Positions 1 to 53,103 of a DNA stretch of 53,103 bases are shown here, in pieces. The notes below the pieces were generated by a model, which worked only from the letters and a program-made list of their open reading frames with translations, had not been told where the DNA came from and searched no databases. Every line of letters begins with the position of its first letter. Within the stretch, counting starts at the first letter, position 1. The translations under genes were made by a program, and so were the position numbers. The DNA comes from Candidatus Rokuibacteriota bacterium (GTDB lineage Bacteria > Methylomirabilota > Methylomirabilia > Rokubacteriales > CSP1-6), in the NCBI GenBank assembly GCA_003220435.1, contig QHSL01000044.1:1-53103 (forward strand), given 5' to 3'.

Positions 1-2288
1 AGTTCCTCGTTCACGGTCGTGAGCTCTTCGTTGACCGACTGGAGCTCCTCCTCCGCTGTCTCGAGCTCTTCATTCGTGCTCTGCAGCTCCTCGTTGCCCG
101 ACAGGAGCTCCTCGTTTGCCGCCTGGAGCTCTTGGTTCGCCGCTTCGCGCTCTTCGATGATCGACTGCAGGAACTCTTTGGTCGCCGTGAGCTCGTGGCG
201 GAGGTTCTCGATGTGCCGCCTCGGGTGCGCGACCGCGCGGGGAACCCCGCGTCCCGGTGCTCTCGGCCCCCGCGATGGGGGAACACGCTCGAAGAGCACG
301 AGGTAGTTGCGTTCCCGGGCGGGCCCGCTCATCGGGATGACCTGGAGAGTCACCTGGGCCATCCGGCCATCCTGCTTGATGCTGAGCCCTTCGCGCCTGA
401 CCGGCGCGTTCTGCTTCCGCGCCTTGTCGATCGCCACGCGCAGCTCCATCAGCAGGCCTTCCCGAGCCATCTTCAGGAGGTTGAGGCTTGCCTGGCCGGG
501 GGCGGGCTCGAGATACGGGCTCGTGTGGCCGCGGAATTGAAGGATCTCCGCGGCCTCGTTGACGAGGACGCCGGCGGGGGCGTATCTGCCGAGAAGCAGC
601 CGGTCGACTGCCTGTACCAGGTCCGACCGACTCCCGCCGGCCTCGTCCGCACTCGTCGCGGCCCTGCCCGCCGCCGCTTTCGCGGTGCCGCGAGCGAGGC
701 TGCTCAAGCCCAGGTCGAACCGCCTCGAGGTCGGCCGCTTGGCGTAGACCTTGTACTTTTTGTCGACCACCGAGAAGAGATCAGACAGAGATCCGACGGT
801 CTCCGACACTCCCAGCATCAGGAAGCCGGGGGCCTTCAGGGCATAGTGGAAGACCGACGACACGCGCCGCTGCAGCTCCAACTCGAGGTAGATGAGCACG
901 TTGCGACACACGATGAGGTCCATCTTCGAGAAGGGCGGGTCCGTGGCCAGGTTGTGTTTCGCGAAGACGCAGAGCTCGCGCACCGACTTGCGGACCTGAT
1001 ACTGGCCGTCCAGCTTCACGAAGAAGCGCCGCAGCCGCGCCGCCGTGACATCGAGCTCGATATTCTCTGGATAGACCCCGGCCCGGGCCTTCGCGATCGA
1101 GGTTTCACTGACGTCGGTCCCGAACAGCTGGATCGGGACGGTGCCGGCCTCGTCGCCAAGGCACTCGATCAGCTCGATGGCCAGCGAGTAGGCTTCCTCT
1201 CCCGACGCACACCCCGGCGCCCAGATGCGGATCGGCGCGTCCGCTGGCCGCTGCTTGATGATGCTCGGAAAGACGCTCCGCTGCAGGATCCGGAACGCGT
1301 CCGCATCCCTGAAGAATCTGGTCACGTTCACGAGCAGGTCGTTGTACAGCGCGTGCACCTGGGAGGGGTGCTCCTCGAGATAGCGGCGATAGGCCTCGAG
1401 CGTGCCGACGCCGTGAATCAGCATGCGCCGGCCGATGCGGCGTCTGATCGTCGTCTGCCGGTAGAGCGTGAAGTCTACGCCGCTCTTTTCACGCAGCATC
1501 CGGAGGATCTGAGCGAGGGCTTCCGGCCCGCCGACCAGGGGCTCGGAAAGCGCAGCGGGTTCGGTCTCGCCGAGGTAGGGATGGCGACCGATCCGAATCA
1601 GCTCCTGCGCGATGGCTTTCGGGGCAAGGACGAAATCGACCGCGCCCGAGGCCATGGCGCTCCGCGGCATGCCGTCGAACTTCGCCGATTGCGGGGCCTC
1701 CGCGAACGTGATGCCGCCCTCAGCCTTGATCGCCTTCAGCCCCAGCGCGCCGTCTGACGCGCTGCCCGAGAGAATCACGCCGATCGCCCGGCTCTTCATG
1801 TCTTCGGCGAGCGAGCGCAGAAAGTGATCGATCGGCATGTGCGGGCCCCGATCCTCGGACCGCGGTGTCAGGTCCAGGACCCCCTTGACGATGGTCATGC
1901 TCGTGTTCGATGGCATGACGTACACATGGCCGGGCTCGACGCGCGTGCCGTGCGCCACCGTGACGACCGGCATCCGGGTCGTTCTGGACAGGATCTCGCT
2001 CAAGATGCTCGGGGACTTCGGGTCGAGGTGCTGGACCAGCACGAAGGCCGCCGCTGCATCGACCGGCAGGTGCGCCAGCAACTCAGAGAATGCCTCCAGC
2101 CCACCCGCAGAGGCTCCGATGCCGACCACCGGGAAAGCGTCGCTCGACGCGGCCAAGCCGGCTCCGGCGGGAGAGGCCGTGCCCGGCGCTCGCGTTGGCT
2201 TGTTGGCCGGAGAGGGCGGGGCGGGTGGTCGAGCACGCTCCTTACCAGACGTGGTGCGACGGCTCCGCGGTGACCTTTGCCCCGCCAC
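1..2288 (-). CDS. CheB-CheR fusion chemotaxis/signalling protein (partial, 3' end outside window)
   Basis: This minus-strand frame is open from a GTG at 2288 to the left edge, giving 762 visible codons. A basic, Pro-rich leader of about 50 residues precedes a CheB methylesterase domain (about 53-235). It has the GASAGG nucleophile loop (Ser60), VQHLDP (His87) and LSGSASDGA. A CheR-type methyltransferase domain follows (about 250-510), recognisable by IRIWAPGCASG, the SAM-binding loop, and by DLIVCRNVLIYL. The visible end is a coiled coil with the repeats NEELQSTNEELETAEEELQS and VNEELTTVNEE that normally lead into PAS and histidine-kinase modules. The start is chosen because GGAGGG lies about 9 nt upstream and an in-frame TAG sits three codons before it. 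By family knowledge it would act as a hybrid methylesterase/methyltransferase sensor. What follows the coiled coil cannot be seen. Confidence 0.93.
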   Translation of the reverse strand, partial: MAGQRSPRSRRTTSGKERARPPAPPSPANKPTRAPGTASPAGAGLAASSDAFPVVGIGASAGGLEAFSELLAHLPVDAAAAFVLVQHLDPKSPSILSEILSRTTRMPVVTVAHGTRVEPGHVYVMPSNTSMTIVKGVLDLTPRSEDRGPHMPIDHFLRSLAEDMKSRAIGVILSGSASDGALGLKAIKAEGGITFAEAPQSAKFDGMPRSAMASGAVDFVLAPKAIAQELIRIGRHPYLGETEPAALSEPLVGGPEALAQILRMLREKSGVDFTLYRQTTIRRRIGRRMLIHGVGTLEAYRRYLEEHPSQVHALYNDLLVNVTRFFRDADAFRILQRSVFPSIIKQRPADAPIRIWAPGCASGEEAYSLAIELIECLGDEAGTVPIQLFGTDVSETSIAKARAGVYPENIELDVTAARLRRFFVKLDGQYQVRKSVRELCVFAKHNLATDPPFSKMDLIVCRNVLIYLELELQRRVSSVFHYALKAPGFLMLGVSETVGSLSDLFSVVDKKYKVYAKRPTSRRFDLGLSSLARGTAKAAAGRAATSADEAGGSRSDLVQAVDRLLLGRYAPAGVLVNEAAEILQFRGHTSPYLEPAPGQASLNLLKMAREGLLMELRVAIDKARKQNAPVRREGLSIKQDGRMAQVTLQVIPMSGPARERNYLVLFERVPPSRGPRAPGRGVPRAVAHPRRHIENLRHELTATKEFLQSIIEEREAANQELQAANEELLSGNEELQSTNEELETAEEELQSVNEELTTVNEE

Positions 2289-2369
2289 GCTACGCTACCC
2301 TCCCGCGGTCCTGCTCGCACACCACATCAATGCACGCGCAGCCGCAATGTAACGGCCGCGCAACGAGCA

Positions 2370-2525
2370 ATGTCAAGGCCTCAATTTCTCGATCACACGC
2401 GCGCAAGCGCCGGCCGCCCTCGTGACGACGATGCGGCCGTTCGGGAGATGATCGCCGCGGTGGTGACGAACGCAGGCCACGTGGTAGACGTCATTGCCAA
2501 CGGGCGTGACGCGCTGGCCTTCTCG
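2370..2525 (+). pseudogene. Response-regulator receiver domain remnant
   Basis: From the ATG at 2370 the frame reads a nonsense-like stretch, then RDDDAAVREMIAAVV, TNAGHVV and ANGRDALA. This is the beta1-alpha1-beta2-alpha2 start of a CheY-like receiver, including the acidic cluster. The usual hydrophobic beta1 strand before the acidic residues is missing, and similarity stops near 2525, before the phospho-acceptor Asp. The frame continues over the antisense of the LysR gene with no domain sense. It looks like a decayed or truncated regulator between the CheB-CheR gene and the LysR gene. The rest of the 2289-2621 gap shows nothing else. Confidence 0.45.
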
Positions 2526-2621
2526 ATTTTCCGGCTGTGGGCGCCCCTGACCGACGGGTCGCCCGTCGCCGTCTTCCTCGAGCACGCGGGGCGGGCCCGC
2601 GCTGGCCGGCCCTTCCTGGCG

Positions 2622-3518
2622 CTACTCGAGCGATCGGCGCAAGTCGTCGAGCGTCGCCAGGAACGCGTCCAGCACCGGCGTCCGCGGCTTGTCGCGGCGG
2701 AGCACGATCCCGATCTGGCGGAACAGCGGAGGATCGAGGCGCACCGCGGCGAGCTTGCGCGCGCGCACCTCGGCCTTCGCCGCGAACCACGAGGTGACCG
2801 ACAGCCCGAGCCCCGCTTCGACCAGCTTCTTGATCGCTTCGGTGTTGCCGAGCTCCATCGGCAGCGCCGGCGCCGCGCCGCCGCGCTGGAACCAGCCGTC
2901 GATCAACCGCCGGAGCGTCGCGCCGTCCTCGAACAGGATCAGCGTCTCGCGCGCCAGCTCGGCCGCCTTCACGCGCCGGCCGCGCGGCCAGCGGCGGTCC
3001 GGGGGTCCGATCGCGACCAGCTCGTCGCGGTAGAGCGAGGTCACCGCCAGCTCGCGCTCGCGGACCGGCAGGCTGATGATGCCCACGTCGAGCTCGTTCG
3101 CCACGACCGCCCGCGCGATCTCCGGGGCGTTGCCGGTGACGACGACCAGCTCGGTCTGCGGATAGCGGGCGCGGAACCGGCGCAGCGCCGACGGCAGCAG
3201 GTAGATGCTGAACGAGGCGCTGGTGCCGAGGCGGATCCGCCCGGCCACGATCCCCCGGAGCTGCTGGACGAGCTGAACGCCGTTCTCCAGCTCCCGCATC
3301 GCGCGCCCGGCATGGGTCAGCAGCACCTCGCCCGCCTTCGTCGTGTAGGCGCGCTTGCCCACGCGCTCCAGCAGCGGCAGCCCGAGCGTCCGCTCGAGCT
3401 GACGCACTTGCATGCTCACGGCCGGCTGGGTGAGCCGCAGCTCGCGCGCCGCGCGCGAGAAGCTGCCGTGGCGCGCGACCGCCTGGAGTGCGATGAGATG
3501 GGCGAGCTGGACGGTCAT
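2622..3518 (-). CDS. LysR family transcriptional regulator
   Basis: This 298-residue protein has the usual length for the family. Residues 1-60 form the winged helix-turn-helix (HGSFSRAARELRLTQPAVSM, then QVRQLERTLGLPLLER). Residues about 90-298 form the two-lobed periplasmic-binding-protein-like effector domain (RIRLGTSASFSIYLLP, LDVGIISLPV). The overall pattern resembles the CbbR/CysB-like branch, but the effector cannot be read from sequence. It is transcribed divergently from a small ORF and the GNAT gene, and a perfect palindrome lies 18 bp upstream of its start. Autoregulation plus control of the divergent genes is the usual arrangement for the family and is inferred here. Confidence 0.93.
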   Translation of the reverse strand: MTVQLAHLIALQAVARHGSFSRAARELRLTQPAVSMQVRQLERTLGLPLLERVGKRAYTTKAGEVLLTHAGRAMRELENGVQLVQQLRGIVAGRIRLGTSASFSIYLLPSALRRFRARYPQTELVVVTGNAPEIARAVVANELDVGIISLPVRERELAVTSLYRDELVAIGPPDRRWPRGRRVKAAELARETLILFEDGATLRRLIDGWFQRGGAAPALPMELGNTEAIKKLVEAGLGLSVTSWFAAKAEVRARKLAAVRLDPPLFRQIGIVLRRDKPRTPVLDAFLATLDDLRRSLE

Positions 3519-3536
3519 GGTGATTCAAAAAATATC

Positions 3537-3551
3537 TGATCGTAACGATCA
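3537..3551. promoter_or_regulatory. Palindromic putative LysR operator
   Basis: TGATCGT-A-ACGATCA is a perfect 7+1+7 inverted repeat lying between the LysR start codon and the divergent start sites. It fits the T-N11-A form of LysR binding boxes. It is surrounded by the only AT-rich stretch of the area, as expected for a promoter/operator. The assignment to this LysR rests on position and symmetry only. Confidence 0.5.
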
Positions 3552-3557
3552 TCACAA

Positions 3558-4412
3558 TTGATTTCCCTGATGATCCGACCCGGGGGATCATCCGCGCCAT
3601 GGACATCAACAGCTACGCGCTCGAGACCCTGGCGCGGGACCGGCTCGCCGAGGCCCGCGCCGACGCCAGCCGCCACCGGCTCCTTCGGAGCTGGCTTCGT
3701 TGTAGCGGGGTCTGTTGTAGCGGGGTCGTCGGAGACCGGCTCTGACCGAGGGTGGCCTGAGACAGACGCTGGTGGCTCCGACACGCCCGGTCATACGCGT
3801 CAAGGCGATGCGAGTGGCTCTGACACGCCCGAACCCCCGGGTCCAAGCGGCGCTGGTGGCTCCGACACGCCCGGTCATCCCGTACTACCACTAAGAGTTT
3901 CGATTCGGGACGCGCGGGCGTCGGACCTCGACCAGATCGCGGCGATCTGGAATCACGAGGTCCTCTGGACGGACACGACGACCGACACCGAGCCCCGAGA
4001 CGAAGCCGCGCAGCGTGAGTGGCTGGCCCGTCATCCCGAGCCCTACCCTGCCCTCGTCGCCGTTGCCGGCACGAGCGTTCTCGCCTACGGCTCGCTCTCG
4101 CCCTACCGGCCGAAGCCCGCCTTCGCCTGCACCGTGGAGGACTCCGTCTATGTCGAGAGCGGCCACCGGGGCGCCGGGCTCGGCGGTCTGATTCTCGCCG
4201 AGCTGGTCCGGCGGGCCGCGGCCGCCGGCCACCACTCGATTCTGGCGCGCATCACATCGCGGAACACCGCGTCGCTCCGGCTGCACGAGCGGCACGGGTT
4301 CCGCACGGTCGGCATCGAGCGCCAGACGGCGTTCAAGCTCGGCCGCTGGCACGACGTGACCATCATGCAGCGTCGCCTCGACGCTCGCGGGAGGACGTCC
4401 AATGCCGACTGA
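3558..4412 (+). CDS. GNAT N-acetyltransferase, phosphinothricin acetyltransferase-like (start uncertain)
   Basis: The recognisable domain starts near 3897 ([19 protein letters not shown]) and continues through YGSLSPYR, the acetyl-CoA loop GHRGAGLG and the terminal [17 protein letters not shown], typical of Pat/YncA-like GNAT enzymes. It probably N-acetylates a small amino compound; the substrate is unknown. No ATG, GTG or TTG lies in frame immediately before the domain. The first in-frame start codons are TTG 3558 and ATG 3570, so about 110 codons of repeat-rich sequence (three GSDTP units) would precede the enzyme. The start is therefore doubtful, and insertion of repeats into the 5' end is likely. 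The gene overlaps the following aminotransferase by 11 bp, suggesting co-transcription. Confidence 0.8.
3599..3745 (+). CDS. Small protein of 48 residues, unknown
   Basis: An ATG 9 nt after GGGGGA opens a 48-codon ORF. Its first 31 residues ([16 protein letters not shown], then [15 protein letters not shown]) are a plausible amphipathic helix. The tail is encoded by the 15-bp tandem repeat and reads [10 protein letters not shown], so it may be a truncated or extended version of a longer small protein. It starts from the LysR divergent region and lies, in another frame, inside the long 5' extension of the GNAT ORF. Only one of the two readings is likely real here. No function is proposed. Confidence 0.35.
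   Translation: MDINSYALETLARDRLAEARADASRHRLLRSWLRCSGVCCSGVVGDRL
3699..3878 (+). repeat. Short direct repeats at the 5' end of the GNAT gene
   Basis: Two kinds of direct repeat lie in this stretch. A 14-bp unit (GTTGTAGCGGGGTC) occurs at 3699-3712 and 3714-3727. A 27-bp unit beginning GCTGGTGGCTCCGACACG is identical at 3768-3794 and 3852-3878, with a degenerate middle copy at about 3810-3835. In the GNAT frame the unit encodes GGSDTPGH. The arrangement looks like repeat expansion or insertion in what should be the acetyltransferase leader. Confidence 0.75.
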
Positions 4413-5565
4413 GACCCTGGACCGGATCATGAAAATCGTAGAGCGGCCGCCCGTCGTGATGGTGAAGGGCGCGGGGTCGTGGCTCTGGGACCGCGACGGC
4501 AAGCGCTACCTGGATTTCGTCCAGGGCTGGGCGGTGAACTGTCTCGGCCACTCCCCGCGCGTGGTGCTCGACGCGCTGTCCGCGCAGGGCGCGCTGCTGA
4601 TGAACTGCAGCCCCGCCTACTACAACGAGCCGATGGCGAAGCTCGCGACGCGCCTGGCCGAGGCGTCGGGGCTCGACCAGGTGTTCCTCTGCAACAGCGG
4701 CGCCGAGGCCAACGAGGGCGCGATCAAGCTCGCGCGCAAGTGGGGCGCGCGCCATCGGAGCGGCGCCTTCGAGATCATCACGATGGAGCACGGCTTCCAC
4801 GGACGCACGCTGGCGACGATGTCGGCCTCCGGCAAGCCCGGCTGGGACGCGCTGTTCGAGCCGAAAGTGCCGGGGTTCCGGAAGGTGCCGCTCGGCGATC
4901 TCGACGCGGTCGCGCGGGCCATCGACGGCCAGACGGTCGCGGTGATGCTCGAGCCGATCCAGGGCGAGGCCGGTGTCTTCGCGGCCGGCGACGACTACCT
5001 GCGCGCGCTGCGCAAGCTCACGCGGGACCACGAGGTGCTGCTGATCGTCGACGAGATCCAGACCGGTATCGGCCGCACCGGACGGCTCTTCGGCTACGAG
5101 CACGCCGGGATCGAGCCGGACATCGTGACGCTCGGCAAGGGACTGGGCGGTGGCGTCCCGCTCGCCGCGCTCCTGGCCTCCGCCGGCGCGAGCTGTTTCG
5201 AGTCCGGCGACCAGGGCGGCACCTTCAACGGCAACCCGCTCATGGCGGCCGTCGGCTGCGCGGTCATGGAGGCCGTCGACCGCCAGGAGTTCCTCGAGAC
5301 GGTCACGGCGAACGGCGCGTACCTCGCCGAGCGGCTGAGGGCGCTCTCGGCGAGCCTCGGCCACGGCGAGGTGCGCGGCCGCGGCCTGCTGCTGGCGCTC
5401 GAGCTGCGTGGCCTGGACGCCAAGAAGGTCGCGTCGGCCGCGCTCGACCGCGGGCTGCTCATCAACGCGCCGCGCCCCGACTCGCTGCGCTTCATGCCGG
5501 CGCTAACCGTATCGCTCGATGAGATCGATCAGATGATGGCGCGGCTCCGCACGAGCCTTCCCTAG
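4402..5565 (+). CDS. argD: Class III aminotransferase, acetylornithine aminotransferase-like
   Basis: This PLP-dependent fold-type I enzyme has 387 residues, typical of ArgD. Visible features are [16 protein letters not shown] (about 97-112), HGFHGRT (about 130), the cofactor-binding Asp217 in [12 protein letters not shown], and the Schiff-base lysine Lys246 in [11 protein letters not shown]. It would transfer the delta-amino group between N-acetylornithine and 2-oxoglutarate in arginine biosynthesis. The neighbouring genes are not arginine genes, so a related activity such as lysine, GABA or succinylornithine transamination remains possible. Its start overlaps the GNAT stop by 11 bp, and a DinB-like gene begins 2 bp after it. 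Confidence 0.85.
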
Positions 5566-5567
5566 CG

Positions 5568-6128
5568 ATGGCGGTCCTGGCGATTCGCGAGGACTCCGCA
5601 CCGCCGCCGGCCGACGAGCGTCTACGGCGTCTGTCGGTGACGCTCGATGAGCTCGCGGCGGCCGTGTGCGAGCGCGATGACGGCGCGCTGGCCCGCCGGC
5701 CCGACGCCCACAACTGGTCCGCGACGGAGATCGTCTGCCACCTGCGCGACGTGGAGGAGCTCTTCCTCACGCGGTTCATGACGATGCTCGCGATGGACGA
5801 GCCAAAGATCCTCGCGTTCAACGCGGCGCCCGCCGACCTGGCGGCGTGGGGGATCGGCAGCGCGGTCGGGAACCCGCTCGATCCCGACCGGTGGGCCGAC
5901 GAGCGCCAGTACCGGCGCCACGACCCGCGCGAAGCGCTCTCTGCGTTCGCGAAGCGTCGCGGCGAGACGCTGGTGTTGCTGAGACGCCTCAACCCCGCCG
6001 AGTGGCAGCGCGGGGGCCTTCATCCGACGCGGGGCCGGATCACGATCGCCGACTACGCGGTGGCGCTGTCTGCCCACGACGCCAACCACCTCGCCCAGCT
6101 CCACCGAGCGCTCGCGGGCCGCGCCTGA
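5568..6128 (+). CDS. DinB superfamily protein
   Basis: This 186-residue four-helix-bundle protein has the DinB-type metal-ligand pattern: a His in the second helix (TEIVCHLRDVEELFLTRF) and a HDANHLAQL motif in the last helix. Related proteins are often thiol-dependent transferases or stress-induced proteins with a divalent metal. No substrate can be inferred. It directly follows the aminotransferase (2-bp gap) and ends 6 bp before the convergent ligD stop. A second DinB member lies at 48775-49269 on the other strand. Confidence 0.85.
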   Translation: MAVLAIREDSAPPPADERLRRLSVTLDELAAAVCERDDGALARRPDAHNWSATEIVCHLRDVEELFLTRFMTMLAMDEPKILAFNAAPADLAAWGIGSAVGNPLDPDRWADERQYRRHDPREALSAFAKRRGETLVLLRRLNPAEWQRGGLHPTRGRITIADYAVALSAHDANHLAQLHRALAGRA

Positions 6129-6134
6129 CGGCGC

Positions 6135-8918
6135 TCAGCCATTCCTTTTCGTTCGGCGCTCCAGACGTGCCAGCGTGGCCGTGACGTCGATCGAGCCGGA
6201 CAGGACCGGCGCCAGCGGATCACCGACCTTCTCGAAGCGCGCCGGCGCCGTCTTGACCGTGAAGCGCGCGGGGTCGAGGCGCGCGTTCACTTCTTCCCAG
6301 CGCAACGGGCACGCGACCGGCGCACCCGGCAGCGGGCGCACCGAGAAGGGCGCGACGATCGTCTGGCCGTGGCCGTTCTGGCCCCAATCGATGTAGACCT
6401 TGCCGCCCCGCGCGCGCAGCGGCCGCGCGATCGTCGAGATCTCCGGCTCTTCCTCGACGCCGATCGTGGCGAGCAGCCGCGCGAAGGTCCGCGTCACCTC
6501 GTAGTCGTAGCGCGCGCCGAGCGGAAGGACGATGTGGAGGCCGGTCGCGCCGGAGGTCTTGACGTAGCTCGGCAGCTCCAGCTCGTCGAGGATGCGATGG
6601 AGCGCATGCGCAACCTTGACGACGTCGGTGAACGGCGCGCCCTTGGGATCCAGGTCGAGCACGAGCCAGTCGGGCCGATCGAGCGTGGGCAGGTGCGAGC
6701 TCCAGAGATGGAGCGGGATCGTTCCTAGGTTCGCGACGTAGCGCAAGCTCTCGCGATCGTTCACGATGAAGTAATCGATGTCGCGGCCCGCGTCGTCCGC
6801 GTGGATCCGCTCGGTCCGGATCCACGACGGGACCCACTCCGGCGCATCCTTCTGGAAGAACGACTTGCCCGTGATCCCGTCGGGATACCGCGTGAGCACG
6901 AGCGGCCGATCGCGCAGGTACGGCAACAGCCACGTCGCCACCGAATCGTAGTACTCGATCAAATCCGTCTTGGTATACCCCTCATCCGGCCAAAACACCT
7001 TCTTCGGATTCGTGATCACCACCTTCTTCTCATCCACCTCCGCGCCGTCGGAGGCTCCAGCCCCCACAGGCCTCGAAGCCCGCGATGCTCGCGCGCCGCC
7101 CCCGGCCCCGCCGCGACGGCGGGACGCAGCAGCATGACCAGAGTTCGAGGCGTCGTCGTCGCGTCCACGGCGATCGCGAGGGGGCGAGGGGGAGGGGGTG
7201 GAGGGGGGCGACGGGACCCGTTCCCGTGACCCGTCGTCGGACGAGGCGCGCCCAGATGGAGCCCAGCCACCCCCGGGCAGCGCACGCGCGCCGCGTGGTC
7301 CCGCGCCCCCCTCCATCCCTTCCCCCTCGCCCCCTCGCGACTCCAAAGGGACCTCCCGCACGCACTCCTCGGGACGTTTGTCCTCGCGCAACCCGAGGAA
7401 CGCCGGGTGCCGAATCCCGCCGTCGCGCGTCCATTCCGTGAAGCGAACTTCGCAGACGAGCCGCGGCTCGACCCAGTGATGGCCGCGCCCGCCGGGTGTC
7501 CCGCGATCGAATGGCGACGTCGCGCGAGCCAGCGGCCGGAGCGTCTCCCACACGCGCTCGAGCATCGCGTCGTCGAAGCCGGTGCCGACCTTGGACACGT
7601 AGACGAGCTGGCCCTGGTCGTAGAGACCCAGGTGCAGAGCGCCGAAGTGAGCGCGCGAGCCCTGGGGCTCGGTGTAGCCGGCGATGACGAACTCCTGCCG
7701 GAGCTGGCACTTGATCTTGAGCCAGTCCCGCGAGCGCTTCGCCACGTACGCGCTGCCGAGCTTCTTGGCGACGATGCCCTCCAACCGCTGCTCGCAGGCC
7801 GCCTCGAGGAATTCGGTGCCGTGGCCGACCACGTGGTCGCCGTAGTGGACGACGCCGCGCGCCGGCAGCAGGAGCTTCAGACACTCCTTGCGCGCCTCGA
7901 GGGGCAGCCGGCGCACGTCGCGCCCGTCGAGCGCGAGCGCGTCGAACACAACCGCGCTGACCGGCACCGCGCCCCGGGCGTGCTGGACGTCGGCGGGGCG
8001 GGTCAGGTTCATGCGCTCCTGGAGGAGCTGGAAGCTCGAGCGGCCTTGGTCGTCGAGCGCCACGATCTCGCCGTCGAGCAAGAACTGGTCGAGCGGCAGC
8101 GCGCGGAGGGCCGTCGTCACCTCAGGATACCGCCCGGCGAAGTCCTGGCCGCTCCGGCCGCGCAGCTCGACGCGCTCGTTCGCGCGCCAGGCCACGACGC
8201 GGACGCCGTCGTACTTGATCTCGAAGAGCCAGGCCGGGTCCGAGAACGGCTCCTCGCTGAGCGTCGCCAGCATGAACAGCTCCGGGCGCGGCGCCACCTC
8301 CGCGCGCGGCGCGCCGAGCTCGACCAACCGCTTCCGCAAAGCGTCGAGGCGTGTCGGCCCGCCGCGCAGCTCCTCGACCGTCAGGCCCGAGAGCACCGAC
8401 TCCGGAAAGCGCTCGACCGGCTCGGTCTCGCCGGCGAACGCGTCCGACTTCTTCAGCAGCAGCCACTCCTTCTCTTTGCCGCTCATGCGCGCCAGCGTCC
8501 ACCGCCCGCGCAGCTTGAAGCCGAACAGCTCGAACTCGAGCTTCCCGCGCTCGAGCTGGACGCGGGCGGGCTCGGGCTTCGTGAGCTGGAAGCGACCGGC
8601 GTCCCACACGATCGACGGCCCCGCCCCATAGTTGCCCTCGGGGATCACGCCCTCGAAGTCCCCGTACTCGATCGGGTGATCCTCGACGTGCACGGCCAGG
8701 CGCTTCTCGTGGGGGCGCACGGATGGTCCCTTGGGCACCGCCCAGCTCTTCAGCACTCCGTCGATTTCGAGCCGCAGGTCGTAGTGGAGCCTCCGTGCCG
8801 AGTGCTTGTGGACGACGAACCGATTCCCTGCACCGGCGCCGATGCCGCCGAACGGCTCCGGCGTCTGCGCGGGGTCGCGCTTGCGCCGGTACTCGTCGAG
8901 GCCGCCGCCCCTAGACAC
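6135..8918 (-). CDS. ligD: Multifunctional ATP-dependent DNA ligase LigD (phosphoesterase-ligase-polymerase)
   Basis: This 927-residue non-homologous end-joining enzyme has all three domains in the Pseudomonas order. Residues about 25-180 are the 3'-phosphoesterase (ARRLHYDLRLE). Residues about 210-525 are the ligase, with adenylated Lys235 in FEIKYDGVR, LLDGEIVALDD, EGIVAKKLGS and DWLKIKC, plus its OB fold. Residues about 632-927 are the primase-polymerase (WLVLDLDPKG, Asp755/Asp757). It would process, fill and seal double-strand breaks held by Ku. A low-complexity Gly/Pro/Ser/Arg linker at 527-630 contains an inverted-repeat element (residues about 527-582). Its start overlaps the stop of the CPBP protease gene by 8 bp, so the two are probably co-transcribed; ku is divergent beyond. 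Confidence 0.97.
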   Translation of the reverse strand: MSRGGGLDEYRRKRDPAQTPEPFGGIGAGAGNRFVVHKHSARRLHYDLRLEIDGVLKSWAVPKGPSVRPHEKRLAVHVEDHPIEYGDFEGVIPEGNYGAGPSIVWDAGRFQLTKPEPARVQLERGKLEFELFGFKLRGRWTLARMSGKEKEWLLLKKSDAFAGETEPVERFPESVLSGLTVEELRGGPTRLDALRKRLVELGAPRAEVAPRPELFMLATLSEEPFSDPAWLFEIKYDGVRVVAWRANERVELRGRSGQDFAGRYPEVTTALRALPLDQFLLDGEIVALDDQGRSSFQLLQERMNLTRPADVQHARGAVPVSAVVFDALALDGRDVRRLPLEARKECLKLLLPARGVVHYGDHVVGHGTEFLEAACEQRLEGIVAKKLGSAYVAKRSRDWLKIKCQLRQEFVIAGYTEPQGSRAHFGALHLGLYDQGQLVYVSKVGTGFDDAMLERVWETLRPLARATSPFDRGTPGGRGHHWVEPRLVCEVRFTEWTRDGGIRHPAFLGLREDKRPEECVREVPLESRGGEGEGMEGGAGPRGARALPGGGWAPSGRASSDDGSRERVPSPPSTPSPSPPRDRRGRDDDASNSGHAAASRRRGGAGGGARASRASRPVGAGASDGAEVDEKKVVITNPKKVFWPDEGYTKTDLIEYYDSVATWLLPYLRDRPLVLTRYPDGITGKSFFQKDAPEWVPSWIRTERIHADDAGRDIDYFIVNDRESLRYVANLGTIPLHLWSSHLPTLDRPDWLVLDLDPKGAPFTDVVKVAHALHRILDELELPSYVKTSGATGLHIVLPLGARYDYEVTRTFARLLATIGVEEEPEISTIARPLRARGGKVYIDWGQNGHGQTIVAPFSVRPLPGAPVACPLRWEEVNARLDPARFTVKTAPARFEKVGDPLAPVLSGSIDVTATLARLERRTKRNG
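7174..7340. repeat. 37-bp inverted-repeat element inside the ligD linker
   Basis: Positions 7174-7210 (TCGCGAGGGGGCGAGGGGGA...) and 7304-7340 are inverted copies that match at 35 of 37 bases, separated by 93 bp. The element would form a very strong hairpin. It lies exactly in the unstructured region joining the ligase and polymerase domains and keeps the reading frame open. It resembles a non-autonomous palindromic element that inserted in frame. No transposase is nearby. Confidence 0.8.
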
Positions 8919-10353
8919 GGAGCGCCAGGAGCACGGAGAGCGAGGCCATCAAATTATCCGCCGCATGCGCCGCGATCGACGGCAGCAGGCTGCCGGTCCG
9001 CTCGTACGCCCACGCCCACAGCAGCCCGCTCCAGAAGACCGCGCCGAAGCCGAGCAGGCCGTAGCCGTGGGCGATCGCGAAGATCCCGGCGCTCAGGAGC
9101 GCGGCCACGGGCACGCCGAAGCGCCGGCGAAAGGCCGCGAACACGAGCCCGCGGAACACGATCTCCTCGAACACCGGGGTGAGAACGACCGTGTCGAGGA
9201 TCGACAGCCCGACGATGGCGGGCGCGCCCCACGCCAGCTCACGATCGAACCACTCGGTCCAGTGCGCGGAGAGCCCGAGGCGTCGCCCGGCCAGGTCGAC
9301 CGCGACGCCGCCGAGCTGACCGAGCGAGAGCACCGCCAGGAACACGAACGGGAGGCGGCGTGCGCCGCCGGCAGCGGGCACCAGCCCGAGACCGCTGCCG
9401 AAGGGCAGGCCGGACGGCTCGAGCAGCCCGCGCCGGGCCAGCAGGAGGACGGGAAGAAACGCGGCGTTGGTGGCCACGGCGATCGCCACCCGCGCGAACG
9501 GTCGATCGGGTCCCGAGAACGTGTAGAAGTAGAGCGCGGTAAGGGTGATGGCGCCGAGCGCACCGCCGCGAATGAGGACCACGGCGCCCTCGCGTCCCCG
9601 CCACGGCGGCGGGAGCACGACCGCGCCGATGCGCCCGAGCGCGCCGCGCCGCCGGGCGAGCCGGATCAGGATCAAGATCCCGGCCACGAGCAAAGCCAGC
9701 TCGACCACGGTCATCACGCGCGAGCGGTTCAGCAGCCGGCTCGACCGGGCGACCTGCGCCGCCGTTGCGCCGGCCAGCAGCTCGGCGTCGCCGACGCGCG
9801 CCGCCACGCGCGCGGCGATGCGGTCCCGGAACCAGCCGGGCTCGAGCCCTTCGGCGAGCGTCTCGTCATCGAGAGTCGCCGCGTCACCGGTATCCACCGG
9901 CTCCTCCAGATAGGCGCCGGCGACGAGCCGCGAGAACGCCGGCAGGGGCTCGGGGCGGCGCGCCCACTCGTCGACGCGACGCTGCACGCTCGCCAGGCGG
10001 CCGGTCTCGCCCTCGAGGATGGCCAGGTGCAGGTCGACCGCCGGATCGAACGACGCGGCCGCCAGCTCTTCGTACCAGCCGAGCGCCTCGGCGACGTCGG
10101 CCGCGCGATCGCTCAGCAGCAGGCGATAGACGGATCGCTCCCACGCCGGCGCGCGCTCGATGCCCTCGTCGAGGTCCATCGTCCGTCCCACCACCAGCGC
10201 CAGCGCGCGCTCGGGCTCCACCATCTCCTCGACGCGCGAGCCGCCGTACTGGAGCCACGCCATGAACCCGAGGAACACGACGAGGACGACGGCGGAAAGG
10301 GTGGTGAGAACCCCGACATGTTGCCTCTCGACGGGCGCCGGAACGCTATCCAT
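8911..10353 (-). CDS. CPBP family intramembrane glutamic endopeptidase (Rce1/CAAX-like)
   Basis: From the ATG at 10353 the protein has 480 residues; an upstream ATG at 10389 would add 12. One N-terminal membrane segment (GVLTTLSAVVLVVFLGFMAW) is followed by a soluble alpha-helical region of about 170 residues rich in acidic and Arg residues, then several membrane helices. The CPBP catalytic motifs are complete: EEIVFRG (Glu396, Glu397, Arg401), His429 in FAIAHG, and His463/Asn467 in AAHAADNL. Members are membrane metal-independent proteases or maturases, and the substrate is unknown. It is divergent from ku, about 54 bp apart, and overlaps ligD, placing it inside an NHEJ locus. Confidence 0.88.
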   Translation of the reverse strand: MDSVPAPVERQHVGVLTTLSAVVLVVFLGFMAWLQYGGSRVEEMVEPERALALVVGRTMDLDEGIERAPAWERSVYRLLLSDRAADVAEALGWYEELAAASFDPAVDLHLAILEGETGRLASVQRRVDEWARRPEPLPAFSRLVAGAYLEEPVDTGDAATLDDETLAEGLEPGWFRDRIAARVAARVGDAELLAGATAAQVARSSRLLNRSRVMTVVELALLVAGILILIRLARRRGALGRIGAVVLPPPWRGREGAVVLIRGGALGAITLTALYFYTFSGPDRPFARVAIAVATNAAFLPVLLLARRGLLEPSGLPFGSGLGLVPAAGGARRLPFVFLAVLSLGQLGGVAVDLAGRRLGLSAHWTEWFDRELAWGAPAIVGLSILDTVVLTPVFEEIVFRGLVFAAFRRRFGVPVAALLSAGIFAIAHGYGLLGFGAVFWSGLLWAWAYERTGSLLPSIAAHAADNLMASLSVLLALRV

Positions 10354-10407
10354 GGGAGAGCCCATGCCTGCGCGCATCATAGAGAGCATCGTGCTATCGT
10401 GCAAACC

Positions 10408-11274
10408 ATGGCGCCGCACTCCGTGGGCTCGGGCACGATCTCGTTCGGCCTGGTCTCGATCCCGATCCGGCTCTACACCGCCGCGTCGTCGGCCAACGTG
10501 TCTTTCAACCTCCTCCACGCCAAGTGCGGCTCGCGCATCAAGCAGCAGACGTTTTGCACGACGTGCAACGAGGTCGTCGATCGCGCGAGCCTCGTGCGCG
10601 GCTACGAATTCGCCAAGGACCAGTACGTGCGGGTCAGCGATGAGGAGCTGAAGTCGCTCGAGGGCGAGACCTCGAAGGTCATCGACATCGCCGAGTTCGT
10701 CCCGCTCGCGTCGGTCGACCCGATCTACTTCGAGAAGACGTACTACCTCGGACCCGACAAGGGCGGCGACAAGGCGTACCGGCTCCTCGCCGACGCGATG
10801 GAGAAGAACTCGCGGGTCGCGCTGGCCAAGTTCGTGATGCGCGGCAAGGAGAGCCTCGTCCTCGTCCGGCCCGCCAAGGGCGGTCTCATGCTTCACACGA
10901 TGTACTTCGCCGACGAGGTGCGGGACTTCGGCGAGATCGACCGCGGCCAGTCGGCGAAGATCAAGCCCGGCGAGCTCGAGCTGGCGCTCCAGCTCATCGA
11001 CGGGCTCTCGAACGACGAATTCAATGCCGAGCAGTACCAGGACGAGTACCGCCAGCGCGTGCTCGGCCTGATCGACCAGAAGGTCGAGGGCAAGGAAGTG
11101 ACCGCCGTCGGCCCTCAGGTCCAGCGCGCCCAGGTCATCGACCTGATGGAGGCGCTCAAGGAGAGCCTCGCCAAGCGCGTCGCTTCCGGCGAGAAGAAGC
11201 CGCTGGCGAAGGCCAAGCGCGAGGCCGCCCCCGCCCCGGCTGCCCCGAAGCGCGCCCAGGCCGCGAAGAAGTAG
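10408..11274 (+). CDS. ku: Ku protein, DNA end-binding factor of NHEJ
   Basis: This 288-residue prokaryotic Ku homodimer subunit starts SVGSGTISFGLVSIPIRLYT and has the core beta-barrel motifs (KQQTFCTTCNEVVDR, YEFAKDQYVRVSDEEL, SLEGETSKVIDIAEF). Near residues 235-260 is a helix-rich region (QVQRAQVIDLMEALKESL). The C-terminal tail is Lys/Ala-rich, as in other bacterial Ku proteins, and probably contacts DNA or LigD. It would thread onto broken DNA ends and recruit LigD. It is encoded divergently from the CPBP protease-ligD unit with a very short shared promoter region. The ATG at 10408 matches the usual N-terminus; upstream in-frame sequence is antisense of the neighbour. Confidence 0.97.
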   Translation: MAPHSVGSGTISFGLVSIPIRLYTAASSANVSFNLLHAKCGSRIKQQTFCTTCNEVVDRASLVRGYEFAKDQYVRVSDEELKSLEGETSKVIDIAEFVPLASVDPIYFEKTYYLGPDKGGDKAYRLLADAMEKNSRVALAKFVMRGKESLVLVRPAKGGLMLHTMYFADEVRDFGEIDRGQSAKIKPGELELALQLIDGLSNDEFNAEQYQDEYRQRVLGLIDQKVEGKEVTAVGPQVQRAQVIDLMEALKESLAKRVASGEKKPLAKAKREAAPAPAAPKRAQAAKK

Positions 11275-11280
11275 CGCTCC

Positions 11281-11362
11281 CTCGGCCGCCGGGCGGCCTC
11301 ACCGCCTACTACTCTCCGACCTTGAAGTGTCGGCTCGGCCGCTGGGCGGCCTCACCTCCTAC
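11281..11362. repeat. Two-copy 29-bp direct repeat with GC hairpins after ku
   Basis: The unit CTCGGCCGCCGGGCGGCCTC (first 20 bases) starts at 11281 and recurs with few changes at 11334. Each copy contains the near-palindrome GGCCGCC-G-GGCGGCC. There is no U-tract, so it is not a classical terminator, but the hairpins sit at the 3' end of ku and before the pyruvate dehydrogenase operon. No gene is seen in the 11275-11417 gap. Confidence 0.6.
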
Positions 11363-11417
11363 GACCATTTCGCCCGCCCGGCGGCGCGCGAGTTAGAATG
11401 AATTCGGGTCTGCTGGC

Positions 11418-12560
11418 ATGCCCAGAATCGCGCTCGAGCCTCGGTTCCAGGTCGAGTACCTGTCGGTGCTCGACAGCGACGGCAACCTCGACACCGCGCT
11501 CGAGCCCAAGCTCTCCGATAATGACCTCAAGTCACTCTATCGCGCCATGCTGCTCGGCCGCCGGCTCGACGAGCGGATGGTGCGCCTGCAGCGCCAGGGA
11601 CGGGTCGGCACGTTCGCGCCGATCAAGGGGCAGGAAGCCTCCCAGATCGGCAGTGCCTTCACCCTGCGCCGGAGCGACTGGATGGTGCCGTCGTTCCGGG
11701 AGACCGCCGCGATGGTCTGGCGCGGATGGCCGATCGACAAGCTCCTGCACTTCTTCGCCGGTCGTCTCGAAGGCGGCCAGCCGGCGCCCGACCAGCACGA
11801 CCTGCCGATCACGATCCCCGTCGCGACCCAGTTGCCCCACGCGGTGGGCCTCGCCTACGCGGTCCAGTACCGCGGCGACGACGCGGTGGTCATGGCGTAC
11901 TTCGGCGACGGCGCGACCTCCGAGGGCGACTTCCACGAGGCGCTGAACTTCGCCGGCGTGTGGCACGTCCCGGTGGTGTTCGTGTGCCAGAACAACCAGT
12001 GGGCGATCTCGGTGCCGCTCAAGAAGCAGACCCACTCCCGCACGATCGCCCAGAAGGCGCTGGCGTACGGGCTGCCGGGCCTCCAGGTGGACGGCAACGA
12101 CCTCCTCGCCGTCTACGCGGCCGCGCGCGAGGCGGTGGACCGGGCGCGCGCCGGCGACGGCCCGACCCTGATCGAATGTGTCACCTATCGCCTCGGCGTC
12201 CATACGACCGCCGACGACCCGACCAAGTACCGCGCCGAGGAAGAAGTGCGGATGTGGGAGCAGAAGGACCCGTTGACGCGTTTCCGCGCCTACCTCGAGA
12301 AGCGCGACCTCGTCGAGGTCGGGCTCGAGCAGCGCATCGACGATGAGATCGCCGAGGCCGTGCGCCGCTTCGAGGCCACGCCGCCCGCCGATCCGCTCAC
12401 GATGTTCGATCACGTCTACGCCGCGCCGCCGCCCGGGCTGCTGGCGCAGCGCGACGAGATGGCCGCCCGCGAGCGGTCCGCCCCGGCGCCCGCCGGCCCA
12501 GAGCCGGCGGCGCCGCCGGACGCGACGCCGATGCGCGGCCAGCGGCGGACACGGCGCTGA
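11418..12560 (+). CDS. pdhA: Pyruvate dehydrogenase E1 component, alpha subunit
   Basis: This 380-residue alpha subunit belongs to the thiamine-diphosphate-dependent alpha2beta2 E1 type. It shows the phosphate-binding and TPP signature YFGDGATSEGDFHEALNF with the closing CQNNQW. The segment HSRTIAQKALAYGLPGLQVDGND and the Bacillus-type N-terminus fit pyruvate rather than branched-chain specificity, although that is family inference. It decarboxylates the 2-oxo acid and passes the acyl group to lipoyl-E2. The tail (about 350-380) is Ala/Pro/Arg-rich and probably disordered. It is first in a four-gene operon encoding the whole complex, with pdhB 2 bp downstream. Confidence 0.93.
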   Translation: MPRIALEPRFQVEYLSVLDSDGNLDTALEPKLSDNDLKSLYRAMLLGRRLDERMVRLQRQGRVGTFAPIKGQEASQIGSAFTLRRSDWMVPSFRETAAMVWRGWPIDKLLHFFAGRLEGGQPAPDQHDLPITIPVATQLPHAVGLAYAVQYRGDDAVVMAYFGDGATSEGDFHEALNFAGVWHVPVVFVCQNNQWAISVPLKKQTHSRTIAQKALAYGLPGLQVDGNDLLAVYAAAREAVDRARAGDGPTLIECVTYRLGVHTTADDPTKYRAEEEVRMWEQKDPLTRFRAYLEKRDLVEVGLEQRIDDEIAEAVRRFEATPPADPLTMFDHVYAAPPPGLLAQRDEMAARERSAPAPAGPEPAAPPDATPMRGQRRTRR

Positions 12561-12562
12561 CC

Positions 12563-13543
12563 ATGGCGAAGCTGAACATGGTCAAGGCCCTCAACCTGGC
12601 GCTCCTCGAGGAGATGGAGCGCGACAACGACGTGCTCGTCCTGGGCGAAGACGTCGGCGTCGACGGCGGGGTCTTCCGCGTGACCGACGACCTGCAGCGG
12701 AAGTTCGGCTCGCAGCGCGTGATCGACAGCCCGCTCGCCGAGGCGGCGATCATCGGCACCGCCGTCGGGATGGCGCTCTACGGCCTCAAGCCGGTCTGCG
12801 AGATCCAGTTCTCCGGCTTCGCGTTCCAGTGCTTCCACCAGATCGAGAACCACTGCGCGCGTTACCGCATGCGCTCCCAGGGACGCTTCCACATTCCGAT
12901 GGTGATTCGCATGCCGTACGGGGGCGGCGTCCGGGCCCTCGAGCACCACTCGGAGTCGGAGGAGCAGTTCTACGCTCACATCCCCGGGCTGAAGATGGTG
13001 ATCCCGTCGGGACCGCGCACCGCCCGCGGCCTCCTTGCCGCGGCCATCCGTGATCCCGACCCGGTGATCTTCTTCGAGGCCAAGGCGCTCTACCACGCCG
13101 CCAAGGAAGAGGTGCCGGACGAGAGCGAAGCGCTCCCGATCGGCCGCGCCCAGGTCGCGCGCGAGGGGGACGCCCTCACGCTGGTCGCCTACGGTGCCAT
13201 GCTCCGCGTGGCCCTCGAGGCCGCGGACGTCCTCCTGGCGGAGGACGGCGCCCGCGTGGAGGTGATCGATCTGCTCACGATCTCGCCGCTCGACCGCGAG
13301 GCGCTCGTGACGTCGGTCAAGAAGACCGGGCGCGCCGTGGTCGTGCACGAGGCGCCCCGGAGCTTCGGGCCAGGCGCCGAGATCGCGGCCTCGATCATGG
13401 ACGGCGCGTTCCTCTCGCTCGAGGCGCCGATCCGCCGGGTGACCGCGCACGACGTGCCGTTCGCCGGCTTCGCCCGCGAGAAGGCGAACGTGCCCGACGG
13501 GCCGCGCGTGGTCGCCGCCGTCCGCGAGACCCTCGCGTTCTGA
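12563..13543 (+). CDS. pdhB: Pyruvate dehydrogenase E1 component, beta subunit
   Basis: This 326-residue partner of the alpha subunit starts KLNMVKALNLALLEEMERDN and contains VLGEDVGVDGGVFRVTDDLQ with the conserved Glu that activates TPP. The PLAEAAIIGTAVGMALYGLK and EIQFSGFAFQCFHQI stretches, and the C-terminal transketolase domain (VEVIDLLTISPLDREAL), complete the protein. It binds the second half of the cofactor site in the alpha2beta2 heterotetramer. Its ATG lies 2 bp after the pdhA stop and the E2 gene starts 13 bp downstream. Confidence 0.95.
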   Translation: MAKLNMVKALNLALLEEMERDNDVLVLGEDVGVDGGVFRVTDDLQRKFGSQRVIDSPLAEAAIIGTAVGMALYGLKPVCEIQFSGFAFQCFHQIENHCARYRMRSQGRFHIPMVIRMPYGGGVRALEHHSESEEQFYAHIPGLKMVIPSGPRTARGLLAAAIRDPDPVIFFEAKALYHAAKEEVPDESEALPIGRAQVAREGDALTLVAYGAMLRVALEAADVLLAEDGARVEVIDLLTISPLDREALVTSVKKTGRAVVVHEAPRSFGPGAEIAASIMDGAFLSLEAPIRRVTAHDVPFAGFAREKANVPDGPRVVAAVRETLAF

Positions 13544-13556
13544 GGCAAGCTGGCCC

Positions 13557-14891
13557 ATGCCCCGCCCCTTCGCGCTGCCCGATCTCGGCGAAGGACTGAC
13601 CGAAGCCGAGATCGTCAAGGTGCTCGTCGGCGAGGGTGACGTCGTCGCGGAGGACGCGCCGCTGCTCGAGGTCGAGACCGACAAAGCCACGGTGGAGATC
13701 CCGTCGCCATTCGGCGGGCGCGTGGCGACCATCCACGTTCAGCCCGGGCAAACCGTGAAGGTCGGTCAGGTCCTGGTCACGTTCGACGACACGGGCGCGC
13801 CGGCTCCCGGCGGTACCAGCCGGTCACGGTTTGCCGCGACGGGCGCCCCTGCGAGGCGCGCCCCCTCCACGGCCTCGACACCGGCGGCGGCCCCAGCCGG
13901 CACGAGCGCCGGGCCGGTGCCCGCCACGCCGGCGACGCGGCGGCTGGCCCGAGAGCTCGGGGTCGATTTGCGCGGCGTCCGGGCGACGGGACCCGCGGGG
14001 CGCGTGACCGATGAGGACGTGCGCGCCGCTGCGGGCCCAGCCGCGCCGCCTTCACCCGCGTCGGCGGCGGGCGCCGGTCCCGAGCGGGTCGCGGCCGCCC
14101 AGCGGCTCGCGGCGGAGCGTCCGCGCGCCGCCAGGCCGCTGGCGCCGATCGGGGTCGAGCCGCCGCCGCTGCCGAGGTTCGAGCAGTGGGGCCCGGTCGA
14201 GCGGCAGCCGCTCTCCCACCTGCGCCGCACCATCGCCGAGCGCATGGCGCTTTCGGCCACGCTGATCCCGCACGTGACCCACTTCGACCGCGCCGACATC
14301 ACCGAGCTCGACGCGATCGTCCGCCGTTCGGTGGAGCCGGCACGCCAGCGTGGCCTCGTGCTCACCCTGACGAGCTTTCTCCTGAAGGCGGCCGCGCTCG
14401 CGCTCAGGGAACACCCGCAGTTCAACGCGAGCCTGGACGGCGCCGCCGGTGAGCTGATCCTCAAACGCTACTACCACCTCGGTGTCGCGGTGGCGACCGA
14501 GCGCGGGCTGATCGTCCCGGTCATCCGCGACGTCGACACGAAGCCGCTCGTGGAGCTGCAGCGGGAGCTCGCGACGCTCGCCCAGCGTGTCCGCGCGGGC
14601 AAGGCGACACTCGACGACCTGCGCGGCGGGACGTTCACGATCACCAACATCGGCGCGCTCGGCGGCACCGGCGCGATCCCGATCATCAACTACCCCGAAG
14701 CGGCCATTCTCGGCGTGGCGCGCGCCCGCGAAGAGCCCGTCGTGCGCGAGGGCCGGATCGAGGCGCGGACCCTCCTGCCGATCTCGCTCACGTTCGACCA
14801 CCGCGTCGCCGACGGCGCCGACGGCGCGCGCTTCGCGGCGGCCATCGTGCGCCGCCTCGAGCGTCCGGAGCAGCTGCTCCTCGACTGGTGA
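13557..14891 (+). CDS. pdhC: Dihydrolipoamide acyltransferase, E2 component of pyruvate dehydrogenase
   Basis: This 444-residue E2 has one lipoyl domain (residues 1-80, lipoylated Lys43 in EVETDKATVEIPSP). An Ala/Pro/Thr-rich hinge follows, then a peripheral-subunit-binding domain (about 122-158, ATRRLARELGVDL and GPAGRVTDEDV), a second flexible hinge and the catalytic core (about 215-444). The active-site motif is DHRVADG (His415, Asp419). It moves acetyl groups from E1 to CoA and forms the structural core of the complex. It lies between the E1 genes and the E3 gene, as expected for a complete operon. Confidence 0.94.
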   Translation: MPRPFALPDLGEGLTEAEIVKVLVGEGDVVAEDAPLLEVETDKATVEIPSPFGGRVATIHVQPGQTVKVGQVLVTFDDTGAPAPGGTSRSRFAATGAPARRAPSTASTPAAAPAGTSAGPVPATPATRRLARELGVDLRGVRATGPAGRVTDEDVRAAAGPAAPPSPASAAGAGPERVAAAQRLAAERPRAARPLAPIGVEPPPLPRFEQWGPVERQPLSHLRRTIAERMALSATLIPHVTHFDRADITELDAIVRRSVEPARQRGLVLTLTSFLLKAAALALREHPQFNASLDGAAGELILKRYYHLGVAVATERGLIVPVIRDVDTKPLVELQRELATLAQRVRAGKATLDDLRGGTFTITNIGALGGTGAIPIINYPEAAILGVARAREEPVVREGRIEARTLLPISLTFDHRVADGADGARFAAAIVRRLERPEQLLLDW

Positions 14892-14904
14892 CCTTCTTGT
14901 GGTG

Positions 14905-16290
14905 ATGGGCGACCTCGTGATCGAGGTGGACGTGGCCGTGGTCGGCGGCGGGCCCGGCGGCTACTCGGCGGCGTTCCGCTGCGCCGAGCTGGGGCTCGAG
15001 ACGGTGATCGTGGACGCCGGCAAGCGGCTCGGCGGCGCCTGTCTCTGGGAGGGCTGCATTCCCTCGAAGGCGCTCTTGCACGTCGCCGCGCTGATCGAGG
15101 ACGCCGCGCGCGCCCGCGAGCTCGGCGTCGAGTTCGGCGAGCCGCGCGTTTCTCTCGATCCGCTCCGTAAGTGGAAGGCCGAGCGGGTCGTCGGCCGGCT
15201 GGCGCGCGGGCTCACGTCGGTCGCGAAGACCAAGGGCGTCGAGGTGATCGGCGGCCGCGCCGTGTTCGAGAGCTCGCGCGAGCTGCGCGTCGAGGGTGAC
15301 CAGCCGCAGAAGATCCGCTTCAAGCACGCGATCGTCGCGACCGGCTCGCTCCCGTCGCGCCCCCCGGGCCTGACGCTCGCGTCCGATCGCATCGTCGACT
15401 CGACGGCCGCGCTCGAGCTGCCGGACGTTCCGGAACGACTGCTCGTGATCGGCGGCGGCTACATCGGTCTCGAGCTCGGTCAAGTCTACGCCTCGCTCGG
15501 CAGCGCGGTCACCGTCGCCGAGATGACCGACGGGCTGTTGCCCGGGCCCGACCGCGACCTCGTCCAGCCGCTCGCGCGCCGGTGCGAGAAGCTCTTCGCG
15601 AAGATCCGGCTGGGCACCAAGGTGACGTCGCTGGCGGAGCGCGGCTCGGCGATCGAGGCTCGCTTCGGCGGCGACGACGTCGAGGCCTTCGACCGCGTCC
15701 TGGTCGCTGTCGGACGCGGGCCGGTCAGCGCGGGGCTGGGGCTCGAGACGACTCGAGCGAGCGCCGACGCGCGCGGCTTCCTCGCGGTCGACGAGCGCTG
15801 CCGTACCGAGGACCCCGCGATCTATGCAGTCGGCGACGTCACCGGCGAGCCGATGCTCGCCCACCGGGCGATGCGCCAGGGCAAGGTCGCCGGCGAGGCG
15901 ATCGCAGGCCGCCCGGCGGCGTTCGACAACGTCGTCGTCCCGGCGGTCGTCTTCACCGATCCCGAGGTCGCCTGGTGCGGGCTCACCGAATCGCAGGCGC
16001 AGCGTGACGGGCGCCGGGTCGAGGTCGCGCGCTTCGCGTGGGCGGCGTCGGGCCGCGCGGCGACCCTCGGCCGCAGCGACGGTGTGACGAAGCTCATCGC
16101 GGACCCCGACACGGGGCGCGTCCTCGGCGCCGGCATCGTGGGGCCGGGTGCCGGAGAGCTGATTGCCGAGGCCGCGCTCGCCGTCGAGGCCGCGCTCACC
16201 GTCGAGGATCTCGCGGCGACGATCCACACCCACCCCACCCTGTCCGAGACGTGGATGGAGGCCGCCGAAGCGCTCCTGCAGCGCCGGTGA
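14905..16290 (+). CDS. lpdA: Dihydrolipoyl dehydrogenase, E3 component
   Basis: From ATG 14905 this flavoprotein has 461 residues. It has the FAD-binding GGGPGGYSAA motif (about 14-23), the redox disulfide Cys46/Cys51 in GGACLWEGCIPSK and the NAD-binding GGGYIGLELGQVY. It also has a second FAD contact (YAVGDVTGEPMLAHRAM) and the C-terminal His-Glu pair in HTHPTLSETW. It reoxidises dihydrolipoamide on E2 with NAD+. It follows pdhC by 13 bp and its stop overlaps the GTG of the next small ORF by 4 bp. Confidence 0.95.
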   Translation: MGDLVIEVDVAVVGGGPGGYSAAFRCAELGLETVIVDAGKRLGGACLWEGCIPSKALLHVAALIEDAARARELGVEFGEPRVSLDPLRKWKAERVVGRLARGLTSVAKTKGVEVIGGRAVFESSRELRVEGDQPQKIRFKHAIVATGSLPSRPPGLTLASDRIVDSTAALELPDVPERLLVIGGGYIGLELGQVYASLGSAVTVAEMTDGLLPGPDRDLVQPLARRCEKLFAKIRLGTKVTSLAERGSAIEARFGGDDVEAFDRVLVAVGRGPVSAGLGLETTRASADARGFLAVDERCRTEDPAIYAVGDVTGEPMLAHRAMRQGKVAGEAIAGRPAAFDNVVVPAVVFTDPEVAWCGLTESQAQRDGRRVEVARFAWAASGRAATLGRSDGVTKLIADPDTGRVLGAGIVGPGAGELIAEAALAVEAALTVEDLAATIHTHPTLSETWMEAAEALLQRR

Positions 16291-16436
16291 CTCCACGCTG
16301 GGCGATCCTCGGCCTCGTGACGCTCGCTCACGGCCAGGGCGGCGGCTACGTGCTGCCGTGGCTCGTCCTGACGGTCGTCGCGGCTGTCGTCGCCCTCACG
16401 CTCCCGCGTTTGGCGCCGCTGGTGCAGCGTAGCTGA
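16287..16436 (+). CDS. Small single-pass membrane protein of 49 residues
   Basis: A GTG overlapping the lpdA stop (GTGA) opens a 49-codon ORF. Residues 22-43 (VLPWLVLTVVAAVVALTLPR) form one clear hydrophobic segment, ending in a short basic tail (VQRS). The 4-bp overlap is the coupling pattern used elsewhere in this window, which supports translation. No family is recognised and a link to pyruvate dehydrogenase is unproven. Confidence 0.5.
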   Translation: MTPRWAILGLVTLAHGQGGGYVLPWLVLTVVAAVVALTLPRLAPLVQRS

Positions 16437-16461
16437 CGCTCGGTTGTGGCAGACTGAGGCG

Positions 16462-17079
16462 GTGAGCACGATCCTCGTGACCGGGTTCGAGCCCTTCGGC
16501 GCGCACGGCGCCAACCCCTCAGAAGGGCTTGCCAAGGCCGTCGATGGGCGCCGGGTCGGCGATCACACCGTTCGCAGCGTCGTGCTGCCCGTGCATCACG
16601 CCGACGCCGCGGATCGGCTGGCACCCATCCTCGACGAGACGAGCCCGGCGGCGGTGCTGCACCTCGGTCTCGCCGACGGACGCGCCCGCGTCGCGCTCGA
16701 GCGCGTGGCCGTGAACGTCATGGACTATCCGTTGCCGGACAACGCGGGCTATCGGGCGAGCGGCGAGCCGTGCGTGACGGGAGGACCGACGGCCTACTTC
16801 GCGACGGTGCCGCTCGCGGCGATGCTGAAGGCGCTCACCGCCGAGGGCATCCCGGCCTATATCTCGAGCACCGCGGGAACCTACCTCTGCAACCAGACGC
16901 TCTACTGGACACTCCACTCCGTGAACGGGCGGCCTCGGCGGCCTGCCGTCGGCTTCGTCCACTTTCCGCTGCTCCCCGCGATGGTGGCCGGCTCAGGGCT
17001 CGAGCAGCCGAGCATGGACTTCCCGCTCATGCTTCGCGCCCTCGAGACGATCCTGGGCGTGATCGCCGGCGACGTGTGA
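16462..17079 (+). CDS. pcp: Pyrrolidone-carboxylate (pyroglutamyl) peptidase
   Basis: From GTG 16462 the protein has 205 residues, close to the family length; TTG 16444 is an alternative start. The peptidase C15 catalytic triad is complete: Glu80 in RVALERVAVN, Cys143 in STAGTYLCNQTLY and His167 in GFVHFPLLP. The N-terminal VTGFEPFG is diagnostic. It removes N-terminal pyroglutamate from peptides in the cytoplasm. The stop overlaps the GTG of the HAD phosphatase gene by 4 bp. Confidence 0.93.
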   Translation: MSTILVTGFEPFGAHGANPSEGLAKAVDGRRVGDHTVRSVVLPVHHADAADRLAPILDETSPAAVLHLGLADGRARVALERVAVNVMDYPLPDNAGYRASGEPCVTGGPTAYFATVPLAAMLKALTAEGIPAYISSTAGTYLCNQTLYWTLHSVNGRPRRPAVGFVHFPLLPAMVAGSGLEQPSMDFPLMLRALETILGVIAGDV

Positions 17080-17798
17080 CGGCCGCTCCGATCGCCGCGC
17101 TGCTGTTCGACCTCGACGACACGCTGCTCGACTACTCCAGCGGCGTCGACGGGAGCTGGGCGGGAGCGTGCCACGCGTGCTGCCCTCAGGCCAGCGTCGA
17201 TCCGGCCGCGCTCCTGGGCGAGCTCGCCGAGACTCGACGGTGGTTCTGGGACGACCCCGAGCGCCATCGGCGGGAGCGTGTGAACATGCTCGGCGCCTGG
17301 CAGCACATCGTGGAATTCGCGCTCGAGCGTCTGGGCTGCGCCGCCCCGGGCCTCGCGGCGGCCGTCGCCGGCGACTTCGCGGCGCGGCGGCGCGAGGGAA
17401 TGCGCCTGTTCCCCGACGCGCTCGAGGTGCTGGAGCATTTCCGAAGGCAAGGCGTGCCGCTGGCGCTCGTCACGAACGGCGACGCGGTCCAGCAGCGGGA
17501 CAAGATCGAGCGCCACGGGCTCGGCCGGTTCTTCGACGCGATCCTGATCGAGGGGGAATTCGGGACGGGCAAGCCCGAGGAAGTCGTGTACCACCACGCG
17601 CTGCAGGCGCTCGGCGCCTCAGCGACGACGGCGTGGATGGTCGGCGATCACCTCGAATGGGACGTGGGCGCACCGCAGCGGCTCGGAGTGCGTGGCGTGT
17701 GGATGGATCGCGAGGGGCGCGGGCTGCCGTCGGGCAGCGTCGTGCGCCCTCATCGAATCATCCGCGCGCTCGACGAGCTGATCGTGCTCGAGCGTTGA
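17076..17798 (+). CDS. HAD superfamily hydrolase (YjjG/Gph-like phosphatase)
   Basis: This 240-residue haloacid-dehalogenase-type enzyme starts at a GTG overlapping the pcp stop. All four HAD motifs are visible: I, FDLDDTLLDY; II, LVTNGD; III, Lys in FGTGKPEE; IV, MVGDHLEWD. The cap inserted after motif I is alpha-helical (subclass I), as in YjjG-like nucleotidases and phosphoglycolate phosphatases. The substrate cannot be read from sequence. Coupling to pcp is only positional. Confidence 0.9.
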   Translation: MTAAPIAALLFDLDDTLLDYSSGVDGSWAGACHACCPQASVDPAALLGELAETRRWFWDDPERHRRERVNMLGAWQHIVEFALERLGCAAPGLAAAVAGDFAARRREGMRLFPDALEVLEHFRRQGVPLALVTNGDAVQQRDKIERHGLGRFFDAILIEGEFGTGKPEEVVYHHALQALGASATTAWMVGDHLEWDVGAPQRLGVRGVWMDREGRGLPSGSVVRPHRIIRALDELIVLER

Positions 17799-17807
17799 GG
17801 CCGCCGA

Positions 17808-18083
17808 CTAGCGGCGACCGTGCAAAATGTCGCACCAGCGCCGGTTGTCGTCGCCGCCGGCCTCGGCACTCCCCGACAGATACGCGGATGCGGTCACCAC
17901 TTCGTCGTCGGCGCCTTCGCGCGTCGGAGAGTGGGATTCGCACCAGCGCACGTCGAGGATTTCCTGGCTCGGATCAGCGTCGGGCTCACAACCAGGACAA
18001 TAAGCGCGGGCGACACACGGGGTGTCCGGAAGGTAATCCGTCACCGTCTTATGGCGAGAATCACTATCGCCATCCTTTCTCAA
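17808..18083 (-). CDS. Small Cys-rich protein, unknown
   Basis: This ORF has 91 codons from TTG 18083, or 78 from GTG 18044. The core carries CVARAYCPGCEPDADP, then VRWCESHSP, a helix and RRWCDILHGRR, five Cys in regularly spaced groups that could bind zinc or another metal. A TATATT stretch at about 18085-18090 would place a transcription start inside the longer form, so the GTG start is possible. It is convergent with the HAD gene (9 bp between stops) and divergent from murA. The composition looks like a real protein. No family is recognised. Confidence 0.6.
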   Translation of the reverse strand: MRKDGDSDSRHKTVTDYLPDTPCVARAYCPGCEPDADPSQEILDVRWCESHSPTREGADDEVVTASAYLSGSAEAGGDDNRRWCDILHGRR

Positions 18084-18270
18084 TATAGAGGAGCAACTCC
18101 TTCATGCATAATTTAAACCGCCATGCCGTCACCGGGATCCCACGGAGACGCGGGGCTAGGAATTTCACGGTGATGCGATCGATGGTGCAATGTGAGCCAG
18201 CCCAGACCTAGGCCGGATCTGCCCCCGGGGGTGGTAATTCTTGCCCCGTGGGCCTTCGGGTTGCCGAAAA

Positions 18271-18296
18271 TGTCAGCAGGCAGGGACTGCCTGACA
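18271..18296. promoter_or_regulatory. Hairpin directly upstream of murA
   Basis: TGTCAG (18271-18276) pairs with CTGACA (18291-18296) and GCAG with CTGC inside, with a CAG bulge and GGA loop. It ends 4 bp before the GTG at 18301, where a Shine-Dalgarno site would be expected. It may therefore limit initiation at 18301, or the true start may be a later GTG (18325), where the protein would begin at [10 protein letters not shown] as most MurA proteins do. The rest of 18084-18270 shows an AT-rich patch but no gene. Confidence 0.4.
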
Positions 18297-18300
18297 TAGA

Positions 18301-19608
18301 GTGACTAGACCCGTGAATTCGACGGTGGCGGATCGCTTCGTAATCGAAGGTGGTCACCCGGTCGGCGGAACCGTGACGCCGAGCGGGAACAAGAACGAGG
18401 CGCTTCCGCTCCTGGCGGCGGCGGTCCTCTCGTCGGGCACCGTCGTGATCGAGAACGTCCCCGACATCCGCGACGTCACGACGCTGATCGACATCCTCCG
18501 CGGCCTCGGCGTGCAGGTCGAATGGTCCGACGATCACGCGGTCGGCATCGACTCCTCGCGGTTGCGCGGGTCGCGCCCCGACGCCGCGCTCGCCGCGGAG
18601 ATCCGGGCCTCGTTTCTTCTCGCCGCGCCGCTCCTCGCCCGGACCGGCCTCGCGGTCTTGCCCCGGCCGGGCGGCGACAAGATCGGCCGCCGGCGGCTCG
18701 ATACCCACCTGCTCGCGCTCCAGCAGCTCGGCGCCCGGATCACGCTCGACGACGCGTACTACCACCTGGAGCTCACGGGGCCCTTCCGGGCCGCCGAGGT
18801 GTTTCTGGACGAGGCGAGCGTCACCGGGACTGAAACCGCGGTGATGGCCGCGGCGATGGCCGCCGGCAGCACACGCCTCTTGAATGCGGCCTCCGAGCCG
18901 CACGTTCAGGGGCTCTGTCACGCGCTGAACGCGATGGGGGCGCGGATCGCCGGGATCGGCAGCAACGTCCTGGAGATCCAGGGGGTCGGCCAGCTTCGGC
19001 CGGCGCGGCACCGCGTCGGGCCCGATCACATCGAGGTCGGATCGTTCGTCGCCGTCGCCGCGATGACGGGCGGTGAGCTCCGTGTCCAGCACGTGGCGCC
19101 CGACCATCTGCGGATGATCCGCATGGTGTTCGCCCGCCTCGGCGTGGAGACCACGATCGAGGGCACGACCCTCTGCGTGCCGGCCGGCCAGAAGCGCGCC
19201 ATCGTCGCCGACATCGACGGCGCGATTCCGAAGGTCGACGACGCGCCGTGGCCGGGGTTCCCGGCCGACCTCACCCCGCTGGCGCTCGTGCTGGCGACCC
19301 AGTGCGACGGGACCGTGTTGATCCACGAGAAGCTGTTCGAGAGCCGCCTGTTCTTCGTGGATAGCCTGATCGCGATGGGCGCCCGGATCGTGCTCTGCGA
19401 TCCGCATCGGGCGCTGGTGATCGGACCTAGCCGTCTCCACGGCGCCACCATCGTCTCTCCGGACATCCGGGCCGGCATGGCCCTCATCGCCGCGGCGCTG
19501 GCCGCACCCGGCCGCTCGGTCATCCGCAACATCCAGCAGGTCGACCGCGGATACGAGCGCATCGACGAGCGTCTGCGGAGCCTCGGCGCCCGGCTCACGC
19601 GCGGGTAG
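18301..19608 (+). CDS. murA: UDP-N-acetylglucosamine 1-carboxyvinyltransferase with Asp at the fosfomycin-target position
   Basis: This 435-residue EPSP-synthase-fold enzyme catalyses the first committed step of peptidoglycan synthesis. Lys31/Asn32 in [18 protein letters not shown] correspond to the UDP-GlcNAc/PEP-binding pair. [15 protein letters not shown] and [14 protein letters not shown] are further family signatures. The active-site loop reads [18 protein letters not shown]. The usual Cys (Cys115 in E. coli) is Asp126, the change that makes mycobacterial and chlamydial MurA insensitive to fosfomycin. The start may be GTG 18301, 18313 or 18325. It stands alone, with no other cell-wall genes adjacent. 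Confidence 0.93.
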
Positions 19609-19664
19609 TCGTGCGCGGCTCGCCCGCCTGACGTAACATCCAACGACAACAAGGAGGCCCGCTC

Positions 19665-20857
19665 ATGCGTCCACATGTGCTTCGCCGGATACTCGTCGGC
19701 GCCGTCATTTCCGTCTCGGCGCTCGGGGCCGTCGTGCCGGCGCCCGTCGGCGCCGACGAGACGTGCAACTCACCCTACATGGCCAATTTGATAACGGGGC
19801 AGGAGGACTACCTGTACGTCTGGGCGCTCGGGATCAAGGGAGTCGGCGACGGCGCCGACAAGCTCGTCACGATTGACGTGAACCCGGCGTCGAAAAGCTA
19901 CGGCAAGGTGGTCCACAAGATCTCGGTGGGTGGCGGCCGAGGCGAGGCTCATCACATGGGCTTCACGGACGATCGCCGCTTCCTCTGGGCCGGCGGGCTC
20001 GACAACAGCCGGATCTCGATCTTCGACGTCGGCAGCGACCCGGCGCGCCCCAAGCTCGTGAAGTCGATCACCGACGTTCTACGCAATGCCCGGGCGCATG
20101 CTCGTGCAGGGGCTCTCCAACGCGAAGGACGGGGGCGGCGTGACCGGCATGGCGCTCTACAGCAACAAGGGCGAGCTCGTCGCTACGTATCCGATGCCGA
20201 CCACGGACGGCGGCGATGGCTACGGCTACGACATCGCCATCAACCCCCAGAAGAACGTGATGCTGACCTCGAGCTTCACCGGCAAGAAGAACTACATGCG
20301 CGCGCTCGGCGACCTCGTGAAGGACGCCGAGGCCATGAAGCGCTTCGGCAACACGATGGCCATCTGGGACCTGAAGGCGATGAAGCCGAAGAAGGTCCTG
20401 AACGTCCCGGGGGCGCCGCTCGAAATCCGGTGGTCGCTGAAGGACGGCGACACCTGGCGCCAAGATCCCGCTGCCGGTCGACATCAGCATCAACAAGGAG
20501 GGGACCGGGCTCTGGGTCAACACGTTCATGGACGGCAAGACGCGGTACTTCGACCTCTCGAATCCCGAACAGCCCAGGCAGACCTACGAGCGCGTGACCG
20601 GCAAGCAGGTGAACATGATCTCGCAGAGCTGGGATGGCACGCGCGTGTACATCGCCTCCTCGCTCCTCGCCCACTGGGACAAGGGGGGCGCCGACGACGA
20701 GCAGTTCGTGCGCGCCTTCCGCTGGAACGGCAAGGAGCTCATGCCAGCGTTCGAGGTCGACTTCCACAAGGAGAAGCTCGGCCGGGCGCACCACATGAAG
20801 TTCGGCTCGAAGACGATGAAGGCCGCGTATGACCTCGAGCGCACGGCGCGCCGCTGA
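19665..20857 (+). pseudogene. mtoX: Selenium-binding protein SBP56 / methanethiol oxidase, disrupted by two frame changes
   Basis: Three consecutive reading frames encode parts of one SBP56 protein. The first (19665 to about 20073) holds a signal peptide ending near PVGA, then CNSPYM and GEAHHMGFTDDRRFLWAGGLD. The second (about 20075 to 20456) holds TFYAMPGRMLVQGLSN and DGYGYDIAINPQKN. The third (about 20459 to 20857) holds IPLPVDISINKEGTGLWVNT, DGKTRYFDLSNPEQP and LGRAHHMKFGSK. At each junction conserved residues are absent (about a dozen at the first, about 30 or more at the second, judged from memory of the family), so these are deletions, not programmed slips. The intact enzyme oxidises methanethiol in the periplasm with copper, and the SCO1 gene downstream is its usual partner. 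Assembly error cannot be excluded. Confidence 0.85.
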
Positions 20858-21545
20858 GCTCGTGCGCATCCTCGCCGCCGGCGTGGCGCTCGCGGGCGCC
20901 GTCGCGGTCTTCTCCGTCGACGCCCACGAGCCCGACGCCCTGCCGGCGCCGCTGATGGACTTCGTTCCGCCGCCGGCCGGGAGCTATCCGCTCCACGCGA
21001 TCATGCGGGCGCCGGATGGCGCCGTGCTCGACCTCGAGGGGCGCCGCCAGCCGCTCCGTCAATTCACGTCGGGGAAGATCACGCTGCTCGGCTTCATGTA
21101 CACCTCCTGCGGCGACCCGCGCGGCTGTCCGCTCGCCCACCAGGTCTTCCACACCGTGCGCCACCGGGTGGCCACGCAGCCCGAGCTGCGCGACCGCGTG
21201 CGCCTGGTGTCGCTCAGCTTCGACCCCGCCCGCGACACCCCGCGCGCGATGCGCACCTACATGGCCGGCGTGCCGCCGGCCGCCGTGGAGTGGGCCTTTC
21301 TCACCACCGAGTCGCCGCGCACGCTCGTCCCCCTGCTCGACGGCTTCGGCCAGGACGTGCGCCTCGAGCTCGACGCCGGCGGCCGGCCGCTGGGGCCGCT
21401 CGCGCACGTCCTCAAGGTGTTCCTGATCGACGCGCGAGGCTCCGTGCGCGAGATCTACACGACGTCGTACCTGTACCCGGAGGTGATCCTGAACGACATC
21501 CAGACCCTGCACCTCGAGGGGACCACGCCGAGAACCGCCCGATGA
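20829..21545 (+). CDS. SCO1/SenC family copper chaperone-like thioredoxin-fold protein
   Basis: This 238-residue exported protein has a signal sequence at about 8-31 (AELVRILAAGVALAGAVAVF). The thioredoxin fold carries Cys94 and Cys100 in YTSCGDPRGCPLAHQVF, a longer spacing than the canonical CxxxC, and the metal-ligand His in GPLAHVLKVFLIDARG. SCO proteins deliver copper to cuproenzymes or act as thiol-disulfide reductases. The gene overlaps the end of the methanethiol-oxidase pseudogene by 29 bp, which matches known mtoX-SCO1 pairs. Its stop overlaps the rhodanese ATG by 4 bp. Confidence 0.87.
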   Translation: MTSSARRAAELVRILAAGVALAGAVAVFSVDAHEPDALPAPLMDFVPPPAGSYPLHAIMRAPDGAVLDLEGRRQPLRQFTSGKITLLGFMYTSCGDPRGCPLAHQVFHTVRHRVATQPELRDRVRLVSLSFDPARDTPRAMRTYMAGVPPAAVEWAFLTTESPRTLVPLLDGFGQDVRLELDAGGRPLGPLAHVLKVFLIDARGSVREIYTTSYLYPEVILNDIQTLHLEGTTPRTAR

Positions 21546-22387
21546 ACGGCGCGGCCTCGGCGCTCGTCACGACCGAGTGGCTCGCCGCCAACCTGGGTCG
21601 GCGGACCGTCCGCGTGGTCGACGGCTCGTGGCATATGCCCCAGCTCGGACGCAACGCGCGCGCAGAGCACGCGGAAGCGCACATCCCGGGCGCGGTCTTC
21701 TTTGACATCGACGCGGTCGCCGACACGCGCACCTCGCTCCCGCACATGCTGCCCAGCGCCGCGGCGTTCGCGCGGCACATGAGCGGGCTGGGGATCGGCG
21801 ACCGCGATCGGGTGATCGTCTACGACTCGCGCGGGGTCGTGAGCGCCGCGCGCGTCTGGTGGACCTTCCGCGCCTTCGGCCACGACGCGGTCGCCGTCCT
21901 CGACGGCGGCTTCGCGCGATGGCGCGCCGAGGGTCGTCCGACCGAGGCGGGGACGCCGACGCCGAAGCCGCGCCGCTTCACCGCCCGTCTGCGCCGAGGC
22001 CTCGTGCGCGATCTCGCGAGCATGCGCCGCAACCTCCGGACCCGGAAGGAGCAGGTGCTCGACGCCCGCTCGGCCGGCCGCTTCGCCGGCACCGAGCCGG
22101 AGCCGCGCGCCGGACTGCGCCCCGGCCACATTCCCGGCAGCCTCAATCTCCCCTACGACCGGCTCTACGACAAGGACGGCTCGTTCCTGCGAGGCGACGC
22201 GCTTCGCCGGCAGCTCGAGGCGTCCGGCCTCGACCTCGCCGCGCCGGTGACCGCCTCGTGCGGATCCGGCGTGACCGCTTCGGTGCTGGCCCTCGGGCTC
22301 TTCGTGCTCGGCCGGCCCGACGTCGCGGTCTACGACGGGTCGTGGACAGAATGGGGCGGTCGCGCCGATACTCCCGTCGAGCGCTAG
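21542..22387 (+). CDS. sseA: 3-mercaptopyruvate/thiosulfate sulfurtransferase (tandem rhodanese)
   Basis: This 281-residue protein has two rhodanese domains. The N-terminal structural one (about 5-135) has the HIPGAVFFDID and YDSRGVVSAARVWW motifs. The catalytic one (about 150-281) has GHIPGSLNLPYD and the active-site loop with Cys240 in ASCGSGVTAS. The CGSGVTA form is typical of mercaptopyruvate sulfurtransferases. It moves sulfane sulfur to a thiophilic acceptor. It overlaps the SCO1 stop by 4 bp, placing it in the sulfur-related run after the broken methanethiol oxidase. Confidence 0.92.
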   Translation: MNGAASALVTTEWLAANLGRRTVRVVDGSWHMPQLGRNARAEHAEAHIPGAVFFDIDAVADTRTSLPHMLPSAAAFARHMSGLGIGDRDRVIVYDSRGVVSAARVWWTFRAFGHDAVAVLDGGFARWRAEGRPTEAGTPTPKPRRFTARLRRGLVRDLASMRRNLRTRKEQVLDARSAGRFAGTEPEPRAGLRPGHIPGSLNLPYDRLYDKDGSFLRGDALRRQLEASGLDLAAPVTASCGSGVTASVLALGLFVLGRPDVAVYDGSWTEWGGRADTPVER

Positions 22388-22397
22388 GAGACCCTCG

Positions 22398-23588
22398 ATG
22401 GCGACGTCCGAGCTCGAGTTCAACCCGTACGATCCGGCGTTCAGCGCGGATCCGTATCCGACCTATCACCGCCTGCGCGCCGAGGACCCCGTCCATCGGA
22501 CCCCGATGGGCTTCTGGATCCTCACGCGCTACGACGACGTCGCGACCGTGCTGAGGGACGCGCGCTTCGGCCGCAAGGGCTTCGACGAGCTGATCCGCGG
22601 GACCTTCGGCGAGTCGAGCTTCGAGCAGGCGATGCTGTTCCGCGACCCGCCCGACCACACGCGGCTGCGGGCGCTGGTGAGCAAGGCGTTCACGCCGCGC
22701 GTGATCGAGGAGATGCGCGCGAAGATCCAGAAGACGGTGGACGCGCTGCTCGACCGCGTCCACGACGCGCGCGCCATGGACGTGATCGCCGACTTCGCCT
22801 ACCCGCTTCCGGTCAGCGTCATCTCCGAGATGCTCGGTGTGCCGGCCGAGGACCGGGATCGCTTCCGAGGGTGGTCGGCCGACATCGCCCGGAGCCTCGA
22901 CGCGATCGCAATGCCGACGGATCCCGGAGTCCTCGAGCGCGGCAACGCCGCGCGCCACTCCCTTTCGAGCTACTTCCTGGCCCTCATCGCCGAGCGGCGT
23001 CGGCGCCCCCAGCGCGACCTGCTCTCCGATCTGATCGCGGCCGAGGAGCAGGGCGACAAGCTCAACGAGGAAGAGCTGATGGCGACGATCATGCTGCTCT
23101 TCGTCGCCGGTCACGAGACCACGGTGAACCTGATCGGCAACGGCACCCTGGCGCTCCTGCGCAACCCCGACCAGCTCCGGGCCCTTCGCCGGAGCCCCGG
23201 GCTGATCGCGAGCGCGGTCGAAGAGCTCCTGCGTTACGACGCGCCGGTCCAGCGCACCGGGCGGATGCCCAACACCGACGTGGAGCTCGGCGGCAAACGG
23301 ATCGCCAAGGGCGATCTGGTGCTGAGCCTGATCGGCGCGGCGAACCGCGACCCCGCGCACTTTCCGGAGCCTGACCGCCTCGACATCGCGCGCGCCGACA
23401 ACCGCCACCTCGCCTTCGGCTGGGGCATCCATTTCTGCCTGGGCGCTCCGCTGGCGCGCGCGGAGGCGCAGGCGGCGATCGGCACGATCGCGAGCCGCCT
23501 GCCGGAGCTCGCGCTCGCGACGCCCACGCCCGAGTGGCGCGAGGCATCCGCGCTCCGCGGCCTGAAGACGCTGCCAGTCACCTTCTAG
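22398..23588 (+). CDS. Cytochrome P450
   Basis: This 396-residue soluble bacterial P450 has all signature elements. The I-helix oxygen-activation motif is AGHETTVNL (Thr241/Thr242), the ExxR is Glu276-Arg279 in EELLRYD, and the heme-ligand loop is AFGWGIHFCLGAPLARAEA with Cys347. The layout resembles CYP107-like class I enzymes that need ferredoxin and reductase partners, none of which is adjacent. The substrate is unknown. It starts 10 bp after sseA. Confidence 0.95.
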   Translation: MATSELEFNPYDPAFSADPYPTYHRLRAEDPVHRTPMGFWILTRYDDVATVLRDARFGRKGFDELIRGTFGESSFEQAMLFRDPPDHTRLRALVSKAFTPRVIEEMRAKIQKTVDALLDRVHDARAMDVIADFAYPLPVSVISEMLGVPAEDRDRFRGWSADIARSLDAIAMPTDPGVLERGNAARHSLSSYFLALIAERRRRPQRDLLSDLIAAEEQGDKLNEEELMATIMLLFVAGHETTVNLIGNGTLALLRNPDQLRALRRSPGLIASAVEELLRYDAPVQRTGRMPNTDVELGGKRIAKGDLVLSLIGAANRDPAHFPEPDRLDIARADNRHLAFGWGIHFCLGAPLARAEAQAAIGTIASRLPELALATPTPEWREASALRGLKTLPVTF

Positions 23589-23611
23589 CCGCACCAGGAA
23601 CGGGGACGAGT

Positions 23612-24031
23612 ATGGCGCTCCAGCTGTCCGACGAGATCAAGGCCCTGGTCCGCGGCGCGAACTTCGCCCATCTCGCGACGCTCATGAGCGACGGCTCGCC
23701 CCAGGTGGCGCCAGTGTGGGTGGATCTCGAGGGCGAGTCGATCGTCGTCTGCACCGGCGAGGGCTCGCTCAAGGCGAAGAACACCCGGCGTGACGCGCGG
23801 GTCGGCCTGTCCATCATCGCGATGGACAACCCGTACCGTGAGGCGCAGCTCCGCGGTCGGATCGTGGAGCGCAGACCCGACGCCGATTTCAAGACGATGG
23901 ACCGCGTCTCGCGGAAGTACACGGGCAAGCCGTTCCCCTTCCGCGACAACCCTGGGCAGCGAGTTGTCCTGGTGATCGAGGTCGTGCGGGCGCGGTTCGC
24001 GGCCTTGCCGTTCGTGCACGCGCCAGCTTAG
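23612..24031 (+). CDS. PPOX-class F420-dependent (or FMN-dependent) split-barrel protein
   Basis: This 139-residue pyridoxamine-phosphate-oxidase-fold protein has NFAHLATLMSDGSPQVAPVW at the N-terminus, GSLKAKNTRRDARVGLSI in the cofactor loop and QLRGRIVE in the barrel. These fit the PPOX F420-dependent family (TIGR03618-like). It would bind a deazaflavin or flavin and reduce or oxidise an unknown small molecule. The ATG at 23612 lies 23 bp after the P450 stop. The gene ends at the tandem-repeat block. Confidence 0.87.
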   Translation: MALQLSDEIKALVRGANFAHLATLMSDGSPQVAPVWVDLEGESIVVCTGEGSLKAKNTRRDARVGLSIIAMDNPYREAQLRGRIVERRPDADFKTMDRVSRKYTGKPFPFRDNPGQRVVLVIEVVRARFAALPFVHAPA

Positions 24032-24039
24032 ATGGGGGG

Positions 24040-24320
24040 CCTCGAAGGGCCCCCCATACCCCCCACTGCTCGGCCGCGCCCCGGCTCAGCCGGGGTGCGC
24101 CTCGAGATCCCATCGCGTGCCGGGGAGCCTCGAAGGGCCCCCATACCCCCACTGCTCGGCCGCGCCCCGGCTCAGCCGGGGTGCGCCTCGAGATCCCATC
24201 GCGTGCCCGGGGGCCTCGAAGGGCCCCCCATACCCCCCACTGCTCGGCCGCGCCCCGGCTCAGCCGGGGTGCGCCTCGAGATCCCATCGCGTGCCCGGGG
24301 GCCTCGAAGGGCCCCCCTAC
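24040..24320. repeat. Three tandem ~87-bp repeats with internal hairpins
   Basis: Unit starts (CCTCGAAGGG) are at 24040, 24128, 24214 and 24302, giving spacings of 88, 86 and 88 bp; the fourth copy is partial. Each unit contains two strong palindromes, one around GGCC-TCGAA-GGGCC flanked by long G and C runs, and CCCCGGC-TCA-GCCGGGG. The block fills the whole gap between the convergent PPOX and cyclase genes. No T-tract follows, so the hairpins may end transcription only by structure. It is not a CRISPR: units are contiguous without variable spacers. Confidence 0.85.
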
Positions 24321-24328
24321 CGCTCCAC

Positions 24329-27300
24329 CTAGCTGCCGGCGGCCTCACGCTCGACGTGCGCCTGGTCGACCCAGAGCGCCATGCCCATCGCGCTGAAGCT
24401 CGAGAGCGCGGCGCCGGTGTGTTCGCGCGCGCGATCGCGGTGGCCCGCCTGCCGGTGCAGGCGCCCCAGGCCCAGGCGGCAGTGCGCGGCGAGCGGGCGC
24501 ATCTGGAGCGCGTCCGCCAGGTCGAGCGCTCGCTGGTACGCCGCCTCCACCGTCGCGACGTCCGGCGTCTCGCCGCGCGCGTCGATGTCGGCGAGCAGGC
24601 ATCGCGCGTACGCCTGCTGGCCGCGCTCCTGGCGCTCCTCGGCCGTGGTAAGGGCCCGTCCCGCGTGGTCTAGGGCGGAGTCGCGGCGGCCGGCATAGAG
24701 ATGCGCCTGGCCGAGCCACGTGAGCCGCATCGCATGACCGGCAACGAGTCGCATCGACGCGGCGCGCTCGAGCGTCTGCTCCAGCAGCGTCACCGCGGCC
24801 CCGGCCCGTCCTTCGAGCGTGTAGGCGGCGCCGAGCGGGCCCGTGATAAACGGCGCGAAGAACGGGATGCTCTCCACCCGCGCGAGCACGAGGCCCTCCT
24901 CGAGCGCCGGGATCGCCTTGTCGATGTCTCCACGGATCACATAGACGATTCCGCGGCCGAAGAGCGCCTGGAGACGGCTATAGGCGTGGTCGCCGGCGGC
25001 CGCGATCTCCGCGCCTTCCTCGGCGACATCCACGGCTTCGTCGAGCTCGCCGAGCTCGGCGAGGGTCCACGCGAGCCACGAGCGCGCCCACACCGAGGGG
25101 AACGCGGCCATGTCGAATCGCTCGTGCACGAGGCCGCCCTGGAGCGAGGCGACGACCTGGCGCAGTAGATCGGCGGCGGAGAGGTAGTTGCCGAGGGCGT
25201 GGTTCGCCTGCCCGAGCCGGCAGGTGGACAGCACGCGCATCGCGAAGCTCCCGAAGGAGGCCGCGATCGTCAGGTCGCGCTCGGCCGCCTTGACGGCCCG
25301 ATCGTGCTCGCCCTGCCACCAGAGCTGACCGGGGCTTTCCGGGCCTCGGCCGATCACCGCGTCGATCTCTTCGGGCGCCACCACATCCGCGAGATCACGC
25401 AAGTGGGTGATCGCCTTGCTCCACACCTCGCCCCGGAACGCGTGGTGGATGAGCTGATCGCGATGCTCGGCCAGCGCATCGGGGTAGCTGCGCTCGATCG
25501 CCTCGACGAGGCGCGCGTGCATGCCGCGCCGGCGCTCGTGCAGCAGGCTCGCGTACGCGACCTCGTGCGTCAGCGTGTGCTTGAAGGTGTACTCGGCGTC
25601 GGGAAAGAGACGCGTCTCGTAGATGAACTCCGCCGACTGCAGGCGCGCGAGCCCGCGCGATAGATCGGGCTCGGGCTGCTCGGCGATCGCCTGCAGCAGC
25701 ACGAGCGGCACGTCCTTGCCGACGACCGAGGCCGACTGCAGCAGGCGCTTGTCCTCCGGCGGCAGGCGATCGATGCGCGCGGCCAGGATGGCCTGGACCG
25801 TCTCCGGGAGCTGGACGACCTGGACGGACTTCGCGAGACGATAGGCGCCCGGCGCGCCGGCCAGCACGCCGGTCTCGGCGAGCCCGCGCACACTCTCTTC
25901 GAGAAAGAACGGGTTGCCCTGAGCACGCGCGATCAGCATCGACGTCAGCGGCCCGAGCTCGGCGTCGCCGCCCAGCAGCGCGCCCACGAGCGCCTCCGCC
26001 GACGCCGGGGCCAGCGGGTCGAGACGGATCTGGCCGTAGTAGGTCTTGCCGCCCCAGCCGTGCTGAAACTCGGGGCGGTAGTTCACGAGCAGCAGCAGGC
26101 GGTGCGAGGGCACGCTCTCGACGAGGCTCTCGACCAGCACCTGGGTGTCGGCGTCGATCCAGTGGAGGTCTTCCAGGATGACCAGCAGCGGCTGGGCCTG
26201 GCTCTCCCGGAGCAGGACGCGCTTGACCGCATCGATGGTTCGCTGCCGCTGCCCCTCGCCGCCGAGCTGCTTCCACGCCGCGTCGTCCACCGGCACATCG
26301 AGCAGCGCCTGCAGCGCGGGAAGCGCGGGCCGGAGCGTCTCGTCCAGGGCCAGGAGCTTGCCGGTGAGCTTTTCGCGAACGCGGCGCTCGTCGTCGCGGT
26401 CCTCGATGCCGAGATAGGCCTTCAGGAGGCGGACGACGGGGAGGAACGGCGCGCCCTTGCCGTAGGAGACGGCGCTCGACTCCAGCACGAGCCAGCCGTC
26501 GGTCCGGTGCGAGCGCCCCAGCTCCCACATGAGGCGCGACTTCCCGACGCCGGGCTCGCCGACCACGGCCACGACCTGTCCCGCTCCGGCGCCGGCGCGC
26601 TCCATCGCCGCGCGCAGCTGCTCGAGCTCGGCGTCGCGGCCGATGAAGCGCGTGAGACCCCGGGAGGCGGACACTTGAAGGCGCGTCAGCGTCGACTCGG
26701 CGCCGAGGAGCTCGAAGACGTCCACCGGCTCGGCGAGGCCACGGATCGGCACCGCGCCCAGTCCCCTCACGCGCACGTAGCCCTCGACGAGGCGGAGCGT
26801 CGACCGCGTGAGCAGGGTCGAGCCGGGCTTCGCCATCTGTTCGACGCGCGCCGCCAGGTGGGTCGTCTCGCCGACGGCGGTGTAGTCCATGCGGAGGTCA
26901 CTGCCGATCGAGCGGACGACGACCGCGCCGGAGTTCAGACCGATCCGGATCTGCAGCGGCGCGCCATGCGTGCGCTGGATCTCGTCGGCGTACCGACCCA
27001 CGCGGTCCTGCATGCGCAGCGCCGCGTAGCAGGCGCGGATCGCATGGTCCTCGTGCGCGAGCGGCGCCCCGAAGAGGGCCATGATGCCGTCACCCATGAT
27101 CTGGTTCACGACGCCCTCGTAGTGGTGCACGGCTTCCATCATGTGCTCGAGCACGGGATCGAGGAGCCGCCGGACCTCTTCGGGATCGCGCTCGGCGACG
27201 AACAGCTCCAGGGAGCTCTTCGAATCGGCGAACAGGACGGTGACGTTCTTCCGCTCACCCTCGAGCGCGACGCGCGAGGTCAGGATCCGGTCGGCAAGAT

Positions 27301-27499
27301 TCGGCGGAATGTACGACTGCGGCGCCGGGCGGCTCTCCGCCGGCGCCGGTCTCAGCGGCTGACCGCACTCGTTGCAGAACCGGCTGCCCGACGCGTTGAG
27401 ATGGCCGCACGCTCGACAGCGAAGATCGAGCGAGGTTCCGCAGTTGCTACAGAACTTGGCCGCCGGTGGATTCGCGTGGCCGCACTGCGGGCACGCCAG
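24329..27499 (-). CDS. Zinc-ribbon / class III nucleotide cyclase / AAA ATPase / TPR regulator
   Basis: Read from CTG 27499 the protein has 1,056 residues. Two zinc ribbons come first (Cys3, 6, 17, 20 and 28, 31, 42, 45). A class III adenylate/guanylate cyclase domain follows (about 80-265; metal Asp in FADSKSS near 92 and MGDGIMALFG near 137). Next is a STAND-like ATPase (P-loop VVGEPGVGKSRL about 313-322, Walker B LLVILEDLHW) and a C-terminal TPR-type helical region. It probably couples nucleotide and ligand sensing to cyclic-nucleotide production. No ATG, GTG or TTG occurs in frame before 27154, which would cut off the ribbons and half the cyclase. The CTG has GGAAGG 7 nt upstream and directly follows the DUF4242 stop, so a CTG start is preferred. 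Confidence 0.88.
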   Translation of the reverse strand: MACPQCGHANPPAAKFCSNCGTSLDLRCRACGHLNASGSRFCNECGQPLRPAPAESRPAPQSYIPPNLADRILTSRVALEGERKNVTVLFADSKSSLELFVAERDPEEVRRLLDPVLEHMMEAVHHYEGVVNQIMGDGIMALFGAPLAHEDHAIRACYAALRMQDRVGRYADEIQRTHGAPLQIRIGLNSGAVVVRSIGSDLRMDYTAVGETTHLAARVEQMAKPGSTLLTRSTLRLVEGYVRVRGLGAVPIRGLAEPVDVFELLGAESTLTRLQVSASRGLTRFIGRDAELEQLRAAMERAGAGAGQVVAVVGEPGVGKSRLMWELGRSHRTDGWLVLESSAVSYGKGAPFLPVVRLLKAYLGIEDRDDERRVREKLTGKLLALDETLRPALPALQALLDVPVDDAAWKQLGGEGQRQRTIDAVKRVLLRESQAQPLLVILEDLHWIDADTQVLVESLVESVPSHRLLLLVNYRPEFQHGWGGKTYYGQIRLDPLAPASAEALVGALLGGDAELGPLTSMLIARAQGNPFFLEESVRGLAETGVLAGAPGAYRLAKSVQVVQLPETVQAILAARIDRLPPEDKRLLQSASVVGKDVPLVLLQAIAEQPEPDLSRGLARLQSAEFIYETRLFPDAEYTFKHTLTHEVAYASLLHERRRGMHARLVEAIERSYPDALAEHRDQLIHHAFRGEVWSKAITHLRDLADVVAPEEIDAVIGRGPESPGQLWWQGEHDRAVKAAERDLTIAASFGSFAMRVLSTCRLGQANHALGNYLSAADLLRQVVASLQGGLVHERFDMAAFPSVWARSWLAWTLAELGELDEAVDVAEEGAEIAAAGDHAYSRLQALFGRGIVYVIRGDIDKAIPALEEGLVLARVESIPFFAPFITGPLGAAYTLEGRAGAAVTLLEQTLERAASMRLVAGHAMRLTWLGQAHLYAGRRDSALDHAGRALTTAEERQERGQQAYARCLLADIDARGETPDVATVEAAYQRALDLADALQMRPLAAHCRLGLGRLHRQAGHRDRAREHTGAALSSFSAMGMALWVDQAHVEREAAGS

Positions 27500-27751
27500 C
27501 TAAGAACCTTCCTTCACTTCGATGATCTCGTCGGCGACCAGCCCGTGCGCCTCGCGATGAACCGCCGCCGCGGCCTCCTTGCTCGGAGCCTGCACGAGGC
27601 AGAACACCTTGCCGGTTCCCTCGTCGAACCAGTAGCGCAGGTAGTTCACGCCATACTTGTGCTGCACCTCGAGGTCCTTCTGATGCGCGTGACCCAGCGC
27701 TTCTGCCTTCAGTCCGTCGATCTTGTGATGCACGTCGAGATAAAGCGGCAT
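27500..27751 (-). CDS. DUF4242 (SCO4226-like) protein
   Basis: This 83-residue ferredoxin-like-fold protein reads DVHHKIDGLKAEALGHAHQK, YLRYWFDEGTGKVFCLVQAP and HREAHGLVADEIIEV, the DUF4242 pattern; some relatives bind nickel. GGGAGG precedes the ATG. Its TAG stop is immediately followed by the probable CTG start of the cyclase gene, and its GGAAGG near the stop serves as that gene's ribosome site. The two are probably co-expressed. The role is unknown. Confidence 0.88.
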   Translation of the reverse strand: MPLYLDVHHKIDGLKAEALGHAHQKDLEVQHKYGVNYLRYWFDEGTGKVFCLVQAPSKEAAAAVHREAHGLVADEIIEVKEGS

Positions 27752-27840
27752 CTTGCCTCCCTTTTGCGTGCGGGTGAACGTAGGAAGTGTAGGGCAACGC
27801 GCAAGAAGGGGTCAAGGCGCGAAACGTCGGCGCGCGCGGC

Positions 27841-28194
27841 TCAGTCGCAGTAGAGCTCGACCGTGTAGCCGTTCGGGTCCTCGATGTAGATCGCGGTATT
27901 GCCGCGTCGGCCCCGGACGCGAATGCCCTCGGCCTTGACGCGCGCGCAGACCTGCCTCCATCGGGGCCGGGGGAAATGCAGGCCGAAGTGATCGAACCCG
28001 CCGGCCGCCGGATCGAAGCGGGCCCGCGTCCCGACGAAGTTCAACAAATCGCGGCCGCCCGGCGTCTCGAGGAACAGCATGCCCTCGTGAGGGAACGCGA
28101 TGCGCAGGCCGAGGACCTCCCGATAGAAGCGCTCGGTCGCGGCGAGGTCGCGCGTCTTGAGGGCCAGGTGACGGAGCCCGCGGCTCATCGTCAT
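27841..28194 (-). CDS. VOC family protein (glyoxalase/dioxygenase fold)
   Basis: This 117-residue single vicinal-oxygen-chelate domain starts MSRGLRHLALKTRDLAATER and ends AIYIEDPNGYTVELYCD. It has metal-ligand candidates in RHLALK, DHFGLHF and the final Glu (VEL). It could be a lyase, isomerase or dioxygenase; the substrate is unknown. Its ATG overlaps the stop of the NHL gene by 4 bp, so it closes the acyl-CoA synthetase/LLM/NHL operon. Confidence 0.9.
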   Translation of the reverse strand: MTMSRGLRHLALKTRDLAATERFYREVLGLRIAFPHEGMLFLETPGGRDLLNFVGTRARFDPAAGGFDHFGLHFPRPRWRQVCARVKAEGIRVRGRRGNTAIYIEDPNGYTVELYCD

Positions 28195-29309
28195 GGATCC
28201 GCAGGCCCGACGCCCTTGAACGCGAACTTCTGGACGCGCTTGCCGCTGTCGACCTCGGCGGTGTAGACGTTGCCCTTCGAGTCCACCGCCAGATTGTGGA
28301 TCCAGTGGAAGCTCCCGGCCTGGCGACCGTTCCGGCCGAACTTGCCGACGACCCGGCCGCTCTCGCGCAGGAGCGTCCACACGTGGTTGTTCTCGCCGTC
28401 GGCGTTGTAGAGCCACGCCTGCGGCGCGTCGTGCGACACGTCGAGATCCCACACCGAGCCGCTGCCGCGAGTCGCCGGCGCCACGACGAACTCCTTCACG
28501 AAGGTCCCGTCCTTGCGGAAGACCTGGATACGGTTGTGCATCCGGTCGCACACGTAGAGGAGCCCGTCCCTGGCGAGCCGCACGCAGTGCACCGGGTTGC
28601 CGAACGGCTTCACGCCAGGCTCGCCCGGCGGCCGGCCGTTGGCGCCCCAGTGGCGCTTGTAGGCGCCCGTCTGCGCGTCGAAGACGATCACGCGATGGTT
28701 CTTGTAGCCATCGGCCACGAAGAGCTCGTTCGTCGCCGGGTCGACGTTCATGTTCGCCGGGCGCCCGAGGTGCGCGGTGTCGTTGTCGCCGCCGGTCACC
28801 TCGGCCTTGCCGATCTGTAGCAGGAACTTCCCGTCGCGCGTGAATTTTATGACTTGATGGTCCTTCTGGTCGTTGCCGGCGATCCACACGTTGTCTTGAT
28901 GGTCCACGAAGATCCCGTGCTCGTTCAGCGGCCACTCGTAGCCAGCGCCGAGCCCGCCCCACGAGCGCAGGAGCTTGCCGTCGGCGTCGAACTCGAGCAC
29001 CGGCGGCGCCGGCACGCAGCAGAGCGAGCGCGGCGGGGTGAGGCTGGCGCCGCGCTCGTCCTCGGTGAGCGAGCGCGGGCGGTGGATGACCCACACGTGG
29101 TCGTGACGGTCCACCGCCACGCCGGAGGCCTGACCGATGAGCCAGTTGTTGGGCAAGGGCTTCGGCCACCATGGGTCCACCTGGAACTGCGGCGCGACGC
29201 CATCCGCCGGTCGCTGCGCCGTCACGGATCCGGTGAGGGCGAGCGTGACTCCGGCCACGATCGCGAGCGCCAGCCCAGCGCCGGCGAGTCCGAGTCGGCG
29301 ACGGGTCAC
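28191..29309 (-). CDS. Exported NHL-repeat beta-propeller protein
   Basis: From GTG 29309 (overlapping the LLM stop) the protein has 372 residues. It begins with a signal peptide (RRRLGLAGAGLALAIVAGVT, then LALTGSVTAQ). Several NHL-type blades follow: GVAVDRHDHVWVIHRP, GIFVDHQDNVWIAGND, NMNVDPATNELFVADGYKNH, CVRLARDGLLYVCDRMHNR and NLAVDSKGNVYTAEVD. Such exported propellers are lyase-like or scaffold proteins (peptidyl-alpha-hydroxyglycine lyase is a distant relative). No active site is obvious. Its position between an LLM monooxygenase and a VOC protein suggests a catabolic role. Confidence 0.88.
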   Translation of the reverse strand: MTRRRLGLAGAGLALAIVAGVTLALTGSVTAQRPADGVAPQFQVDPWWPKPLPNNWLIGQASGVAVDRHDHVWVIHRPRSLTEDERGASLTPPRSLCCVPAPPVLEFDADGKLLRSWGGLGAGYEWPLNEHGIFVDHQDNVWIAGNDQKDHQVIKFTRDGKFLLQIGKAEVTGGDNDTAHLGRPANMNVDPATNELFVADGYKNHRVIVFDAQTGAYKRHWGANGRPPGEPGVKPFGNPVHCVRLARDGLLYVCDRMHNRIQVFRKDGTFVKEFVVAPATRGSGSVWDLDVSHDAPQAWLYNADGENNHVWTLLRESGRVVGKFGRNGRQAGSFHWIHNLAVDSKGNVYTAEVDSGKRVQKFAFKGVGPADP

Positions 29310-30313
29310 GGGGCGGCCTCCTCGAGCTCGAAGACCTTTGCCAGGAGCTCGTACGACCGACGTCGTGCCTTCGGGTCGTGCGTGATCGAGACGATGACCA
29401 GCTCGTCCGCCTCGTAGTCGGCGGCGAGCGCCTCGAGCCGCGTGCGCACCTGCTCGGGCGCGCCGGCCACGGTGCGCCCGCGCGCGTGGTGCAGGATCGC
29501 GAGCTCGCGGCCCGTGTAGAGATAGGACTCGGCCTCGGCGACCGAGGGGTAGCGATCGGGCCGCCCGGTGTAGAGGCGAACGATGAAGAGCTCGCGGCTC
29601 TTCGCCAGGCGCTGGGCCTCCGCCTCGGTGTCCGCGCACACGACGAACACCGCCGCGCTCGACCGGGGCGCCGGGCACGACTCCGAGGGGCGGAACTGCC
29701 GCCGGTACGCGCGCGTGACCTCGGCGCCGCCGGCGGCGTTGATGAAGTGCGCGAACGAGAAGAAGGCGCCGAAGTGCGCGGCGATCGCGGCGCTCGCGTC
29801 GCTCGACCCCAGCAGCCACACCTCCGGCGCGGTCGGCCCGGTCGGCATCGCGACCACCTTCGCGAACGGGTGACCCTCGGGCAAGGCACCGTGGAGGAAG
29901 CCCAGCAGGTCCGCGACCTGCTGCGGAAAGCGCTCGGGGCTTCCGTCGTCGCGGAGCGCCTGCGCCGTGAGCCCGTCGCTGCCGGGCGCGCGGCCGATCC
30001 CGAGGTCGATGCGCCCGGGGAAGAGCGTCTCGAGCACGCGGAAGCTCTCGGCGACCTTGAGCGAACTGTAGTGCTGGAGCATGACGCCGCCCGAGCCCAC
30101 CCGCATCCGCGAGGTGCGCGCGGCCACCTGACCGATCAGCACCTCGGGGCTCGAGCCGGCCAGCCCCTTCGTCGAGTGATGCTCGGCCAGCCAGTAGCGG
30201 CGGTAGCCGAGCCGGTCACACAGCTCGGCGAGGTCGAGCGTCTCGTGCAGCGCGTCCGCCACGCTGCCGCCGCTCCGCACCGGCGACTGGTCGAGCACCC
30301 CCAGGGAGAGCAT
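29306..30313 (-). CDS. LLM class flavin-dependent oxidoreductase (MsnO8-like)
   Basis: This 335-residue luciferase-like TIM barrel starts LSLGVLDQSPVRSGGS and has YWLAEHHSTKGLAGSSPEVL, RMRVGSGGVMLQHYSSLKVA, PGRIDLGIGRAPGSDG and VWLLGSSDASAAIAA, the LLM/MsnO8 pattern. It would use reduced FMN or F420 to oxidise an unknown substrate. Its ATG directly abuts the acyl-CoA synthetase TAG, and its stop overlaps the NHL GTG by 4 bp, so the four genes are one transcription unit. Confidence 0.92.
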   Translation of the reverse strand: MLSLGVLDQSPVRSGGSVADALHETLDLAELCDRLGYRRYWLAEHHSTKGLAGSSPEVLIGQVAARTSRMRVGSGGVMLQHYSSLKVAESFRVLETLFPGRIDLGIGRAPGSDGLTAQALRDDGSPERFPQQVADLLGFLHGALPEGHPFAKVVAMPTGPTAPEVWLLGSSDASAAIAAHFGAFFSFAHFINAAGGAEVTRAYRRQFRPSESCPAPRSSAAVFVVCADTEAEAQRLAKSRELFIVRLYTGRPDRYPSVAEAESYLYTGRELAILHHARGRTVAGAPEQVRTRLEALAADYEADELVIVSITHDPKARRRSYELLAKVFELEEAAP

Positions 30314-31897
30314 CTAGTTGATCCGCTTCTCCCGGCCCTTCCACTCCTTGTCGCGCAGGACGAACTTCTGCACCTTGCCGGTCGAGGTCTTGGGCAGGTC
30401 ACCGAACTCCACGGCGGCGGGGCATTTGAAGTGAGCGATATGTTTTCGGCAAAACTCGATGATGTCCGCCGCGGTCGCGCTCTGCCCGGCCTTGAGCGTC
30501 ACGAAGGCCTTGGGGCGCTCGCCCCATTTTTCGTCAGGGACGGCCACCACCGCGCACTCGAGCACCGCCGGGTGCCGCGCCACCGCCTGCTCGACCTCGA
30601 TCGTCGAGATGTTCTCGCCGCCCGAGATGATGATGTCCTTCTTGCGGTCGCGCAGCTCGACGTAGCCGTCGGGATGCCACACCGCGATGTCGCCGGAGTG
30701 GAACCACCCGCCGCGGAACGCGTCGGCCGTCGCCTCGGGTTGCTGGAAGTACCCCATGGCAGCGTTGTTGCCGCGCATGATGACCTCGCCGAGCGTCGCC
30801 GCGTCGCGCGGCACGTCGTTCATCTCGCCGTCGACCACGCGGACCAGGTCGAAGAGGGCGTAGCCCTGGCCCTGCCGGGCGGCCAGGCGCGATTGCTCGT
30901 CGAGCGGCAGCGCGTTCCACTCCTCGTGCCACGCGCAAACCGTGTGCGGGCCGTAGGTCTCGGTGAGCCCGTAGACGTGGACGGGCCGGAAGCCGAGCTC
31001 CTTGAGCCGGCCGAGCAGCGTCGGCGACGGTGGCGCGCCCGCGACGCACACGGTCACCGGACGCTCGAGCGTGTGCGCCCCGGGATCGTTGACGACGCCG
31101 ATGTGGACGGTCGGGGCGCCGTTGTAGTGGGTGACGCCTTCCTTGTCGATCATCTCCCATACGCGCCCGGGCTCGACGCGGCGCAGGCAGATGTGGGTGC
31201 CCCCCACCGCCGTCACGCCCCACGTGAAGCACCAGCCGTTGCAGTGGAACATCGGCAGGGTCCACAGGTAGCGCGTGTCGAAGCTCATCTGTGCCTCGAC
31301 CATCTCGCCCAGCGCGTTGATCCAGGCGCCCCGATGCGAGTACATCACGCCCTTGGGCCGGCCGGTCGTGCCCGAGGTGTAGTTGATCGAGAGCATCTCT
31401 TCCTCGTCCCCGAGCCAGCTCTCGACGGGCTTCGGCGACCCGCCGGCGAGGAAGTCTTCGTACGGATCGCCCGCGCTGCCAGTGTCGTCCACCCGCACCA
31501 CACGGAGCGCGGAAAGATCCAGCGGCTTCACCAGCGGCTCGAGCTCGGCGTCGACGAAGAGGAAGCAGGCGCCCGAGTGGCCGAGGATGTAGCCGATCTC
31601 GTCGGAGTTGAGCCGCGTGTTGATGGCGACGAGCACGCCGCCGGCGGCGGGGACCCCGTAGTGCGCCTCGAGCATGGCCGGGATGTTCGGGCAAAGGAAC
31701 GCCACCCGGTCGTGCTTGGCGAGGCCGGCCGCGCGCAGCGCCGAGGCGAGCCGGTTCACGCGCGCGGAAAGCTCGCGGTACGTGTACCGGCGCGCGCCGT
31801 GGACGACCGCGACCTTGTCGGGGAACACGTACGCGCTGCGGGTGAGAAAGCTCACCGGCGAGAGCTCGGTACGATAGACGTGGCGGAACTCGCTCAT
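30314..31897 (-). CDS. Acyl-CoA synthetase (AMP-forming), medium/long-chain type
   Basis: This 527-residue ANL-superfamily enzyme has the P-loop SINYTSGTTGRPKGVMYSHRG (about 176-196), the YGLTETYGPHT motif, the hinge VELRDRKKDIIISGGENIST and the C-terminal lysine in LPKTSTGKVQKFVL. It activates a carboxylic acid to its CoA thioester through an acyl-adenylate. The ATG at 31897 has GGAGGG 5 nt upstream. The LCWGxT-free sequence and the WTLPMFHCNGWCFTWG stretch resemble fatty-acid/aromatic-acid ligases of beta-oxidation clusters. It heads the operon with LLM, NHL and VOC genes and is divergent from the Tat-exported cyclase. Confidence 0.94.
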   Translation of the reverse strand: MSEFRHVYRTELSPVSFLTRSAYVFPDKVAVVHGARRYTYRELSARVNRLASALRAAGLAKHDRVAFLCPNIPAMLEAHYGVPAAGGVLVAINTRLNSDEIGYILGHSGACFLFVDAELEPLVKPLDLSALRVVRVDDTGSAGDPYEDFLAGGSPKPVESWLGDEEEMLSINYTSGTTGRPKGVMYSHRGAWINALGEMVEAQMSFDTRYLWTLPMFHCNGWCFTWGVTAVGGTHICLRRVEPGRVWEMIDKEGVTHYNGAPTVHIGVVNDPGAHTLERPVTVCVAGAPPSPTLLGRLKELGFRPVHVYGLTETYGPHTVCAWHEEWNALPLDEQSRLAARQGQGYALFDLVRVVDGEMNDVPRDAATLGEVIMRGNNAAMGYFQQPEATADAFRGGWFHSGDIAVWHPDGYVELRDRKKDIIISGGENISTIEVEQAVARHPAVLECAVVAVPDEKWGERPKAFVTLKAGQSATAADIIEFCRKHIAHFKCPAAVEFGDLPKTSTGKVQKFVLRDKEWKGREKRIN

Positions 31898-31917
31898 CGA
31901 CGCCCTCCGACGGGTTT

Positions 31918-31945
31918 GCGCAAGTTTACCGCATGATTCTTGCGC
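31918..31945. promoter_or_regulatory. Inverted repeat in divergent intergenic region
   Basis: GCGCAAG (31918-31924) and CTTGCGC (31939-31945) form a 7-bp inverted repeat with a 14-bp AT-rich spacer. It is centred in the 99-bp gap between the divergent acyl-CoA synthetase and cyclase-family genes. The geometry fits a dimeric repressor site; no regulator gene is adjacent. The evidence is symmetry and position only. Confidence 0.3.
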
Positions 31946-31996
31946 CGGGCGCCGACTCCGATTAGGCTCGCGACGCACGAGGAGGAGGAGAAGACC

Positions 31997-32935
31997 ATGA
32001 ACGACGTGTCCCGACGACAGTGGCTCAGGACGGCGGGAACCCTCGGTGTCGCGGCGGCGGCTGGTACGGCGACCGCACAGAGCCGGCCCTCGGCCGACGA
32101 GCTCGTGCGCACGGTGAAGGGCGCGCGCCTGTTCGACCTCTCCTTCACGTGGAACGAGCAGTCGCCCGTGCTCAGTCTCAATCCTCCGTATTCGTTCGCG
32201 CTCAACCGGACCCATCGAATGACTCACGAGATCTTCGGCCAAGCTCCGGGAAGCCGCGTGTCCTGGGCGTCGGAGATCATGTACTTCAGCGGCCAGCACG
32301 GCGCACCCACCATCGACGCGATCGGCCACATCGGGCGGGACCTGAAGCTCCACGGCGGCGTCGACGCGGTCGCCGCGACATCGACGCCGGGGGGCATCGG
32401 CGCCAACCTGGGCATCGATCACTTCCCGGCCGATCTGATGGTCAACCGCGTCGTGTTCCTGGACGTCGCGCGGCAGATTGCGAGCGGCCGGCCCGATCCG
32501 CTCGCGCCGGGCTTCGAGATCACCGCCACGCATCTCGAGCAGACGGCGAAGGCGCAAGGGGTCGAGGTGCGCCGCGGGGACTCGCTGCTGATCCGCACCG
32601 GTTGGGGCCAGTACTTCGCCAAGGACAACGCGAAGTACCTCGGCGACCAGTCGCCCGGTCCCGGCCAGGACGGGGCGCGCTGGATCATCGACAAGGGCGT
32701 CCGACTTGCGGGCGACGACACCGCGACGTTCGAGAAGCGCCCGGCGGCCTACGGCAAGGAGCTCTTCAGCGTTCACATGATGCTGCTGGCCGACAACGGC
32801 ATCTACATCGTCGAGAACGCCAACCTCGAGCCGCTCGGGGACGCCAAGGCGTACGTCGCGCTGCTGATCCTGACGCCGCTCCGGATCCAGGGGGCCAGCG
32901 GCTCGCCACTCCGGGCGATCGCGCTGGCGCCCTGA
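31997..32935 (+). CDS. Tat-exported cyclase family protein (kynurenine formamidase-like)
   Basis: This 312-residue protein has a twin-arginine signal (VSRRQWLRTAGTLGVAAAAG), so a periplasmic location is expected. The cyclase fold is recognised by LFDLSFTWNEQSPV, SGQHGAPTIDAIGHIG, GDSLLIRTGWG and VHMMLLADNGIYIVENANLE. The metal-binding motif is usually HxGTHxDxxxH. Here the second His is replaced by Thr (HGAPTIDAIGH), while the first His, the Asp and the last His remain. The catalytic metal site is thus altered and the substrate is uncertain. GAGGAGGAGGAG precedes the ATG. Confidence 0.88.
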   Translation: MNDVSRRQWLRTAGTLGVAAAAGTATAQSRPSADELVRTVKGARLFDLSFTWNEQSPVLSLNPPYSFALNRTHRMTHEIFGQAPGSRVSWASEIMYFSGQHGAPTIDAIGHIGRDLKLHGGVDAVAATSTPGGIGANLGIDHFPADLMVNRVVFLDVARQIASGRPDPLAPGFEITATHLEQTAKAQGVEVRRGDSLLIRTGWGQYFAKDNAKYLGDQSPGPGQDGARWIIDKGVRLAGDDTATFEKRPAAYGKELFSVHMMLLADNGIYIVENANLEPLGDAKAYVALLILTPLRIQGASGSPLRAIALAP

Positions 32936-32942
32936 GCGCGCG

Positions 32943-33575
32943 TCAGCGCGGCTGGGGCGTCAGGCGCAGGTAGGGCTTGAGCGCGCGCCAGCCCCTCGGG
33001 AACTTCGCGCGCGCTTCGTCGTCGCTGACCGCGGGGACGATGATGACGTCCTCGCCCTGCTTCCAGTTGACGGGCGTCGCCACGCGATGGGCGTCGGTGA
33101 GCTGGAGCGAGTCGATGACGCGCAGGATCTCGTCGAAGTTCCGGCCCGTGGTCTGCGGGTACGTGATCGTGAGCCGGATCTTCTTCTTCGGGTCGATCAC
33201 GAAGACCGTCCGCACCGTGTAGACCTCGTCGTGCGACGGGTGGATCATCCCGTAGAGGTTCGCGACCTTTCGCTCCGGGTCGGCGATGACGGGGAAGTTC
33301 AGCCCGTACCCCTGCGTCTCCTTGATGTCCGCCGCCCAGCCCAGGTGCGAGTCGAGCGGATCGATCGAGAGCCCGATCGCCTTCACACGCCGCTTGTCGA
33401 ACTCCGGCTTGAGCCGCGCGACGTACCCGAGCTCGGTGGTGCACACCGGCGTGAAGTCGTGCGGGTGCGAGAAGAGGATCGCCCAGCCGTCGCCCACCCA
33501 GTCGTGGAACTTGATCGGCCCTTCGGTGGTCAGGGCGGCGAAGTCGGGCGCGGCGTCTCCGAGTCTCAGGCTCAT
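32943..33575 (-). CDS. 1-Cys peroxiredoxin (Prx6-like)
   Basis: This 210-residue thiol peroxidase carries the peroxidatic Cys45 in SHPHDFTPVCTTELG. The extended C-terminal dimerisation domain (TPVNWKQGEDVIIVP, FPRGWRALKPYLRLT) is typical of Prx6/1-Cys enzymes, and no resolving Cys is seen. It reduces hydroperoxides using a small thiol or protein reductant. Its ATG overlaps the ATP-grasp stop by 4 bp, making it the last gene of the sulfur-assimilation operon. It is convergent with the cyclase-family gene. Confidence 0.95.
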   Translation of the reverse strand: MSLRLGDAAPDFAALTTEGPIKFHDWVGDGWAILFSHPHDFTPVCTTELGYVARLKPEFDKRRVKAIGLSIDPLDSHLGWAADIKETQGYGLNFPVIADPERKVANLYGMIHPSHDEVYTVRTVFVIDPKKKIRLTITYPQTTGRNFDEILRVIDSLQLTDAHRVATPVNWKQGEDVIIVPAVSDDEARAKFPRGWRALKPYLRLTPQPR

Positions 33576-34540
33576 CGCGAGGCTCCTACCGCCCTCCGGA
33601 CGATGTAATCGGTGAACAGCGGGATCGGGTCGAAGCCCAGCACCGCCGGTGCGTTGGCGACGAAGTTCGACGTCGCGTTGACGTCGTAATAGTATACGCG
33701 GCCGTCGGCGCGACCTACCAGGTACTCGATCCCTCCGATGTCGATGGACGCCGCGCGGGCGAGCGCCAGCACCTGGTCGACCACCTGCGCCGGTGGATCG
33801 TAGCGCGTGACGCTGAGCCCGGGCTTCGCCTCGACGGGACAGGCGCCGAGGTCGGCGCTCGCCGGCGGCGCCGGGAGCTGGCAGATGTCGGCCGGACACA
33901 GGTTGAAGTCGGTCGCGGTGCGGACGATCCGGATCGCATACAGGTAGCGATCGTCCATCACCTCGACGCGGACGATCGCGCCCTCCTCGGACTCGACGTA
34001 CTCCTGCACCAAGGCCGTGCCGTCGGGACCGAAGTCGAGCGCGGCGATGCGGGCCTCGAGGTCGGCGCGCGCGTCGAAGCGCTCGATCAGCGCTCCGGAG
34101 CCGCCGACGTTCGGCTTGACGAGGACCGGGAAGCGCAGCTCGCCGCTCGCCTTCAGCACCTGGTCGCGATGGTTGACGACGACCGTCCGCGGGTAGCGAA
34201 CGCCCACGCGCTCGAAGAGCCCGGCCTGGAGCGCCTTGGACTTCTCGAACCGGAACGCCGCCACCGGATTGATCACGGGGATGCCGAGCGATTCCCAGTA
34301 GGCGAGCAGCCCTTCGGTATAGAACAGCACGCCGCCGTGGCCCCGGCGGTGCGACGACGGACTGGTGCGGTTCACGATGACGGCGTAGCGTGGCGCGCGG
34401 TCGCGCGGGTCGAACGCGTGGCTCGAGTGATCAACCTTCTCGAACGGCAGCCGCCGGTGCTCGAGCTCGGCGATCAGCCGCGCCGACCACTCCGGGTGCT
34501 CGTCGAGAATGCCGATGGGTGCGGCGAGTCGCCCGCTCAC
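33572..34540 (-). CDS. RimK-like ATP-grasp ligase
   Basis: This 322-residue ATP-grasp protein has the A-loop and B strand VLVKPNVGGSGALIERF (about 145-161), VQEYVESEEGAIVRVEVMDD and the metal-binding end YYYDVNATSNFVANA. These resemble RimK/alpha-L-glutamate ligases. It would join a carboxylate to an amine or thiol using ATP. It overlaps the uroporphyrin methyltransferase gene (4 bp) and the peroxiredoxin gene (4 bp), so it is translationally coupled inside a sulfate-reduction operon. A thiol-peptide substrate is an attractive but unproven guess. Confidence 0.88.
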   Translation of the reverse strand: MSGRLAAPIGILDEHPEWSARLIAELEHRRLPFEKVDHSSHAFDPRDRAPRYAVIVNRTSPSSHRRGHGGVLFYTEGLLAYWESLGIPVINPVAAFRFEKSKALQAGLFERVGVRYPRTVVVNHRDQVLKASGELRFPVLVKPNVGGSGALIERFDARADLEARIAALDFGPDGTALVQEYVESEEGAIVRVEVMDDRYLYAIRIVRTATDFNLCPADICQLPAPPASADLGACPVEAKPGLSVTRYDPPAQVVDQVLALARAASIDIGGIEYLVGRADGRVYYYDVNATSNFVANAPAVLGFDPIPLFTDYIVRRAVGASR

Positions 34541-35328
34541 TGGGCGATCTCTTTCAAGAACCGCCCCTCCGCGAACCAGGCCAGGCGCTCACGCAGCGCG
34601 ACGACGTCGCCGATCACGGCGACGACCGGCGGCTCGAGCCGCGCCCGCTGGGCCCGCGCCGCGATGTCGCCGAGGGTTCCGGTGACGGTTTCCTGGACGT
34701 CGGTGGTTCCCCAGCGCACGAGGGCGACCGGCGTCGACGCCGGGCGCCCGTTCGCGACCAGCGTGCGGGCGATCCGCGGCAGGCTCTTGAGCCCCATGAG
34801 CACCACCAGCGTGTCGGCGGCCCGCGCGAGCCGCGCCCAGTCGACGTTCGACCGCAGCTTGTCGGTGTCCTCGTGGCCGGTCACCACCGCGAACGACGAG
34901 GCGGTGCCGCGATGCGTGAGCGGGATTCCCGCGTACGCGGGGACGGCGACGGCCGAGCTGACCCCGGGCACGACCTCGAACGGAATCCGCGCCTGCGCCA
35001 GCGCCAGCGCTTCCTCGCCGCCCCGTCCGAAGACGAACGGATCGCCGCCCTTGAGCCGCACGACGCGGCGTCCGCGCCGGGCGTGCACGACCAGGAGCGC
35101 GTTGATCCGCTCTTGAGAAAGCGTGTGGTGACCGGTGGCCTTGCCTGCGAAGATGCGGCGCGCGCGCGGCGCCTCGTCCAGCAAGCGCGGGTCCACCAGC
35201 CGGTCGTACACGACAACGTCGGCGCGCCGCAGCAGCTCGAGGCCGCGTACCGTCATCAGGCCGGGATCGCCGGGACCGGCGCCGACCAGCGCGACCGACC
35301 CCCCGCGCCGGCCTGCGGCTACGCGCAT
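34537..35328 (-). CDS. cobA: Uroporphyrinogen-III C-methyltransferase
   Basis: This 263-residue tetrapyrrole methylase starts SVALVGAGPGDPGLMTVRGL and contains VVRLKGGDPFVFGRGGEEAL, PGVSSAVAVPAYAGIPLTHR and VVLMGLKSLPRIA, the SUMT signatures. It makes precorrin-2 from uroporphyrinogen III with two SAM. The product feeds the adjacent dehydrogenase/ferrochelatase to make siroheme for the sulfite/nitrite reductase in the same operon. It overlaps the siroheme synthase N-terminal gene by 10 bp. The ATG at 35328 is chosen because the upstream extension is out of family. Confidence 0.95.
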   Translation of the reverse strand: MRVAAGRRGGSVALVGAGPGDPGLMTVRGLELLRRADVVVYDRLVDPRLLDEAPRARRIFAGKATGHHTLSQERINALLVVHARRGRRVVRLKGGDPFVFGRGGEEALALAQARIPFEVVPGVSSAVAVPAYAGIPLTHRGTASSFAVVTGHEDTDKLRSNVDWARLARAADTLVVLMGLKSLPRIARTLVANGRPASTPVALVRWGTTDVQETVTGTLGDIAARAQRARLEPPVVAVIGDVVALRERLAWFAEGRFLKEIAQ

Positions 35329-35954
35329 ACAGCGACTCCCAGGTGCTCGAGGAGCCGCCGCTTGGCGTCGTCGCGGCCGCGTTCGACGATGAGCCGGCGC
35401 ACGTCCGGACCGAGCGCGTTCCGCCACGCCTCGGCTGTGACCGGCCGGCCGAGGGCGCGCAGCTCCCGCCTGACCTCGGCCGCGATCGCGGCCAGCGTCG
35501 CATACTCGGCCGTGAGATGGTCCTCCAGCTCCTCGCGGACCCTGCGGGCGAGGGCGGGACTGGTGCCACCCGTCGAGACCGCCACGGTGAGGTCGCCCCG
35601 CCGCACGAGCGCCGGGAGGATGAAGGTGCAGTTGGCCGGATCGTCGGCGGCGTTGATCCAGACGCCGCGCTCGCGCGCCTCGCGCGCCACCGCGGCGTTG
35701 ACCTCACCCCGGTCGGTCGCCACGAGGACCAGGTCGAAGCCGGCCAGATCACCCTCCCGATAGGCGCGCCGCTCCACGTCGATTCGCCCCGCGGTGGCCA
35801 GCGTGGCGAGGGCCAGCGTCACCTGCGGGCTGATCACCGTCACGTCGGCGGCGGCGGCCAGCAGGCTCTCGATCCTCCGCTCGGCAACGACGCCGCCGCC
35901 GACGACGAGGCAGCGCCGGCTCGCGAGGTCGAGGAGGACGGGATAGTAGCCCAT
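35319..35954 (-). CDS. Precorrin-2 dehydrogenase / sirohydrochlorin ferrochelatase (CysG N-terminal type)
   Basis: This 211-residue protein is the Met8/CysG-N half. Its start, GYYPVLLDLASRRCLVVGGG, is a Rossmann fold with a conserved NAD site, followed by VTVISPQVT, ADDPANCTFILPALVRRGD and VSTGGTSPALARRVREELE. It oxidises precorrin-2 and inserts iron, giving siroheme. Together with the separate cobA gene it makes a split CysG. It begins 1 bp after the reductase stop and overlaps cobA, so the pathway is encoded as one unit with its consumer enzyme. Confidence 0.93.
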   Translation of the reverse strand: MGYYPVLLDLASRRCLVVGGGVVAERRIESLLAAAADVTVISPQVTLALATLATAGRIDVERRAYREGDLAGFDLVLVATDRGEVNAAVAREARERGVWINAADDPANCTFILPALVRRGDLTVAVSTGGTSPALARRVREELEDHLTAEYATLAAIAAEVRRELRALGRPVTAEAWRNALGPDVRRLIVERGRDDAKRRLLEHLGVAVCA

Positions 35955-35955
35955 C

Positions 35956-37653
35956 TCAGCCGTCGACCCCGTGCGGCGGGCCCGCCGGCGCGGCATCGCG
36001 CGCCACCGCCTCGATCCGCTCGCCCGCCAGGAGCAGGCGCAGCTCCTCGTCGGTGTGACGCGCGGCGAACCGGCGGAAGTTCTCGCCCTCCCGTCGGCTG
36101 GTGAGGAAACCGCGGAGCAACCGCTCGATCGCCGGCGCCACGTCGGTCGCGGGCAGACGCAGGCCGATGGGCCGCGCCACCGCCTGGTGGCGTCCGACTG
36201 CGCCGCCGACGCAGAAGTAGTACGCGTCGACGAGCTGGCCGCCCACCTTCACCTTCTTGCCTTCGATGCCGAGGTCGGCGATCCAGTGCTGGCCGCAGCT
36301 GTTCGGGCACCCGGTGACGTGGATTTTTATATGTTGATCGAAGCCCGGCAGCTGCCGCTCGAGCGCCTCCACGAGATCGCGCGCGAAGCCTTTGGTCTCG
36401 GTGAGCGCCAGCTTGCAGAACTCGGAGCCCGTGCACGCCACGGTCCCGCGACGGAACGGCGAGGCGTTCAGCGGCAGGCCGACCAGCTCGAGCTCGCGCG
36501 CCAGTGCGGCGGCGTGCTCACGCGGCACGTTCGGGATCAGGAGATTCTGCATGCTGGTCGTCCTGAGCACGCCAGAGCCGTAGCGCTCGGCCAGCTCGGC
36601 GGTCGCCCGCATCTGCTCGGCGGTGAGACGTCCGCGGAGCACCGCGGTGCCGACGTAGCAGTAGCCCGGCTGCTTCTGCGCATGGATGCCGACGTGATCG
36701 CGGTAGACGTCGTCGGGCGGATCGTCTGGCACGCCGGGCGCGAGCACGCGCCCCAGACGCTCCTCGATCGCCGCCCGGAAGCGTTCGGCCGTCCAGCCGT
36801 GCTGGAGGAAGAGGAACTTGAGCCGCGCCTTCTCGCGATTCTGGCGGAGCACGTCGGAGTCGCGGAAGATCTCGGTGACCGCCTTGAGCACCGGCAGCGC
36901 CTCCTCCCAGCGGACGAACGCGTCGAGGCGCACGCCGAGGTGCGGGTCGGTCGAGAGCCCGCCGCCGACGCGCAGGCTGAAGCCGATCTCGTCGGTCGCG
37001 GGATGGCGCACCGCCGTCAGGCCGACGTCGTTGATCTCGGGATACGAGCACCAGGTGCGGCAGCCCGCGATCGAGACCTTGAATTTCCGCGGGAGGTTGT
37101 AGAAAGCCGGGTTGCCGTTGAGCATTTCCGTCCCGGCGTGGACGAGCGGCGACGTATCCGCCAGCTCGTCGGCGTCGACACCGGCGAGCGGACAGCCGGT
37201 GACGTTGCGGGTGACGTCGCCGCACGAGCCGAGCGTGGTCACGCCCTGGAGCCAGAGCGCGCGGAAGACCTCGGGCAAGCTCTCGAGCTTGACCCAGTGG
37301 AGCTGGATGTTCTGGCGAACGGTGATATCGCCGAGCCCTCCGCCGTGCCGCTCGGCGAGGTCCGCGATGGTCTTCAGCTGATGGGACTCGAGCGCGCCGT
37401 TGGGGATCCGGATCCGCACCATGAAGTTGCGGGTGGCCTTGCCTTCGCCGTTTTTGCCCCCGATCGCGCCGACCCCGTCACCCTGGGTGTAGATTCCCCA
37501 CCAACGGAAATACGTGCCGAACCACTCCGGCGGCACCGCATCCCAGCCCTCGCGCGCGAAGCGGAGGATGTCTTCATAGGCCTCCCATGGATTCAGCTCG
37601 CGCTTGAGCCGCTCCACACGCTGCGCTTTGGTCTCTTTCACGGCTTCGCTCAC
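35956..37653 (-). CDS. Siroheme-dependent nitrite/sulfite reductase
   Basis: From GTG 37653 the protein has 565 residues with the duplicated ferredoxin-type reductase layout. The first half has FMVRIRIPNGALESHQL, TVRQNIQLHW and TLGSCGDVTRNVTGCPLAG. The second has Cys407 and Cys413 in ACTGSEFCKLALTETKG and Cys449 and Cys453 in HVTGCPNSCGQHWIADLG, which ligate the 4Fe-4S cluster coupled to siroheme. It reduces sulfite or nitrite by six electrons from ferredoxin. Co-occurrence with APS reductase makes sulfite the likely substrate. It follows the zinc-ribbon gene by 14 bp and is followed by the siroheme genes. Confidence 0.94.
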   Translation of the reverse strand: MSEAVKETKAQRVERLKRELNPWEAYEDILRFAREGWDAVPPEWFGTYFRWWGIYTQGDGVGAIGGKNGEGKATRNFMVRIRIPNGALESHQLKTIADLAERHGGGLGDITVRQNIQLHWVKLESLPEVFRALWLQGVTTLGSCGDVTRNVTGCPLAGVDADELADTSPLVHAGTEMLNGNPAFYNLPRKFKVSIAGCRTWCSYPEINDVGLTAVRHPATDEIGFSLRVGGGLSTDPHLGVRLDAFVRWEEALPVLKAVTEIFRDSDVLRQNREKARLKFLFLQHGWTAERFRAAIEERLGRVLAPGVPDDPPDDVYRDHVGIHAQKQPGYCYVGTAVLRGRLTAEQMRATAELAERYGSGVLRTTSMQNLLIPNVPREHAAALARELELVGLPLNASPFRRGTVACTGSEFCKLALTETKGFARDLVEALERQLPGFDQHIKIHVTGCPNSCGQHWIADLGIEGKKVKVGGQLVDAYYFCVGGAVGRHQAVARPIGLRLPATDVAPAIERLLRGFLTSRREGENFRRFAARHTDEELRLLLAGERIEAVARDAAPAGPPHGVDG

Positions 37654-37667
37654 TGTCGCCTCCGCCT

Positions 37668-37856
37668 TCACCCGAGGTACCGGAGCGGGACTTCCACCCA
37701 CGATTTGCACCGAGAGCACTTCGCCGTCACGCGCCCGGTCGGTGAATCCACCTTCAGGATCGCGTTGTGGATCACGACCTCGTTCTGCAGCTTCACCACG
37801 ACCTTGGCGCGGCAGACCGGGCACCGGGAATTGCTGTCCTCGCCGGGTTCAGCCAT
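37668..37856 (-). CDS. Small zinc-ribbon protein (62 residues)
   Basis: The protein has one four-Cys ribbon: CPVC near residue 12 and CSRC near residue 47, separated by a beta-rich segment (KVVVKLQNEVVIHNAILKVD). It ends EVPLRYLG. It sits between the APS reductase and sulfite reductase genes in the same orientation and has its own possible promoter overlapping the cysH stop. It may be a regulator or metal-binding accessory factor. No family name is certain. Confidence 0.7.
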   Translation of the reverse strand: MAEPGEDSNSRCPVCRAKVVVKLQNEVVIHNAILKVDSPTGRVTAKCSRCKSWVEVPLRYLG

Positions 37857-37864
37857 GGGCAGTC

Positions 37865-37894
37865 AAAATACCCATTGTCGATCGAGATTGTCAA
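37865..37894 (-). promoter_or_regulatory. Possible sigma-70 type internal promoter before the zinc-ribbon gene
   Basis: On the minus strand TTGACA (37894-37889) and TATTTT (37870-37865) are separated by 18 bp, 8 bp ahead of the ATG at 37856. The -35 box overlaps the cysH stop. Transcripts starting here would be almost leaderless. It would allow the reductase genes to be expressed apart from cysH. The evidence is sequence match only. Confidence 0.4.
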
Positions 37895-38595
37895 GAAGAG
37901 GCCTCGCGGGCCGTCGGGAGGTGGAGTCCGCACTCTTTGCTCTCCGGAGCCTCCCACCACCATCGGCCGGCACGCAGGTCCTCACCGGGTCGAACAGCCC
38001 GGGTGCACGGCGCACAGCCGATGCTCGGATAGCCCTGATCGTGGAGGGCGTTGTACGGGACGTCGTGGGCGCGGACGTAGCGCCAGACGTCCTCGGTGCT
38101 CCAGTCGGCGAGCGGGTTCAGCTTCAGGATTCCGCCGTGGTCGCGGTCGACCTGGACCTTCGCCACGTCCCGGCGCGTCACCGCCTGGTCGCGTCGTAGG
38201 CCGGTGATCCAGGCCTGGAGGCCCGCGAGCGCGCGGCCGAGCGGCTCGACCTTGCGGACGGCGCAGCACTGCTTGCGCCGCTCGACACTCGCGTAGAAGA
38301 GGTTCACCCCGTGGTTGCCCACCATCGCCTCGACGGCTTGCGCCATGGGGAAAAACACGTCGATCGTGCAGCCGTAGCGGGCACGGACCGCGTCGATGAG
38401 CGCGTAGGTCTCCGGCGGCAGCCGGCCGGTGTCGACCGTGAAGATGCGCGCACGGGGCTCGATGCGCATCAGGATGTCCACGATCACCACGCCCTCGACT
38501 CCGAACGCCGTCGACAGGGCGATGCGCGGGTGAAACGCTGCGATCGCCGCGGCAAGCAGCTCTCGAGCGGCCATCGACTCCCACTTCTCGCTCAT
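37891..38595 (-). CDS. cysH: Assimilatory adenylyl-sulfate (APS) reductase
   Basis: From ATG 38595 (GGAGTGGAGAG upstream) the protein has 234 residues. The PAPS-reductase fold shows ALSTAFGVEGVVIVDIL and FTVDTGRLPPETY. The Cys pairs Cys110-Cys111 and Cys194/Cys197 (SIGCAPCTR) are the 4Fe-4S ligands that mark APS rather than PAPS reductases, and the catalytic Cys222 lies in SKECGLHLP. It reduces APS to sulfite. An 18-residue longer reading is rejected because it would start inside the terminator hairpin. It is the first gene of the sulfur operon. No ATP-sulfurylase gene is in view. Confidence 0.94.
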   Translation of the reverse strand: MSEKWESMAARELLAAAIAAFHPRIALSTAFGVEGVVIVDILMRIEPRARIFTVDTGRLPPETYALIDAVRARYGCTIDVFFPMAQAVEAMVGNHGVNLFYASVERRKQCCAVRKVEPLGRALAGLQAWITGLRRDQAVTRRDVAKVQVDRDHGGILKLNPLADWSTEDVWRYVRAHDVPYNALHDQGYPSIGCAPCTRAVRPGEDLRAGRWWWEAPESKECGLHLPTAREASS

Positions 38596-38624
38596 CAGGT
38601 CTCTCCACTCCGGTTGCGCCCGCA

Positions 38625-38676
38625 CAACAAAAAAGCCGAGGCGGCTCACGCCCTCTCGGCGCGGCCATCTCGGCTT
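38625..38676 (-). terminator. Attenuator-like intrinsic terminator in the cysH leader
   Basis: On the minus strand AAGCCGAG pairs with CTCGGCTT, enclosing an inner GC-rich stem (GGC/GCC and GCGCC/GGCGT with a GAGAG loop), and is followed by a run of Ts (TTTTTTGTTGT). It ends about 30 bp before the cysH ATG. No minus-strand gene lies upstream, since prpE is on the plus strand, so it must act within the cysH leader. A second GCCGAG at 38720-38725 could pair with the same 3' arm and compete. This is the layout of transcriptional attenuation; the signal is unknown. Confidence 0.65.
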
Positions 38677-38867
38677 CTGTCTTCGTTTGCTGCTCGACTT
38701 CGCCTTACATCACGATCAACTCGGCAGCTCGCCCGGACATGAGTGAAGCATGGCAAATACTACATATTATCGATCGGAATTACAACAGATTTCCCGGCCG
38801 GGTTCCTGGACCCCTCGGGCCGTGGTACTTTCCCCCCCGCGAAGACTGGAGCGGCGGAGGCCCATCC

Positions 38868-40772
38868 ATGGCGAAGAGCGTCTACGACGAAACGTACCAG
38901 CGTTCGATGAAGGACCCGCTAGCCTTCTGGGCGGCGGCCGCCGAGGACATCTACTGGGACAAGCGCTGGGACCGTGTCTTCGACGACTCGCGCAAGCCCT
39001 TCTACCGCTGGTTCACCGGAGGCGTGCTCAACACCTGCTACAACGCGCTCGACGTTCACGTGGATCGCGGCCGCGGCAAGCAACGGGCGCTCGTCTACGA
39101 CAGCCCCGTGACCGGCACGGTCAAGGCCTACACGTATCGCGAGCTCCGCGACGCGGTGGCGCTCTGCGCCGGCATGCTGCAGCGGCAGGGGATCGAGAAG
39201 GGCGACCGCGTGATCATTTACATGCCGATGGTGCCCGAGGCCGTGATCGCGATGCTCGCGTGCGCGCGCATCGGTGCGATCCACTCGGTGGTGTTCGGCG
39301 GCTTCGCCGCCAACGAGCTCGCCAAACGCATCGACGACGCGCAGCCCAAGCTGATCCTCTCGGGCTCCTGCGGGATCGAGGTCAACCGCGTCATCCCCTA
39401 CAAGCCGCTGCTCGACGGCGCGATCGAGCTGGCGCGCCACAAAGTCCCCCGCTGCGTGATCCTCCAGCGGCCTCAAGAGGCTGCGGCCATGGTGCGCGGC
39501 CGCGATCGAGATTGGAACGACGAGATCGCTGGGGCGTCCCCCGCCGAGTGCGTGCCGGTGGGCGCCACCGATCCGCTCTATATCTTGTACACGTCGGGAA
39601 CGACGGGGATCCCCAAGGGCGTCGTACGCGACAACGGCGGGCACGCCGTCGCGCTCAAGTGGTCGATGGGCGCGGTCTACAGCATGGGCGCCGGCGAGGT
39701 CTATTGGGCCGCCTCGGACATCGGCTGGGTGGTCGGCCACTCCTACATCGTCTACGCGCCGCTCCTCAAGGGCTGCACCTCGATCCTCTACGAGGGCAAG
39801 CCGGTCGGCACGCCGGATCCGGGCGCGTTCTGGCGCGTGATCGCCGAGCACGGCGTCAACGCGCTGTTCACCGCGCCGACGGCGTTCCGCGCGATCAAAA
39901 AAGAGGATCCGCAGGGCCTCTACATATCGAAGTACGACCTCTCGCGCTTCCGCACGCTGTTCCTGGCGGGCGAGCGCTGCGACCCGGACACGCTCCACTG
40001 GGCCGAGGACAGACTGAAAGTCCCGGTCGTCGACCACTGGTGGCAGACCGAGACGGGGTGGCCGATCGCCGCGAACTGCGTGGGGCTGGGGATGCTGCCC
40101 GTGAAGGCCGGCTCGCCCACGAAGGCGGTGCCCGGGTTCGAGGTCCGCGTCCTCGACGACGACAACCGCGAGCTCGCGGCCGGCCAGATCGGCTCGATCG
40201 CCCTCAAGCTGCCGCTGGCACCAGGGTGCTTGCCCACGCTGTGGAACAACGACGCCGGATACGAAAAGTCATACCTCGCGAAGCATCCCGGGCACTACTT
40301 GACGGGCGACGCGGGTTACCGCGACGAGGACGGCTATCTCTACATCATGAGCCGCGTGGACGACATCATCAACGTCGCCGGCCACCGGCTCTCCACCGGC
40401 GCCATGGAAGAGGTGCTGTCCTCTCACCCGGATGTGGCCGAGTGCGCTGTCGTCGGCGTCGCCGACGAGATCAAGGGCGAGGTCCCGGTCGGCTTCGTCG
40501 TCACGAAGGCGGGGGTGGCGCGCGGAGAGGCCGAGATCGTTCGCGAGCTGGTCGAGAGAGTGCGCGAGCAGATCGGTCCCGTCGCCGCCTTCAAGACCGC
40601 GCTGGTGGTCAAGCGCCTCCCCAAGACCCGCTCGGGCAAGATCCTGCGCGGGACGATGAAGCGGATCGCCGACGGCCACGAGTACACCGCGCCGGCCACG
40701 ATCGACGACCCGGCGATCCTCGGCGAGATCGCCGAGGCGCTCGGCGCCAAGGGGTACCCGATGCGCGGCTAG
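38868..40772 (+). CDS. prpE: Propionyl-CoA synthetase (acetyl-CoA synthetase family)
   Basis: This 634-residue ANL enzyme starts SVYDETYQRSMKDPLAFW, the PrpE/ACAS N-terminus. It has the P-loop YTSGTTGIPKG (241-251), DHWWQTETGWPI, TGDAGYRDEDGYLYIMSRVD with the hinge, VAGHRLSTGAMEEVL and the acetylatable catalytic Lys in TRSGKILRGTMKRI. It converts a short-chain acid, most likely propionate given the overall pattern, to its CoA ester. GGCGGAGG precedes the ATG. It is divergent from the cysH leader and convergent with the MFS gene. Confidence 0.93.
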   Translation: MAKSVYDETYQRSMKDPLAFWAAAAEDIYWDKRWDRVFDDSRKPFYRWFTGGVLNTCYNALDVHVDRGRGKQRALVYDSPVTGTVKAYTYRELRDAVALCAGMLQRQGIEKGDRVIIYMPMVPEAVIAMLACARIGAIHSVVFGGFAANELAKRIDDAQPKLILSGSCGIEVNRVIPYKPLLDGAIELARHKVPRCVILQRPQEAAAMVRGRDRDWNDEIAGASPAECVPVGATDPLYILYTSGTTGIPKGVVRDNGGHAVALKWSMGAVYSMGAGEVYWAASDIGWVVGHSYIVYAPLLKGCTSILYEGKPVGTPDPGAFWRVIAEHGVNALFTAPTAFRAIKKEDPQGLYISKYDLSRFRTLFLAGERCDPDTLHWAEDRLKVPVVDHWWQTETGWPIAANCVGLGMLPVKAGSPTKAVPGFEVRVLDDDNRELAAGQIGSIALKLPLAPGCLPTLWNNDAGYEKSYLAKHPGHYLTGDAGYRDEDGYLYIMSRVDDIINVAGHRLSTGAMEEVLSSHPDVAECAVVGVADEIKGEVPVGFVVTKAGVARGEAEIVRELVERVREQIGPVAAFKTALVVKRLPKTRSGKILRGTMKRIADGHEYTAPATIDDPAILGEIAEALGAKGYPMRG

Positions 40773-40785
40773 CGGCCGCGGGCGA

Positions 40786-41994
40786 TCAGTCGCGCCGGAG
40801 CCGCCACCAGAGGAACAGCCCACCCACGGCGGCGAGGCCGATCGTGCCGTTCCACAGAAAGGCGACCGACACTCCCCACCCCTGCGAGATCGTGCCGACG
40901 ATGAACGCGCCGATCGGGAACGCGCCGCCCGAGACCCAGGTGTAGAGACTCATCACGCGCCCGCGCAGCACGTCCGGCGCCTGGAGTTGGATGGACGTGT
41001 TGCAGCTCGCCATCATCATGATTCCCCAGTAGCCGGTGAAGAAGAGCAGGGGCACCGCCAGGCCGACCCGTCCGGTGAAGCCCAGGCCGATCAGCATGCT
41101 CAGCGCCAGGATCGCCGACATGAAGATGGACGAGAGCGACGGATAGCGCGACGCGCGCGCGCCGACCGTGAGCGCTCCGGCCACGGCGCCCACGCCGAGC
41201 GAGGCCATGAGAAAGCCGAAGCCCTCGGCGTCCAGGCCGAGCACGTTCCTGGCGAGAAGCGGCATGTACACGCTGAAGTTGAACACGCTGAGGCTCACCA
41301 CGAGGACGAGGCCGATCAGGAGCCGGAGCCGCGGCGTGTTCGCGGCGTAGCGGACGCCCTCCATGATCTCCTCGAAGATCGACGCGCGCGGTGTGTCGGG
41401 CGGCAGACCCCTCGCCTGCATCCGAAGGAGCGTGACGATGACACCGAGGAAGCCGAGGCCGTTCACCAGGAACGTCCACGCGATGCCGACGCGTCCGATC
41501 ACGAGCCCGGCCACGGCCGGCCCGACGATCCGCGCCAGGTTGAAGCCGGCGGAGTTCAGGGCGACCGCGCTCGACACGTCGGCTCGGCCGACCAGCTCCA
41601 TCACGAACGACTGGCGCGCCGGCTGGTCCACGACGTTGGCGAAACCGAGAGCGAGCCCCAACACGGCCACGTGCCAGTACTGGACGTGACCGGTCGCCAC
41701 CAGCAGCGCCAGCAGCAATCCCTGGAGCGCGAGCGTCGTCTGGGTCGCGACAAGCAGCGGACGCTTCGGCAGCCGGTCGGCTACGGCGCCGCTCACGATC
41801 GAGAGGAGGAGAACCGGCGAGAACTGGAGCGTCGCGAGGAATCCGAGCTTGAAGGGCGAGTCCGTGAGCTGCAGCACGAGCCAGGCCTGCGCCACGTTCT
41901 GCATCCAGCTCCCGATCTGTGCCGCGAACTGGGAAAAGTAGAAGCGGCGGTAGTCTCGGTGGTTCAGCGCCCGTAGGCCGTGCGGGAACGCCAT
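40786..41994 (-). CDS. MFS transporter, EntS/MFS_3 type
   Basis: This 402-residue integral membrane protein has about 12 hydrophobic segments and starts LRALNHRDYRRFYFSQFAAQ. The motif-A-like loop SGAVADRLPKRPLLVATQTT follows TM2, and NVVDQPARQSFVMELVGRAD and NSAGFNLARIVGPAVAGLV are typical of the EntS/transmembrane secretion effector family. It is probably a proton-driven exporter of an unknown small molecule. It is convergent with prpE (13 bp between stops) and 105 bp upstream of mscL in the opposite sense of gene order. Confidence 0.9.
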   Translation of the reverse strand: MAFPHGLRALNHRDYRRFYFSQFAAQIGSWMQNVAQAWLVLQLTDSPFKLGFLATLQFSPVLLLSIVSGAVADRLPKRPLLVATQTTLALQGLLLALLVATGHVQYWHVAVLGLALGFANVVDQPARQSFVMELVGRADVSSAVALNSAGFNLARIVGPAVAGLVIGRVGIAWTFLVNGLGFLGVIVTLLRMQARGLPPDTPRASIFEEIMEGVRYAANTPRLRLLIGLVLVVSLSVFNFSVYMPLLARNVLGLDAEGFGFLMASLGVGAVAGALTVGARASRYPSLSSIFMSAILALSMLIGLGFTGRVGLAVPLLFFTGYWGIMMMASCNTSIQLQAPDVLRGRVMSLYTWVSGGAFPIGAFIVGTISQGWGVSVAFLWNGTIGLAAVGGLFLWWRLRRD

Positions 41995-42099
41995 CGGCGC
42001 GGCGGCTAGACCCGCGGGTGAATGCTCGTCAGCACCAATCGCGGACGCGTCCGCGAACGGCCCGCCGCGACGCTGCCCACCGGATCGAACCGTCCTCGC

Positions 42100-42537
42100 T
42101 CAGGCCGTCGCCAGGTTCGAGGTGCAGTGCGGGCAGCGCTTCGCGCCGGCCGGAATCGTCGTCGCGCACCACGCGCACTCCTTGGTCGCCGGAGCCGCGA
42201 CCGCCGGTTTGGGAAACAGGCGGTTCACCTGCTTCACGAGCATGAAGACCGCGAACGCCACGATGAGGAAGTTGATCAGCGCGTTCAGGAACGCGCCGTA
42301 GTTGAGCGTCGGGGCGCCCGCCGCCTTCGCGGCGGCGAGCGTCGGAAACGACTGCCCCGAGAGGCTCACGAAGAAATCCTTGAAGTCCACGCCCCCGATC
42401 AGTCGGCCGATCGGTGGCATCAGGACATCGTTGACGAGCGAGGTGACGATGGCCCCGAAGCTCGCGCCCATGATCACGCCGACCGCCAGGTCGACCACGT
42501 TGCCGCGTGTGATGAACGCCTTGAACTCGTTGAGCAT
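42100..42537 (-). CDS. mscL: Large-conductance mechanosensitive channel with C-terminal zinc ribbon
   Basis: The first 110 residues are a standard MscL: an amphipathic N-terminus ([20 protein letters not shown]), pore helix TM1 with [20 protein letters not shown], and TM2 ([20 protein letters not shown]). In place of the usual charged helical bundle the tail carries a zinc ribbon, Cys121/Cys124 (CAWC) and Cys135/Cys138 (CPHC). The channel releases solutes on hypo-osmotic shock. The ribbon is an uncommon addition that may assemble or sense at the cytoplasmic end. Confidence 0.95.
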
Positions 42538-42731
42538 GGACCGCCTCCTCGCCCAGATGCCGCCTCAGAAAGACCTGCGTGCGGGTCCGCGCCGGCCTGG
42601 CGTGGAGCGCACGGGCACCACGGGTTCATCGAAGTGCGCACACTGTACAACGGGCGTCGGGCGATCGCGAGCGTGCCGGAGATCTGCGGCATCGCGAAAC
42701 CGAAGATCGCGGGCGAGTGTGGAGGACCCTT

Positions 42732-42893
42732 CTAGGCCTCCCATGCGACGACATCGCGCCGGTCGGCATCGGCGGCGGGCGCGTTGGCCGGCGCCCTGGA
42801 GCCAGAAGCGAACCGGTGGAGGAGCTCTTCGACGACCAGCCAGAGCGGGAGGCCGAGCAGGGCCGCATACGCGATCAGGTTCTCCAGTGCCAT
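42732..42893 (-). CDS. Small membrane-anchored protein of 53 residues
   Basis: GAGGAGG lies 7 nt before the ATG at 42893. Residues 4-27 (ENLIAYAALLGLPLWLVVEE) form a hydrophobic segment, followed by a short Ala/Asp-rich cytoplasmic or periplasmic tail (ANAPAADADRRDVV). The strong ribosome site and hydrophobic pattern argue for a real small protein. It is divergent from the lipoprotein gene. No family is recognised. The 42538-42731 gap between it and mscL shows no supported gene. Confidence 0.55.
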   Translation of the reverse strand: MALENLIAYAALLGLPLWLVVEELLHRFASGSRAPANAPAADADRRDVVAWEA

Positions 42894-43038
42894 CGTCTGT
42901 CCTCCTCGGCGTCCGAGGTGGCGGTATCCGTGCCAGACCGATGGCCCATGGCGCCGGGCAAAGCACCCGATGGCGCTGCCGGGCCGCCCGATCGGGCGGT
43001 GTAGTATCCTCGTACGCGCTTCGATTCGGAGGAAGCCC

Positions 43039-43308
43039 ATGAGAGTCGCGGTCGTCTCGCTGGCCCTGTTGCTCGCTGGTTGCGCCCTCGACCTGGGCGG
43101 CGTCGAGTGGCGCAAGCCCGGTGCCATGGTTCAGGAAGTCACGGTCGCGGAAGTGGAATGCGCTCGAAAGGCCCTCGAGATCGGCCCGGGACCCGATCTG
43201 ATCCTCGGCGGGCTTCTCGACGTCGGTCGTCTCGCGATCCAGGAGCTGCGGCAGGCGACCGCGTTCAACAGCTGCATGACGGGCGCCGGGTATCAGCGCG
43301 CGAGCTGA
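43039..43308 (+). CDS. Small lipoprotein (89 residues)
   Basis: GGAGGAAG precedes the ATG. The signal peptide RVAVVSLALLLAGC has a lipobox (LLAGC), so Cys15 would be lipidated. The mature part contains two further Cys (AEVECARKAL and FNSCMTGAGY) that could form a disulfide, and a helix-forming middle. It ends 4 bp before the zinc dehydrogenase gene, suggesting a common transcript. Function is unknown; export to the membrane surface is predicted from the lipobox. Confidence 0.75.
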   Translation: MRVAVVSLALLLAGCALDLGGVEWRKPGAMVQEVTVAEVECARKALEIGPGPDLILGGLLDVGRLAIQELRQATAFNSCMTGAGYQRAS

Positions 43309-43312
43309 GCGA

Positions 43313-44320
43313 ATGCGCGCCGCTTTCTATCAGGGCTCGAGAACGTTCACGACCGGCGAGGCGCCCCAGCCCACGCCGGGACCCGACGAGGCCCTGCTGC
43401 GCGTGCGCCGCGTCGGGATCTGCGGGACCGACCTCCATATCTTTCAGGGCCACCTCGACCACCGCGTGCCGAAGGGGGGCGTGATCGGCCACGAGACCTT
43501 CGGTGAGGTCGTCGAGGCGCCGACGGGCAGCGGCTTCTCGTCCGGCAGCCGGGTCGTCGTCGAGCCGGTCGTTTCCTGCGGCGCCTGCCGCGCGTGCGGG
43601 ATGGGAGCCTCGTATCTCTGCTACCAGCTCAAGGTGCTCGGCGTGGATCTGCCGGGAGGCATGCAGGAGTACTGGGCGGTGGCGACGAAGCGGTTGCTCC
43701 GCGTGCCGGACACGGTGTCCGACGATCAGGCGGCCGTGATCGAGCCGCTGGCGGTGGCCGTGCACGACGTCGCCCGCGCCCAGGTGAAGGCCGGCGACTC
43801 GGTACTCGTCTTCGGCGGCGGTCCCATCGGCGCGTTGATCGCGCTGGTCGCCCGCCATCGCGGCGCGCGCGTGGCCGTCGTCGAGGTGAACCCGTTCCGG
43901 CTGGAGATCTTGAAAACGTTCGGTCTGGAGCGCGTGGGCCCGGACACGGATGTCGTCGGATGGGCCAATCAGTGGACGGGCTCCACCGGCGTCGACGTCG
44001 CCTTCGAGGTCACCGGTAACCCTTCCGCCGCCCGGACCGTCGCGGATGTGGTCCGCGTCTGGGGAACCGTCAGCATCGTCGCGATCCACGCCGAGCCCGT
44101 GCCGGTGAACCTCTATCAAATGTTCGCCCGTGAGCTCGTCATGCACGGCAGTCGTCTCTACGCTCGCCGGGACTGGGAGGAGGCGATCCGCCTGGTCGCG
44201 TCGGGTGCCGTGCCGGTCACTCCGCTGGTGAGTCGGCGCATTCCTCTCGAGGCGCTCCAGCAGGGAATGGAGGAAGCGCTGGGCGGCGGCCCCGTCATGA
44301 AGGTGCTCGTCGAGGTCTGA
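43313..44320 (+). CDS. Zinc-dependent medium-chain alcohol dehydrogenase
   Basis: This 335-residue MDR enzyme has catalytic zinc ligands Cys37 (GICGTDLH) and His60-Glu61 (GHETFGE). Structural zinc ligands are Cys89, Cys92, Cys95 and Cys103 in VSCGACRACGMGASYLC. The NAD(P)-binding motif is VFGGGPIGALIAL. The pattern resembles threonine/sorbitol dehydrogenase-type enzymes; the exact alcohol is unknown. Its stop overlaps the ATG of the DUF748 gene by one base. Confidence 0.92.
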   Translation: MRAAFYQGSRTFTTGEAPQPTPGPDEALLRVRRVGICGTDLHIFQGHLDHRVPKGGVIGHETFGEVVEAPTGSGFSSGSRVVVEPVVSCGACRACGMGASYLCYQLKVLGVDLPGGMQEYWAVATKRLLRVPDTVSDDQAAVIEPLAVAVHDVARAQVKAGDSVLVFGGGPIGALIALVARHRGARVAVVEVNPFRLEILKTFGLERVGPDTDVVGWANQWTGSTGVDVAFEVTGNPSAARTVADVVRVWGTVSIVAIHAEPVPVNLYQMFARELVMHGSRLYARRDWEEAIRLVASGAVPVTPLVSRRIPLEALQQGMEEALGGGPVMKVLVEV

Positions 44321-47163
44321 TGCACCGCGCCCTCCGGCGCCCGCTGGTCGCGGTCCTCGTGGGGCTGGTCGTGCTCGTCGCGGTCGGCCTCTCGATCCTG
44401 CCGGAGGTCGTGCGCCGCATCGCGGTGCGCGAGGCGACGAAGCTCACGGGGCGCGCGGTCAGCCTCGCGGACGTGGATCTCAATCTCTTCACCGGCTACG
44501 TCGCGCTGAAGGGCTTCAAGCTCGCACACCGCGGCTCACCGGAGAGCGCGATCGAGCTCGAGCGGCTGGAGGTGCGGCTCGACTACGTGCCGCTCCTCTT
44601 CCACGAGGCGCGCATTACCGAGCTCACGCTGACGTCGCTGAGGATCAACGCCCAGCGCGTCGGCGAGACCGAGTTCGATTTCTCCGACCTCCTCGCCCTC
44701 GTCACCGGCGACCCGTCGGCGCCCCCGTCACAATGGAAAATCACGCTCGCTCGCGTGTCACTGCGTCCGGGGACGATCGTCTTCCGAGATCTGGTCACCG
44801 CGCCCCCGAGCGAGTGGCGGGTCGAGGGGTTGACGGTCGACGCGAGCGACCTCTCGACGCGATCCAGGGCCAAGCCAGGCCGTCTCGCCCTGAAGCTTCG
44901 ACTCAACGGCGCCTCGGTCTCGGTCACGAGCGACTTGTTGACCCTCGATCCCTTCAAAGCCGCGGCGCGCGTCGACGTCGACGGGTTCGATCTCGGCGCG
45001 GTCCGCCCGTACCTGCCTCCGAGTGTCGCCGCCGCGCCACGTGCGGGCCGCGCGAGTCTCGCTCTCGAGCTGGTCGTCGAGCTGGGCCCGGCCGGGCTGA
45101 CGCGTGCCGTCGCGGCCGGCGACCTGGGCGCGTTCGGACTCGAGGTGGTGCAGGCCGGGCGGACCGAGCCCTTCCTGAAGCTTCCGCGGCTCGGCGTCAA
45201 GGTGAAGGCCGCCGACCTCGTCGCCCGCACCGTCACGGTCGCCAGCGTTGAGCTCGAGGGACTCGCCGTGAAAGCGGTCAAGGACGCGCAGCAACGGATC
45301 GACCTCCTCGCCCTCGCCGCGGCGCGGGAGGAGGGGCTCGCCGCGGCACCCGCCGCGAGCGCGGCCACGGCCGCGCAGGGGGGCTTCTCCATGAAGGTCG
45401 AGCAGATCGGCATCCGCAAGGGCGCCTTCACGTTCCGGGACGAGGGCGTCTCGCCGGTCACCACGCTCGCGGGCGGCGATCTCACGGTCGACGTCACGAA
45501 CGTGACGTGGCCGACCGCCGGCCCGGCGGCCTACGCGGCCTCGCTGCGACTGCCGACGGCCGGCCGGCTCGACGTGCGTGGTTCCGTCACGCCCCAGCCC
45601 TTTGATCTGGAGATGGCGATCTCGCTTCGCGGCGGAACGATCGAGCCATTCCAGGCCTACATCCCGGTGCCGGCGCGACTCTCGGGCATCTTCAACGCGG
45701 AGAGTCGCAATCGCATGAAAATCGCCGACGATGGGACGATCACCGCGACGTCGACCGGGAAGAGCACGATCGAGAAGTTCGCGATACGCGCCCCCGGTGA
45801 GACCAAACCGACGGTGAGCGTCGAGAGCATCCAGCTCGATGGGATCGACTTCGCGTGGCCGAAGCACGCGCGCGCGGCCAAAATCACCATCACCAAGCCC
45901 GACATGCTGATCGAGCGCGACGCGGACGGCGCGATCTCCGTCCGCAAGCTCTTCGAGACGGGAGCCGAGACCACCGACGCGGCCAAGGGTGCGCCCACAG
46001 CGGGCGAGGCGCCGAGCCGCGGTCTCCCGCTCCTGCTGGAATTCGGCACCGTCGCGATCACTGAGGGCAACGCGCGCTTCCTCGATCGCACGACGACCCC
46101 GGCGTTCTCGGAGACGCTCTCGCGGCTCGAGGTGACCGTCGAGGGCCTCAGCTCCACGCCGGGACGGCGGGCGAAAATCGCGACACAAGCCGTCGTGGGC
46201 GGCGCCTCCGCATTCGTCCTGCAGGGCGAGATCGCGCCGCTCGGCGACCTCTACGCGGACATGAGCGGCGAGCTGCGCGACTTCGAGCTCACCAGCGTGA
46301 ACCCCTACGCCGACGCCGCGATCGCCTGGTTCATGAAGACCGGGCGACTCGCGGCCAAGGTTCAGCTCAAGATCGAAAAGACCCAGCTCACGGCCGAGAA
46401 CGAGATCGACGTGAGGAACCTCACGGTGGCGCCGTCGCGCGAGGGCGACGAGGTCAAGAAAAGGATCGGGCTGCCGCTCGGGATGATCGTCGCGCTCATC
46501 ACGGACTCGGACAACAGCATCAAGGTCAACGTCCCGCTCTCGGGCGAGCTGAGCCAGCTGCGGGCGGGCCTCGGCGACGCCATCTGGGTGGCCGTGCGGA
46601 ACGCGCTCGTCAACGTGATCAGCGCGCCGTTCAAGGGGATCGGCCGGCTCTTCAAGGGCAAGGGCGACACGGTGGACGACCTCAAGGTCGATCCGGTGAC
46701 GTTCGCGGCCGGCAGCGCGGAGGTGGCACCCGAGATGGACCAGCATCTCACCCAGGTCGCCGACTTCCTGCGCCGGGCGCCGATGATCAAGCTCGCGCTC
46801 ACGTCCGTCGCGGCGCCACGGGACGGCGAGAGCCTCAGGGTCCAGGAGCTCACGCTGAAGATCCAGCGGGTCCAGCTCGAACGCAGAGCCAATTTCAACG
46901 CGGCGGTCGCCGCCGTGTTCAAGGAGCGGCTGCCCGGGGTCGCGCCACCCAAGTCGGCGGACGAGCAGCTCGCCGTGCTTCACCAGCGCGAGCCGTTCCC
47001 CCAGGTGCGCGTGACCGAGCTGCTCACGCGTCGGCTCGCGGCCGTTCGCGACGCGCTCACGACACGGGAAGGGATCCCCGCCGCGCGGCTGCTCCCCGGC
47101 GACGCCAGACCGTCGTCCGAGCCGCCCACCGCTGGACAGGTCGAGTTCGAGATCACGCATTGA
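44320..47163 (+). CDS. DUF748/AsmA-like membrane-anchored protein
   Basis: This 947-residue protein has one N-terminal membrane anchor (VAVLVGLVVLVAVGLSILPE) and a long beta-rich periplasmic region with AsmA-like repeats. One is RAVSLADVDLNLFTGYVALK, near the N-terminus. The later DUF748 part contains LRDFELTSVNPYADAAIAWF, KLKIEKTQLTAENEIDV-type strands and LPLGMIVALITDSDNSIKVN. AsmA-type proteins are long hydrophobic-groove bridges implicated in lipid transport to the outer membrane, which suggests a diderm envelope. It is flanked by the dehydrogenase and the enoyl-CoA hydratase in one co-directional run. Confidence 0.87.
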   Translation: MHRALRRPLVAVLVGLVVLVAVGLSILPEVVRRIAVREATKLTGRAVSLADVDLNLFTGYVALKGFKLAHRGSPESAIELERLEVRLDYVPLLFHEARITELTLTSLRINAQRVGETEFDFSDLLALVTGDPSAPPSQWKITLARVSLRPGTIVFRDLVTAPPSEWRVEGLTVDASDLSTRSRAKPGRLALKLRLNGASVSVTSDLLTLDPFKAAARVDVDGFDLGAVRPYLPPSVAAAPRAGRASLALELVVELGPAGLTRAVAAGDLGAFGLEVVQAGRTEPFLKLPRLGVKVKAADLVARTVTVASVELEGLAVKAVKDAQQRIDLLALAAAREEGLAAAPAASAATAAQGGFSMKVEQIGIRKGAFTFRDEGVSPVTTLAGGDLTVDVTNVTWPTAGPAAYAASLRLPTAGRLDVRGSVTPQPFDLEMAISLRGGTIEPFQAYIPVPARLSGIFNAESRNRMKIADDGTITATSTGKSTIEKFAIRAPGETKPTVSVESIQLDGIDFAWPKHARAAKITITKPDMLIERDADGAISVRKLFETGAETTDAAKGAPTAGEAPSRGLPLLLEFGTVAITEGNARFLDRTTTPAFSETLSRLEVTVEGLSSTPGRRAKIATQAVVGGASAFVLQGEIAPLGDLYADMSGELRDFELTSVNPYADAAIAWFMKTGRLAAKVQLKIEKTQLTAENEIDVRNLTVAPSREGDEVKKRIGLPLGMIVALITDSDNSIKVNVPLSGELSQLRAGLGDAIWVAVRNALVNVISAPFKGIGRLFKGKGDTVDDLKVDPVTFAAGSAEVAPEMDQHLTQVADFLRRAPMIKLALTSVAAPRDGESLRVQELTLKIQRVQLERRANFNAAVAAVFKERLPGVAPPKSADEQLAVLHQREPFPQVRVTELLTRRLAAVRDALTTREGIPAARLLPGDARPSSEPPTAGQVEFEITH

Positions 47164-47165
47164 CG

Positions 47166-48038
47166 ATGGCCTTCCGCGAGATCCGCTACGAGGTCGCCGA
47201 CGGGGTCTGCACGGTCACGCTGAACCGCCCGGACCGGCTCAACGCGGTCACGTCCACGATGCTCGGCGAGCTCAACGAGGCGTGGGACCGCGCCGACGCT
47301 GACGACGACGTCCGGGCGGTCATCGTCACGGGAGCCGGGCGCGCCTTCTGCGCCGGCGCCGATCTCGGCGCGGGCGGCTCGACGTTCGACGCCGTCGCGC
47401 GCGGCCGCGCCGCCTCGGCGGAGGAGCATCGCGACGGCGGCGGCACCGTGACGCTTCGGATCTTCGACATGAAGAAGCCGGTGATCGCGGCGATCAACGG
47501 GCCCGCGGTCGGCTTCGGCATCACCCTGACCCTGCCGATGGACATCCGGATTTGTGCCACCACCGCGCGCATCGGCTTCGTCTTCGCGCGTCGCGGCGTG
47601 GTGCCGGAGGCGTGCAGCACGTGGTTCCTGCCGCGGCTCGTCGGGATCAGCCGGGCGGCGGAATGGGTGTATACCGGGCGCGTCTTCGACGCCGACGAGG
47701 CGCTGGCCGGCGGGCTGGTCAGCCGCGTGGTCGCGCCGGACGCGCTCCTGGCGACCGCGCAGGGGCTGGCGCTCGAGATCGCGCAGAACACGTCCGCGAT
47801 CTCGGTGGCGCTGGCGCGCCAGATGATGTGGAAGCTGCTCGGCGCCGACCATCCGATGGACGCGCACCGCCTCGATTCGCAGGCGATGTTCTGGACCGGC
47901 CGCTCCGCGGACGCGCGAGAAGGCGTCACGGCCTTCCTCGAGAAACGCCCGGCACGCTTTCCCCTGCGGCCGAGCACGGACCTGCCGCCGTTCTACCCGT
48001 GGTGGCGGGCGCGTCCGTTCACGCCCCCGCACGACTGA
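47166..48038 (+). CDS. Enoyl-CoA hydratase/isomerase family protein
   Basis: From ATG 47166 the protein has 290 residues of crotonase fold; TTG 47160 is an alternative. Motifs are TLNRPDRLNAVTSTML, VIVTGAGRAFCAGADLGAGG (oxyanion hole) and AAINGPAVGFGITLTLPMDI. The catalytic Glu is in RRGVVPEACSTWFLPRLVG. It hydrates or isomerises an enoyl-CoA. The C-terminus is longer and Pro/Trp-rich (RPSTDLPPFYPWWRARPF) than in short crotonases. It starts 2 bp after the DUF748 stop. Confidence 0.92.
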   Translation: MAFREIRYEVADGVCTVTLNRPDRLNAVTSTMLGELNEAWDRADADDDVRAVIVTGAGRAFCAGADLGAGGSTFDAVARGRAASAEEHRDGGGTVTLRIFDMKKPVIAAINGPAVGFGITLTLPMDIRICATTARIGFVFARRGVVPEACSTWFLPRLVGISRAAEWVYTGRVFDADEALAGGLVSRVVAPDALLATAQGLALEIAQNTSAISVALARQMMWKLLGADHPMDAHRLDSQAMFWTGRSADAREGVTAFLEKRPARFPLRPSTDLPPFYPWWRARPFTPPHD

Positions 48039-48048
48039 CCGCCCACGC

Positions 48049-48771
48049 GTGACGCTCGCCTGGGTCGCGACCGCCCTCGTCGTCGGGGCCGCGAGCTTCG
48101 TCATGGGGCTCGCCGGCTTCGGGATCGCGCTGGTCGCGCTCGCCTTCCTGCCCCACCTGATGGCGCCGGCCGACGCGATCGTGCTCCTGACAATCTACGC
48201 AGCCGTGTTCTCGCTCGCGATGCTCGTCCAGCTCCGGCGCGACGTCGAGCCGCGCGCGATCCTCGCCCTCCTGATCGGCACCGTCGCCGGCACGCCGCTC
48301 GGCGTGTGGGGGCTCGCCGCGCTCCCGGCGAGCGCGCTCAACCGGCTCATCGGCCTGATGCTCGTCGCTGCGTTCGTCCTGGAGACGCGCGGGCTCTATC
48401 CGCATCGGCTCGACGGCCGGCGCTGGGGGCTGGGCGCCGGTGTCCTCGCTGGCGTCATCGGCGGCGCCGTCGGCACGCCGGGTCCCCCCGTCGTGCTCTA
48501 CGCGGCGACCCAGAACTGGAGCGCGCGCGCTGTCAAGGCGAACCTCCAGGCGTTCTTCGTGGTGAACCAGGCGGCGATCCTCGCCGGGTACTGGTGGGCC
48601 GGGCTGCTCACGCGGGAGGCGCGCACACTGGCCGTGGGCTTCGCGCTGCCAGCCGTGGCTGGCGCGGTGGCGGGCGCGCTCCTGTTCGAGCGTGTGGACC
48701 AGCGCCGCTTCAGACAGCTGGTCTTCGGGCTGCTCCTGGTCTCCGGGCTGGTGCTGCTGGTGCGCGGCTGA
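48049..48771 (+). CDS. TauE/SafE family sulfite/organosulfonate exporter
   Basis: This 240-residue protein has seven or eight hydrophobic segments and the two-repeat TauE/SafE pattern: SFVMGLAGFGIALVALAFLP near the N-terminus and GAGVLAGVIGGAVGTPGPPV in the second half. The family exports sulfite, sulfoacetate or similar anions. Proximity to enoyl-CoA hydratase does not define the substrate. It starts at GTG 48049, 10 bp after the hydratase stop, and is convergent with a DinB gene (3 bp between stops). Confidence 0.9.
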   Translation: MTLAWVATALVVGAASFVMGLAGFGIALVALAFLPHLMAPADAIVLLTIYAAVFSLAMLVQLRRDVEPRAILALLIGTVAGTPLGVWGLAALPASALNRLIGLMLVAAFVLETRGLYPHRLDGRRWGLGAGVLAGVIGGAVGTPGPPVVLYAATQNWSARAVKANLQAFFVVNQAAILAGYWWAGLLTREARTLAVGFALPAVAGAVAGALLFERVDQRRFRQLVFGLLLVSGLVLLVRG

Positions 48772-48774
48772 CGG

Positions 48775-49269
48775 CTACCGGCCGTGCCCCGCCTTCCACT
48801 GCTCGACGTTCTGCTCGATCTGCCGCGCGTGGCCCTCGAGATGGTCCGCGTAGATCTGGAGCCAGTCCTCGGTGGTGTAGCGCCCCGACTCCGTGTGGCG
48901 GCCGACGCGCGACCACGCTTCCTCGGGCAGGCGGCGGATCAGCGCCGTCGTGCTGGCGCGCACGGCTTCGACCACCGCGAGCGCGGGCTCGATCGGCAGC
49001 GTGTGGTAGTCGAAGAAGGTCGCCCAGTGGTCCTGGTCGTAGCCCTGGATCACCGGATCCTTCTCGGCCACGACGAACCGGACGCGGGCGTAGGAGTTCG
49101 TCTCGGAGTCGGCGCAGTGGCAGACGATCTCGTGCGCCGACCACTCCTTCGGCGCCGGGCGCCACTTGAGCGCCTCGGGCGGCACCCTGGCCAGCGCCGC
49201 CCGGAGGCGAGCCGGGCCGTCGGCGTACTGCTGGACGAGCGCGTCGCGCTTGGCGCGGTCGAGAGCCAT
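48775..49269 (-). CDS. DinB superfamily protein
   Basis: This 164-residue four-helix-bundle protein has metal-ligand His residues in EIVCHCADSETNSY, HTLPIEPALAV and the terminal helix motif ADHLEGHARQIEQN. It resembles the DinB member at 5568-6128 in plan but with little identity. These proteins are metal-dependent enzymes or stress proteins of unclear substrate. It starts 1 bp after the SnoaL-like gene stop on the same strand, so the two are probably co-transcribed. Confidence 0.88.
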   Translation of the reverse strand: MALDRAKRDALVQQYADGPARLRAALARVPPEALKWRPAPKEWSAHEIVCHCADSETNSYARVRFVVAEKDPVIQGYDQDHWATFFDYHTLPIEPALAVVEAVRASTTALIRRLPEEAWSRVGRHTESGRYTTEDWLQIYADHLEGHARQIEQNVEQWKAGHGR

Positions 49270-49270
49270 G

Positions 49271-49699
49271 TCAGTGGGCCTCCAGCTTGCGGCGCAGCAC
49301 CTTCGCGAGCCCCTCGGGGGCGAAGCCCAGCTGGAGCAGGGCCTGGCCCGAGTCGAAGTACTCGCGGTACGCCGCGATCCGACCGTCCTCGAGCTCGAAG
49401 ATACTCATCCCCCTGAACCGGATCTTCCGGCCGGCGCTCCGGGGCACCGCGTCGGTGACGACGTAGCCGAACGTCCACTCGGCTGCGGCGAGCGCCGGCG
49501 AGTCGACCACGAGATCCATCGCCCACGCGTAGTCGCGACCCTCGCGGAACATGCGCTCGAACATCGCCCGGAGCCCCGCGTGACCCCGGTGCTCGCCGTA
49601 GAAGGTGTCGTGGTACGGCGCGGCCTCAGTGAAGCAGGCCACCAGCGCCCCTACGTCCTGCCGATTGAACGCCCTCGCGAAGTCATGAACGATGGTCAT
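49271..49699 (-). CDS. SnoaL-like / nuclear transport factor 2 fold protein
   Basis: This 142-residue NTF2-like cone-fold protein starts VHDFARAFNRQDVGALVACF. It continues with YHDTFYGEHRGHAGLRAMFE, a typical SnoaL helix-loop, and ends with SIFELEDGRIAAYREYFD. The family includes polyketide cyclases, isomerases and non-catalytic proteins. No substrate is indicated. It is followed within 1 bp by a DinB gene. Confidence 0.88.
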   Translation of the reverse strand: MTIVHDFARAFNRQDVGALVACFTEAAPYHDTFYGEHRGHAGLRAMFERMFREGRDYAWAMDLVVDSPALAAAEWTFGYVVTDAVPRSAGRKIRFRGMSIFELEDGRIAAYREYFDSGQALLQLGFAPEGLAKVLRRKLEAH

Positions 49700-49739
49700 G
49701 GAGGCTCACTCTACTGAGGGGCCGGGATCCGCGCAACTC

Positions 49740-49970
49740 GGACGCTTCTCGCTGCTCAAGCGCGCCCTCCACGCGGTAGAGATGCGAGCCTAAGAGGTCC
49801 CGACGCTCGAACCGCTCCGCGACGTAGGTGCCCGACACGCGCAGCGTGGTGATGGGACTCAGTTGCCAACTGGCGCCGGGAGTCACCGCGTTGCTCCGCG
49901 AGCGTGTCCGCCCGCTCGCAACCGCCGTCGACGAGACGAGGTTCGTGCTCGTGCTGCCGACGAACAATAG
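49740..49970 (-). pseudogene. Fragment of an outer-membrane beta-barrel protein
   Basis: A short minus-strand frame reads RTRSRSNAVTPGASWQLSPI, then TTLRVSGTYVAERFE and LLGSHLYRVEGALEQ. The alternating pattern of hydrophobic and polar residues with TLRVSGTYV-type strands is that of the last strands of a beta-barrel. There is no usable start, no barrel before it and no aromatic C-terminal residue, so it is a remnant. It could derive from a barrel of a surface-protein or exopolysaccharide locus, related in theme to the gene on the right. The remainder of 49700-50175 shows nothing else. Confidence 0.35.
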
Positions 49971-50175
49971 GTGACGGCGACGTGAGTCTCGGACGCCTGT
50001 TCGCGTTGTTGAGAAAACGAGGCCTGACGCACGTCAGAATGCTGACGCGCGCGCCGAGCCCTGTGCCTGCATGTCACCCGGCGGGCGCCTCGAACACACT
50101 GGTCGGCCTTCACTCACCCCTCAAGTCCCCACGATTTCCAGAATTTTGAGCCCTTGCCCCCGCCCGACCGCTCCT

Positions 50176-50190
50176 TGGCACCCCCTGTGC
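50176..50190 (+). promoter_or_regulatory. Possible sigma-54 promoter (-24/-12)
   Basis: TGGCAC (50176-50181), 5 bp, then GTGC (50187-50190) matches the TGGCAC-N5-TTGC consensus with one change and exact spacing of the GG and GC pairs. The start would be about 12 bp downstream (about 50202), some 20 nt before the riboswitch aptamer. No enhancer site is obvious. Sequence match alone supports it. Confidence 0.4.
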
Positions 50191-50221
50191 TCGAACTCCT
50201 CCCACAGGGAAGACCCCTTCT

Positions 50222-50300
50222 CGATAATGGCAAACCCGTCGCGAGGCGGGGACGCAAAGCCACGGGTCAGGTCACAAGCCTGATGGCCGGGCTGCCGAAG
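50222..50300 (+). promoter_or_regulatory. Cyclic di-GMP-I riboswitch (GEMM) aptamer
   Basis: The core reads GGCAAACCCGUCGCGAGGCG, then GGGACGCAAAGCCACGGG and UGAUGGCCGGGCUGCCG. It has the GGCAAACC-stem-GGGACGCAAAGCC arrangement with a GCGA tetraloop and the closing GGGCUGCCG strand seen in the Vibrio Vc2 aptamer. It lies about 55 nt upstream of the start of the beta-helix surface protein on the same strand. By family knowledge it binds c-di-GMP; the on/off direction depends on the platform that follows. Confidence 0.92.
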
Positions 50301-50304
50301 GAGG

Positions 50305-50353
50305 GGACCACAGAGCCCCCGGGACGTGGTCTTCCGCACCAAGGGAGGACCAC
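50305..50353 (+). promoter_or_regulatory. Translational expression platform with two exclusive helices
   Basis: GACCAC occurs twice (50306-50311 and 50348-50353) and GTGGTC once (50326-50331). GTGGTC paired with the second GACCAC encloses AAGGGAGG (50341-50348), the ribosome site 6 nt before the ATG, and would block translation. Paired with the first GACCAC, it leaves the site free. A GGGG/CCCC helix also forms at 50303-50319. There is no poly-T, so control is probably at translation initiation. Confidence 0.7.
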
Positions 50354-50354
50354 G

Positions 50355-53103
50355 ATGGTTTGGGAAGGCCGCCGTCTCACTCGCGCCGCTCTCCTCGTCG
50401 CAATGCTTGGCACGATCCTGCTGCAGCCCGTGCCGGGCGCCGCTCAGTCGCTGCCCCAGCTCCCGCAGGTGTTCCTGGACACGACCTATGTGTCGCCCAC
50501 CGGCTCGGTCATCACCGTCGCGGCCGGCGGCGATTTCCAGGCGGCGCTCAACGCGGCCCAGCCCGGGAGCGTGATCGTCCTCCAGGCCGGGGCAACCTTC
50601 ACAGGCAACTTCACCCTGCCGGCCAACGCCGGGCCGGGGTGGATCTACATCGTCTCCTCGGCCCTGGCCTCGATGCCGGAGGGTACGCGCGTCACCCCGG
50701 CCCAGACCGCCCTCATGCCGAAGATCGTGACGCCGAATTCTTCGTCGGCGATCACCAGTGGCGGCGGCTCACAGCTCTATCGCCTCGCCGGGCTCGAGAT
50801 CACCGGCACGCTGACCAACACCGGCAGCATGCAGTACAACCTCGTCATGTTCGGTGGGCAAAGCAACCACGACTTCGTTCTCGACCGCAGCTACATCCAT
50901 GGCCAGCCGTACGGCAACTATAAACGGGGCGTCGAGTTGGAGGCCTCCCGCGTGGCGGTCATCGACTCCTGGATCGACGACATCCACGCCGACGCGGATG
51001 AGTCGCATGGCATTATTTCCTGGAACGGGCCAGGCCCCTACAAGATCGTCAACAATACGATCCGTGCGGCGGCCATCAACATGATGTTCGGCCCGAGCGC
51101 GGGCACGATTGCCTCGGACATCGAGATTCGACGCAATAACCTGGAGAAGCCCTGGTCCTGGCGCGTCGGCGACCCGAGTTTTGCGGGCCAACACTGGACG
51201 GTGAAGAACATCCTCGAGCTCAAAAACGCCCAGCGGGTGCTGATCGACGGCAATCTTCTTCAAAACTGCTGGGTCGACCCGCAGGCCGCGTTCGGGCAGC
51301 AAGGGGCGAACGGCTTTGTGCTCACGGCGCGCAACCAGTGGGGCTCGTGCAGCTGGTGCCCGGTGGCGGACGTGACAATCACGAATAACATCATCCAGCA
51401 CGTGGGCCGCGGCATCGGGATCGCGAACCTGGGCGGCAGCGTGATGGAGCGCATCCTCGTGCGCAACAATCTCTGGCTCGACGTCTCGGCCTCGTTGAAC
51501 GACGGGATCGTGTTCATGTCCTACGCCGACAACGACATCACGATCGACCACAACACCGCGTTCCAAGACGGTGCAGCGATCTGGACCTCCGGCGGGGGAC
51601 CGTTCGCCTTCACGAACAACTTGCAGTATGTCGGCGGCGGCGTCCAGGGCGGCTCGTCGCCAAGCACGAACACGCACAATGTCGAGATCGGCGGCCCTGG
51701 CAACTTCCCGACGGCGGGCAACTTCTTCCCCTCCCTAACGGCCGTCGGCTTCTCGGATTTCGCGGGTGGCAACTACGCTCTCGCAGCCGGGAGTCCCTAT
51801 AGGACGGCCGCCACGGACGGCACCGATATCGGGGTCGACTTCAACGCGCTGAACGCCGCGACTGCATGTACGCTCAGCGGCGCCTGCGGAGGTACTCCAC
51901 CTCCCCCGCCGCCGCCCCCCCCGCCGCCGCCCGCGACTGGCGTATCTCTGTCGCCCACCAGCCTCGATTTCGGATCGGTCACCGCAGGAACGACCAGCGC
52001 CGAGAGGGGGGTCTGGGTGACGAACACCGGCACCACCGGCATCTCGGTGAGCGGCATCACCGTATCGGGACCCTTTGCGCTCTCGCGCACCGATTGCTCC
52101 TCGACATCCACCTGGAACGGCGTCATGGCGCCCGGCACCCACTGCAACGCCTGGGTGGTGTTTGCTCCGGTAGCATCCGGCAGCCCCACGGGAACCCTGA
52201 AGGTCATTGCAGCAGGAACGTCCAAGACGGCGGCGCTCTCGGGCACCGGCACGACTCCGCCCGGGGTGTCTGTCTCGCCCAGCAGCGCCACGATCGCTTC
52301 CGGCGGAACTCAGCAGTTCGCCGCCACGGTCACCGGTACCACCAGTAGCGCGGTGACCTGGACAGCCAGCCAGGGTACGATCGCAAGCACCGGGCTCTAT
52401 GCGGCCCCCACCGTCAGCGCCAACACCACGGCGACGGTGACCGCCACGAGTGTGGCCACTCCCACCATGTCCGCCAGCGTCTCGGTCGCGATCACGAATC
52501 CGCCTCCGCCATCAGGCTCTTTCTCACTGTCGCCCACCAGTGTCTCCTTCGGCTCGGTCAACATCGGAACGACCAGCGCCAAGAAGAATGTCTGGGTGAC
52601 GAACACCGGCACCACCGGCCTCTCGGTGAGCGGCATCACCGTTTCGGGACCCTTCACGCTCTCCAGCACCGATTGCTCCCCGACATCCACCTGGAACGGC
52701 GTCATGGCGCCCGGTACCCACTGCAACGTCTGGGTGGTGTTTGCTCCGGTAACATCCGGCAGCGCCACGGGAACGCTGACGGTCACGGCGGCCGGAACTT
52801 CCAAGACGGTGGCACTCTCAGGCGCCGGCCTGTCGTCATCGGGCTCGTTCTCCCTGTCGCGCACCAGTGTCTCCTTCGGCTCGGTCAACATCGGAACGAC
52901 CAGCGCCAAGAAGAATGTCTGGGTGACGAACACCGGCACCACCGGCCTCTCGGTGAGCGGCATCACCGTTTCGGGGCCCTTCACGCTCTCCAGCACCGAT
53001 TGCTCCCCGACATCCACCTGGAACGGCGTCATGGCGCCCGGTACCCACTGCAACGTCTGGGTGGTGTTTGCTCCGGTAACATCCGGCAGCGCCACGGGAA
53101 CGC
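50355..53103 (+). CDS. Exported right-handed beta-helix surface protein with Ig-like and choice-of-anchor D-type repeats (partial, 3' end outside window)
   Basis: The frame is open from ATG 50355 to the right edge (over 900 residues). A signal peptide (RAALLVAMLGTILLQPVPGA, cut near AQS) leads to a parallel beta-helix (about 45-500) with stacked strands such as DFVLDRSYIHG, ASDIEIRRNNLEKPW, ADVTITNNIIQHVGRGIGI and NDITIDHNTAF. After a polyproline linker (about 515-525) come modules of about 109 residues with DFGSVTAGTTS or SFGSVNIGTTSAKKNVWVTN and WVVFAPVTSG (choice-of-anchor D/DUF1573-like). A bacterial Ig-like domain (SSATIASGGTQQFAATV) is inserted between copies 1 and 2. It is probably a secreted or surface-bound adhesin or matrix component. 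The C-terminal anchor is not visible. It is controlled by the c-di-GMP riboswitch upstream. Confidence 0.92.
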   Translation, partial: MVWEGRRLTRAALLVAMLGTILLQPVPGAAQSLPQLPQVFLDTTYVSPTGSVITVAAGGDFQAALNAAQPGSVIVLQAGATFTGNFTLPANAGPGWIYIVSSALASMPEGTRVTPAQTALMPKIVTPNSSSAITSGGGSQLYRLAGLEITGTLTNTGSMQYNLVMFGGQSNHDFVLDRSYIHGQPYGNYKRGVELEASRVAVIDSWIDDIHADADESHGIISWNGPGPYKIVNNTIRAAAINMMFGPSAGTIASDIEIRRNNLEKPWSWRVGDPSFAGQHWTVKNILELKNAQRVLIDGNLLQNCWVDPQAAFGQQGANGFVLTARNQWGSCSWCPVADVTITNNIIQHVGRGIGIANLGGSVMERILVRNNLWLDVSASLNDGIVFMSYADNDITIDHNTAFQDGAAIWTSGGGPFAFTNNLQYVGGGVQGGSSPSTNTHNVEIGGPGNFPTAGNFFPSLTAVGFSDFAGGNYALAAGSPYRTAATDGTDIGVDFNALNAATACTLSGACGGTPPPPPPPPPPPPATGVSLSPTSLDFGSVTAGTTSAERGVWVTNTGTTGISVSGITVSGPFALSRTDCSSTSTWNGVMAPGTHCNAWVVFAPVASGSPTGTLKVIAAGTSKTAALSGTGTTPPGVSVSPSSATIASGGTQQFAATVTGTTSSAVTWTASQGTIASTGLYAAPTVSANTTATVTATSVATPTMSASVSVAITNPPPPSGSFSLSPTSVSFGSVNIGTTSAKKNVWVTNTGTTGLSVSGITVSGPFTLSSTDCSPTSTWNGVMAPGTHCNVWVVFAPVTSGSATGTLTVTAAGTSKTVALSGAGLSSSGSFSLSRTSVSFGSVNIGTTSAKKNVWVTNTGTTGLSVSGITVSGPFTLSSTDCSPTSTWNGVMAPGTHCNVWVVFAPVTSGSATGT
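52531..53103 (+). repeat. Near-identical 327-bp tandem module repeats in the surface protein
   Basis: The module starting near 52536 recurs at 52863 (327 bp, 109 residues later). The 241 comparable bases to the window edge differ at one position (GGGACCC versus GGGGCCC near 52660 and 52987). An older, more divergent copy starts near 51957. Such identity at DNA level points to recent duplication or gene conversion, and more copies may lie beyond 53103. Confidence 0.9.

Follow-up and report, generated by a model that had tools for sequence, protein, structure and literature searches.

A class-I c-di-GMP aptamer before the gene of a predicted secreted beta-helix protein in a Rokubacterial genome, with a candidate translational OFF switch

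We asked which ligand is sensed by an RNA leader near the end of a contig of Candidatus Rokuibacteriota bacterium, and by what pairing that leader could control the gene behind it. The window (the whole stretch of DNA that was analysed) is the entire contig C49, 53,103 bases, of a 5.4-Mb draft genome. A preliminary description made from the letters alone had placed a c-di-GMP-I aptamer here, ahead of a beta-helix surface protein. The aptamer was borne out by cmscan, which returned c-di-GMP-I-GGC (RF03167) as the sole Rfam family in the window, matched at full length with 75.9 bits (E 2.6e-16) against a cut-off of 59. The family named in that description, RF01051 (c-di-GMP-I, GEMM-I), was likewise significant on the same stretch, with 74.3 bits against a cut-off of 35 and model positions 1-87 of 87 covered. 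The first hairpin of the aptamer carries a GNRA tetraloop (GCGA, 50241-50244).

Residues G20, A47 and C92 contact the ligand in Vc2 (PMC4744006, PMC11218506). All three are canonical in the window (G20 = 50229, A47 = 50256, C92 = 50295; Vc2 numbering after PMC4744006), and c-di-GMP is therefore the expected ligand. Although the window resembles RF03167 in its score, it differs from that model at the Vc2 A47 position, where the consensus has G (...GACGCGAA...) and the window has A (50256; ...GACGCAAA...). We infer that "GGC" in the family name stands for the bases at positions 20, 47 and 92, and it seems from the sequence that G47, which the window lacks, defines the GGC model. The GGC and UAU variants reportedly originate from two papers by Weinberg in 2017. 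We do not take the top Rfam label as a sign of altered ligand specificity in this case; judged by its bases, the window aptamer is a genuine class-I c-di-GMP aptamer, which would be expected to bind c-di-GMP.

A different ligand, whether one preferred by the GGC variant or cGAMP, might be suspected from the top score of the GGC variant model, and from the presence of A20, the cGAMP-type base, in three copies from the same genus. We regard this as extremely unlikely, given that the window itself has G20, A47 and C92; G50229 occupies the position at which GEMM-Ib (3',3'-cGAMP) aptamers have A. The cyclases point the same way. Hypr cyclases have a serine in place of the aspartate found in the GGDEF motif of c-di-GMP cyclases, and every readable GGDEF motif in this and four related genomes retained the aspartate. 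A Hypr cGAMP pathway was rejected, since its signature was missing from the cyclases read. The window's own genome encodes 6 GGDEF and 5 HD-GYP-like domains, and no EAL domain was found in it.

The aptamer occurs in three copies in this genome (the window and two more), in 36 of the 59 genomes of relatives searched, at one to eight copies each, and in 35 of the 57 genomes of the family. Among 78 aptamers from the genome and its relatives, 75 had G-A-C at positions 20/47/92 and 3 had A-A-C; one of these 78 (L028) was read as G-A-C after its register was corrected by eye, and three further rows were excluded as chance matches. The A-A-C copies were L031 (G005:C56), L100 (G007:C89) and L101 (G008:C134), and the Hypr signature was not found in the cyclases read in their genomes. 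Based on the A at position 20, these copies may respond to another ligand or bind c-di-GMP weakly.

The gene behind the window aptamer starts at the ATG at 50355, downstream of the ribosome site GGGAGG (50343-50348), and continues past the contig end, such that its 916-residue open product is incomplete; an orthologue of 1768 aa, whose leader is designated L063, is 62-69% identical. The product has a hydrophobic leader and, after a predicted beta-helix, choice-of-anchor-D repeats (NF012200, E 1.4e-29) as well as HYDIN/ASH-type Ig domains, largely as the preliminary description had it. The beta-helix was not reached by Pfam on the window copy, and on the 1768-aa orthologue Pfam called one further downstream. 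The AlphaFold2 model of the N-terminal region, of moderate confidence (mean pLDDT 65), contains many short strands, and Foldseek matched it with polysaccharide lyases of the parallel beta-helix type (best E 2.9e-6), V. cholerae RbmB being one of the hits. We predict from these models a secreted beta-helix protein with choice-of-anchor-D repeats. Elsewhere in the window, 44320-47163 encodes a 947-aa protein of the DUF748/AsmA family (E 1e-138); its gene stands in line with those for an alcohol dehydrogenase, an enoyl-CoA hydratase and a TauE-type exporter, and has no evident link to the riboswitch.

Targets of this aptamer class appear to be mostly secreted or surface proteins. By a crude rule, 49 of 57 downstream proteins of at least 80 aa had a basic-plus-hydrophobic N-terminus, and the frequent domains were fn3, bacterial Ig, ASH/HYDIN Ig, Laminin-G-like, beta-helix, type IV pilin N-methylation and response regulators. 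In relatives, aptamers L058, L064, L070, L072, L081, L084, L087 and L089 precede type IV pilin-like and response-regulator genes, and there the platform is often otherwise arranged. Pairs of aptamers lie 1.6 kb apart at L090 (G008:C32) and 5.7 kb apart at L063 (G003:C46); within a pair, each aptamer stands before its own member of two paralogous genes for secreted proteins, a layout that looks like joint duplication of gene and switch. For the third copy in the window's own genome, L053 (G000:C106:57944-58024), the best start found was 315 nt on, at a gene with a response-regulator-like N-terminus; either its platform differs or a nearer start was overlooked.

Table 1. Features of the leader and gene in the window, with the basis of each assignment
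Feature	Coordinates	Strand	Basis
Class-I c-di-GMP aptamer (GEMM-I)	50220..50300	+	RF03167 75.9 bits; RF01051 74.3 bits
Strand A (GGAAGACC), in the leader ahead of the aptamer; candidate anti-sequester with partner 50328-50335	50208..50215	+	Permutation test, pair counts
P1 5' strand (CCCCUUCUCG)	50214..50223	+	Aptamer partner 50296-50306
P1 3' strand and extension (CGAAGGAGGGG)	50296..50306	+	Folding
Upstream GACCAC	50306..50311	+	Present in sequence; unsupported as switching strand
Strand E (CGGGA), anti-P1, complementary to P1 5' strand	50320..50324	+	76% of cells pair
Strand B (GUGGUCUUCC), anti-Shine-Dalgarno, common to both alternative folds	50326..50335	+	z -10.2 with C; 82% of cells
Strand C, ribosome-binding site GGGAGG (50343-50348) and remaining sequester partner	50343..50353	+	Sequence, pair counts
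Putatively regulated gene; product with hydrophobic N-terminal leader, predicted parallel beta-helix and choice-of-anchor-D Ig repeats	50355..53103	+	ORF, domain searches, structure prediction

Two folds of the leader share strand B (Table 1). In one, 50326-50335 pairs with 50344-50353 in a hairpin over the ribosome site; in the other, strand A pairs with B while 50219-50223 (UCUCG), within the P1 5' strand, pairs with strand E. A platform built on an intrinsic terminator was rejected, since no terminator site was found on the + strand; a search for a sigma-70 promoter gave no match. Leaders were compared by a permutation test of strand pairs from the same leader against strands from different leaders (20,000 permutations), applied to 60 leaders whose start codon lies 45-85 nt past the aptamer. 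The sequester pairing, E-B with C, gave a z of -10.2 with 0/20,000 permutations as good, and the pairing of A plus the P1 5' strand with E-B gave a z of -9.7, again with 0/20,000. Taken singly, the P1 5' strand (z -4.8, 0/20000) and strand A (z -6.0) also paired better with the E-B of their own leader. As controls, A plus the P1 5' strand with C gave a z of 1.2, and reversed E-B departed slightly from the null (z -1.9, reaching -2.3 in smaller sets). Shared ancestry is only partly removed by such tests: both main pairings held at 0 to 5/20,000 with 17 and 8 dissimilar representatives, and weakened to 852/20,000 with only 4. Strand windows were revised once, after the sequences had been seen; an earlier A:B test with looser windows and without the P1 5' strand had given no signal (2695/20000), and the signal appeared with tighter windows that included this strand.

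Pair counts, taken on the consensus register of a 48-leader alignment, gave a similar picture. B:C was paired in 82% of cells, with a covariation score above all 500 shuffles, and A:B plus E was paired in 73.8% (1/500 shuffles), while the P1 extension was paired in 85%. The E helix by itself was not significant in this count (131/500). In relatives, E appears as CGAGAA, CGGGAA or CGGAAAG where the earlier strand reads UUCUCG, UUCCCG or CUUUCCG, respectively. Taken together, a conserved, co-varying helix lies over the Shine-Dalgarno sequence, as is characteristic of a translational sequester, and these sequence comparisons strongly support the ribosome-site hairpin across the 60 leaders.

The preliminary description had located the switch elsewhere, proposing that GACCAC at 50306-50311 and at 50348-50353 compete for GTGGTC at 50326-50331. 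The repeat is real, and its second GACCAC does overlap the ribosome site ahead of the start codon; the complementarity is a perfect 6 bp in the window, extendable to 9 bp, and both copies of L090 have a similar pairing. We nevertheless consider this competition very unlikely, because the upstream GACCAC had a pairing probability of ~0 in every fold computed, a 6-mer with two partners occurred in only 3/60 leaders, and cognate pairs had no advantage over non-cognate ones (z 0.2). The pairing is also missing from the orthologous leader L063, which keeps GAAGACCCC, GTGGTCTTTCC and GGGGGACCAC and has GGGCGATAGCG in place of the window's GGGGACCACAG; the proposed strand was thus lost while the other strands were kept. 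That description was right about the hiding of the ribosome site and most likely wrong about the anti-sequester strand, for which comparative evidence points to the upstream leader and the P1 5' strand.

We then consider how these strands would be coupled to the ligand. Because the helix of A plus the P1 5' strand with E-B takes up a strand of P1, this helix and P1 of the aptamer are mutually exclusive, and because the helix also occupies B, it leaves the ribosome site free. A ligand that holds P1 should consequently favor a hidden ribosome site, and we think it probable that the leader is a class-I c-di-GMP riboswitch whose translation is repressed when ligand is bound. The aptamer would fold first. 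Once strand B had been made and the ribosome site had not yet emerged, ligand-free RNA could refold such that A plus the P1 5' strand pairs with E-B, breaking P1, occupying B and leaving the ribosome site free (ON). Bound c-di-GMP would instead lock P1, and B, remaining free, would pair with the emerging ribosome site (OFF).

Folding energies bear on both steps. In transcripts that stop short of the ribosome site, the alternative helix beat P1 in 59/60 leaders by the script's count, and forming P1 carried a median cost of 5.7 kcal/mol. When P1 was imposed, opening of the ribosome site became costlier in 47/59 leaders and cheaper in 8 (Wilcoxon 1e-7); this penalty averaged 1.73 kcal/mol and fell to 0.27 when A was shuffled and to -0.33 when E-B was shuffled. 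In the window, the pairing of A plus the P1 5' strand with E-B was worth -22.2 kcal/mol, equaled by 3/3000 shuffles, and its 5+8 bp with an internal loop are weaker than the complementarity of many relatives. Followed by length, the window RNA formed P1 and its extension by 50310, adopted the alternative helix as best fold in transcripts ending at about 50338-50346, where P1 cost about 1 kcal/mol (1.3 kcal/mol for the window in the comparison of leaders cut before the ribosome site), and was taken over by the ribosome-site hairpin from 50354, when P1 was again cheap. With predicted energies this close, the choice between folds would be kinetic. At equilibrium the full-length RNA has P1 and a mostly hidden ribosome site whether ligand is present or absent, and the cost of P1 is small, so switching would hang on timing; the ON state would then be kinetically trapped, with the ribosome perhaps holding it.

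The sign of the switch could reverse if A:B formed alone, without E, since that helix is compatible with a short P1. In such an ON switch, a ligand-stabilized short P1 would hold A near B (8 bp of A:B outside the aptamer), freeing the ribosome site. The better pairing of A alone with E-B in cognate pairs (z -6.0) fits this arrangement, as does the activation by c-di-GMP of the adhesin genes gbpA and cap through Vc1 and Bc2 (PMC4744006, PMC4933901). We judge it unlikely, because E mirrors and pairs with the P1 5' strand (z -4.8), which excludes P1, and because P1, once formed, made opening of the ribosome site costlier rather than cheaper in the 47/59 leaders above.

The general kind of switch is already known. 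In V. cholerae, c-di-GMP represses translation of tfoY through Vc2 (PMC7371385), where a distant ribosome site is masked according to Inuzuka 2018 as cited in PMC7371385. The window shares with Vc2 the class-I aptamer and its contact bases; it differs, as far as the Vc2 platform is described in that account, in platform sequence and target, and its predicted anti-sequester is the leader upstream of the aptamer. Adhesins are known targets as well. Vc1 precedes gbpA, which encodes a secreted adhesin and colonization factor, as the window aptamer precedes a secreted-protein gene; expression through Vc1 rises with c-di-GMP and no anti-Shine-Dalgarno sequence is apparent there (PMC4744006), whereas in the window the sequester is clear and the response is predicted to be OFF. 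Likewise, Bc2 of Bacillus thuringiensis precedes cap, a surface adhesion protein gene, but is a transcriptional anti-terminator ON switch (PMC4933901), unlike the window strand, on which no terminator was detected. A c-di-GMP-I switch on an adhesin gene is therefore nothing new in kind, and the preliminary suggestion that such a switch is undescribed in this lineage may stand: a literature search, which covered few subscription journals, found no paper that links riboswitches to Rokubacteria or Methylomirabilis. The novelty may lie in the three-strand platform shared across the lineage and in the OFF prediction for secreted proteins.

As a broader and more tentative possibility, Rokubacteria and their Methylomirabilis-type relatives might have in common a regulon of secreted proteins that c-di-GMP turns OFF through a single three-strand translational platform, in which RNA upstream of the aptamer serves as anti-sequester, with the few A20 copies sensing another dinucleotide. 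The OFF prediction is testable and contrasts with the usual expectation that c-di-GMP switches adhesins on. These findings suggest that, in a soil lineage with hardly any cultured members, RNA links c-di-GMP directly to secreted proteins. Were the regulon true, high c-di-GMP would silence extracellular proteins, perhaps matrix-modifying ones, an idea prompted by the resemblance of the window's modeled beta-helix to polysaccharide lyases that include RbmB of V. cholerae.
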